Virus record (IMG/VR): IMGVR_UViG_3300032828_000005 | Span: 1 to 35,751 of that record | DNA from: a virus | Length of the DNA: 35,751 bases | Direction: 5' to 3' (one strand) | Part shown: piece by piece, positions 1 through 35,751 of the stretch | Layout of the letters: each line of letters starts with the position of its first letter | Position numbering within the stretch: position 1 is the stretch's first letter | Translations under genes and position numbers: made by a program | The notes under the pieces: model-generated | Databases searched by the model: none | What the model saw: the letters and a program-made list of their open reading frames with translations, nothing else | What the model was told of the DNA's origin: nothing

Positions 1-2051
1 GGGTGCTGCAGCTGTCCTGGTCGAACGACGGCACCACCGTGCACACCGCGTCGTCTGTGGATGAGCTCCCGCTGACCCCAGGCCGGATACAGATCAAGGT
101 AGAGCTCGACGTGAACAACGGCGCGGGCGGGAACACCGTCAAGTTTTTCACCGCGCCGCCAGGCGGCTCATACACCCAGCTGGGTGCGGCTGTGGTGACC
201 GCGGGAACCACGTCGGTATTCGACTCGAACGCCCCGGTTCAGGTGGGCAACGGCGCCATCGCGACGACAACCACCTATTCCGGTGTGTCGGCCACCGGGC
301 CCGGCGTGAACGGGAAAATCTACTCGTTCCTGCTGGTCGCCGGGATAGCGGGCGCGGGCGCGACCGCGGCCAGCCCGAACTTCCAGGCGCAGACCCCAGG
401 CGCCCTGTCTTTCACAGACACGCAGGGCAACACGTGGCGGATGTACGGCACCGCTGAAATATCCGACCGTGACTACCGGTTCCACGGCGAAGTCCCCGGC
501 TGGCCCCAGTCGTGGGATCCGTCCGGCCGCGACGTCTACACCGCAATCACCCCGTCGGGGCCGCTTCGCCGCCTCGGCCGTAGCACGAGGCCGCTGCAGT
601 CGGCCATGTACCGGGGAATGTCCCGGCTACGTGGCTCCACGACACCAATTGATTACTGGCCCTGTGAAGATGGGTCCGACGCCACCGAGTTCTGGTCCGC
701 GACCGGCGGCAACGCGATGAACTTCACGTCGGGAACCCCGAGCCTGTCCTCTGATTCCAGTTTCGCCTGCTCGGCCGCGCTTCCCACCTGCAACGGCGCC
801 TCGTGGGCCGGTGTCACGCAGTCCTACGGCAGCAGCCCGGCTGTTGCTGTCCGGTGGCTGATGCACGTCCCCTCCGGTGGCGACACCAACAACGGCGGAA
901 TCATCAAAGTCGAGATGGGCACAGGCACCGCCAAATATTGGGAGATCGTGTACACCACGGGCGGCGCCTTGACCGTCAACGCCTACAACAGCGTCCCTAC
1001 GTTGATCACCAGTACGGGGCCGGTCGGGTTCACGGTCAACGGGAAACTCCTCCGCTGCTCACTCGAACTTAGCCAGGTAGGAAGCAGCGTCAACTACTAT
1101 CTGACCACTATCGAGCCGGGCTCAAGCTCCGGGCTTTACACGGCGGGGTCGATATCGGGGACGCTCGGAGCATGCACGGCCGTCACCGGATCCAGCAGCG
1201 CGACCCTCACCGGCACGGCGCTCGGGCACTTCAGCGTGCAGGCACACTTCGACAACCTGTGGGACCTCGGGTCGCAGCTCAACGCGTGGAAGGGCGAATA
1301 CGCGGGGAGACGGTTCGCCCGTCTCTGCGCCGAGGAAGGCATCCCGTGCCGGATCGTCGGCCTGCCCGCGTTCACCCCGCCGATGGGAAACCAGACCCTC
1401 CAGACCCTGCCGACGCTGCTGCAGGAATGTGAGGACGTCGACCGGGGCATGACCTTCGAGCCGCGGCAGGCGGTCGCGCTCGGCTACCGCGTCCTGACGT
1501 CAATGTGCCAGCAAACCGCGGCCGTGACCCTCGACTACCCGTCCGCGCATCTCGCGTTTCCGCTGCAGCCGGTCGACGACGACCAGCTGCTGTGCAACGA
1601 CATCACAGTGCAAGCACCAGGCGGCTCCGAAGCCCGCGAATACGTCGTCGGCGGGCCCTTGTCGATCCTGCAGCCACCAAACGGTGTCGGCCGCTACGAC
1701 AATCAGGTGACCTGCAACGTCTATACCGGTGCCCAGCTCGTCGACGAGGCCACCTGGATACTGAACGTCGGCACCGTAAACCAGCCCCGCTACCCGCAGA
1801 TCACCGTGGACCTGTCGCGTTCCGAGGCGAGTTCGCTGCTCACCACCGTGCCTGTCCCGGATGTCGGAGACTACGTCAAGGTCACGTCGCCGCCGTCGTG
1901 GCTACCACCCGGCGACATCAACCAGATCATCTCCGGTGTCACCGAAACCCTCGGCGGCTACACGTGGACGATCCGCTGGAACTGCCAGCCCGAACTGCCA
2001 TACGAAACGCTGCCACCGAACACCGCAGATCCGAACAGCTGGGGAGTCTGA
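1..2051 (+). CDS. Minor tail protein, 5' end cut by window edge
   Basis: The reading frame is open to the left edge, so the first possible GTG (position 3) is probably internal and the gene is partial. About 682 residues are visible. The middle part (a 'FHGEVPGWPQSWD' segment, then 'GPLRRLGRSTRPLQSAMYRG' and 'IDYWPCEDG') matches the layout of large actinophage minor tail proteins, in which a hub-like region is followed by a concanavalin-like beta domain; the Gly/Ser/Thr-rich stretch after YWPCEDG fits that domain. The last 200 residues look like a compact beta-rich tail or baseplate domain. It ends directly against the next gene. Role inferred: tail tip or host contact. Family assignment is by motif recall, so 'minor tail protein' is firm but the exact domain names are not. 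Confidence 0.8.
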   Translation, partial: VLQLSWSNDGTTVHTASSVDELPLTPGRIQIKVELDVNNGAGGNTVKFFTAPPGGSYTQLGAAVVTAGTTSVFDSNAPVQVGNGAIATTTTYSGVSATGPGVNGKIYSFLLVAGIAGAGATAASPNFQAQTPGALSFTDTQGNTWRMYGTAEISDRDYRFHGEVPGWPQSWDPSGRDVYTAITPSGPLRRLGRSTRPLQSAMYRGMSRLRGSTTPIDYWPCEDGSDATEFWSATGGNAMNFTSGTPSLSSDSSFACSAALPTCNGASWAGVTQSYGSSPAVAVRWLMHVPSGGDTNNGGIIKVEMGTGTAKYWEIVYTTGGALTVNAYNSVPTLITSTGPVGFTVNGKLLRCSLELSQVGSSVNYYLTTIEPGSSSGLYTAGSISGTLGACTAVTGSSSATLTGTALGHFSVQAHFDNLWDLGSQLNAWKGEYAGRRFARLCAEEGIPCRIVGLPAFTPPMGNQTLQTLPTLLQECEDVDRGMTFEPRQAVALGYRVLTSMCQQTAAVTLDYPSAHLAFPLQPVDDDQLLCNDITVQAPGGSEAREYVVGGPLSILQPPNGVGRYDNQVTCNVYTGAQLVDEATWILNVGTVNQPRYPQITVDLSRSEASSLLTTVPVPDVGDYVKVTSPPSWLPPGDINQIISGVTETLGGYTWTIRWNCQPELPYETLPPNTADPNSWGV

Positions 2052-2390
2052 ATGTCACCGGCAGCCGACATGGCCGCGTGGGGCGCGTTCCTCGGCGGTA
2101 TCGCCGCCTTCGCCAGCTTCCTCAAATGGGGGCTGCCGCTGCTACGCCGCACCGCCTACTTCCTCGACGACTGGAACGGCACCCTAGGCCGCCCCGGCGT
2201 CGACGCCCACCCCGGTGTGATGGCACGCCTCGACAAAATCGAGGGCGAACTCACCGTCAACGGCGGCGGCTCCGTCAAAGACACCGTGATCCAAATCAAG
2301 GAACAGCTCAACCAGCACCGCAACGCGAACAGGGAACAGCACCGCGACCACGACGACGCGATGCACCGGCTACTCGAGGAGGACAAGTGA
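2052..2390 (+). CDS. Small membrane protein, DUF2746-like (holin candidate)
   Basis: 112 residues. The ATG follows the upstream stop directly. One hydrophobic segment lies near residues 11-32 (GAFLGGIAAFASFLKWGLPLL). After it comes a soluble part with a 'NGGGSVKDTV' motif and a charged, probably coiled-coil end (residues 75-112, rich in Q, H, R, D and E). Actinophages often carry such a one-TM protein between the last tail gene and the endolysin. It may be a holin or a lysis accessory protein, but a structural role cannot be excluded. The gene end overlaps the endolysin start by 4 bp, so the two are probably translated together. Confidence 0.7.
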   Translation: MSPAADMAAWGAFLGGIAAFASFLKWGLPLLRRTAYFLDDWNGTLGRPGVDAHPGVMARLDKIEGELTVNGGGSVKDTVIQIKEQLNQHRNANREQHRDHDDAMHRLLEEDK

Positions 2391-3001
2391 CCCGGATCAT
2401 GCGGGACAGCACCACCCCGGCTGACATCCCCGTCGCCGGAACCCAGCTCGTCGCGGGCTACGCCAACGGCATCTACCAGTGGACACCGGACGGTTACGCC
2501 CGGTTCCCCGGAATCCCCCACGTCTACATCGACGTCAACGGCACAGACCCGGCCGGGGCCGGTGTCCTCGACATCGAGCAGGGCGACGCATCAATCGCCA
2601 CCGCGGTCAGCTGGGTGAAGGCGCGCACCGCGCTCAAACCCGGCGCATACCCGCCGATCATCTACTGCGACCGGTCCAACATGGGCCTCCTGACCGAGGC
2701 CATGACCGCGGCCGGGCTGCACATCGTCAAGGACTACCGGCTGTGGGTCGCGACCCTCGACGGCACCGCGGTCCTGCCGGACATGCTCGGCGTGACCGCC
2801 GTCCAGTGCAAAGGCGAGAAAATGACCGGCGGCCACTATGACGAGTCGATCGTGTACGACGACACCTGGCACGCCCCCGCGCCGCCGCCGCCTCCACCGC
2901 CGCCCGCGCCGCAGTACGGCTACCTCGTCGTCCACGGGAACCTGGCCGCGCTCACCGGCCGCGCGGTCGCCTCACTCGACGGCGGCAGAACCTGGGCATG
3001 A
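2387..3001 (+). CDS. Endolysin, GH25-like / DUF1906-like glycosidase
   Basis: 204 residues from a GTG that overlaps the previous stop (GTGA) and follows a strong GAGGAGGAC ribosome site. The same frame stays open far upstream, but that part is an out-of-frame Arg-rich shadow of the tail gene. Residues 1-160 show the pattern of a TIM-barrel lysin: 'MRDSTTPADIP', 'VAGYANGIYQW', 'VLDIEQGDAS' (the D and E are candidate catalytic acids), 'PPIIYCDRSN', 'AVQCKG' and 'YDESIVYDDTW'. A run of about nine prolines follows, then a short C-terminal segment (YGYLVVHGNLAAL) that may bind the wall. It would cut peptidoglycan glycan strands at the end of infection. No signal peptide is visible, so a holin is expected. 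The gene closes the plus-strand late operon. Confidence 0.75.
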   Translation: MTRIMRDSTTPADIPVAGTQLVAGYANGIYQWTPDGYARFPGIPHVYIDVNGTDPAGAGVLDIEQGDASIATAVSWVKARTALKPGAYPPIIYCDRSNMGLLTEAMTAAGLHIVKDYRLWVATLDGTAVLPDMLGVTAVQCKGEKMTGGHYDESIVYDDTWHAPAPPPPPPPPAPQYGYLVVHGNLAALTGRAVASLDGGRTWA

Positions 3002-3004
3002 GAA

Positions 3005-3076
3005 AAGCGCGGCGCCCGCTAGGACCGCCTGCCGCGTCTTCCATCTCAAAGACGGATAGGGACAGGCGCCGCGCTT
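3005..3076. repeat. 12-bp inverted repeat with nested hairpin after the endolysin stop
   Basis: AAGCGCGGCGCC (3005-3016) pairs perfectly with GGCGCCGCGCTT (3065-3076). Inside the loop, CGTCTT and AAGACG around an 8-base loop can form a second stem, so the transcript can take a branched fold. Read on the minus strand the outer stem is followed by CTTTTCT, which fits a terminator for the leftward operon. There is no U run on the plus side. Confidence 0.65.
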
Positions 3077-3092
3077 ACATATACGACGTGCG

Positions 3093-3126
3093 GCGGCCCG
3101 GTCCGGTTCACCGGCCGCGGCGTTTT
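3093..3126 (+). terminator. Rho-independent terminator of the tail/lysis operon
   Basis: GCGGC-C-CGGT and ACCG-GCCGC form a 9-bp stem with one bulged C and a 7-base loop (CCGGTTC). It is followed by GGCGTTTTT. It lies about 90 bases after the endolysin stop, on the correct strand. Confidence 0.65.
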
Positions 3127-3180
3127 TCGGTGAGGTCGAAGCACCGCCTGTACGCGTCGAGGGCCAAGACACAAAGAGGC

Positions 3181-3238
3181 CCCGCACGGCCGGGATTTCA
3201 AGAGGAGAGTCGGATGGGGTGACTCCCGGCCGTACGGG
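3181..3238. repeat. 15-bp inverted repeat enclosing a ribosome site and minimal ORF
   Basis: CCCGCACGGCCGGGA (3181-3195) pairs with TCCCGGCCGTACGGG (3224-3238) with one mismatch. The 28-base loop holds AGAGGAG followed, after a short spacer, by ATG GGG TGA, so a ribosome site and a two-codon ORF are presented in the loop. Function unknown. Confidence 0.55.
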
Positions 3239-3246
3239 GTGCTGGT

Positions 3247-3306
3247 GGCCGCGCGCGGCCGGGCTGGTAACGCCGAGCAGGACGGGTATCCCAGCCGCGC
3301 GCGGCT
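3247..3306. repeat. Pair of GCCGCGCGCGGC palindromes
   Basis: GGCCGCGCGCGGCC (3247-3260) and AGCCGCGCGCGGCT (3293-3306) share a 12-bp self-complementary core, 46 bp apart. The two also pair with each other, extended by GGG/CCC. This could be a protein-binding site or cruciform. No function can be assigned from sequence. Confidence 0.5.
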
Positions 3307-3377
3307 GCTCAGCCGCGAGGCGCGGGCACAATCAGGGCCATTCGGGGAAGTATGCGTCCGCGCCTCGCGGTGCTGAG

Positions 3378-3420
3378 CCCAGGCGGCCACGAGGTCGGGG
3401 GGATTTCATGGCCGCCTGGG
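3378..3420 (-). terminator. Hairpin at the end of the minus-strand operon
   Basis: CCCAGGCGGCCA (3378-3389) and TGGCCGCCTGGG (3409-3420) are perfectly complementary over 12 bp with a 19-base loop. The hairpin begins 3 bases past the stop of the last transfer-operon gene. A U run is lacking, so it may work as an RNA-stabilising 3' hairpin or an I-shaped terminator. Confidence 0.5.
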
Positions 3421-3423
3421 TGC

Positions 3424-3798
3424 CTACCGGGTCAGCCGCATGTACCGCAGGATCTCGTCGCGCAGGTCCACCGGGTCCTCACCGCGGAGCGTGACCGGCG
3501 GCGACGTGTTCAGCCTGCGCCCGTACGGCAACCGGTCCACGCCCACGAAAAACTCCCAGCCGGGGAACAGCTGCCGCAGGAAGCCGAGTTCCTCGCCCTG
3601 AATCTTGCTCCGCAGCTCATCTGGGCTGTCGGCGGTGACAACAGCGGAGGCGATCGGCCGCGGGGTCGCTTCCCATGTGCCCCAGTCGGTGTAGGCGATC
3701 GACCACCGGGCGCCGTAGTCGGCCAGCAACGCGGCCAGCTCCTCCTCATCGGTGCCCCGCGGGGGAGCGGCCCGGCCGCCGTGCCAGGCGTCGCCCAT
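3424..3798 (-). CDS. Hypothetical protein, last gene of the transfer operon
   Basis: 124 residues from the ATG at 3798, chosen because AAGGTGG lies 6 bases before it. An in-frame ATG at 3843 overlaps the previous stop (TGATG) and would give 139 residues, but lacks a visible ribosome site. The protein is soluble and acidic-basic mixed: 'TDEEELAALLADYGARWSIAY' and 'PRPIASAVVTADSPDELRSKI'. The pattern of a small two-layer domain with a conserved Trp and a closing 'EDPVDLRDEILRYMRL' helix recalls small streptomycete proteins of unknown role. No function is assigned. Confidence 0.6.
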   Translation of the reverse strand: MGDAWHGGRAAPPRGTDEEELAALLADYGARWSIAYTDWGTWEATPRPIASAVVTADSPDELRSKIQGEELGFLRQLFPGWEFFVGVDRLPYGRRLNTSPPVTLRGEDPVDLRDEILRYMRLTR

Positions 3799-3842
3799 CA
3801 CATTCCACCTTCTTCCGCTGCCCCGCGGATGCCTGGCTTTCA

Positions 3843-4034
3843 TCAGGCATCCGCGGTGATGTAGTCGACCATGTCTTTGAGCGACGCGGCTAACTGGCCC
3901 GCCCATATGTGCCATGGGACTGTCAGGTCTCCCGTGTCCACGGCCCTGCGGTAGGTCTGGTACACGGCCCTGGCCGCGTCGACACGGTTGATGTGGCCGC
4001 TCATGGCGCCACGCCCGCATGCCTGGCATCGCAT
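3843..4034 (-). CDS. Hypothetical 63-residue protein
   Basis: Starts at ATG 4034 after AAGGGACGG, three bases past the upstream stop. An internal ATG at 4004 would give MSGHINRVD. The N-terminus has CxxC (MRCQACGRG), possibly half of a metal site. The remainder is a helical segment (INRVDAARAVYQTYRRAV) and 'WHIWAGQLAASLKDMVDYI'. It is not recognised. Its tight spacing inside the FtsK operon suggests a helper role in the same process. Confidence 0.55.
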   Translation of the reverse strand: MRCQACGRGAMSGHINRVDAARAVYQTYRRAVDTGDLTVPWHIWAGQLAASLKDMVDYITADA

Positions 4035-4037
4035 CGG

Positions 4038-4448
4038 TTATCCGTCCCTTCCCTGGGTGAATCTGGAGAGCACGGCGGCAACATCGGCTGGGCTGACGTC
4101 GTGCCAATGGTGGTGAATCTGAACCGGCGGCAGCTCCGCCACAGTCTGGGCCTCTGCGACACGATGCGGCGCCGGAGGCAGCGCAGGCCGGGCGCCCTGT
4201 GCTGCCTCCGCGCGGGCGCGCCACGTCTCCTGAACGGCGGCCGGGAGAGGACGGTGCAGTAGGTAAATGAGCTGCACGCCCCCGGCGATAGCGGCCACAA
4301 GCGTGACCGTGAACGCGGCCCACACCCACCACGGGATCGCCTCAAACACGCGCGCGGCGAAATACGCTCCGCCGAGCACGGCGGCAACGGCGATGACCGC
4401 CACACCACCACCTCCGCCGCAGCCGCCGGTATGCCATGTCCCTTTCAT
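4038..4448 (-). CDS. Small membrane protein of the transfer operon (Spd-like candidate)
   Basis: 136 residues. The ATG overlaps the FtsK stop by 4 bp (ATGA). Two hydrophobic segments lie near residues 14-34 (GVAVIAVAAVLGGAYFAARVF) and 39-66 (WWVWAAFTVTLVAAIAGGVQLIYLL), preceded by a Gly-rich start. The C-terminal 70 residues are soluble, with a His/Trp patch (IHHHWHD) and 'SPADVAAVLSRF'. Small membrane proteins next to Tra in streptomycete plasmids are often Spd (spread) proteins that help DNA pass between mycelial compartments. That role here is inferred from position and topology only. Confidence 0.6.
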   Translation of the reverse strand: MKGTWHTGGCGGGGGVAVIAVAAVLGGAYFAARVFEAIPWWVWAAFTVTLVAAIAGGVQLIYLLHRPLPAAVQETWRARAEAAQGARPALPPAPHRVAEAQTVAELPPVQIHHHWHDVSPADVAAVLSRFTQGRDG

Positions 4449-6364
4449 GCCGCGACCAATTCCCCTCGCTTCATCCGTTCAAATTCTCGCAATTCAGCGG
4501 CCCAGTAAAGTTTTTCGCCGCGGGCGCCTTCCTCAACGGAAGCGGGGAACAGCGACTGGCTGCCCGTGACCCTGGCCTTGCGTTCCTCGCGGAGCTTCTG
4601 CTGCCGCAGCCCGTTCGGGTTCCACGTCGTGATCACCCCCCGCTCGCACGCCTCGGTGAACCCGATCGGCCGGTCCCGAAGATCGTCGGCGGCCGGTGTA
4701 ACAGGTACCGGGACATGTGCGGATTCCAGGGCTGGCCTGGGGTTCGTACCTGTTACATGCCCGGTTTCGCCCGATTCGAGGGCTGGCGTAACGGGCTTGG
4801 CGATGCCCTGCGGGATGCCATCGGGGACAGGTGTCACAGAGCCTGCCAGGGCCAGCTGACGGGCCTCCGGGCCTGCCCGGCCCTTCGGGTTCAGGAACCC
4901 GACCTGCACAAGCTCGACGTTCCCGCCGTCCACCACGTAATGCCGCCCCGGGACGGATTGCTTAGCGGGCCTTACGACATCTTTAGCCAGCATGTCCCAA
5001 CTCGGCGGAGACGACTGGCCACCCATCAGCAGCCCGGCGCAGTTCTCCCGCGCCGCGCCGTCTTTACCGCCGAGCGCAGCGACAGTCAGCTTCTGCGCGA
5101 TCAGCAGGAAATGGACACCCAGCGCGCGGCCAGTGAAGAGCAGCTCCCGCAACGCCGCCACAGCCGGTGACTCCCCGCGGCCATCGATACCTCTCGGCGG
5201 GGGATTCTTCCAATAGTCCTTGAGCTGCTGAATCGTGGCGTTCAGTTCTTCCGCCACCACGAAAATAGGCGGCCCGATATCACCTGTGATTGTCCCGTCC
5301 ATCTGGATACCGGCCAGCGCGCGCGCTTTCCGCCGCGCGACCTCCTCCAGCAGCCACAGCAGGCTCAGGTGGATCTGCTCCGGTGTCCCCGCATAGCTCA
5401 GGTTCGGCATCTTGAACAGGGCCCACGGATGACTGATCCACTTGTAGTCGAGGATGATGCAGATCGCCCCGTGGAACATCATCTGCGCGGCCAGCAGCTC
5501 ACCGCACACGCTCTTACCACCGCCGGATGGGATCGACAGGCCCCAATGCGGCAGGTCCCCACCCAGTGACCGCTTCACCAGCACGCCGTTTACGCCGTAC
5601 CCGATCATCAGCTCGTGCCACTCGGCGGCCTCGATAGCCTCCCGCAGCCCCGGGATGCCCTTCCGCGGGTCGCCGTCGAGAAGCACCAGCGGCGGCGGGG
5701 GCGGCAGCGCAGCCTCGAACTTCACATGCCGGCGTTTACCGGACAACACGGGCTGCATCCTGGGTTCGTTGTCGACGAACACCGTCTGCGCCACGACCCG
5801 CTGCACCACCTCGAGGGCCTTCGGTGACGCATCGAAACGATCAGGCAGGTACACCGTTGCTGTCTGCCGGTCCCGCGGCACCTCGAGCCAATCCCGCGGT
5901 TTCGCCGTACGCGACTCACCAACCGGTTGCCACAGGCGCTCGTGCAGCGGCGAGAGGACTTCCCGGCGGTGCTCACGCGCCGCCGGGGCCAGCTCCCGCC
6001 GCGCCACAGCCACACCCAGCGCCGCCGCACCGGTCGCCGACACCGCCCCGGCCCACGCAACGGCCAGCGGATCAGCTGCTGCGGCCACCGCCACGAACAG
6101 CACGCCGGTCGCGGTGCCGCACCGCTGCGCCGTCCGCAGCGCCCGCGGGCGCTCGTAGAACTTCCGCACGCGCCGGTTGCTGGCCGCCTCGCCCTTGCTT
6201 AGCCAGGACGCGTTGGTCTCCTGTGTCCCGTCCCAGCGCAGCCCAGTGAGCCACCAGCCGACACGCACCGCCAGCGGCGTCTTCGACAGGCCGTGCCGGG
6301 CGGTCCCGAACAGCACCCAGACCACGGCAACCGCGACCACCAGCACAAACAGGACAAATCCCAC
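4445..6364 (-). CDS. FtsK/SpoIIIE-family DNA translocase, Tra-like
   Basis: 639 residues from a GTG that overlaps the upstream stop (TAGTG). Hydrophobic segments lie at about 2-20 and 86-120, which would anchor the protein in the membrane. A proline-rich linker (221-225) leads to the motor domain: Walker A 'PSGGGKS' near 279-285, the FtsK-type 'IILDYK' near 303-308, and a Walker B strand 'PIFVVAEELNAT' near 366-377 in which the usual Asp-Glu is Glu-Glu. A later 'HFLLIAQKL' strand completes the core. The C-terminal 150 residues are low in order, with repeated 'PALES' and 'HV' words. It would pump double-stranded DNA, as TraB/TraSA proteins do in streptomycete conjugation. It is clearly not the host's cell-division FtsK, given its short length and operon. 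A DNA-packaging or segregation role cannot be excluded. Confidence 0.8.
   Translation of the reverse strand: MGFVLFVLVVAVAVVWVLFGTARHGLSKTPLAVRVGWWLTGLRWDGTQETNASWLSKGEAASNRRVRKFYERPRALRTAQRCGTATGVLFVAVAAAADPLAVAWAGAVSATGAAALGVAVARRELAPAAREHRREVLSPLHERLWQPVGESRTAKPRDWLEVPRDRQTATVYLPDRFDASPKALEVVQRVVAQTVFVDNEPRMQPVLSGKRRHVKFEAALPPPPPLVLLDGDPRKGIPGLREAIEAAEWHELMIGYGVNGVLVKRSLGGDLPHWGLSIPSGGGKSVCGELLAAQMMFHGAICIILDYKWISHPWALFKMPNLSYAGTPEQIHLSLLWLLEEVARRKARALAGIQMDGTITGDIGPPIFVVAEELNATIQQLKDYWKNPPPRGIDGRGESPAVAALRELLFTGRALGVHFLLIAQKLTVAALGGKDGAARENCAGLLMGGQSSPPSWDMLAKDVVRPAKQSVPGRHYVVDGGNVELVQVGFLNPKGRAGPEARQLALAGSVTPVPDGIPQGIAKPVTPALESGETGHVTGTNPRPALESAHVPVPVTPAADDLRDRPIGFTEACERGVITTWNPNGLRQQKLREERKARVTGSQSLFPASVEEGARGEKLYWAAELREFERMKRGELVAA
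4697..4757. repeat. 12-bp inverted repeat inside the FtsK gene
   Basis: TGTAACAGGTAC (4697-4708) and GTACCTGTTACA (4746-4757) are perfect inverse complements around a 37-base spacer, in the low-complexity C-terminal part of the gene. The GTAACAG word recurs in a second inverted pair at 6739-6785, in the same operon. Confidence 0.55.
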
Positions 6365-6510
6365 TAACTCACTCCGTCATCGTCTGCGTGCAGCTTCCTG
6401 GCCTCCTCGGCGGCCTTGTCGCTGGCCGAGCACCAGCACCCGCCGAAAATCTGGTGACAGCTAGCGCAGCAGCCCTCTTGCACAGCCGTCATCGGGGTGA
6501 ACAGGCCCAT
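6364..6510 (-). CDS. 48-residue Cys-rich protein
   Basis: Starts at ATG 6510 after AGGAGAG, overlapping the previous stop (TGATG). Its own stop overlaps the FtsK GTG. It contains 'GCCASCHQIFGGCWC', with cysteines spaced as in a small zinc ribbon (CxxC then CxC), and an acidic helical tail. It may bind metal and a partner protein, perhaps the translocase. The protein is not recognised. Confidence 0.6.
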   Translation of the reverse strand: MGLFTPMTAVQEGCCASCHQIFGGCWCSASDKAAEEARKLHADDDGVS

Positions 6511-6860
6511 CAGGCTCTCCTCTTGTCGTGATCTGCAGATGTTTCCTGCGATGCGAGCAGCTCGAGGAGGCCGTCCCGGGACATCGTGGCCAGCCAGAAC
6601 ACGTACCTGTCGCCGCCGTGGTTGCCCGGCGGGAGCCGCCTGATCAGCTCGGCGAGCAAATCCAGGTGCGACCACTGGGAGTAGCGGGCCAGCCGTGCCG
6701 CCCTGTCACTGACCGGCGGTGGTGACTCCGCGTCGCTAGTAACAGAGCGTAGCGGATGGGCGAGCCTCGACCTGTTACGCTCTGTGACGTCGGGTGGGTC
6801 GGAAGCCGCGCGCGCAAAGCGCGCGCCAGGGGCGCCGCTTCCGACTTCGTACCTGGTCAC
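6510..6860 (-). CDS. Hypothetical 116-residue protein
   Basis: Begins at GTG 6860, overlapping the HNH stop (GTGA). The first 55 residues are Arg/Ser/Pro-rich and look disordered. They contain two similar words, 'SDPPDVTERNRS' and 'RSVTSDAESPPPV', encoded by an inverted repeat. Residues 60-110 form a compact helical part (YSQWSHLDLLAELIRRLPPG, then YVFWLATMSRDGLLELLASQ). No family is recognised. It is coupled to both neighbours by stop-start overlaps. Confidence 0.55.
   Translation of the reverse strand: MTRYEVGSGAPGARFARAASDPPDVTERNRSRLAHPLRSVTSDAESPPPVSDRAARLARYSQWSHLDLLAELIRRLPPGNHGGDRYVFWLATMSRDGLLELLASQETSADHDKRRA
6739..6785. repeat. Inverted GTAACAG-containing repeat
   Basis: ACAGAGCGTA (6742-6751) pairs perfectly with TACGCTCTGT (6776-6785). 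The left arm is preceded by GTA and the right arm by CTG, so both arms overlap a GTAACAG/CTGTTAC word like that at 4697-4757. It lies inside the 116-residue gene. Confidence 0.45.
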
Positions 6861-7528
6861 AGGGTGTCGCCCCCGCCTGGGGTGTTACGCCGCGTAGCAC
6901 CCCGCCGATGCCACGGAGCGTAACTGCAAGCGGCCCGAACCCATCGCCGGAACGGTGACGCACCGTTATCGGGAACGGTCTTGCCCATGTCGTCGATCTC
7001 GGCGGCGAGCCGATCCGCGAACGCAGCCAGATGCCCCCGGCTCAGGTCGGAGAATGCGTTCGGTTCTTCCTCCAGCCATCCGGTTATGGGATCGCTGGAG
7101 CGGCGATGCCGTGCCGTCCTGGCGGCCTCTGAGCGGCGCGCTGCCGCCTCCGGGCTGTAGTAGCCGGGCTGGCCGAGGCGTTCGGCCACGTTTTCCCACG
7201 GCCAGCCCCAGTGGAGGTTCTCGAGGCAGTTGTGGGTGGGGTTGTCGTCAGCGTGGCACGCCTCCTGCGTGACGAATTTCCCGTCGACCCGCTTACAGTC
7301 CGGGTCGCCGTGGAAGGCGAGGCAGACGAGCTGGTGGACGAGGCGTGTCCTGCTGCCGTTGTGGCAGAGGTCGACGCGCTGGTATTTGAGGTCACTGTCA
7401 ACCGGCCGGTTGTGGTCACGCTGGGTGAGGATGCGCCCGGCGATGGTCCGGACGCGGCCGTTGTTACTGGCCTGGTGCGGCCAGCCGGGGATATCGGCCC
7501 AGATTTCAGGCCGGTCATGGTCGCACAT
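6857..7528 (-). CDS. NUMOD4/HNH endonuclease
   Basis: 223 residues. The N-terminus carries a NUMOD4-type motif (EIWADIPGWPHQASNNGRVR, residues 8-27). An HNH-type core follows: 'VHQLVCLAFHG', then a His in 'ACHADDNPTHNCLENLHWG', giving the H...DN...N..L spacing of the family. The C-terminal half (after residue 120) is helical and unassigned, with an 'AAARRSEAARTARHRR' stretch like DNA-binding NUMOD segments. Such enzymes are usually free-standing homing nucleases. Here the gene overlaps both neighbours by stop-start coupling (14 bp with the DUF2637 gene), so it is built into the operon rather than sitting loosely between genes. Confidence 0.8.
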   Translation of the reverse strand: MCDHDRPEIWADIPGWPHQASNNGRVRTIAGRILTQRDHNRPVDSDLKYQRVDLCHNGSRTRLVHQLVCLAFHGDPDCKRVDGKFVTQEACHADDNPTHNCLENLHWGWPWENVAERLGQPGYYSPEAAARRSEAARTARHRRSSDPITGWLEEEPNAFSDLSRGHLAAFADRLAAEIDDMGKTVPDNGASPFRRWVRAACSYAPWHRRGATRRNTPGGGDTL

Positions 7529-8168
7529 CGGTGGTCGTGTCCCTTTCTTCGGGGCCGGTCACGTGGTGGCCGTTGACGGATTGCCTGACCAGTTCGGCGA
7601 CACGCGGCCGGGACGGCACGGTGATCTCGGCGAGCTGGCGCTGGGACAGCCGTTCACCGTGGCATCCGCTGGCGTGGTCGTGGACGAGGCGGACGACATC
7701 CTCGGCGGTGGCGGCCGGGCCGTGCGGGCACGCGGCCGTGGTGGTTTCGCGTGGACCCGCGGCCACCGCCAGGTGGGTACGGTGGCCGCGGGAGATCAGG
7801 ATGTGAAGGGCCACGATCAGTGCCAGCGGCGCCATGGCCGCGACCAGGGCACCAGGCCGCCCGTGGGACCATCCGGCTGCCGCGTTCATGACCACTGTGA
7901 CCGCGATCCCGCCCCATAACGCAGCGATGGCCAGGGGTGGTTTGCGGGCGCCTGACTGGGCCGCGTCGAGCAGCACCAGGTAGGACGTGACAATGGTCAG
8001 GTCCGGCACGAACGGGATGAGGATGGCCAGTAGCCGCGTGTTCCCGACATCGTGGACAACCGTGTAGGCGTGGGCGTAGGACACGATCGCGGTGATCGCG
8101 CCGAGCAGGCATAGCGCAACTACCGCGCCGTACCGTGCGAATCCGCTTTGGCCAATGTGGGTTGGCAT
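7515..8168 (-). CDS. DUF2637 four-TM protein with C-terminal HTH-like end
   Basis: 217 residues from ATG 8168. A start further upstream (8204) is possible but would extend into the divergent promoter. Four hydrophobic segments lie near 13-32, 45-68, 78-98 and 107-127. The soluble C-terminus (about 150-210) contains 'LSQRQLAEITVPSRPRVAELV', which reads like a helix-turn-helix. DUF2637 proteins are common on streptomycete plasmids and AICEs beside Tra (FtsK-like) genes, where they are thought to belong to the transfer or spread machinery. It is the first gene of the minus-strand operon and faces a GntR gene, which is the usual order of such transfer regions. Confidence 0.75.
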   Translation of the reverse strand: MPTHIGQSGFARYGAVVALCLLGAITAIVSYAHAYTVVHDVGNTRLLAILIPFVPDLTIVTSYLVLLDAAQSGARKPPLAIAALWGGIAVTVVMNAAAGWSHGRPGALVAAMAPLALIVALHILISRGHRTHLAVAAGPRETTTAACPHGPAATAEDVVRLVHDHASGCHGERLSQRQLAEITVPSRPRVAELVRQSVNGHHVTGPEERDTTTDVRP

Positions 8169-8207
8169 GGGCACGACGCTACCCCACTGTGCTACCTGTG
8201 CCAACCC
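8159..8207. promoter_or_regulatory. Divergent control region with 9-bp inverted repeat
   Basis: GGGTTGGCA (8159-8167) and TGCCAACCC (8199-8207) are perfectly inverse, spanning the DUF2637 start codon and the space towards the GntR gene. Between them GCTAC occurs twice. Position and symmetry fit an autoregulated operator for the GntR protein that would control both directions. AGGAAGG-like sequence (GGAAGG, 8218-8223) then serves the GntR gene. Confidence 0.5.
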
Positions 8208-8229
8208 CTGCTATTCCGGAAGGTTTACC

Positions 8230-8532
8230 ATGCTTGCCATGTCACCCCCTGTAGCCTGGCCGCCCGTGCAGATCAACATCCGGGCCGCTGAGCCCGCGTA
8301 CCAGCAGCTGGCCGGGTGGCTACGGCGTGGCGTGCAAGCGGGGCTGTGGGGCCCGGACGAACCGGTCCCGTCGCTGACGTGGCTGACCGCAGAGTCCGGG
8401 CTGGCCACCGGGACGGTGCGCAGGGCCATCAAGTTCCTCGTCGACGAAGGCGTCCTGTACACCGTGGCTGGACGTGGCACCTACGTCAGACGACGCACAG
8501 GAAGGCCCGAAGGTTCACACGGGAAAACGTGA
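8230..8532 (+). CDS. GntR-family regulator, KorSA-like (DNA-binding domain only)
   Basis: 100 residues from ATG 8230, preceded by GGAAGG. Residues 15-90 form a GntR winged helix: 'AYQQLAGWLRRGVQAGLWGP', 'VPSLTWLTAESGLATGTVRRAI' and the wing 'LYTVAGRGTYV'. No effector domain follows, as in the short GntR proteins that repress transfer genes of streptomycete plasmids (KorSA and TraR types). It is divergent from the DUF2637-to-FtsK operon, so it most likely represses that operon and itself. The frame is open upstream of the chosen start, but the ribosome site favours 8230 (or the next ATG at 8239). Confidence 0.8.
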   Translation: MLAMSPPVAWPPVQINIRAAEPAYQQLAGWLRRGVQAGLWGPDEPVPSLTWLTAESGLATGTVRRAIKFLVDEGVLYTVAGRGTYVRRRTGRPEGSHGKT

Positions 8533-8674
8533 CATTCCCTACGTTTCGGCAAGTTGCCGCATCAAACTTCCGTTCGGTAACGTCTCCGTTTTGCACAGGT
8601 GAACGCAGGGGGGTCACGAGGTTACGTGTTCACCACGGCCACAGTTCCGCTCCAAACCCAATGGGGGGTTCCGC

Positions 8675-8992
8675 TTGTCCCGCGCCTGCCGCCGTGTCCT
8701 CGTTGCCGTAGCCACCGTCCTGTGGGCGGCTGCCCTGTCAACATCGGACGGGATCCCCGGCCCGGATCTTCCAGACGAACTGTGGCATCTGATCCTCGGC
8801 CTGGCGCTCGTGGTGACCTATCTGTACATACAGGAACGGCTCTCGGCCCAACGGATCGGGCGGCTGCACCTCGAAATGCTCCGCATGGCTGCCGCCGCAG
8901 CAACGGCCAAGCCGGATGACAGCGAACCACCGCCCGCTAGAGAGCCCCAGCCGCGTCCTGTGACTTACCTGTCTGATCGCCGCGCATCCTGA
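8675..8992 (+). CDS. Small membrane protein
   Basis: 105 residues from a TTG preceded by GGGGGG (8663-8668), with no better start nearby. Two hydrophobic stretches lie near residues 7-21 (RVLVAVATVLWAAAL) and 35-52 (LWHLILGLALVVTYLYIQ), followed by a helical part (SAQRIGRLHLEMLRMAAAAA) and a Pro-rich end. It is not recognised. Its 3' end overlaps the opposing XRE gene by 56 bp. The 140 bases between it and the GntR gene hold no gene; I see no clear promoter there. Confidence 0.5.
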   Translation: MSRACRRVLVAVATVLWAAALSTSDGIPGPDLPDELWHLILGLALVVTYLYIQERLSAQRIGRLHLEMLRMAAAAATAKPDDSEPPPAREPQPRPVTYLSDRRAS

Positions 8993-9332
8993 CACCCTCA
9001 CGCCGCAGCTTGGCCACCGCCCGGCGGTGCGCCTCGAGTAGCACGTCCTGGTCGCGCCAGGACAGCCCCGACGCCATGATCGACGTCTCGTAGTGCCGGT
9101 ATGCCTCCTCGTAGGGATCCGGCTCCGGTGGCTGCCGCACAGGATTCTCCAGGTCGACACCGAGGATCTCCTCGAGCGCGCCGATGCTGTTGCGAGGCCA
9201 CACCCGGTCGTGTTCCCAGTTCTCAATTGACCTGATGCTGACGCCGAGCTTGCGGGCCAGGTCTTCCTGCCGCATGCGGAGACGTTCACGGGCGCGGCGG
9301 ATGGTGCGGCCTATCGGCGTGTGTGTGGGCAC
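8937..9332 (-). CDS. XRE-family repressor-like protein
   Basis: 131 residues from ATG 9332. Residues 8-62 form a helix-turn-helix: 'IGRTIRRARERLRMRQEDLARKLGVSIRSIENWEHDRVWP', in which 'VSIRSIENWE' is the recognition helix. The remainder is helical (DPYEEAYRHYETSIMASGLSWRDQDVLLEAHRRAVAKL) and may mediate dimerisation. It is divergent from a second XRE gene at 9450, with repeated sites between, the arrangement of a phage immunity switch. It may be the lysogeny repressor, though nothing shows which of the two plays that part. Confidence 0.75.
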   Translation of the reverse strand: MPTHTPIGRTIRRARERLRMRQEDLARKLGVSIRSIENWEHDRVWPRNSIGALEEILGVDLENPVRQPPEPDPYEEAYRHYETSIMASGLSWRDQDVLLEAHRRAVAKLRREGVRMRGDQTGKSQDAAGAL

Positions 9333-9394
9333 CCATCAAGGGTGGGGTGGAAGAGATCTGCAAGTCAACACGGGCCGGGATGAAACCTGAGGAA

Positions 9395-9441
9395 GTTACT
9401 TTGCCGGTGAGGTTGCTTTACCTGTCCCGGGTTGCTTAAAG
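9395..9441. promoter_or_regulatory. Three direct GTTRCTTWRMS repeats between divergent regulators
   Basis: GTTACTTTGCC (9395-9405), GTTGCTTTACC (9412-9422) and GTTGCTTAAAG (9431-9441) lie 17 and 19 bp apart, just before the plus-strand XRE start. The spacing is close to two helical turns, so a protein could bind all copies on one face. The third copy is only 8 bases from the ATG, so occupation would block expression. Confidence 0.5.
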
Positions 9442-9449
9442 TTGCGGGC

Positions 9450-9728
9450 ATGCCCCCAAGGACATGGCGTAAACAGAAGACCAGGATCACAGACGGCCGC
9501 AGGATCCTTGAGCTGCGTGAACGGCTCGGCCTCCCGCAGCACGAACTAGCAGCCCGCGCCGGGGTCAGCGCCTCCTACCTGTCCCGCATCGAAACCGGAT
9601 CGGTAACCCCGGGCATGGCCAGCAGGCACGTCCGCAGCCTCGCGCTCGAGCTCGGCGTCGGCCTCGACGACATCACCATCCCGGCCATCCCAGCGGGCAC
9701 GGCCGCCACTACCGCAGTCGCATCATGA
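9450..9728 (+). CDS. XRE-family regulator, Cro-like position
   Basis: 92 residues from ATG 9450; a TTG at 9432 is also in frame. The helix-turn-helix covers about 17-75: 'RILELRERLGLPQHELAARAGVSASYLSRIETGSVTPG', with 'VSASYLSRIE' as recognition helix, then 'SLALELGVGLDDITIP'. It has a basic N-terminus (RTWRKQKTRI). No obvious ribosome site precedes the ATG, so leaderless translation is possible. It opens the rightward early operon and overlaps the next small gene by ATGA. Confidence 0.75.
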   Translation: MPPRTWRKQKTRITDGRRILELRERLGLPQHELAARAGVSASYLSRIETGSVTPGMASRHVRSLALELGVGLDDITIPAIPAGTAATTAVAS

Positions 9729-9871
9729 CCAGGGCCACCAAGCGCGCCGCTTTCTACGCCCGGCTTTCCGCCGCTGGCGTCCTCGCCCGCGCCAGGAAAG
9801 CGGACGGGGCGCGGTCTCCCACCCACATAGAAGACCGCGCCCCCAAAACCCCCCACAACCCCACAAACTAG
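9725..9871 (+). CDS. 48-residue basic protein
   Basis: Starts at an ATG overlapping the XRE stop (ATGA). The N-terminal half is basic and Ala-rich (MTRATKRAAFYARLSAAG); the end is Pro/His/Asn-rich. A 12-bp perfect inverted repeat lies inside the gene. The gene may be real, or the ATGA may be chance and the stretch mainly an attenuator. It has no known relatives that I recognise. Confidence 0.4.
   Translation: MTRATKRAAFYARLSAAGVLARARKADGARSPTHIEDRAPKTPHNPTN
9806..9843 (+). terminator. Strong hairpin, possible attenuator before the recombination operon
   Basis: GGGGCGCGGTCT (9806-9817) and AGACCGCGCCCC (9832-9843) form a perfect 12-bp stem with a 14-base loop. There is no U run, so intrinsic termination is uncertain. 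Its place between the XRE gene and the next gene suits attenuation or mRNA processing. Confidence 0.45.
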
Positions 9872-9903
9872 CCCACGATCGCTCAGACTACAGGAGCCCC
9901 ACC

Positions 9904-10176
9904 GTGACCCATGCAGCCCTCGCCCCGCAGCAGACACTCACCGAGAAGATAAGGCAGATCCCCTGCCCGCTGTGCAACGTCCACCTCGGGCCGTGCCAAT
10001 GCCAGGCGGACGCCCGGCCGGGAACCGAAGCGAAAGCCGAAGGTGACCACCTCGCCCGCTATCAGGACGCTCTCCGCAACGGAATGATCACCCGGGGGGA
10101 TATGAGCCTGGCGTATGCCAGGGTCGGGAACGTCGTCACCCGGTACCGGCTGGTTCCCGCGCAGGTGACCTCGTGA
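9904..10176 (+). CDS. Zinc-knuckle hypothetical protein
   Basis: 90 residues from GTG 9904, with AGGAG (9891-9895) before it. 'CPLCNVHLGPCQC' (residues 21-33) looks like a small zinc site. The second half (HLARYQDALRNGMITRGDMSLAYARVGNVVTRYRLVPA) is a helical domain with no recognised family. It is the first of a run of coupled early genes; its stop overlaps the next GTG. Confidence 0.6.
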   Translation: MTHAALAPQQTLTEKIRQIPCPLCNVHLGPCQCQADARPGTEAKAEGDHLARYQDALRNGMITRGDMSLAYARVGNVVTRYRLVPAQVTS

Positions 10177-10511
10177 TCGGCGCCGAGTGGGTGCTGCTCA
10201 TCTCAGCCATCATCGTGGTGTCGTTCATCGTCACCGGCCTGCTGTGGGAGGCGCGGCGCAGCGCGAAGGCGTACCGGGCCCGCGAGTACCGGCCGCGGCA
10301 CGGCCGCACCACGCCGCCAGTACAGCCCGCGCAGCCTGGCCCGCAGCTGCAGCTGGCGCGCACCGAGACAGCCGCGGAAGACCCGGCGGACCGGGACGAC
10401 CGCACGCTCGGGTTCGAGCCAGTGGAGTTCGTTCAGATCGGCAGCCCAGCGCCCGGTGAAACCGCGGCGTGGCTGATCCGCAAGGGCTGGGGGTCACCTG
10501 ATGCTGCGTGA
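10173..10511 (+). CDS. Single-TM hypothetical protein
   Basis: 112 residues from GTG 10173 (GTGA overlap). A hydrophobic segment at 6-24 (WVLLISAIIVVSFIVTGLL) is followed by a basic stretch (EARRSAKAYRAREYRPRHGR), placing the rest in the cytoplasm. The tail is Pro/Gln-rich and acidic, ending in 'ETAAWLIRKGWGSP'. The gene overlaps the next one by 11 bp. Role unknown. Confidence 0.55.
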   Translation: MIGAEWVLLISAIIVVSFIVTGLLWEARRSAKAYRAREYRPRHGRTTPPVQPAQPGPQLQLARTETAAEDPADRDDRTLGFEPVEFVQIGSPAPGETAAWLIRKGWGSPDAA

Positions 10512-10785
10512 CCTGCTCATCGCCACGGGCGCCGTAACCGTCTTCCTCATGATCCTCACGGCTGGGACGATCCTGGTGTTCCTCGTCTGGGGACTTCTGC
10601 GGAACAAACGCTGGATTGCTGTCCTGCGCCGGTACCGGCACGCCGATGACTGGATGGCGATCGCTGATTCGATCCGCAGGCACCCTGCGCGTGGCCCGGA
10701 TCCGCTGGCGTGGGCGGAACGCCAGATGGATCCCGAGCACCGCATCCTCGCCGACCTGCTGCTGCCGAAGGACAACCACCGATGA
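10501..10785 (+). CDS. Small membrane-anchored protein
   Basis: 94 residues from ATG 10501. A long hydrophobic segment covers 5-34 (LLIATGAVTVFLMILTAGTILVFLVWGLL). The cytoplasmic part has 'ADDWMAIADSIRRHPARGPDPLAWAERQMDPEHRILADLL', which reads as two helices. It has the same topology as the gene before it, so the pair may form one complex. The family is not recognised. Confidence 0.55.
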   Translation: MLRDLLIATGAVTVFLMILTAGTILVFLVWGLLRNKRWIAVLRRYRHADDWMAIADSIRRHPARGPDPLAWAERQMDPEHRILADLLLPKDNHR

Positions 10786-11078
10786 CCAGCGTGACCGCGG
10801 GGCACGCGGGCGGGACGTGGGGGCTGTGCCCGGAATGCCGCCGCCCGCGCCGCCTCACAGACCGGAACGTGATGCGCCTGCACAGCAAGTGGGACGGCGC
10901 GGCGCGGGGGATGGTCCGCTGTGAGGGGTCCGGGCAGCGGCCGACACCTGCCGCGGCGACCTGCGTTGTCTGCGGTGACCCGATCCCCTACAGCGGCAAC
11001 GAGCAGCAGGGCCGCGAATACTGCTCCGCCTCGTGCCGCGGCCGTGGCCGCCGTGACGCACTGAAGGCCATGGGCTGA
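10782..11078 (+). CDS. Zinc-finger hypothetical protein
   Basis: 98 residues from an ATG overlapping the previous stop (ATGA). Two metal-type clusters are visible: 'LCPECRRPRRL' near residue 15 with a partner Cys in 'VRCEGSG', and 'CVVCGDPIPYSG...YCSASCRGRGRR' near 60-90. Treble-clef-like proteins of this kind are common in phage recombination operons. It is followed at once by the YqaJ exonuclease gene (TGATG). Confidence 0.6.
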   Translation: MTSVTAGHAGGTWGLCPECRRPRRLTDRNVMRLHSKWDGAARGMVRCEGSGQRPTPAAATCVVCGDPIPYSGNEQQGREYCSASCRGRGRRDALKAMG

Positions 11079-11998
11079 TGGGCGCCTCCCTCGTTGTGCC
11101 CGGAACCGCGCCGGAGGCGGACTGGCACGCAGCCCGCGCCTCCGGTGTGACCGCCAGCGAGATAGCGGCCGTCCTCGGCCTGTCGTCGTTCGAGTCACCG
11201 TTTTCGCTGTACCACCGCAAACGCGGCGACCTCGGCCCGCAGCCGGACAACGACGCAATGTCCCTCGGCCGCTACCTCGAGGCGTTCGTCGTGTCCCGGT
11301 TCATCGAGCAGCGGCCAGACCTCGACGTGACCGGCGACGGCCGCACCCTGTACGCCTCCCCGGACCGGCGGTGGCAGCTGGCCACACCGGACCGCCTCGT
11401 CTGCGAGGCAGGCGGCGGCCTGACCGCTGTGCTCGAGTGCAAGACCACGGCCAGCTACGACGGGTGGGGCTACGGCGGCGACGAGATCCCGGTGGCCTAC
11501 CGCTGCCAGGTGCTGTGGCAGATGGACGTCATGGCCGTCACCACCGGCTACGTGGCCTGCCTGTTCCTCCACACCCGCAAGCTGCGGATCTACCAGCTCA
11601 CCCTGGGCGGGCAGGAACTGGAAGACCTCGAGGTGATGCGCCTCGAGGCCGGGGAGTTCCTCCGCAGGGTCGCGAGCGGCGACCCGCCGCCCGTCGACTG
11701 GGCACCCCCGACGACCGCCGCGCTGAAACGGCTCCACAACACCACAGACGGCCCGGACGTGATCGTGCCGTGGAAACTGGGCCGCGACTACCAGGCCGCC
11801 TGCGCCGCCGTGAAACGCGCCGGGCAGCGTAAGAAGCTGGCGGAGAACCGGATCAGGGAACGCCTCGGCGACGGCTGCACCGTCTGGTGCGGCACCGAGA
11901 TCATCGCTTCCCGCCGCATCTACCAACGCGGCGCATACACCGTCAAAGCCGCCACCATCGACGCCCTCTACCCCGCCAGGAAACCGGAGACACCGTGA
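11078..11998 (+). CDS. YqaJ-type viral recombinase exonuclease
   Basis: 306 residues. Residues 15-50 carry the family N-terminus ('DWHAARASGVTASEIAAVLGLS', then 'SPFSLYHRKRGDL'). The nuclease core is at 95-160: 'SLGRYLEAFVVSRF' earlier, then 'LATPDRLV' (D) and 'AVLECKTT' (ExK), the PD-(D/E)xK residues of lambda-exonuclease-like enzymes, followed by 'YRCQVLWQMDVM'. It degrades one strand of linear dsDNA to make 3' single strands for the RecT protein encoded next, with which it overlaps by 4 bp. Length and order are typical of a Red-like pair. Confidence 0.88.
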   Translation: MGASLVVPGTAPEADWHAARASGVTASEIAAVLGLSSFESPFSLYHRKRGDLGPQPDNDAMSLGRYLEAFVVSRFIEQRPDLDVTGDGRTLYASPDRRWQLATPDRLVCEAGGGLTAVLECKTTASYDGWGYGGDEIPVAYRCQVLWQMDVMAVTTGYVACLFLHTRKLRIYQLTLGGQELEDLEVMRLEAGEFLRRVASGDPPPVDWAPPTTAALKRLHNTTDGPDVIVPWKLGRDYQAACAAVKRAGQRKKLAENRIRERLGDGCTVWCGTEIIASRRIYQRGAYTVKAATIDALYPARKPETP

Positions 11999-13137
11999 CA
12001 CAGACCGTCACAGGCGCCCTCGCGCGCCGCGACGAAAGCCCCGTCAAAGTCATGTGGGCCAGGCGCGGCCACCTACGCGCGGTGCTGCCCGCATCTGTCG
12101 ACGTCGAGGCATTCCTCGGCACCGCAGCCGGGGCGCTGTACGCCAGCCCGGACCTGATGGCCGCCGCCGCGGCCAACCCCGACTCGCTGATGACCGCCCT
12201 CATGCGCTGCGCCTCACTCGGTCACCTGCCCGGCACCGACGAGTTCTACCTCACCCCACGCAAGATCAAAGGTAAAGCAACCGTTCAGGGCCTCGAGGGC
12301 TACCGGGGGATCATCGAACGGATGTACCGGTCCGGTGCCGTCGCTAAAGTCGTCGTCCGCGAGGTCTGCGCCGGGGACGAGTTCTCCTACATCGAAGGTG
12401 TCGACACCCGCCCGCGGCACGGCGTCAACTGGTTCGGCAGCTCACGCGGGCAGATGATCGGCGTCTACGCCTACGCCGAGCTGGTGACCGGCGCCGTGTC
12501 CCGCGTCGTGATCCTCAACCGGGCCGATGTGATGGCCGCCCGTGACTCCTCCGACGCGAAAGACTCATCGTTTTCGCCGTGGAACCGGCTCGACGGCGGG
12601 AAAGAACACCCCGAGCTCGCGGGCCGGTCGATGTGGTGGAAGACCGCGGCGCGCCGCCTCGAACCGTGGGTGCCGACATCCGCTGAGTACCGGCGTGAGC
12701 AACTCCGCGCCGCCGCGCAGGCCACCGCCGCGCAGGCCCCTGAGCAGTGGCCGGTAGCCGAATACGCCGACGCTGAGATCGTCCCCGATGCGCCCGCCGC
12801 CGCCGCCATCCCGGCCAGCGGCGGGCCGGTCACCGCAGAACCACCCGAGGCCGGTGATGTTCACGGTGACCAGGGCCCGGCCGCTGACGCGCAGACGGCG
12901 GCCGGGCCCCCCGGCCACGGCCCGGCCGCCGTCATCCGGCAGCATTTCCTCCGCCTCGGATACGACGACAACGACCCCGCGCAGAAAGCCGAGCGTCTCA
13001 AGTTCACCGCGCGCCTCGCCGGGTCCGGCCCGATCAGAACCACCAGTGACCTCAACGCCGAGCAGGCCCGCAAGGCCGCCGCCGCGCTCGAGCAGTGCAA
13101 AGACTTCGCAGCCCTCCTCGAGCTGGTGAAGTCATGA
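11995..13137 (+). CDS. recT: RecT-family single-strand annealing protein
   Basis: 380 residues from GTG 11995, overlapping the exonuclease stop. The frame runs open upstream, but only as a shadow of that gene. Conserved RecT words are present: 'DSLMTALMRCASLGHLPGTDEFYLTPR', 'QGLEGYRGIIERMYRSGAV', 'VREVCAGDEFSY' and 'SMWWKTAARRLEPWVP'. Residues 250-310 are Ala/Pro-rich and disordered. The last 70 residues ('VIRQHFLRLGYDDNDPAQKAERL', 'SDLNAEQARKAAAALEQ') form a helical tail like those added to some actinobacterial RecT proteins. It would anneal homologous single strands during phage recombination and replication. Confidence 0.88.
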   Translation: MTQTVTGALARRDESPVKVMWARRGHLRAVLPASVDVEAFLGTAAGALYASPDLMAAAAANPDSLMTALMRCASLGHLPGTDEFYLTPRKIKGKATVQGLEGYRGIIERMYRSGAVAKVVVREVCAGDEFSYIEGVDTRPRHGVNWFGSSRGQMIGVYAYAELVTGAVSRVVILNRADVMAARDSSDAKDSSFSPWNRLDGGKEHPELAGRSMWWKTAARRLEPWVPTSAEYRREQLRAAAQATAAQAPEQWPVAEYADAEIVPDAPAAAAIPASGGPVTAEPPEAGDVHGDQGPAADAQTAAGPPGHGPAAVIRQHFLRLGYDDNDPAQKAERLKFTARLAGSGPIRTTSDLNAEQARKAAAALEQCKDFAALLELVKS

Positions 13138-13256
13138 CCGCCGACTTCGGCGTGTGTACCTATTGCAAGGTCCACGACCTCGCCGACGAACCCGCCACCG
13201 ACACAGACGGCCTGTGCGACCTGTGCCGCATCACCACAGCCGGGTGCGCCCAGTGA
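13134..13256 (+). CDS. 40-residue zinc-ribbon peptide
   Basis: Starts at an ATG overlapping the recT stop (ATGA) and ends on the next GTG (GTGA). It carries two CxxC pairs (CTYC near residue 8 and CDLC near 28), 17 residues apart, which is a complete small zinc ribbon. Role unknown; the tight coupling argues for a partner in the recombination complex. Confidence 0.6.
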   Translation: MTADFGVCTYCKVHDLADEPATDTDGLCDLCRITTAGCAQ

Positions 13257-13486
13257 ATACGCCCTCGTTCTGCCGCCACTGCGACCGCCTCGTCCACGTC
13301 GCCGAAACCCGCGCAGGGAAACGCCAGCTCATCGACGTCGACCCGGACCCTCGGGGGAACGTCGCCGCCTACCGCACCGCCCGCGGCGAATGGCGGGCCC
13401 GCACCGTCCAGCCCGCCGCCCAGCTGTACTCACCCGAACGCAGGTACATGCCCCACGCCGCCACATGCCCGGGAAGCCTGGCATGA
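13253..13486 (+). CDS. 77-residue zinc-binding hypothetical protein
   Basis: Begins at GTG 13253. 'FCRHCDRLVHVAE' supplies a CxxC. A late His and Cys in 'YMPHAATCPGS' could complete the site. Between them lie 'QLIDVDPDPRGNVAAY' and 'GEWRARTV', a short beta-sheet pattern seen in small phage and actinobacterial proteins of unknown function. It overlaps the nuclease gene by ATGA. Confidence 0.6.
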   Translation: MNTPSFCRHCDRLVHVAETRAGKRQLIDVDPDPRGNVAAYRTARGEWRARTVQPAAQLYSPERRYMPHAATCPGSLA

Positions 13487-13830
13487 CCGCCCCGCTGGCG
13501 CCCGCGTACAACGCCGCCTGGCACGGCCGCATGTCGGAGAAGCAGCTGCAGGCCGCCGTCGAGCAGATGTGCCGCCTGCTGCAGCTACGCCACTACCACT
13601 CGTGGACGTCCATCCACAGCGGCCGGGGCTTCCCCGACCTCGTCATCGCCGGGCCCTCCGGGGTGCTGTGGCGCGAACTGAAGCGGCAGAAAGAACACCC
13701 GACACCCCCGCAGCAGGCGTGGCTCGACACCCTCCACGCCGCCGGTCAGGACGCCGGGATATGGCGGCCCTCCGATCTCACAGACGGCCGCGTCCTCAAC
13801 GAACTACGCGCACTGAAAGGCCTGTCATGA
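13483..13830 (+). CDS. VRR-NUC domain nuclease
   Basis: 115 residues from ATG 13483. The signature is clear: 'SEKQLQAAVEQMCRLLQL' (E in helix 1), 'SGRGFPDLVIAGPSGVLWRELKRQK' (PD near 51-52, ExK near 65-67) and 'PPQQAWLDTLHAAG' (Q). Stand-alone VRR-NUC proteins are PD-(D/E)xK nucleases that cut branched DNA and are frequent in phage recombination operons. With YqaJ and RecT it would provide junction cutting. Confidence 0.85.
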   Translation: MTAPLAPAYNAAWHGRMSEKQLQAAVEQMCRLLQLRHYHSWTSIHSGRGFPDLVIAGPSGVLWRELKRQKEHPTPPQQAWLDTLHAAGQDAGIWRPSDLTDGRVLNELRALKGLS

Positions 13831-13931
13831 CTTGCAAGGAATGCCCCACCTGCCGTTGCAGCTGCCTGCAGGAATGTGACTGTGCCCGCACCTGCCCACG
13901 GCAGCAGGAGGCCTACGGCAAGGCCGCATAG
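13827..13931 (+). CDS. 34-residue peptide with eight cysteines
   Basis: Starts at an ATG overlapping the nuclease stop (ATGA). Cysteines occupy residues 3, 6, 9, 11, 13, 17, 19 and 23, which is a third of the first 24 residues, in CxxC, CxC and CxCxC patterns like a metallothionein. The tail (PRQQEAYGKAA) is free of Cys. It is the last gene of the recombination operon and is followed by hairpins. Its small size means it would be missed by most gene callers. Confidence 0.55.
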   Translation: MTCKECPTCRCSCLQECDCARTCPRQQEAYGKAA

Positions 13932-13935
13932 AACG

Positions 13936-14006
13936 CCTGCCGGGCGTGGCCGCCCCCGCCGTGGAAAGCGGGGAAGCAATCCCAGGCGCGGGACACGCCC
14001 GGCAGG
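13936..14006. repeat. 13-bp perfect inverted repeat
   Basis: CCTGCCGGGCGTG (13936-13948) and CACGCCCGGCAGG (13994-14006) are fully complementary around a 45-base loop. It starts five bases after the stop of the Cys-rich peptide gene. Confidence 0.6.
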
Positions 14007-14013
14007 AACCCTG

Positions 14014-14051
14014 TCCTTCCCGGCCTGCCGGTCCCCACGGGCCGGGAAGGA
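14014..14051 (+). terminator. 12-bp hairpin after the recombination operon
   Basis: TCCTTCCCGGCC (14014-14025) and GGCCGGGAAGGA (14040-14051) form a perfect stem with a 14-base loop. It lacks a U run, so it is a probable but unproven terminator of the rightward operon. Confidence 0.5.
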
Positions 14052-14163
14052 CCCCCCAGCTAACCCCGTCATACCAATCCGCCGCCGCAGGAAGAGGCGG
14101 TCCAAATGACACATCTGGCGCTAAGGCGCGATGCCGCGGCCTCGAAGACCGCCGCCAGGACTA

Positions 14164-14212
14164 CTCCTGCCGGGCCGGACCCGGTCGGACGCCCAGTCCG
14201 GCCCGGCAGGAG
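14164..14212 (-). terminator. 17-bp hairpin beyond the GIY-YIG gene
   Basis: CTCCTGCCGGGCCGGAC (14164-14180) and GTCCGGCCCGGCAGGAG (14196-14212) are perfectly complementary with a 15-base loop. It is the strongest stem in the window. It lies 50 bases past the stop of the minus-strand GIY-YIG gene, so it probably ends that transcript and may also work for the opposing one. Confidence 0.55.
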
Positions 14213-14261
14213 GTATCGCCAACCAACCCTAGGAGAGCTAAGGATGGCTGACCAGCGCTCG

Positions 14262-14678
14262 CTAGGCGACGTAATCCCGGCCATAGCCGTAATGGCACCT
14301 GCGGTCTTCGGCCCACGTCATGACGGCCATGGCCCGCTGATCGCCGCTGGCGAAGTACCACGCCGAAGCCACGACGTCATCTGTGGGGCCAAACTTCTCA
14401 CTCTCGTGGAGCCTGTCCGCCGCATGGGCGCGTTCGAACGCGATTTCGCGCTGGCACTTGAGATGGCCGGATCTGTCCTTTATGAGCCTGCAAGAGCAGG
14501 GAACCGCCCGAATAAGGATATGGCCCTTATATTGGCCGTCCCTTTTCATTCGGCGATCAACGTTCTTCGACTGCCCGCTCTTGTACTCGACGCCGCTCGT
14601 CGTCAAGTACCAGAAATGACTCACGGGTTTGACTGGAGACTCAAAGAGAACAGCCTGGTACTCGTAGGTTCCGTGCAT
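14262..14678 (-). CDS. GIY-YIG-like nuclease (T5orf172/MUG113 type)
   Basis: 138 residues from ATG 14678, preceded by GAGAGGGG at good spacing; an ATG at 14714 is also in frame. 'FWYLTTSGVEYKSGQSKNVDRRM' (22-44) matches the Y..t..G..YK.G.s.nv.RR pattern of this superfamily. A conserved Glu-containing helix ('REIAFERAHAADRLH') and 'SAWYFA' follow. The G+C content is about 53-55% in two 60-base blocks I counted (14461-14580), well below the neighbours, which suggests recent arrival. It stands alone on the minus strand between two plus operons, as free-standing homing nucleases do. A plus-strand frame over the same bases was rejected. Confidence 0.65.
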   Translation of the reverse strand: MHGTYEYQAVLFESPVKPVSHFWYLTTSGVEYKSGQSKNVDRRMKRDGQYKGHILIRAVPCSCRLIKDRSGHLKCQREIAFERAHAADRLHESEKFGPTDDVVASAWYFASGDQRAMAVMTWAEDRRCHYGYGRDYVA

Positions 14679-14869
14679 GACAAAATCCCCTCTCGTTATC
14701 GAAGGGACGCCCATGCAAACGGAGGATCGCGTGCACCGGTCATGCAGTACCAGGCGCAGCGCTGTTGGAAGAGCGTGGCCAAGCCGTACGGAGTCGCTTG
14801 AATCCGAGACGGATCCTACCGGGATCCTGGGCGGCTTGAAGCCGCATGATCAACAGAGAGGCAGATTCG

Positions 14870-15673
14870 ATGCCCTGGGCGCGCATAGATGACATGCTCC
14901 CGGTCCATCCGAAGATCCGGACCTTGAGCGACAGCGCGTTCCGGCTGTACATCTCGGCGATCTGCTGGAGCAACCTGAACAGCACCGACGGTCACATACC
15001 GTCAAAGCACCTCAGGTTCATCTCCGACGTCCGGCGCCCGCACCAATGCGTTGAGCAGCTACTAGAGGCCGGGCTATGGGAGACAGCTCCCGAGGGCTGG
15101 CGGATCCATGACTACCTGGAGTATCAGCCGTCGGCTGAGAAGGTGCGCCGCGAGCGCGAGTCGAAGCAGCAACGCCAAGAGCGGTGGAGATCAAAGCGAG
15201 ACGCGTCTCACGACGCGTCTCCTGAACCGTCGCAAGACGCGTCATCGCGCGCGCGTCCCCATCCCATCCCATCCCCTGATGGTTCTGTAGGTGATCCATC
15301 ATCCGCCCGTACCCACTCGGACGTGATCTTGATTCGGGCGACACAGCAAGCGATCACAGACCGCACCGGAAGCCGCGTCACCGACGACGAGGCGCTACGG
15401 ATCGCAACCCAAATCATGGGATCCGAAAACGTCCGCGACCGCGCTGCGTACGTCAGTGCTGCCATAAACCGCGATAAACATCCGCGCCGGTTCATTCCCG
15501 TGAAACTACCGCCGCCACCACCCAGGCTCGTAAGAAATGACGACCAGGAAGAAGTTAACGAACGCGGCAGGGCCGCCGCCAAAGCAGCTCTGGCGCAGCT
15601 AACCGGAAACGATCAGAACGGAGACCGACCATGGACCGCGAACAACTCGAGGCCGCCATCTGGCGGGCAATGA
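14870..15673 (+). CDS. Replisome-organizer-like DNA-binding protein
   Basis: 267 residues from ATG 14870 (GAGAGG eight bases before it). Residues 1-95 read as a winged-helix replication protein of phages: 'MPWARIDDMLPVHPKIRTLSD', 'AFRLYISAICWSNLNSTDGHIP', 'VEQLLEAGLWE' and 'GWRIHDYLEYQPS'. A charged helix rich in R, Q, E and K follows (96-120), then a low-complexity Ser/Pro/Asp part with repeated 'DAS' words. The C-terminal part (155-215) is a second helical domain ('ATQQAITDRTGSRVTDDEALRIATQIMG'). Such proteins load helicase at the phage origin. No helicase or primase gene was seen in the window. Confidence 0.65.
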   Translation: MPWARIDDMLPVHPKIRTLSDSAFRLYISAICWSNLNSTDGHIPSKHLRFISDVRRPHQCVEQLLEAGLWETAPEGWRIHDYLEYQPSAEKVRRERESKQQRQERWRSKRDASHDASPEPSQDASSRARPHPIPSPDGSVGDPSSARTHSDVILIRATQQAITDRTGSRVTDDEALRIATQIMGSENVRDRAAYVSAAINRDKHPRRFIPVKLPPPPPRLVRNDDQEEVNERGRAAAKAALAQLTGNDQNGDRPWTANNSRPPSGGQ

Positions 15674-15837
15674 CCAAACGCCGTGGGTTCCCCTTCGATC
15701 AGACGTTCGTGGACGAGCTACTCGACGCAGCCGACCAGTTCGCGACCACTGAAGCGCGCATCCGCTCACAACGCCTCGGGATCCTCGACCAGGCAACCTG
15801 CACCACCCGCCCGCGGCAACACGCCAAAACGGCATGA
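15631..15837 (+). CDS. Hypothetical 68-residue helical protein
   Basis: ATG 15631 lies inside the end of the previous gene (43-bp overlap), with CGGAGACCGACC before it. The sequence is helical ('MDREQLEAAIWRAMTKRRGF', 'DQTFVDELLDAADQFATTEARIRSQRLGIL') with a Cys at residue 57. It has no recognised domain. The next gene overlaps by ATGA. Confidence 0.6.
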   Translation: MDREQLEAAIWRAMTKRRGFPFDQTFVDELLDAADQFATTEARIRSQRLGILDQATCTTRPRQHAKTA

Positions 15838-16055
15838 GCTCGGGCAATTACGCGTCCGCCGCGGGGTGGAACCACACCGGCAAACCGAACGACATCCACG
15901 CCGCCACAGCCGCCTGCTGGCAGGCGGACGAACCACGCGGCCGGGGCGTCTACCTGGCCGGGCTGTGCGTCGTCTGCGGGCGCGCCACCACCCGCCGCAA
16001 CCGCGACGGCCAACCCCAGCACCACCAGCTCATACCGGCAGGAGCCGCAGCGTGA
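15834..16055 (+). CDS. Hypothetical 73-residue protein with CxxC
   Basis: ATG 15834 overlaps the previous stop. 'NYASAAGWNHTGKPND' is followed by 'GLCVVCGRATTRRNRDGQP', so one CxxC is present and a Cys at about 28 may assist. The last third is encoded by the left copy of the 58-bp direct repeat. Its stop overlaps the methyltransferase GTG. After a deletion between the repeat copies the same overlap would fall on the next gene instead. Confidence 0.6.
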   Translation: MSSGNYASAAGWNHTGKPNDIHAATAACWQADEPRGRGVYLAGLCVVCGRATTRRNRDGQPQHHQLIPAGAAA

Positions 16056-16057
16056 CG
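16000..16057 (+). repeat. 58-bp direct repeat, left copy (methyltransferase cassette)
   Basis: Matches 16706-16763 at 57 of 58 positions (G against A at 16038/16744). It includes the 3' end of the 73-residue gene, a CAGGAG ribosome site and the GTGACG start of the methyltransferase. Confidence 0.9.
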
Positions 16058-16786
16058 CCCCCACCAATGACACCCGTCCGGCCACGCATGAACCGGCCAC
16101 GGCTACTGGACCTGTTCTGCGGGGCAGGCGGCGCCGGCATGGGCTACCACCGCGCAGGGTTCGACGTCGTCGGAGTCGACATCGCGCCGCAACGCCACTA
16201 CCCCTTCGAGTTCGTCCAAGCAGACGCGATGACCTACACGCTCGACGGCTTCGACGCCATCCACGCGTCGCCGCCATGCCAGGACCACATGCGCACGCCG
16301 CACCCCAACCGCCATGGCACCGGCTGGATGCTGACAGCGATCCGGAGACGACTCAAGGCGGCCGGCGTTCCGTGGGTGATCGAAAATGTACCGGGCGCGC
16401 CGATGCGGGCCGACTACGAGCTGTGTGGCTGCATGTTCAGCCTTCGGAACCTACGGCGTAGCCGCTGGTTCGAGACGTCGTGGGACGGCTTCGAAATGCA
16501 CCTGTGCCACGACCACACCGAACCAGCGATAAGCGTGGTCGGGCACGGTACGCCGACCTGGGTCCGACAGAAACTCGGCTACAACCCGACCATCGCGCAG
16601 TACCGGGCGGCCATGGGCATCACATGGATGAACCGTAACGAGCTCTCGCAGGCGATCCCGCCCGCCTACACCGAGCACATCGGCCGCGCGCTGCTCGATC
16701 AGGTGACCGCGACGGCCAACCCCAGCACCACCAGCTCATACCGACAGGAGCCGCAGCGTGACGAACCTACCCGCCGCCCCAGGTGA
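16052..16786 (+). CDS. C5-cytosine DNA methyltransferase
   Basis: 244 residues from GTG 16052 with CAGGAG before it; ATGs at 16067 and 16088 are alternatives. Motif I 'LLDLFCGAGGAGMGYHRAGF' binds AdoMet. 'ASPPCQ' (Cys near 76) is the catalytic loop, 'VIENV' (109-113) is motif VI, and 'QAIPPAYTEHIG' near 200-211 is motif X-like. The target-recognition region is very short, as in compact phage Dcm-type enzymes, and no clear QxRxR motif was seen. No partner restriction gene is present, so self-protection against host restriction is likely. The final 27 or so residues are read through the right repeat copy and are probably not part of the original fold. The gene sits between the two repeat copies as a cassette. 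Confidence 0.85.
   Translation: MTPPPMTPVRPRMNRPRLLDLFCGAGGAGMGYHRAGFDVVGVDIAPQRHYPFEFVQADAMTYTLDGFDAIHASPPCQDHMRTPHPNRHGTGWMLTAIRRRLKAAGVPWVIENVPGAPMRADYELCGCMFSLRNLRRSRWFETSWDGFEMHLCHDHTEPAISVVGHGTPTWVRQKLGYNPTIAQYRAAMGITWMNRNELSQAIPPAYTEHIGRALLDQVTATANPSTTSSYRQEPQRDEPTRRPR
16706..16763 (+). repeat. 58-bp direct repeat, right copy
   Basis: The second copy supplies the ribosome site and GTGACG start of the following gene. The copies start 706 bp apart. Recombination between them would remove exactly one unit containing the methyltransferase and leave the flanking genes joined by a GTGA overlap. Confidence 0.9.
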
Positions 16787-17354
16787 CGTCCTGGCCGTCT
16801 GCACCGGCCACACCACCATCGAAAACCTCATCCGCGCAGGCGAAGCACTCCAAGGAAAACCCGCCATCGCGAACCACGTTGCGATCGTCACCCACCAGGA
16901 CGCGGCCGGGCGCTGGATCGGCATCGAAGGCAGGCCCGGCGGCGTCGGCCCCTGCGACTGCACCCCGTACCTCACGAACCCCGACACGCGAACCAACCAC
17001 GACCAGCCCCGGCCGAACGACCAAAAGCAGACACCGGTGTTCCTGGCCAGCTGCGTCAAGTCACTCGGCATCGCCTACGACTGGGCAGGGATCGCTGAGG
17101 ACGCCCTGAACGCCCTCCACGTCGAGGACCTAGCCCAGGCCATCAACCCGCTCTGGCGGTGGCCTGCAGACCACAACAGGCTCCCCGGGCACGTCGTCTG
17201 CTCAAGTCTCGCCGCGATGCTGTACAACCTGCCCCAAGTCGGCTGGGCCCACCCAAACGAAGGCTACGAACGCACCTGCGAACCCGCCGACTGGTGGAAC
17301 TGGTCAGCCACCTGCGCGTGGCTACGAACACGACAGGCAACCGATGCAACCTGA
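16758..17354 (+). CDS. Permuted NlpC/P60-like (YiiX-type) papain-fold protein
   Basis: 198 residues from GTG 16758. Residues 8-60 have 'GDVLAVCTGHTTIENLIRAGE', 'IANHVAIVTHQDAAGRWIGIEG' (His in strand). A Cys helix comes late: 'HVVCSSLAAMLYNLPQVGW' near 154-172. His first and Cys second is the circularly permuted order of the YiiX/C92 group of papain-fold enzymes. The end is Trp-rich (DWWNWSATCAW). It could be an amidase or acyl-modifying enzyme; no signal peptide is seen. It is not placed with the lysis genes but in the early/middle operon, so a role inside the infected cell is possible. Confidence 0.6.
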   Translation: MTNLPAAPGDVLAVCTGHTTIENLIRAGEALQGKPAIANHVAIVTHQDAAGRWIGIEGRPGGVGPCDCTPYLTNPDTRTNHDQPRPNDQKQTPVFLASCVKSLGIAYDWAGIAEDALNALHVEDLAQAINPLWRWPADHNRLPGHVVCSSLAAMLYNLPQVGWAHPNEGYERTCEPADWWNWSATCAWLRTRQATDAT

Positions 17355-17598
17355 ACCTGAACCCGGGCAGCCATTCGCCGTCGTCACCCTGAACACAACC
17401 GGCAGCACCGCCCCGGAATCGACGGCCCACACCCGCGCATGGATCATCCCGCCCGGCATCGCCGAAGCCTTCGCCCGGGCGATGACCGAAAGATTCGGCG
17501 AGCAGGTCCTCGAGCAGATCGGCACCAACGGCATCTTCGCGAAACACGCAGCCGCCGCAGCCGCCGAAGGAGTCGTGTTCCTGACCGATGCCGGCTAG
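17344..17598 (+). CDS. Hypothetical 84-residue protein
   Basis: ATG 17344 lies inside the end of the previous gene (11-bp overlap). After an acidic start (MQPEPEPGQPF) comes 'HTRAWIIPPGIAEAFARAMTERFGEQVLEQIG', a single amphipathic helical unit, then an Ala-rich helix and 'GVVFLTDAG'. No family is recognised. Confidence 0.55.
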   Translation: MQPEPEPGQPFAVVTLNTTGSTAPESTAHTRAWIIPPGIAEAFARAMTERFGEQVLEQIGTNGIFAKHAAAAAAEGVVFLTDAG

Positions 17599-17616
17599 CA
17601 GCCCCCAACTGCGAAC

Positions 17617-17907
17617 ATGAGACACACCATGTTCGACAGATTCGAGACCCAGGTCATCGCACACCTGGACGACATCGAAGTAGCCCTAGGAGCCATCTTG
17701 AGCGCACTAACAGACCTGCAAGCCGCCGACGACGCACTCAAAGCCGAAGTCGCCACGTTCCTCACCGACATCTCCGGCCGCCTAACCAGCGGCAGCGTCG
17801 ACGACACCGCAGCCGAAGCCATCGCAGCCGACATCAACGCCGAAGTGGAGGCACTCAAAGCCGCAGACCCAGCCACCGCCACACCCCCGCCACCACCAGC
17901 GCCGTAA
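17617..17907 (+). CDS. Coiled-coil hypothetical protein
   Basis: 96 residues from ATG 17617 (ATG 17629 is also possible). Residues 8-80 have regular hydrophobic spacing (FETQVIAHLDDIEVALGAIL, ADDALKAEVATFLTDISGRL), typical of a trimeric or dimeric coiled coil. It ends in a Pro run. Similar short coiled coils occur as phage structural or accessory proteins; no specific role is assigned. Confidence 0.6.
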   Translation: MRHTMFDRFETQVIAHLDDIEVALGAILSALTDLQAADDALKAEVATFLTDISGRLTSGSVDDTAAEAIAADINAEVEALKAADPATATPPPPPAP

Positions 17908-17917
17908 CCTGAGCACG

Positions 17918-17970
17918 CCGCGGGCGGGCACTCCCGTACAGGCTCCCCGCCGCCGTACGGCTGCCCGCGG
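17918..17970 (+). terminator. Branched hairpin between small genes
   Basis: CCGCGGGC (17918-17925) pairs with GCCCGCGG (17963-17970); inside, CCGTAC (17934-17939) pairs with GTACGG (17955-17960). It lies 10 bases after the coiled-coil gene and ends 10 bases before the next ribosome site (GGAGGA). It may be a terminator or a structured leader. Confidence 0.45.
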
Positions 17971-17989
17971 CCCTCTCACCGGAGGAACC

Positions 17990-18142
17990 ATGTTCCCTAT
18001 CTGGGAACTACTCGACAACCTCGTACACACACTCCACCTGCCCCGCTGCACCTGGATCTGCGACCAATGGGACCGGTCCCTCGGCCTCTCCTACGGCCTC
18101 TCCGACTTCGACTTCAAGCGCATCAGAGACGCGGTCCGGTGA
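17990..18142 (+). CDS. 50-residue hypothetical protein
   Basis: ATG 17990 follows a strong GGAGGAACC ribosome site. The sequence is 'MFPIWELLDNLVHTLHLP', then two Cys in 'CTWICDQW', 'SLGLSYGLSDFDFKRIRD'. The first helix is amphipathic. The stop overlaps the next ATG (TGATG). It is not recognised, but the ribosome site and coupling support expression. Confidence 0.55.
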   Translation: MFPIWELLDNLVHTLHLPRCTWICDQWDRSLGLSYGLSDFDFKRIRDAVR

Positions 18143-18219
18143 TGGCCGGACTCGTCATCGCCGGAGCTGGTGTCCTCCTCGCCGCCGCCATCGTCATTCA
18201 CGACATGATCGCCAGATAG
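18142..18219 (+). CDS. 25-residue membrane peptide
   Basis: ATG 18142 overlaps the previous stop. The peptide is a single membrane span (MAGLVIAGAGVLLAAAIVIH) with a short polar end (DMIAR). It is coupled to the gene before it and lies 2 bases before the HNH gene. It could be a membrane toxin-like or holin-like peptide; nothing in the sequence decides this. Confidence 0.45.
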   Translation: MAGLVIAGAGVLLAAAIVIHDMIAR

Positions 18220-18221
18220 CC

Positions 18222-18515
18222 ATGCCCTGGCGACCGGAAGACCGCGGCACCGGGGCCACCTACGGCACCGCATGGCGGAGAGCCCGGAAAACCCAGCTCG
18301 AGCGGGATAGCTACCGATGCCAGCTGCAGCTACCCGGCTGCACACACCGGGCCACCACCGTCGACCACATCACCCAGGCAGCCAACGACCCAGCACACCG
18401 GCACCTGAGAAGCCTCTGCGAGTCATGCCACCGCAAAGTCACAGCCCAGCAAGGCGGCGGATGGCGTCGGGGCACAGCCCAGGACCCAGACCCGCAGCCA
18501 CGCACAGCATGGTGA
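18222..18515 (+). CDS. Small HNH endonuclease
   Basis: 97 residues. 'TAWRRARKTQLERDSYRCQL', 'GCTHRATTVDHITQAANDPAHRHLRSLCESCHRKVTAQQ' gives Cys pairs (33 and 39; 67 and 70) around the DH and the final H of the HNH fold. Proteins of this size and form near terminase genes of HK97-like phages assist cos cutting during packaging. The large terminase lies 1.5 kb to the right on the opposite strand, beyond the non-coding region that may contain cos. The last residues are part of a duplicated sequence. Confidence 0.75.
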   Translation: MPWRPEDRGTGATYGTAWRRARKTQLERDSYRCQLQLPGCTHRATTVDHITQAANDPAHRHLRSLCESCHRKVTAQQGGGWRRGTAQDPDPQPRTAW

Positions 18516-18516
18516 C
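18479..18516 (+). repeat. 38-bp imperfect direct repeat, left copy
   Basis: Matches 18774-18811 with four differences in 38 positions. It covers the C-terminal codons and stop of the HNH gene. The right copy ends in the same GTGAC, 295 bp downstream. Confidence 0.7.
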
Positions 18517-18832
18517 CACCCCTGAATCCTCACCGGCCGCTCCAGGACCCGCCGCGGGAGGGACCCCAGTCCTCCCAGGACCCGGACCATCCCCCGCAAT
18601 CACTGATCCGAACTCAACTGCCAGACCGCCCGGCCGCGAGCCCACCGGCCGCCTGCCGTCAGCCCTGCCGAACCAGTTCACGCCGGCCGCCCGGCCCAGG
18701 ACAACCGGCACAGGAGAGTCCCCTGCCAAACCATGCACCGGAAGGACCCAGCCCAGGGCAGGACCCAGCCCCACCAGGACCCACACCCGCAGCCACACAC
18801 AGCACAGTGACGAGCAGGCACTCGATGCTTGA
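18512..18832 (+). CDS. Pro-rich low-complexity hypothetical protein (doubtful)
   Basis: 106 residues from a GTG overlapping the HNH stop (GTGA). The composition is almost entirely Pro, Thr, Ser, Ala, Gly and Arg, without a predicted fold, and repeated CCAGGACC words run through the DNA. The frame may be translated as a disordered protein, or the stretch may be a degenerate duplication of the HNH gene end. Confidence 0.3.
   Translation: MTTPESSPAAPGPAAGGTPVLPGPGPSPAITDPNSTARPPGREPTGRLPSALPNQFTPAARPRTTGTGESPAKPCTGRTQPRAGPSPTRTHTRSHTQHSDEQALDA
18774..18811 (+). repeat. 38-bp imperfect direct repeat, right copy
   Basis: Second copy of the HNH-end repeat. It lies just before a TTGACA hexamer at 18829-18834 and the non-coding region. 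Confidence 0.7.
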
Positions 18833-18956
18833 CATGCTTAGCGCAAACAGCCGCTAACTAAACTATGCAGCGTTCAAGATCAACCTGGAATGCTAACCAA
18901 AGTACGCACCATCAAGCACCGGCCAGCCGCCCGCAGCCACCTGGCCGGGGGCATTC

Positions 18957-19285
18957 CCGCAGGTCAGGACCCTGACATCCACACACCGATGCCCTGACCT
19001 GCACCGATGCGACACCGAAAGTCCAAAAAAGTTGGGGACCCGACAGAGCCCCGCCCCTAAATCCCCCTCCCCAAGGTCGGGTATGTCGCGGTGGGGGATG
19101 GGCGCGCGGCGTGGCCACGGTCTGTGACCTTCGCAAATCGGGCACCGTTTCCGCAGGTCAGAGACTTGCGTGTAACGTGTGACGCAAGATCACGGCGGGT
19201 GGTGGAGGCGGTGGGGCGACGGGCCATGTAAGGGGTGCAACGTGTCGCAAACCTGCCAGTAAACCCGTGTTTCCGCAGGTCAGGG
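18957..19285. repeat. Dispersed CCGCAGGTCAG repeats
   Basis: Direct copies lie at 18957-18968, 19151-19163 and 19273-19285, and an inverted GCAGGTCAGGG at 18992-19002. The second and third copies are each preceded by TTT and, about 20-30 bases earlier, by TCGCAAA. ACGTGT-CGCAA words also recur (19174-19186 and 19239-19249). These look like iterons or operator sites. Confidence 0.6.
19025..19082 (-). terminator. Terminator with pseudoknot potential for the WhiB operon
   Basis: Read on the minus strand, ACCCGAC (19082-19076) can pair with GTCGGGT (19044-19038), and TTGGGGA (19074-19068) with TCCCCAA (19038-19032). The two stems interleave, so they would form an H-type pseudoknot or compete. 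Six U residues follow (19030-19025). It is about 340 bases past the WhiB stop. Confidence 0.5.
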
Positions 19286-19287
19286 GC

Positions 19288-19296
19288 TGTGGATAA
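19288..19296 (-). other. DnaA-box match
   Basis: TGTGGATAA is the exact complement of TTATCCACA, the consensus DnaA box. A single box is weak evidence, but it lies 3 bases after a CCGCAGGTCAG repeat within the non-coding region. Confidence 0.4.
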
Positions 19297-19373
19297 CTCA
19301 GGTAATGGGCACCTGTCCCAGGGGTGGTGCGCAGGTGGGGGCCGCCGCCGGTCCGGCCGGCTCGGGCGGTGCG

Positions 19374-19431
19374 TACTCTGCTTAGCAGGCGGGTGCAAAC
19401 TCCGGTACGCAAGGCTCTGCTAAGTGGAGTA
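19374..19431. repeat. 15-bp inverted repeat at the WhiB 3' end
   Basis: TACTCTGCTTAGCAG (19374-19388) and CTGCTAAGTGGAGTA (19417-19431) are complementary at 13 of 15 positions. The right arm overlaps the WhiB stop codon. It may be a terminator stem or a protein site. Confidence 0.5.
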
Positions 19432-19674
19432 TGCAGGCTGGGCGCGGCGGATCTTCGCGCGCTGGTCTGGTGACAGGCCGCCCCACACCCCGTCCGGGGT
19501 GCCGATCTTCAGCGCGAACTGGAGACACTCGAACTGGACGGGGCAGTGCCGGCAGATGCGTTTGGCGAGGGCGCCTTTGTCGCCGCCTTTAGGCGGGAAC
19601 CAGGTTTCGGAGTCGAGTTCGGCGCATGCGGCGCGCTGCCGCCACGGCTCATCGTCCACGTTTGCCCTGGTCAC
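19420..19674 (-). CDS. WhiB-family iron-sulfur regulator
   Basis: 84 residues from GTG 19674, overlapping the XRE stop. Four cysteines at 17, 41, 44 and 50 ('AACAELDSETWFP', 'ICRHCPVQFEC') give the C-x23-CxxC-x5-C ligand set of the 4Fe-4S cluster. 'DGVWGGLSPDQRAKIRR' is the G[VI]WGG turn with the basic DNA-contacting end. WhiB proteins act with the primary sigma factor of actinobacteria, and phage copies can block host WhiB activity. Position at the end of the terminase-side minus-strand genes suggests expression with them. Confidence 0.9.
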   Translation of the reverse strand: MTRANVDDEPWRQRAACAELDSETWFPPKGGDKGALAKRICRHCPVQFECLQFALKIGTPDGVWGGLSPDQRAKIRRAQPAYST

Positions 19675-19910
19675 TGAGCCGTGGCTGTGAGTAGTGCGCT
19701 GAGGGGGACGTCGAGGATCCCTGCGAGTGCGCACATTTCGGCTGCGGTGATCGCCCGGCCGCATCGTTCGATTTTGCTGACGGTTTGGGGTGCCCAGTGG
19801 AAGCCGTGGGCGCCCATGGCGGCGGCGACTTCCATCTGGCCGAGTTGCTTGCGGGCGCGCTGGGCGCGGATGTTCTCGGCGAAGAGGGCCGCGTAGTCGT
19901 TTTTGAGCAT
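19671..19910 (-). CDS. XRE-type helix-turn-helix protein
   Basis: 79 residues from ATG 19910. 'FAENIRAQRARKQLGQMEVAAAMGAHGFHWAPQTVSKIERCGRAITAAEMCALAGILDVPLSALL' is a full XRE domain; an insertion around 'GAHGFHW' widens the turn before the recognition helix (PQTVSKIERC). It is directly coupled to WhiB (GTGA). No ribosome site is obvious before the ATG. The 124 bases between it and the terminase stop contain no gene; an AT-rich stretch at 19911-19935 may be its promoter. Confidence 0.75.
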   Translation of the reverse strand: MLKNDYAALFAENIRAQRARKQLGQMEVAAAMGAHGFHWAPQTVSKIERCGRAITAAEMCALAGILDVPLSALLTATAQ

Positions 19911-20034
19911 GTATGTAGTATTTCATGCAAAAATCACCGGATGATATGTGTTTCTTGCCGCGGAACCCGGCATGGTGACTGCCGTGGTGACACGTGGTGC
20001 GACTGTCAGCACCAGGACGGCACGGCGCTGCTGT

Positions 20035-21474
20035 CTAGCCGAGGATCCTGATCCGGGCGCGTTGGACGGGTGGCATGGTGAGGGCCACGTACACGGCTCC
20101 TGCGGCGGCGTAGGCGGCGTCTGCGTGGCCTTCGCCGCGTCTGGTGAACCGCCACCCGTCCCCGGACGGGAGTTTCTGCGCTGCGCCGATGTGGGCGTCG
20201 AGGAGGGGGTCGGAGGGGTGGAGGATCTGGCGGCTGTGCGCGAGGTCAGCTAGGCCCTGGCAGGCTTCGGCGACTTTCATGCCGGTGAGTTCGATTCCGC
20301 CGCGGCGGGGGCGGAGCATGGGCGCGAACGCGCCGCCGGGGCCGGTTGGGTACCAGGCGATCGCGGCGGGTTTGATTTTGTCGAGCAGCTCGGGGAGTTC
20401 GAGGCGGGCTTGGTCGGTGTTTTTCCAGGCGCGGACGATTTCGACGCGTGCGCGGCCGTCTGTGAGCATGGCCGCGACGGCGAGTGTGCAGTGCTGCCCG
20501 TCTGGGGCGATGTCGAAGCATGCTGCGAGGCGGTCGCGGAGGCCGTCCATGGTGCCGGAGGGGTCGGCGCAGGCTTTCCAGGCGGTGAGGTCGACTGCGC
20601 CGTCGAGCTGGTCGACTTTCTGGCAGAGGACTTCGGTGCGGAACACGTTGGGGGGGTCGGTTCCGAGGGCTGTGCGGATCGCTGCGGCTGAGACTGTGTG
20701 GCCTAGGCCGGGGTTGGCTTGCTGCCAGGCTGTTTCGTCGTCGAGTTCGCAGCCGTCTGGGGCGGACCATTCGAAGAGGCCGATGGATGGGTCACGTTTT
20801 GAGAGTGCGGCGTCGCGTAGCTGGTTGAGAACTATGGATTCGTCGTCTCCGGCGTTGGACATGGCCCAGATTTGGGCGCGGGGCCTTGCCATGGTGGTTT
20901 TGGACAGCGCGGACCAGGCGTCCCAGGATCGTTGCTCACGCAGCTCGTCAATGTTGAGCTCGTCAATGGACAGGCCACGGCCCGCGCGGCGGTTGGATGC
21001 CGCGATTTTGTACCGGCCACCCGAGGTGAGGCGCCACCATTCGTCACCGTTGACCCTGCGGACCTGGTCGAGCTCGGCGGACAGGTCCGGGCTGGCCTGG
21101 ATGGTCTCCAGGGCGTAGTTCCACTGCTCCCGCGCCAGTGACACGTCCTGCGCGACACCCAGGATCAGCCTGGCGCCGTCCATATACAGCCGCCACAGCG
21201 ACACGGTGCGTTTAAGCTGCGATTTCCCGTTCTGCCGGGCGACCAGGATCAGCACGACGCGGAACCGGTACGCCCCGCCGGGGACGGTTTCCATCGCGTG
21301 GATGACGGCCCAGCGTTGCCACGGCAGCAGCGGCTCACCGGACATCTCAGCGAAGTCGCACACCTCGTAGCCGCGTGACGTCCGCCGGTTCAACGGCCGC
21401 AGCGGCGGCGTGAACAGTCTGGGCTGGACGCGGCCGGTCAGCTTCGGCTCATCCGGCGGTTTGCGGCCGGTCAC
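20035..21474 (-). CDS. Terminase large subunit
   Basis: 479 residues from GTG 21474. The ATPase domain shows the terminase-type Walker A 'LVARQNGKS' (77-85), Walker B 'LSIDELNIDE' (168-177), and a coupling 'IWAMSNAG' motif near 211-218. The nuclease half begins at 'LAACFDIAPDGQHCTLAVAA' (first catalytic Asp) and ends with 'GEGHADAAYAAAGAVYVAL' (last Asp). It cuts concatemers and pumps DNA through the portal. It is encoded on the minus strand, divergent from portal and capsid genes, which is uncommon for HK97-like siphoviruses where terminase usually precedes portal in the same direction. Confidence 0.9.
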   Translation of the reverse strand: MTGRKPPDEPKLTGRVQPRLFTPPLRPLNRRTSRGYEVCDFAEMSGEPLLPWQRWAVIHAMETVPGGAYRFRVVLILVARQNGKSQLKRTVSLWRLYMDGARLILGVAQDVSLAREQWNYALETIQASPDLSAELDQVRRVNGDEWWRLTSGGRYKIAASNRRAGRGLSIDELNIDELREQRSWDAWSALSKTTMARPRAQIWAMSNAGDDESIVLNQLRDAALSKRDPSIGLFEWSAPDGCELDDETAWQQANPGLGHTVSAAAIRTALGTDPPNVFRTEVLCQKVDQLDGAVDLTAWKACADPSGTMDGLRDRLAACFDIAPDGQHCTLAVAAMLTDGRARVEIVRAWKNTDQARLELPELLDKIKPAAIAWYPTGPGGAFAPMLRPRRGGIELTGMKVAEACQGLADLAHSRQILHPSDPLLDAHIGAAQKLPSGDGWRFTRRGEGHADAAYAAAGAVYVALTMPPVQRARIRILG

Positions 21475-21488
21475 AGCGTCACTGGAAT

Positions 21489-21782
21489 CTAGCCGCGTCG
21501 GGCTGCGCGGAGGGCGTGGAGGCGGTTGGGGGTGGCATCGGGGGCGGGTTTGCCTCCTTTGAGGCGGGCGCGGGCGGCGGGTGTAGCGCCTAGGGATTCG
21601 AGGACGTCGTGGAGGAGGGGCGCGATCCAGCGCATGGCCCAGGCTGTGTCGTGGTGTTCGTCGATGCAGCGGGCGTATTGGTGCGCGAGTTGCACGGCTG
21701 CGGTGTCCTCTTCGCCGAGGTCGAGCGCGGCGATGGTCTGGGCGACGGCGGGGCCTAGGAGGGTCGCGGCGTCGCGGAGCAT
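21489..21782 (-). CDS. Terminase small subunit (probable)
   Basis: 97 residues from ATG 21782, with AGGTGG five bases before it; GTG 21791 is an alternative. The sequence is largely helical ('MLRDAATLLGPAVAQTIAALDLGEEDTAAVQLAHQYARCIDE', 'WIAPLLHDVLESLGATPAARARLKGG'). The size, the position directly before the large subunit and the 'GATPAARARLKGGKP' end agree with actinophage small terminases. A DNA-binding helix-turn-helix is not clear. Confidence 0.7.
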   Translation of the reverse strand: MLRDAATLLGPAVAQTIAALDLGEEDTAAVQLAHQYARCIDEHHDTAWAMRWIAPLLHDVLESLGATPAARARLKGGKPAPDATPNRLHALRAARRG

Positions 21783-21869
21783 CGGCACCACCTAGGGTTT
21801 CGGAACATTTCGGTCACGATCTTAGGTTAGTTTCGGTTGTCCGTAATGCTAATGTCCTGGTTGTGATCC
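21783..21869. promoter_or_regulatory. Divergent promoter region, terminase versus structural operon
   Basis: This A+T-richer gap separates the leftward terminase genes from the rightward head genes. TTTCGG occurs three times (21798-21803, 21808-21813, 21831-21836). TGCTAAT near 21848-21854 is a possible extended -10 for the rightward operon. No confident -35 is seen. Confidence 0.45.
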
Positions 21870-22139
21870 GTGTGCGGGCGTGTGGCTGACGTGACAACGG
21901 CGGAGTTTCCGCTGCATGGCAGGCGTCAGCGTCTCCGGTCCCTCGCGGTTGTGGTGTCCGCTCTGTCGGTGCTGCACCGGGCCATGCCTGTCGGCCGGAA
22001 TCTGGCGCAGGTGCCGTTCACGGTGGCGGGGATCGCCTGCGTGGACGTCGGTGTGTTCGTGGCGTCCGCTGTGGCGGGGTGGATCGTAACCGGGTTGTCG
22101 CTGATCCTGCTCGAGCTGCTGATCGCGGACGAGTCGTGA
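21870..22139 (+). CDS. Small membrane protein before portal
   Basis: 89 residues from GTG 21870; GTG 21891 is an alternative. Two hydrophobic segments lie near 25-37 (AVVVSALSVLHRA, weak) and 50-84 (VAGIACVDVGVFVASAVAGWIVTGLSLILLELL). It ends by overlapping the portal GTG (GTGA). Such small membrane proteins occasionally precede portal in actinophages; role unknown. Confidence 0.6.
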   Translation: MCGRVADVTTAEFPLHGRRQRLRSLAVVVSALSVLHRAMPVGRNLAQVPFTVAGIACVDVGVFVASAVAGWIVTGLSLILLELLIADES

Positions 22140-23533
22140 AGTCTGCGCTGCGCAGGTTGCTGCCGAAAAACGAGGGCCCGCCTGTGCCTGTGGGTAATTC
22201 CGGGTTTTACAAGATGCCTGGGATGGCCCTCGGGGCGGATTCGTCTGAGGCGTACATGCGGTCGTTCGGCACGGTGGGCACGGTGTGGCAGATCGTGCAT
22301 CTGTTGTCGTCGAGCGCTGCGAAGCCGCAGTGGCGGCTGTACCGGTCACCGAAGGCGGACGGCCGTCAGCGGTACACGACCAGCGATCAGGGCTCGGATC
22401 AGCGGGTCGAGGTTGTGAAGCATCAGGCGCTGTCGGTGCTGTGCAAGCCGAACGCGTTCTGGTCCCGGTTCGCGCTGTTTGAGGCGAGCCAGCAGTACCT
22501 GGAACTCACAGGGGAGTCGTACTGGGTGGTCGAGTACGACCCGCGGGCGTCGTTCCCGGTCGGGCTGTGGCCGGTGCGCCCGGACCGGATCGAGCCGGTG
22601 CCGGACCCGGAAACCTACCTGAAAGGTTGGGTTTATACCGCGCCGGACGGCCGTGAGAAGGTGCCGCTGCAGGTCCGCGAGGTCATCCAGGTCAAGTTCC
22701 CGAACCCGCTGGACGCGTATCACGGCCTCGGGCCGGTGCAGGCGGTGCTGGTCGACATCGACGCCGCGAAGTATTCCGCCGAGTGGAACCGGAACTACTT
22801 CCTCAACTCGGCGACACCAGGCGGCGTCATCCAGGTGGATCACCGCCTGGACGACACAGAGTGGGATGAGCTGACTAACCGCTGGCGGGAGTCGCACCGC
22901 GGGGTGGCGCGGGCGCACCGGGTCGCTGTGCTCGAGGCCGGGGCCACGTGGGTGCCGAACTCGCACACGATGCGTGACATGGACTTCGGGAACCTGCGGA
23001 ACGTGTCCCGGGACCTGATCCGTGAGGCCTGGGGCATCCACAAGATCATGCTCGGTAACTCCGACGACGTGAACCGCGCGAACGCCCAGACCGGTGAGGA
23101 AGTGTTCGCTAACTGGTCGATCGTGCCCCGGCTGGACCGGTGGCGCGACGCGCTCAACGAGCAGTTCCTGCCGCTGTTCGGCTCGGCAGGTGAGGGCGTC
23201 GAGTTCGACTACATCTACCCGCTTCCGGCGAACCGGGAGCAGGACAACATGGAACTGACCGCTAAGTCAGCTGCGGCTCAGGCGCTGGTCGCCGCGGGAT
23301 TCGACCCGCATGACGTTCTCACCGTCGTCGGCCTGCCTGATATGGGCGTCGCTGAGCAGGCGCAGCAGGTTCCAGGCGCGCTGCCGCCCGCCTGGACATC
23401 CGGTGCGCCAGCGCCCGCCCCGGGCGCGGCCCCTGGCGATAAGACGCCTGGGGCGGGCGCTGGCCCACCGGACATGGAAAGCAGGCTCCGGAAGATGCTC
23501 GCAAACGGCCACATGAAAGTGGAGGCCCGATGA
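22136..23533 (+). CDS. Portal protein, HK97 type
   Basis: 465 residues from GTG 22136. Typical portal words are present: 'VWQIVHLLSSSAAKPQWRLYR', 'YLELTGESYWVVEYDP', 'PVGLWPVRPDRIEPV', 'NPLDAYHGLGPVQAVLVDID', 'RNYFLNSATPGGVIQ', 'DMDFGNLRNVSRDLIREAWGIHKIMLG' and 'EEVFANWSIVPRLDRWRDALNEQFLP'. The C-terminal 60 residues are Pro/Ala/Gly-rich. It forms the dodecameric DNA channel at the capsid vertex, docks the terminase and is followed by the maturation protease, as usual. Confidence 0.92.
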   Translation: MKSALRRLLPKNEGPPVPVGNSGFYKMPGMALGADSSEAYMRSFGTVGTVWQIVHLLSSSAAKPQWRLYRSPKADGRQRYTTSDQGSDQRVEVVKHQALSVLCKPNAFWSRFALFEASQQYLELTGESYWVVEYDPRASFPVGLWPVRPDRIEPVPDPETYLKGWVYTAPDGREKVPLQVREVIQVKFPNPLDAYHGLGPVQAVLVDIDAAKYSAEWNRNYFLNSATPGGVIQVDHRLDDTEWDELTNRWRESHRGVARAHRVAVLEAGATWVPNSHTMRDMDFGNLRNVSRDLIREAWGIHKIMLGNSDDVNRANAQTGEEVFANWSIVPRLDRWRDALNEQFLPLFGSAGEGVEFDYIYPLPANREQDNMELTAKSAAAQALVAAGFDPHDVLTVVGLPDMGVAEQAQQVPGALPPAWTSGAPAPAPGAAPGDKTPGAGAGPPDMESRLRKMLANGHMKVEAR

Positions 23534-23826
23534 CACAGCCACCGCAGCCGCCACCGCAGCAGGGGCCGCCGCCGGTCGATCCGGGGAATGGGCTGCTCGC
23601 CGAAACCCCGGCGCAGCTGAGCTGCGCCCTCATCGACACCCCGAACGGGCAGCGGCTCGCGCTGACGATCCGGACCACGTCGACGACGCTGACGCTGCTG
23701 ATGGGTCATGCTGATGCGCGGGCGTGGGGCGCCCAGCTCGGTGACATGGCCGGGCGGATGTCGAAGTCCGGTCTGGTCGTCGCCACGCCGGGGATGCCGA
23801 ACGGGAGCGGGGCGCCCCGTGGGTGA
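23530..23826 (+). CDS. Hypothetical 98-residue protein between portal and protease
   Basis: ATG 23530 overlaps the portal stop. The first 25 residues are Pro/Gln-rich. The folded part ('AQLSCALIDTPNGQRLALTIRTTSTTLTLLMGHADARAWGAQLGDMAGRM') alternates strands and a final helix. Proteins of this pattern are seen in actinophages at this place without known function. The next gene starts 8 bp before its end. Confidence 0.65.
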   Translation: MTQPPQPPPQQGPPPVDPGNGLLAETPAQLSCALIDTPNGQRLALTIRTTSTTLTLLMGHADARAWGAQLGDMAGRMSKSGLVVATPGMPNGSGAPRG

Positions 23827-25024
23827 CCTGAAGCCGTTCCGGACGACGCGGAACCTGGTGAACCTGCGGCAGGGCCGTAACGACTGGTACCGCATCAAGA
23901 ACCTGGCCGATGGGCCGTCGCAGCTGCACATTTACGACGAGATCGGCTACTTCGGTGTCACCGCAGCCGACATGATCGCCGACTTGGGGCAGGTCAAAGG
24001 CGACCTCGAGGTGCATCTGAACACCCCCGGCGGTGAAGTATTCGACGGCATCGCAATCTTTAACGCGCTGAAGCAACGCGACGGCGTCGTGCGCATAGTT
24101 ATTGATTCGCTGGCCGCGTCGATCGGCTCAGTGATCGCCATGGCCGCCGACCCGGGGCATCTCATCATCGGCAAAAACGCGTCGATGATGATCCACGACG
24201 GTTTCGGGATGGGTATCGGCAACGCGAAAGACATGCGTGACCTCGCCGACCTGCTCGACAAGACCTCAGACAACATCGCGAGCATCTACGCCGACCGCAC
24301 CGGCCAGCCCGCGGCGCAGTGGCGTGAGGCGATGCTCGCCGAAACCTGGTACATCGGGCAGGAAGCCGTCGACGCCGGGCTCGCCGACTTTGTCCAGGGC
24401 GCCGAACCGGCCACAGATGCGGCGCCTGTGTCGCTTGCCGCCACCTGGGATCTGTCCATCTTCGCCAAGCGGCCCGGCCAGCCACAGGCCGCAGCCCCGG
24501 ACGGTGGCGAGACCTCCGGTAGCGAGCCGTGGGACCCGGACGGCAACGGCGACGACGACTCCTGCCCCGAAGGTGACACCGACCACTCCCACTGGGCGCC
24601 CGACGGCACGCAGCTGAAACCGGTCCCTGGCAAGCCCATGACCGGCCCAGACGGGCACGTTTCCTACGCCAGATCCGGCGGCGCCCCGCTCATAAGCAAC
24701 GAAAAGTACGACGCGGAAGACCGTAAACGGATGGCGTCGAACGGTCAGGCCATGGACGACGGCTCATACCCAATCGCCGACGCCGAAGACCTGGACAACG
24801 CGATCCACGCGGTTGGCCGCGGCGGCTCCGAACACGACGCCATCCGCCGCCACATCATCAAGCGCGCCGCAGCCCTCGGCCTGTCCTCACGCATCCCAGA
24901 CAACTGGAACGGCGACGGCTCGCTGAAGACCTCCGCGGACAACCACGCCGCCCATGCAGGAACAGTCCGATTTACCGAAGAGATGTTCGCAAACATCCGA
25001 GCAGCACTCGAGGAGAAGCTGTGA
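23819..25024 (+). CDS. Prohead maturation protease, ClpP (S14) type, fused to a C-terminal domain
   Basis: 401 residues from GTG 23819. Residues 35-195 form a ClpP fold: 'GDLEVHLNTPGGEVFDGIAIFNAL', catalytic Ser in 'DSLAASIGSVIAMAA' (101), His in 'MMIHDGFG' (126) and a downstream Asp near 'KTSDNIASIYADRTG'. A linker rich in Asp and Gly (D-rich, 230-270) follows. The C-terminal domain (about 300-380) reads 'RKRMASNGQAMDDGSYPIADAEDLDNAIHAVGRGG', 'IRRHIIKRAAALGLSSRIPDNW', a module seen in phage protease/scaffold proteins. It cuts the capsid scaffold or delta domain during head maturation and may itself supply scaffold. Confidence 0.88.
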   Translation: MGDLKPFRTTRNLVNLRQGRNDWYRIKNLADGPSQLHIYDEIGYFGVTAADMIADLGQVKGDLEVHLNTPGGEVFDGIAIFNALKQRDGVVRIVIDSLAASIGSVIAMAADPGHLIIGKNASMMIHDGFGMGIGNAKDMRDLADLLDKTSDNIASIYADRTGQPAAQWREAMLAETWYIGQEAVDAGLADFVQGAEPATDAAPVSLAATWDLSIFAKRPGQPQAAAPDGGETSGSEPWDPDGNGDDDSCPEGDTDHSHWAPDGTQLKPVPGKPMTGPDGHVSYARSGGAPLISNEKYDAEDRKRMASNGQAMDDGSYPIADAEDLDNAIHAVGRGGSEHDAIRRHIIKRAAALGLSSRIPDNWNGDGSLKTSADNHAAHAGTVRFTEEMFANIRAALEEKL

Positions 25025-26433
25025 CGAAACCTGTTGTGCCGCAGAACTCCGAAGAGCTCTCAGAGATTCTGCACGATAACGCGAAGCTGGCCGAGATCTT
25101 CGCGAACCTGGACACCGCGAAAGAGTTCATGGCGTCCTACTCGCGGAACGTCATCAACAAGGATGAGCAGTTCGCGCAGCAGCTCCGCGAGCAAGTGCAG
25201 CTCGGCATGGGCGAGTTCCTGAAGGCGAACGGTGTCGGCAAGGGCCTCCCTGCCACCATGACGGCCGCCGGGCCGCGGCTGAACGGCAAGGACATCCGCA
25301 AGGTTTCCGCAGGTCACGGCACCGCGTATAACAAAGCTGCACCCGGCGCCAGGCGCGGCCTCGACGAGGTGTTCGACAGCTCGGCCGAGTTCTTCCAGGC
25401 GATCTGGCCGCGGATGCAGGCCGTCCTGAAGAACCGCAAAGAGGCCAGCGCGAAGCTGGAGAGGTACAACGACATCCAGACCGAGATCCGCAACAGCTAC
25501 GGCTCCGAGGTCCCGGCCGACGGTGGTTTCCTGATCCCGGAAACCCTCCGCTCCGACATCCTCCAGGTGTCGCTTGAGTCGTCGATCGTCCGTTCACGCG
25601 CGCAGGTCATCCCCATGGAAACCCTGCGCGTGCCGATCCCGATGATCGACGACACCAGTCACGTGTCCAGTGTGTTCGGCGGCGTCGTCGCCTACTGGAC
25701 CGAAGAGGCCGCGTCGATCACCGAGTCGCAGGCCAGCTTCGGCCGGGTCGTCCTCGACGCGAAGAAGCTGACCGCGTTCGCGTCCGTGCCGAACGAGCTC
25801 CTCGCCGACGCGACCGCGTTCGGGTCGTTCTTCGACAACGTGTTCCCCCGCGCCCTCGCCTGGTATGAGGACCTCGCGTTCATCCAGGGCTCCGGCACAG
25901 GTGAGCCGCTCGGGTTCATGTCCTGCCCCGCCAGCGTGTCAGTGACCGCCGAGTCCGGCCAGGCCACCAAGACCATCGTCTGGGAGAACCTCCTTAACGC
26001 CTACTCCCGCATGCTGCCGACGTCGCTCGGGAACGCGGTGTGGATCGCGAACATCGACACGTTCCCGCAGCTCGCCACCATGGCCCTGTCCGTGGGCACT
26101 GGCGGTTCGGCGGTGTGGCTTGGTAACTACACCAACCCGGGCACCAGCACCCCGCCAGTGTCGATCCTGGGCCGCCCCGTGTACTTCACGGAGAAAGTCC
26201 CGACCCTCGGCACCACCGGCGACATCATGTTCGCCGACCTTAGCTATTACCTAATTGGTGATAGGCAAATCATGCAGGCAATGTCCAGCGAACATTATCA
26301 ATTCCAGAACGACAAAACGGCCTTCCGTATAATTGAAAGGCTCGACGGTCGCCCATGGTTGCAGAGTGCCATTACTCCGCATAGCAACTCGTCCAATACC
26401 CTTTCACCTTTTGTTCAAATAGCGACTCGCTGA
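25021..26433 (+). CDS. Major capsid protein, HK97 fold
   Basis: 470 residues from GTG 25021 (GTGA overlap with the protease). Residues 1-140 are helical and charged, fitting a delta (scaffold) domain removed on maturation. From about 150 the HK97 core is clear: 'GSEVPADGGFLIPETLRSDILQ', 'SSIVRSRAQVIPMETLRVPIPM', 'VAYWTEEAASITESQASFGRVVLDAKKLTAFASVPNELLAD' and 'YEDLAFIQGSGTGEPLGFMS'. The last 60 or so codons (from about 26240) change to low G+C codon use: I count 25 G/C in 26281-26340 (42%), while the rest of the gene is far higher. A homing-type nuclease gene follows 14 bases later. Confidence 0.92.
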   Translation: MTKPVVPQNSEELSEILHDNAKLAEIFANLDTAKEFMASYSRNVINKDEQFAQQLREQVQLGMGEFLKANGVGKGLPATMTAAGPRLNGKDIRKVSAGHGTAYNKAAPGARRGLDEVFDSSAEFFQAIWPRMQAVLKNRKEASAKLERYNDIQTEIRNSYGSEVPADGGFLIPETLRSDILQVSLESSIVRSRAQVIPMETLRVPIPMIDDTSHVSSVFGGVVAYWTEEAASITESQASFGRVVLDAKKLTAFASVPNELLADATAFGSFFDNVFPRALAWYEDLAFIQGSGTGEPLGFMSCPASVSVTAESGQATKTIVWENLLNAYSRMLPTSLGNAVWIANIDTFPQLATMALSVGTGGSAVWLGNYTNPGTSTPPVSILGRPVYFTEKVPTLGTTGDIMFADLSYYLIGDRQIMQAMSSEHYQFQNDKTAFRIIERLDGRPWLQSAITPHSNSSNTLSPFVQIATR

Positions 26434-26447
26434 CAAGGTAAAAGGTC

Positions 26448-27074
26448 ATGCCGGGACGACGGTGTGACCCGGGTTGCACCTGTAGTAGACACCGCGGCGG
26501 CACGATGCCGACCCCTGAGGAGAAGCGCGAAAGGAGGCGCCAGGTGCAGGCAGAGAACTGGCGTCGCCGGAGCGTCGCCGACCCGGATGGGGTGCGTGCC
26601 GGGAATCGCGAGCGCAATGCCCGTTATTACGAATCTCACCGGGATGAGGTCGTAGAGCGGCACAGGCAGTGGAGGGATGAGAACCCGGTGGCCAGTTGGG
26701 AGCACAGCCTCTGGTACCGGCACAAGATGACGGCCGCCGACTGGCAGTTGACGTGGGATCAGCAGATGGGCCGCTGCTACCTGTGCCAGGAGCCGCTTGA
26801 CGGCTCCCGGCCCAGGGCTGTCCATATCGACCACGATCACGTCTGCTGCCAGCCGACGAGGTCGTGTGCGGGGTGCCGTCGCGGGCTCGCGCACAGCAGG
26901 TGTAACCGGCTGCTCAGCTGGGCGGGTGATGACCCCGCCTGGCTGCGCAGGGTGGCGAACAACCTGGAGATGGCCAATCGGCGTCTCCGGTCACAGCAGC
27001 CAGCCCAGGCATTGATCCCCCTGGCTGGCGATGACGCTGCGGCAGTAACGCCCCGCGGCGAGGAGATGAGTTAA
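26448..27074 (+). CDS. Endonuclease VII-type HNH nuclease
   Basis: 208 residues from ATG 26448 (AAAAGGTC before it). The N-terminus has 'CDPGCTCSRHRGG', a zinc-hook motif like those of homing nucleases. A long basic helix follows (20-80). The nuclease core is at 108-155: 'GRCYLCQEPL', 'VHIDHDHVCCQP', 'CAGCRRGLAHSRCNRLL', with two CxxC zinc pairs, the H-D-H, and Asn153, as in T4 endonuclease VII relatives. 'DDPAWLRRVANNLE' is the usual end. Placement between capsid and the next head gene, and the altered capsid 3' end, suggest a free-standing homing nuclease. Confidence 0.85.
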   Translation: MPGRRCDPGCTCSRHRGGTMPTPEEKRERRRQVQAENWRRRSVADPDGVRAGNRERNARYYESHRDEVVERHRQWRDENPVASWEHSLWYRHKMTAADWQLTWDQQMGRCYLCQEPLDGSRPRAVHIDHDHVCCQPTRSCAGCRRGLAHSRCNRLLSWAGDDPAWLRRVANNLEMANRRLRSQQPAQALIPLAGDDAAAVTPRGEEMS

Positions 27075-27584
27075 ATGCAGGGACTAGGCAGGTCGTTCGA
27101 CATCAGCCTCGGCTCGGCGGTGGTCGACTGGAACACCGCGGGGGCGACCGGTAAGCGGGTCAGGCTGTCGGGCTGCCGCATGTGCACCATCGTGGCGTCG
27201 GTTGCTATCGCTGGCGGCGGGTCGGATTCCGAGGTGTACACGCTGAACCAGGCGAACGCGAAGACTGGCGGGACCAGCTCCGCGTTCGCGGTGATCACCG
27301 AGTATTACCTGAAGACGGGCGCCAGTACCACGATGGACGGTACGGAGACGTGGACCCGGACCACCCAGGCGGCCGGTTCGACGATCACTCTGGCGCTGTC
27401 CGCGAAGGAACACATTCTCGCGGTTCCGGTGTACGCCGACCAGCTGACGGACGGCTACTCCTACATCAGTTTCGACATCGCCGACCCCGGCTCTGGCGGG
27501 TCGCGGCTCGGGTCGATCCTGTACATCCTGTCCGACCTCGAGGTGCAGCGGAAGCCCGCGAACCTCGCCGCTGGCCTGACCTGA
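27075..27584 (+). CDS. Structural protein, beta-rich (decoration or head accessory candidate)
   Basis: 169 residues. ATG 27075 follows the nuclease stop directly (GAGGAG a few bases inside). The composition is Ser/Thr/Gly/Ala-rich with alternating strands ('VRLSGCRMCTIVASVAIAGG', 'FAVITEYYLKTGASTTMDGTETWTRTT', 'YSYISFDIADPGSGGSRLGSILYILSDLEVQRKP'). Proteins of this form sit after the capsid in actinophages. A capsid decoration role is inferred from position. Confidence 0.65.
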   Translation: MQGLGRSFDISLGSAVVDWNTAGATGKRVRLSGCRMCTIVASVAIAGGGSDSEVYTLNQANAKTGGTSSAFAVITEYYLKTGASTTMDGTETWTRTTQAAGSTITLALSAKEHILAVPVYADQLTDGYSYISFDIADPGSGGSRLGSILYILSDLEVQRKPANLAAGLT

Positions 27585-27599
27585 TCGGGGGACTGGCTT

Positions 27600-28055
27600 A
27601 TGTCTTTCATTCAGGGCACGCAGCTGCGGAAGATGCTGCTCGGAAACGGTGTGGTGTCGAAGGCGACCGGCACCCTGTCCGGGACCACATTTAACCTGTT
27701 CACCATCGCTGGCGGCGAGGTGCTGATCACCGCCCTGTGGGGCAAGGTCACTACCTCGATTACCACAGACGGCGGCACGCTGGCACTGAACAACGCCCCG
27801 ACCTCAGGCAGTACCGGCACGTTTGTGCAGGCCACCGACCTGGGTACGACCGACACGACCGCAGGCAGCGTCCTCGGCGTCGAGGCCGTGACCGCTGCGG
27901 CCTGGAAATTCCTGGTAGGCGGCCCCGCGCTGGCAAACGTGGTGGTCACAACGGGCCAGGTTGCGGCGCTAGGCGCGTCGTCGGTGAACGGCGCGGCCAC
28001 GTTCTACTGCACATGGATCCCGCTAACTGACGGCGCAACGCTGGTGGCCTCGTGA
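27600..28055 (+). CDS. Paralogous beta-rich structural protein 1
   Basis: 151 residues, GGGGGA before ATG 27600. Residues 14-45 ('VVSKATGTLSGTTFNLFTIAGGEVLITALWGKVTTSITT') repeat in the next two genes. The ending is also shared: a strand with a Trp and hydrophobics, then 'PLTDGATLVAS'. The pattern suggests a jelly-roll or similar beta sandwich on the virion surface. Function not known. Confidence 0.65.
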   Translation: MSFIQGTQLRKMLLGNGVVSKATGTLSGTTFNLFTIAGGEVLITALWGKVTTSITTDGGTLALNNAPTSGSTGTFVQATDLGTTDTTAGSVLGVEAVTAAAWKFLVGGPALANVVVTTGQVAALGASSVNGAATFYCTWIPLTDGATLVAS

Positions 28056-28444
28056 GCTGCGAATACGTAGTCGAGCGAGCGACTGCTAACCTTCCACAGT
28101 CCACGTCTGCGGATATCTTCGAGGTCAGTGGCGGCAAGGTGCTGATCCTGGGCATCGTCGGAAAGGTCACCACGTCAGTCCAGGCCCAGGCAAACAGCAG
28201 CTCCGTTTCTGTTCATGATCTGGAGATCTGGTCCGCTAACTTGTCTGGCGCCTCCGCTGGATCTTTGCTCGGCGCAGACGCGACAGTGCACAGCGAAACT
28301 GTCGCACCTATGGCCGGGTTGCCCCTGGTGGCCGATGACGGGCTAGCGGTCTCCTTTGCGTGCGGGGCATCAAGCACTGGCCAGGTCTCGTGGACGCTCT
28401 GGTATAAGCCGCTCGAGCCTGGCGCGCAGGTAACGGCGGCCTGA
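28052..28444 (+). CDS. Paralogous beta-rich structural protein 2
   Basis: 130 residues from GTG 28052 overlapping the previous stop. Shared words: 'VVERATANLPQSTSADIFEVSGGKVLILGIVGKVTTSVQAQ' and the end 'GQVSWTLWYKPLEPGAQVTAA'. It is the shortest of the three; its central loop ('NSSSVSVHDLEIWSANLSGASAG') differs most. Confidence 0.65.
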   Translation: MSCEYVVERATANLPQSTSADIFEVSGGKVLILGIVGKVTTSVQAQANSSSVSVHDLEIWSANLSGASAGSLLGADATVHSETVAPMAGLPLVADDGLAVSFACGASSTGQVSWTLWYKPLEPGAQVTAA

Positions 28445-28447
28445 CCG

Positions 28448-28918
28448 ATGACTGTCTCGTATTCGGCGGCGGCGGTCCGGGCCATCAAGGACGGGCTGCT
28501 GGTGTCGCGCGCCACGGCGTCGCTGCCAGCGACCACCAGTCAGAACCTGTTCACGGTCGCAGGTGGCCGGATTCTGCTGCTGGCGCTGATCGGTGAGGTG
28601 ACGACGGTCATCCAGGCGCAGTCGACGACGGTGAAGGTCACGTCGACCCCCACCACGGGCTCGGCGATCGACATGTCGAGCACGGGCGCGGACATCAACG
28701 CCCTGGAGGTGGGCGGGCGGATCACCCTGGCGAACCCGCCCGCCGCCGGGACGGCCATGGTGAAGACGAACGCGGGTTACACGAACCTGCAGGGCGTCCA
28801 GGTGGTTGTCCCGATCGGGACGATCTCCTACACGACTGGGGCAACGTCCACCGGGTCGATCAAGTGGGACCTGTTTTATGTGCCGTATGACGCGGCGGCG
28901 ACGGTGGCGGCTGCGTGA
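28448..28918 (+). CDS. Paralogous beta-rich structural protein 3
   Basis: 156 residues from ATG 28448, three bases after the previous stop. Shared words: 'LLVSRATASLPATTSQNLFTVAGGRILLLALIGEVTTVIQAQ' and 'GSIKWDLFYVPYDAAATVAAA'. The shared first strand pair and last strand with divergent middles indicate tandem duplication. Confidence 0.65.
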   Translation: MTVSYSAAAVRAIKDGLLVSRATASLPATTSQNLFTVAGGRILLLALIGEVTTVIQAQSTTVKVTSTPTTGSAIDMSSTGADINALEVGGRITLANPPAAGTAMVKTNAGYTNLQGVQVVVPIGTISYTTGATSTGSIKWDLFYVPYDAAATVAAA

Positions 28919-29076
28919 TGGTGAGGTGGCGGTGCGGCTGTGGGGCGCTGAACGCGGCGGGGCTGCTGCGGTGCCCGCGCGCGGGCTGCGGCCAGCTGCC
29001 GCCCTACGCCGCGCCGCCGCCCGTGGCGGTGAAGGCGCGCGCCCGGGCGCGGGCGGACGCGGACGCGGAGGCCTGA
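28918..29076 (+). CDS. 52-residue zinc-ribbon protein
   Basis: ATG 28918 overlaps the previous stop (TGATG). 'RWRCGCGALN' and 'LLRCPRAGCGQLPP' supply two Cys pairs of a small zinc ribbon. A basic/acidic helix follows (VAVKARARARADADAEA). It is followed by another zinc-ribbon protein with a related head ('WKCLECATAYAVGLLRCPHC'). Confidence 0.6.
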   Translation: MVRWRCGCGALNAAGLLRCPRAGCGQLPPYAAPPPVAVKARARARADADAEA

Positions 29077-29078
29077 CT

Positions 29079-29663
29079 GTGGCCCTGTGGAAGTGCCTGG
29101 AATGCGCCACCGCCTACGCGGTGGGGCTGCTGCGATGCCCGCATTGCCGGGGAACCGACTTTGAGGAGGACGGTGTGCCTAAGACAAGTGTCCTGGGTGG
29201 CCCCAGCAACGCTGCGGCCGAAGCGGCGGAAAACGTGGCGCCAGAATCGCCGGAGACGCCCGAACCCGCGGCGGCCGATACGGCGGTAACCCCGGAACCG
29301 GAAGAGGCCGCAGAGGCGCCCTCAGAGCCTGAGCCAGGCTCAGATGCCCCACCTACCCCACGCGCGCCAGAGATTACCCCCGGCCCGGATTCGACGCCGC
29401 CCGGGAACTCGCCAGAGTCTTCGGACCCAGATGAGGGAGGTGCGTCGCCATCAGCTGGTGGCAGCTCCTCGATATACGAAAGTCTGCGCAGGAAGAGTTC
29501 GACTGGTACGCCTCCAATCCCCCCTTCGCCTGCCCCCAGTGCGGGGAGCCCCTCAGAAACGCCCCCCCATCCGACGCCGGATCAGACGCCGAGCTCTACT
29601 GCACCTACGACGGATGGCGATACCCCCGCGACTGGGTCCGCCCCCAGCAACTCTGACCATTAA
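29079..29663 (+). CDS. Zinc-ribbon protein with long disordered tail
   Basis: 194 residues from GTG 29079. The N-terminus is a zinc ribbon (CLEC near 6-9, CPHC near 21-24). 'GVPKTSVLGGPSNAAAEAAENV' follows, then a tail of Pro, Glu, Ser and Thr with no predicted fold. Its last 69 codons overlap, in another frame, a stretch that codes for a well-formed separate protein (29450-29656). In that stretch this frame gives only Ser/Pro/Thr-rich sequence, so it may be real only up to about 29450, or both frames may be used. Confidence 0.6.
   Translation: MALWKCLECATAYAVGLLRCPHCRGTDFEEDGVPKTSVLGGPSNAAAEAAENVAPESPETPEPAAADTAVTPEPEEAAEAPSEPEPGSDAPPTPRAPEITPGPDSTPPGNSPESSDPDEGGASPSAGGSSSIYESLRRKSSTGTPPIPPSPAPSAGSPSETPPHPTPDQTPSSTAPTTDGDTPATGSAPSNSDH
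29450..29656 (+). CDS. SWWxLLD / DGWRYPRDW protein in a frame without a normal start
   Basis: 68 codons from ATC 29450 to TGA 29656, in the +2 frame relative to the gene above. The product begins 'ISWWQLLDIRKSAQEEFDWY', then 'ACPQCGEPL' (a CxxC) and 'LYCTYDGWRYPRDWVRP'. This matches a small zinc-ribbon protein conserved in actinophage head modules, which as I recall starts 'MSWW'. Here the codon before SWW is ATC, and no ATG, GTG or TTG lies between it and the in-frame TGA upstream (29431-29433). GGAGGT (29436-29441) sits 8 bases before the ATC. Possible explanations: ATC initiation, a ribosomal frameshift from an overlapping frame, a sequencing error, or a start-codon mutation. Confidence 0.5.
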   Translation: MSWWQLLDIRKSAQEEFDWYASNPPFACPQCGEPLRNAPPSDAGSDAELYCTYDGWRYPRDWVRPQQL

Positions 29664-29731
29664 GCCGGTAAGACCCAGGCGACGGTAACCGCACTCCACG
29701 AATCTAATCGCAGCATAAGGAGAGCACAGTA

Positions 29732-30265
29732 ATGCCAATCCAGTCATGGGAGGCAGTTCTCAACGTCCCAGGCGAGGGCGCTGGCACCGCGCTGGCGTCG
29801 TCCACCACCCTGACCGACATCTCCCCGGCGCCGCAGCTTGTCCTGCCATCCGGGTACATGTACATCGGGCAGCGTCTCCGGCTCATCGCCTACGGCATCT
29901 TCTCCACCACCAGCACCCCCACGCTGCTACTCGGCGGGTACTACGGCGGCGTAGCCGGCACCGCCCTCGCGGCAACAGCGGCGATTACCACCGGCTCCGG
30001 CGCTGCTTCGTGGCCGTGGCGGCTGTCGCTGGAGATTTACGTCCGCTCTGTCGGTTCTTCCGGGACCGTGTGGTGCAACGGCGTCGTGAAGCTCGGCACG
30101 TCGCTGACCGGGGCGACCGACTACTGGATCCCGTCGTCCCAGACGCAGCCGATCACCATCAACACCACCACCGCGAATGCGCTCACGGTCGGCGCCCAGT
30201 GGGGCACCAGCTCCGCCAGCAACACGATCACCTGCGAAGACGCCTACATCGAGGCGATCAGCTAA
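29732..30265 (+). CDS. Structural protein of the actinophage head module
   Basis: 177 residues; GGAGAG precedes ATG 29732. It is beta-rich, Thr/Gly/Ala-rich: 'ALASSTTLTDISPAPQLVLPSGYMYIGQRLRLIAYGIFSTTSTPTLLLGGYYGG', 'WPWRLSLEIYVRSVGSSGTV' and 'NALTVGAQWGTSSASNTITCEDAYIEAI'. This protein type is widespread in actinophages near capsid and head-tail genes and is taken as a virion component. The 68 bases before it, after the overlapping frames end, hold a ribosome site and no more. Confidence 0.7.
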   Translation: MPIQSWEAVLNVPGEGAGTALASSTTLTDISPAPQLVLPSGYMYIGQRLRLIAYGIFSTTSTPTLLLGGYYGGVAGTALAATAAITTGSGAASWPWRLSLEIYVRSVGSSGTVWCNGVVKLGTSLTGATDYWIPSSQTQPITINTTTANALTVGAQWGTSSASNTITCEDAYIEAIS

Positions 30266-30280
30266 GCAGTCCCAGCCTCC

Positions 30281-30312
30281 CTGGCTAGCCCTTCGGAAGG
30301 ACGGTTAGCCAG
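30281..30312 (+). promoter_or_regulatory. Hairpin covering a ribosome site
   Basis: CTGGCTA (30281-30287) pairs with TAGCCAG (30306-30312). Inside, CCTT-CGG-AAGG (30290-30300) forms a second stem that covers the GGAAGG ribosome site. The ATG of a short ORF begins right after the outer stem, at 30313. Folding would hide the ribosome site. Confidence 0.5.
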
Positions 30313-30393
30313 ATGGTGACTCAGCGTGCGCTCGACATGGCCGCCTCCGGCGGCGGGGGGGTGAGCTCGTGGCCGTCGCTATTGATGCGGTAG
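30313..30393 (+). CDS. 26-residue leader peptide (possible)
   Basis: ATG 30313 after GGAAGGACGG. The peptide is 'MVTQRALDMAASGGGG' plus a short end (VSSWPSLLMR). It overlaps the start of the 907-residue gene by 25 bp, so its translation may open or couple that start. No similarity is recognised. Confidence 0.35.
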   Translation: MVTQRALDMAASGGGGVSSWPSLLMR

Positions 30394-33092
30394 GACCCTC
30401 CTCCGCCGGCGCCGGCAGCGGCGGCTCAAACTCGCTGAACTGGACGCACACCGCCGCCGGCGGCCCGGTGGCGCTGCTCGTCGGCGTAACACTGGGCACC
30501 GCTAACGACAGCGGGAACGACTTCACCGTCACCTGCGACAGCGTCCCCATGACCCTGATCGACGGTCCTATCCACGGCAACAACTCGATTTACGGGTTCA
30601 TCAAGGTCTACGGGCTGACCGGCATTTCATCCGGCGCGCACGCCATCGCCGTCACCGTGAGCGGGACGACCCCGACCGGCCTGGCCGGCGGTTCGGTTTC
30701 GTTCACCGGGGCGGCCAGCTTCGGAACGGCCTATGACGCAGTCGGGAACAGCGCCACATCCAGCGTCGCAGTCCCCGCAAGCACTACCGGCGGCATCATC
30801 TTCGCGCTCGTCGGCACAGGGCACGGCAACGAGGCTGCAACCAGCCCGGCCACGCTCCAATACCTGAAAGACGAGGCGCTCAACACAATCGGCAACTGCG
30901 CCGCCGAGACGACCCCCTCGACCGGCGGCGCCGTCACCGTAGGGTTCACGCAGGACAGCAACTACTGGGCCATCATCGCGGTGGAAGTCGTGCCTTCCCC
31001 GCCGCCGCCGCCGCCGGTCCCGCCGCCGCCGCTGCTGATGCCGCCCGGCCTGTCGTCCCCCGCCGCCTGGCAGTTCGCCCCGGCCCCGCAGATGGGGGCG
31101 GCGCCTTCAACCGAGACAGTCGTCATCCCCCCGCCGCCTGCGCTGCCGGCTTCGCCGCTGATGCCGCCCGGCCTGTCGTCCCCGGCCGCCTGGCAGTTCG
31201 CCCCGGCCCGCCCGGTGACAGCGCAGGCCGCGCCGCCCGTCGTCATCACCACGACAGGTGCGACGTTCAGCCCGGTCGTCGCACTCAAGGCCGGCTCGGC
31301 GGCCACAGTCACCTGGTCCTGCGCCGGGTTCACCAGCCAGACCGGCGTCAGCCCGTCGTTCAGCTTCGGCTCCGCGGCGACCCGCACCGTCAACATGACC
31401 GTGACCGGCGGCGGCGGCTACGCCGACGTCACCCTGTTCAACGTCGGCTACGACAACACGGTCGACCCCGGCACCTACATGCCGCCGAGCGGGTACGCCA
31501 AAGCCGCCGAGTCCGTGTCGGGCATCGCGAACATCAACTCACTCACCGGCCTGATCTACTTCCTCGCCGACTTCACGCCACTCGCCGGCGTCATCGACTT
31601 CACCGGCATGTCGGCGCTCCAGTTCGTTGAGTGCTTCGGGTCGGACATCAACGGGGTAACCCTAACCGGCTGCACATCGCTCATACGGCTCCAGATTGAG
31701 GCGTGCAACCAGAACCGGCCACTGGACCTCAACCCGGTCGCAGCTAACCTGCGCGACCTGCGTTCCGCGATCCAGCAGGGCGGCCGGCTGGAGTTCGTCA
31801 CGCTCACCTCCCCCATGGCCGCCCTTTACCATTTCTGCGTCCGTGACCAATTTCTCGTCAACCCGCCCACCCTGGCCAGCTTCCCCGTGTTGCAGCAGTT
31901 CTGGACCTGGAACGGCGGCAGCGCCCAGCCCGTCAACGCGTACTCGTACGAGCTGTCATTCAGCTCGGATGCGCTATTGGACGTCGTCTCGTACCAGAAC
32001 CAGTGGTCGAGCGCGGACCTGACGGGCATTTTCCCGGCTAGCCGCGACTCGGCGTCACTCCCGTTCGGCACCAACAACGTCCGGTGCGACCTGCACAACA
32101 ACCGGCTGACTTCGGTGATCCTGACGGGCTGCGAAGGCCTCCAGAACATCGACTTCTCGTTCAACCGGCTCGGCACGGCGATGGTCGACTACGTGCTCAC
32201 CGCCGCCGCCGGCTGGGGAACGAGCAACGGCGCCCTCGACCTGCGCAGCAACGCGCCGCCGACCGCCGCCGGCACCGCCGCCGCGGCCACCCTCACCGGC
32301 CGCGGCTGGACCGTCAACGTGGACTCGCCGGCCACCATCACCTACCCGTGGCGGCTGCTGGACGGCGTGTCCGGCCGGCCCGGCGTCGGATCTTCCGGCA
32401 CGCAGCCGCCGTCCGCCAGCACGGCCGGCGGACCGCTATGCGCGAGCATGTCGATCAAGGTCACCTGCGCCGGTTCGCTCCTGGCCGGCTACTACGTGTG
32501 GCGGGCCGACAGCGCGCAGGCCGCGAACTGCGACGTCGCGCTGTGGGTCGTGACGGGCCTGAACACCGGCACTCTCGTCCCTGCCTCCCACGTGCCGCTC
32601 GCCGGGATGACCGCCGGCCAGTTCAATTACGCGCCGCTCGCGGCCCCCATCCCGCTGGCGGAGGGCGCGACTTACGCGGTCGTCGCGGGCTTCCCCGGCA
32701 ATTTCCCCTGGACCAACAGTCAGCTCGACGGCGTCAAGCACCCCTACGGCACGGGCATCGCGAACGGCCCGCTGTTCGCGTTCTCGTCGTACCTGGGCGT
32801 CAACCCGGACCCGTACAACGACGACCAGTCCCGCTACACCACCGGCAACGCCGACCCGACCGCGACTTTCCCTGTCACCTCGTTCGGCTACGCACTTTTC
32901 TGGGTAGACGTCCAGGTCACCCAGGGGCCGCTCCCGGCGCCGCCGCCGCTGGTACCACCCGCGCCGTTCACCCCGATGGGCCTGCAGTGGCGGACCAGGC
33001 CACCCGGCCCTATCCCCTTCGTGGCACGCCCCGGGACAGTCACCGTCACAACTACCCCAGCGGCTACAGTTATCGTCAGCACGACGATATGA
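30369..33092 (+). CDS. Large multidomain head-fibre or adhesin-like protein
   Basis: 907 residues from GTG 30369 (GGGGGGG upstream). Residues 1-208: a beta domain ('NSLNWTHTAAGGPVALLVGVTLG', 'YWAIIAVEVVPS') like those of secreted or virion lectin-type proteins. Residues 209-285: Pro-rich linker with a 17-residue unit (LMPPGLSSPAAWQFAPA) occurring twice, at 223-239 and 264-280. Residues 290-345: an Ig/PKD-like beta domain. Residues 360-640: Leu-rich repeat-like strands ('ALQFVECFGSDINGVTLTGCTSLIRLQI', 'LTSVILTGCEGLQNIDFSFNRL'). Residues 690-860: 'ASMSIKVTCAGSLLAGYYVWRA', 'CDVALWVVTGLNTGTLV', 'YAPLAAPIPLAEGATYAVVAGF', matching the DUF4082 pattern. It ends with another Pro-rich 'FTPMGLQWRTRPPGPIP'. 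It is encoded among head genes, so head fibre or surface attachment is likely. Confidence 0.65.
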   Translation: MAVAIDAVGPSSAGAGSGGSNSLNWTHTAAGGPVALLVGVTLGTANDSGNDFTVTCDSVPMTLIDGPIHGNNSIYGFIKVYGLTGISSGAHAIAVTVSGTTPTGLAGGSVSFTGAASFGTAYDAVGNSATSSVAVPASTTGGIIFALVGTGHGNEAATSPATLQYLKDEALNTIGNCAAETTPSTGGAVTVGFTQDSNYWAIIAVEVVPSPPPPPPVPPPPLLMPPGLSSPAAWQFAPAPQMGAAPSTETVVIPPPPALPASPLMPPGLSSPAAWQFAPARPVTAQAAPPVVITTTGATFSPVVALKAGSAATVTWSCAGFTSQTGVSPSFSFGSAATRTVNMTVTGGGGYADVTLFNVGYDNTVDPGTYMPPSGYAKAAESVSGIANINSLTGLIYFLADFTPLAGVIDFTGMSALQFVECFGSDINGVTLTGCTSLIRLQIEACNQNRPLDLNPVAANLRDLRSAIQQGGRLEFVTLTSPMAALYHFCVRDQFLVNPPTLASFPVLQQFWTWNGGSAQPVNAYSYELSFSSDALLDVVSYQNQWSSADLTGIFPASRDSASLPFGTNNVRCDLHNNRLTSVILTGCEGLQNIDFSFNRLGTAMVDYVLTAAAGWGTSNGALDLRSNAPPTAAGTAAAATLTGRGWTVNVDSPATITYPWRLLDGVSGRPGVGSSGTQPPSASTAGGPLCASMSIKVTCAGSLLAGYYVWRADSAQAANCDVALWVVTGLNTGTLVPASHVPLAGMTAGQFNYAPLAAPIPLAEGATYAVVAGFPGNFPWTNSQLDGVKHPYGTGIANGPLFAFSSYLGVNPDPYNDDQSRYTTGNADPTATFPVTSFGYALFWVDVQVTQGPLPAPPPLVPPAPFTPMGLQWRTRPPGPIPFVARPGTVTVTTTPAATVIVSTTI

Positions 33093-33117
33093 GCACTGCC
33101 ACAGTCAGGAACACACT

Positions 33118-33432
33118 ATGAGTGCGCCGTTTATGGCCGGTTCGCTGGTCACGAGCACGGCGACGTTCCTCGACGGTAACGGGAATCCCGCCGACCCGAG
33201 CGCGGTCACGCTCAAGTACAAGCAAGGGGCAGGGGCGACAACCACTGTCACCTACCAGCCCAACACGCCCACGAGCATCACCAGGAACTCGCCGGGCGTG
33301 TACAGCACCGAACTCGACACCACCGGCTGGACCGGCCCCGACAACCAGCTGTGGACCGTGCAATGGTCCGGCGCCGGGAACGTGCAGGCCATCGCAGTCT
33401 CAAACTGGCAGGTCGAACCGGCCGCGCTCTGA
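33118..33432 (+). CDS. Structural protein, Ig-like beta sandwich
   Basis: 104 residues from ATG 33118. 'GSLVTSTATFLDGNGNPADPSAVTLKYKQGAGATTTVTYQ' and 'SPGVYSTELDTTGWTGPDNQLWTVQWSGAGNVQAIAVSNWQVEPA' form a regular beta sandwich. It is a type common between capsid and connector genes in actinophages. The precise role is not known. Confidence 0.65.
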   Translation: MSAPFMAGSLVTSTATFLDGNGNPADPSAVTLKYKQGAGATTTVTYQPNTPTSITRNSPGVYSTELDTTGWTGPDNQLWTVQWSGAGNVQAIAVSNWQVEPAAL

Positions 33433-33508
33433 CACAACCGAATAGCACAACCCATCCCTCCTCCGCCCACGGGCGGGGACGGCCAAGGAAGCAAGGGCAC
33501 AGGACCGG

Positions 33509-34048
33509 GTGAAACAGACAGCCGCTAAAGGCGTCACCGCGAAGCATGCGGGCACCGCCAAGCATGGCCAGGCGAAGAAACATTCACCTGCCCAGACCCT
33601 GGCGTGGCAGAAGGCCGGGGCCGCGGCCCGTAAGGCGCACAGGGTCGCGAAACACCCTGCCCATGCGAAACCCGCCGCGCTTGCCCTCGCCGGGGACGTC
33701 GCCTGCTGCGCCGCCGAGGCGCTCGCCGCGTCGCTGCGGATGGCCGGTCACCCTGTCGCCGACGCCGACGTGCTCGCCCTCTACCTGGCCATCACCGGCG
33801 ACCCGGACGCGGGCGCGCCGATCGCGGCCACCCTCGAGGCCGCCGCCGACGTCGGCCTCGCCGGGCACCGGCCCCGCTACGAACCTGTGACAGCGCTGCA
33901 CACGGGTGTCGTCTTCGGTTGCACGCTGCCCGGTGGCCGTCACGCTGCCACCATCGACGGGCCTGGCGTGTGGACCTGGGGGCGGTGGCAGCCTTTCACC
34001 CGGCCGCTGCTAGCCGACGAAGCCTGGCAGATCGAGTGGGCGGCCTGA
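33509..34048 (+). CDS. Papain-fold-like (C39-type) protein with basic N-terminus
   Basis: 179 residues from GTG 33509. The first 56 residues are very rich in Lys, His, Ala and Gln (TAKHAGTAKHGQAKKH), like a histone-type DNA-binding tail. The folded part starts 'GDVACCAAEALAASLRMAGHPVADADVLALYLAI' (candidate catalytic Cys), and continues 'APIAATLEAAADVGLAGHRP', 'GVVFGCTLPGGRHAATIDGPGVWTWGRWQPF' (candidate His and Asp). Cys, then His, then Asp fits a C39/papain-type fold. Whether it is active is unknown. It lies just before the connector gene, so it is likely part of the virion or head assembly. Confidence 0.6.
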   Translation: MKQTAAKGVTAKHAGTAKHGQAKKHSPAQTLAWQKAGAAARKAHRVAKHPAHAKPAALALAGDVACCAAEALAASLRMAGHPVADADVLALYLAITGDPDAGAPIAATLEAAADVGLAGHRPRYEPVTALHTGVVFGCTLPGGRHAATIDGPGVWTWGRWQPFTRPLLADEAWQIEWAA

Positions 34049-35169
34049 TGGCCATCACCCAGCCCTGCTACTGCACCCGTGAAGACGTCAAAGGCGCCCT
34101 CGACTTCAAGGAGACAGCCCGGATCAACCCGGTCCTTGACCGCGGCCTCCAATCAGCGGCCCGCAACATCGATAAGCAGCTCCACCGGAGGTTCTTCCCG
34201 CAGGACCAGGTCAAGTTTTTCGACTGGCCGAACTCGCAGTACGCGTACCCGTGGCGGCTGTGGCTCGACCGGCAGGACCTGATCGTCGCCACCAGCGTGC
34301 AGTCACCGGCTGGGACGGCCATCCCGCTGAACCAGGTGTTCGCTGAGCCGGTCAACGACGGGCCGCCGTTCACCTACCTCGAACTGGACCGGTCCACCGT
34401 CGCCGCGTGGGGCAACGCTGCGACGCCGCAGCATTCCATCGTGGTCGCCGGGACCTGGGGCTACTCAGCCGAAACCGAGTCGGCTGGGACGCTCGCCGCG
34501 GCGGTGTCGTCGACGTCCGCGACCACGATCACCGTGTCCGATTCGTCGCTGATCGGCGTCGGTGACCTTCTCGTCCTCGACTATGCGCTCGGCGCCGCGC
34601 CGTACCCGTCCGCCACCGGCACCGCGGGCGCGCTGCAGCCGATCACCGGGGAACGGGTGCTGGTCACCGGCCGCGCCATGGCCGCGACCTCGGCGGGGTT
34701 CACCGGCCCGGCGACCGCCAGCGCAGCCGACAACGTCCTCGCCGTCTCAGACGGCACCCTGTTCGGTATCGGTGAGGTGATCCAGCTCGACTCCGAGCGG
34801 ATGCAGATCGCCGACATCACCGGGAACAACCTGATCTTGCGCCGCGCATGGGACGGCACGATTCTGGCCGCGCACACCTCCGGCATCATCTACGCCGCCC
34901 GCCAGCTCACCGTCGCCCGCGGGCAGCTCGGCACCACCGCCGCCGCCCACACGCAGGGCGCGGCCATCTCGAGGCACCGGCCGCCGTCCCTGATCCGCGA
35001 CCTCGCCATCGCTGAAACCCTGAACCGGGTCCTGGAGGAAACATCCGGCTACGCGGCCGTGGCCGGTGAAGGCGACGCGACCCGCGGGCCGTCCGGCGCG
35101 GGCCTGGCCGACATGTGGGACGAGGCGATGACCGCCTACGGCCGCAAAAACCGGACCAGGGTGATCTAG
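34048..35169 (+). CDS. Head-tail connector (adaptor) protein
   Basis: 373 residues from ATG 34048, overlapping the previous stop (TGATG). 'CTREDVKGALDFKETARINPVLDRGLQSAARNIDKQLHRRFFP' is the helical N-terminus of HK97 gp6-type adaptors, and the end ('PPSLIRDLAIAETLNRVLEETSGYA') is a matching helix. Between them (about 150-300) lies a long beta-rich insertion with two similar units ('SATTITVSDSSLIGVGDLLVLD' and 'ADNVLAVSDGTLFGIGEVIQLD'). It would bind below the portal and begin the neck. Confidence 0.75.
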   Translation: MAITQPCYCTREDVKGALDFKETARINPVLDRGLQSAARNIDKQLHRRFFPQDQVKFFDWPNSQYAYPWRLWLDRQDLIVATSVQSPAGTAIPLNQVFAEPVNDGPPFTYLELDRSTVAAWGNAATPQHSIVVAGTWGYSAETESAGTLAAAVSSTSATTITVSDSSLIGVGDLLVLDYALGAAPYPSATGTAGALQPITGERVLVTGRAMAATSAGFTGPATASAADNVLAVSDGTLFGIGEVIQLDSERMQIADITGNNLILRRAWDGTILAAHTSGIIYAARQLTVARGQLGTTAAAHTQGAAISRHRPPSLIRDLAIAETLNRVLEETSGYAAVAGEGDATRGPSGAGLADMWDEAMTAYGRKNRTRVI

Positions 35170-35562
35170 ATGGCGGAAGTGATCGTCTCCGGGCCGCTGT
35201 TCGATGGCCGCGCCGACGCCGCTGTCACGGCGTGGCTCGACGACACCAAAAAAGACCTCGCGTCGACGGCCGCGGACATGCTCCGGGCCTTCCCGATGGA
35301 CAAGACCGGCCGGGCGCGCGGCGGTTTCCAGTCCAACATCAACGCGGTGAGCCGCGGCCCCGACCAGGTCATCACCGGACCGACGATCCGCGGTGTCGCC
35401 TGGACGCCGTGGCTCGAGGGCACGTCGCAGCGGAACAACTCGACCCGGTTCAAGGGCTACCGGCTGTTCCGCCAGACCGCCGCCGAACTCAGCCTGCACG
35501 TGAAACCGGTCGCGGAAGAAAAACTACCGCCGTACATCGAGGCCATGGGCGGCCACGTATGA
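35170..35562 (+). CDS. Head-tail joining protein, HK97 gp10-like
   Basis: 130 residues; ATG 35170 directly follows the adaptor stop. 'VTAWLDDTKKDLASTAADMLRAFPMDKTGRARGGFQSNIN', 'ITGPTIRGVAWTPWLEGTSQRNNSTRFKGYRLFRQTA' and a final helix give the pattern of gp10-type neck or tail-completion proteins. It overlaps the next gene by ATGA. Confidence 0.7.
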   Translation: MAEVIVSGPLFDGRADAAVTAWLDDTKKDLASTAADMLRAFPMDKTGRARGGFQSNINAVSRGPDQVITGPTIRGVAWTPWLEGTSQRNNSTRFKGYRLFRQTAAELSLHVKPVAEEKLPPYIEAMGGHV

Positions 35563-35751
35563 GCCTCAGTTTTGACGCTGCTGCCGTCGCGGTGCTGTTC
35601 GACGCTGTCCAGTCGCAGGCCATGACCCTCGGCCTGTTCGAAACGGTCAACACGCACGAGCCGAAAAACGCGCCCGGTCTCGGTCTGCGGTGCGCCATCT
35701 GGGTGCAGTCGATCAAACCCGTGACGTCGTCGGGGCTCGCGTCGGTGTCCG
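35559..35751 (+). CDS. Probable tail terminator protein, 3' end cut by window edge
   Basis: ATG 35559 overlaps the previous stop; 64 codons are visible. 'FDAAAVAVLFDAVQSQAMTLGLFETVNTHEPKNAPGLGLRCAIWVQSIKP' fits the N-terminal helix and first strands of tail terminators that cap the tail tube. The name rests on this and on position after a gp10-like gene. Confidence 0.6.
   Translation, partial: MSLSFDAAAVAVLFDAVQSQAMTLGLFETVNTHEPKNAPGLGLRCAIWVQSIKPVTSSGLASVS

Follow-up and report, generated by a model that had tools for sequence, protein, structure and literature searches.

A predicted cytosine methyltransferase gene between two copies of a gene junction in a phage genome

Gene gain at duplicated junctions

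Gene gain and loss by duplication of gene junctions is a process already known in phages. Island3 has a gene 68 that is absent from Brujita and whose last 18 residues duplicate the C-terminus of gene 67 (Pope et al. 2011, PMC3029335), and comparison of both sequences here revealed a 65-nt repeat (57 of 65 positions identical) that is single copy in Brujita, with flanks identical at 149 of 150 positions on each side. In LRRHood, genes 43 to 46 lie between 29-bp direct repeats (PMC3029335), and gene 14 of Corndog lies by itself between copies of a repeat found once in relatives (PMC4351075). Short conserved boundary sequences and Rad52-like phage recombinases have been proposed as agents of mosaicism (PMC3029335, PMC3945230). 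In Salmonella, the wzy locus undergoes reversible excision between 113-bp direct repeats, with both excision and reversion measured (PMC12074656).

The locus described here is an unusually clean further example of this process. It lies in a 35,751-bp record of an uncultured phage, classed as linear, which we refer to as the window; its gene content is actinobacteriophage-like (RecT, terminase, portal, capsid, and a WhiB gene). The defining trait of the Island3 gene 68 type is present: a single gene stands between two copies of the upstream 3′ end together with an RTGA start overlap, and, again as in Island3, the C-terminus of the enclosed gene is encoded by the right copy. The 2 systems differ in frame, since the Island3 unit of 257 bp (2 mod 3) keeps the upstream frame, so that gene 68 ends on the C-terminal residues and stop of the upstream gene, whereas the unit here is 706 bp and the frame is shifted. 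The copies in our window are also more alike (57/58) and the cargo is an identified methyltransferase, but an empty form is known for Island3, in Brujita, and not for this locus. The LRRHood genes are similar in being extra genes between direct repeats that are single copy in relatives, although there are 4 of them and the repeat is shorter, and the 17-bp direct repeat of Corndog is much shorter than ours. The mechanism we propose is the one put forward for mosaicism, recombination at short homologies at gene borders. Salmonella wzy, lost by way of direct repeats and regained from a donor, provides a model of what a reversible form would look like, but it is a bacterial locus in which excision and reversion were measured. 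Relative to the published cases, this locus has a closer match between copies, an identified cargo, and a frame-shifted tail.

The repeated junction and the genes that share it

The direct repeats occupy 16000-16057 and 16706-16763, 706 bp apart, and are identical at 57 of 58 positions, exactly as the original prediction had it; they and all genes of the locus are on the plus strand. Comparison of the copies places the sole mismatch at 16038 (G) and 16744 (A), dividing the repeat into exact runs of 38 bp, the longest, and 19 bp. In the methyltransferase frame this difference is silent (CGG/CGA), and in gene A it would turn Ala into Thr; a lone mismatch of this kind fits a recent event, although it proves nothing. 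Each copy takes in gene A’s final 17 sense codons and stop codon along with a Shine-Dalgarno sequence and the GTGACG start of gene B, so the coding 3′ end, ribosome site, and start predicted for the repeat were found, with AGGAG and GTG in both copies. Among 71 candidate RTGA junctions in the whole window this one scored 55, the next independent ones scoring 26 (at 18512) and then 16 in a ranking that leaves out the repeat’s own partner entry. The pair is not a product of chance. A scan of related viral loci totaling about 1.18 Mb turned up no other near-identical repeats flanking a gene, tandem arrays and paralogues aside. A 35-bp repeat in L023 was rejected as a junction, being a coding motif common to paralogues, and 2 related viral contigs (L024, at 474-584 and again at +659; L031, at 2518-2595 and again at +2501) each have a closely spaced pair of methyltransferase paralogues belonging to this family.

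Gene A (15834-16055) is complete and encodes a small CxxC protein of 73 aa whose last 17 sense codons and stop fall in the left copy. In this copy, AGGAG stands 7 nt upstream of the GTG at 16052, which overlaps gene A’s TGA. The right copy has an identical AGGAG leader and a GTG at 16758, the start of gene B (16758-17354, 198 aa). Gene B belongs to a family of unknown function conserved in more than 20 viral contigs, with invariant H40, H46, and a YDW motif at 107-109; it has no match in Pfam or PHROG and no homologues in phage records or bacterial genomes, and its structure prediction (pLDDT 36) is too poor for use. Its VT start aligns without gaps with its homologues, the nearest of which start VT or MT at the same column: the closest, L105, L107, L109, and L111, begin ATGACA, GTGACC, GTGACC, and GTGACC at the aligned position. 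Because these homologues begin (A/G)TGAC, the GTGACG of the right copy is probably gene B’s own, and A-B is probably the older order, with the junction native to it and the methyltransferase a newcomer.

The ORF between the 2 junctions runs from the GTG at 16052 to a stop at 16786, 29 bp inside gene B, and its 244-aa product is a C5-cytosine DNA methyltransferase as predicted from its motifs, a phrog_363 match (3.5e-38), and its predicted fold. Motifs I, IV (PCQ), VI (ENV), VIII, and X of the m5C class were found, with PPCQ, ENV, and QAIPPAYTE intact, and the match to Pfam PF00145 reached 19.5 bits, under the 22-bit curated cutoff. The fold also fits the class: the predicted structure has good confidence to about residue 222, and its best matches are DNMT3 and M.HaeIII. 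The GC content of the gene does not stand out.

Both ends of this protein are unusual for its family. Alignment places the core common to relatives at residue 13 to about 218 (16088-16705), and similarity at the DNA level extends only over approximately 16086-16710; the first 12 and last 25 or so residues have no counterpart in an alignment with 30 relatives. After IPPAYT there are 37 residues here versus a median of 16 in 80 relatives, and only 4 of those are longer. The C-terminal 25 or so residues are gene A sequence in another frame, encoded by the right copy, which the methyltransferase reads in the third frame, used by neither A nor B. This frame and the shorter C-termini of relatives bear out the earlier claim that the C-terminus is read through the right copy. 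Since neither extension has a counterpart in relatives, both ends are best read as fusions: the start is joined to GTGACG and roughly 30 bp of unassigned sequence, the end to gene A’s tail. With a unit of 706 bp, or 1 (mod 3), the methyltransferase is neither fused to B, as at 0 (mod 3), nor ended on A’s stop, as at 2 (mod 3).

If one unit is deleted in silico by a script, A (73 aa) and B (198 aa) are left intact with a GTGA overlap, as had been predicted. The product that keeps the left copy has A and B letter for letter exact, and the product that keeps the right copy has one Ala of gene A replaced by Thr. With both genes restored in this way, scarless removal of the methyltransferase is supported in principle.

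Probable insertion at the A-B junction, and rival explanations

Our preferred reading, which we hold to be likely though well short of settled, is that the methyltransferase gene was inserted at the A-B junction by recombination with duplication of that junction, in a form from which it could be lost cleanly but regained only from a donor. In the order of events that we infer, the ancestor would have had A followed directly by B with a GTGA overlap, and a methyltransferase gene from another phage would have been added at this point, leaving the junction (A’s tail, the ribosome site, and B’s first 2 codons) on both sides of it. The newcomer would then be translated from the ribosome site and GTG of the left copy as an in-frame fusion to B’s first 2 codons and would cross the right copy out of frame. 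That copy would still give B its ribosome site and start. A and B both remain intact. The claim of insertion with junction duplication, already made in the original prediction, is supported by the confinement of homology to the interior of the unit, by the (A/G)TGAC start of gene B, and by the full and empty forms of Island3 and Brujita. One counterpoint is that GTGACG could instead be native to the methyltransferase, since methyltransferases of this family often start (V/M)T.

Searches of viral contigs and phage records turned up neither an empty A-B site nor any detectable homologue of gene A, and near relatives of the record are missing from the collections searched. An exact 21-mer of the repeat likewise had no match in the viral contigs. 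The relatives closest by capsid, reaching 89% (L132), are short contigs that do not include the region, and in the longer ones A, B, and the methyltransferase are missing from this place. More than 80 relatives carry the methyltransferase without such a repeat, so the objection anticipated in the original prediction holds by half, but they carry it at other places in the genome. The idea that methyltransferases of this kind lie between repeats as a rule was rejected, since 82 relatives scored like control positions. The differing places of the gene in related phages (L052/L089, L090, and L096) fit mobility of the gene.

A challenge to insertion comes from L019, where at 4989-6199 a methyltransferase is followed directly by a gene B homologue, with an ATGA overlap, an AGGAGG leader, and no repeat. 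The methyltransferase-B pair may accordingly be older than the repeat, which would count against the insertion model. If A-methyltransferase-B, or methyltransferase-B, were the older order, template switching or gene conversion could have copied the A/methyltransferase junction onto the methyltransferase/B junction, replacing the methyltransferase stop and B’s old leader, and such a history would suit the observation that, of the 2 joints, the right one alone is clearly foreign to this family of methyltransferases. This explanation nonetheless leaves the 12-residue N-terminal extension unaccounted for and sits poorly with the gap-free alignment of B’s own VT start, and L019 is not close (56% identity to the methyltransferase of the window and 39% to gene B). 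Because identity is this low and the other gene B homologues examined have no adjoining methyltransferase, the pairing in L019 possibly arose independently, and we regard the older-order history as unlikely, if still a serious competitor. A scenario closer to our own has a donor phage that already possessed A, or its tail, before its methyltransferase, so that a single illegitimate crossover joined the methyltransferase end to A’s tail in an A-B recipient. This would need just one new joint, and methyltransferases of this kind can have a small CxxC gene ahead of them, overlapping at GTGA (as in L052), but no A homologue was found beside any methyltransferase, and the scenario, which we think improbable, departs from insertion at the A-B junction only in the history of the donor.

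The remaining alternatives are weaker. The window is a single metagenome contig, and a mixed population could conceivably have produced an assembly artefact, but the copies differ at one base, their longest exact run is just 38 bp, and the genes on either side are intact, as are the motifs of the methyltransferase, which makes this very improbable. A dedicated site-specific switch or integron-like cassette might be suggested by direct repeats on either side of a single gene whose translation start comes from the repeat. The 58-mer is, however, plain coding sequence of gene A and folds no better than its shuffles (z of −0.08 and −0.97), which rules against a structured recombination site; no GTTRRRY attC core was seen in it on either strand, so that an integron gene cassette, which would need both that core and a single strand that folds, was rejected; and the genes tested included no recognizable site-specific recombinase. 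We give this possibility almost no credence. A transposon with target-site duplication was rejected as well, since the unit holds the methyltransferase alone, without transposase or terminal inverted repeats. A 58-bp duplication also far exceeds the usual target duplications of transposons.

Possible loss and regain, and a second, weaker repeat pair

The window encodes machinery that could act on these repeats: a YqaJ-type exonuclease (11078-11998, plus strand; PF09588, 1e-19), the presumed partner of a RecT single-strand annealing protein (11887-13137, plus strand; PF03837, 3.2e-25; phrog_148) that is a candidate agent of recombination between them. Published minimal pairing lengths are 23 to 27 bp for Red-beta and 31 to 34 bp for RecA (PMC3945230), and the perfect 38-bp run exceeds both. 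Because the YqaJ and RecT genes are present and the exact run is longer than these minima, annealing of the 2 copies is a plausible route to loss of the methyltransferase. At 58 bp, the repeat would be long enough for clean removal of the gene by the exonuclease and RecT or by host RecA, and A joined directly to GTGACGAACCTACC would be the form after such a loss, or the empty ancestor. Regain would proceed through recombination with a methyltransferase-positive genome. The recombining agent, loss and regain, and the direction and frequency of the insertion event are inferred.

The reversible on/off cassette of the original prediction, on the other hand, is not supported. When direct repeats recombine the gene is deleted, and the genome has no means of restoring it; the methyltransferase is present and not switched, and its loss is one-way unless a donor returns it. 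As inserted by the route we favor, it would be a clean, apparently recent example of a phage adding a gene without breaking tightly overlapping neighbors, in which the duplicated junction equips both the newcomer and the displaced gene with a ribosome site and start. The locus offers a single defined site, its cargo identified, where the contribution to mosaicism proposed for short boundary homologies and phage annealing proteins can be tested.

A second repeat pair lies downstream, where 18479-18516 recurs at 18774-18811, 295 bp away, with 34 of 38 positions identical. It contains the end of an HNH-like gene (18222-18515; a label from reading the sequence, with no Pfam match) and GTGAC, and the enclosed proline-rich ORF (18512-18832, starting with GTG) crosses the right copy in a different frame. 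We read this as a second, weaker junction duplication in the window; local expansion is an alternative origin, because the stretch between the copies is rich in proline and contains short motifs that recur. It is conceivable that this lineage repeatedly gains genes by junction duplication (at 16052 and, more decayed, at 18512) and sheds them through YqaJ/RecT, with host restriction pressure keeping a mix of methyltransferase-plus and -minus genomes, but we consider so broad a scheme improbable. Elsewhere in the window, an 82-nt repeat (88%; 31005-31086 and 31128-31209) lies inside a predicted minor tail protein gene (30369-33092), and a 28-bp inverted repeat (23399-23472; 93% complementary, 18-nt loop) lies near the end of the portal gene.
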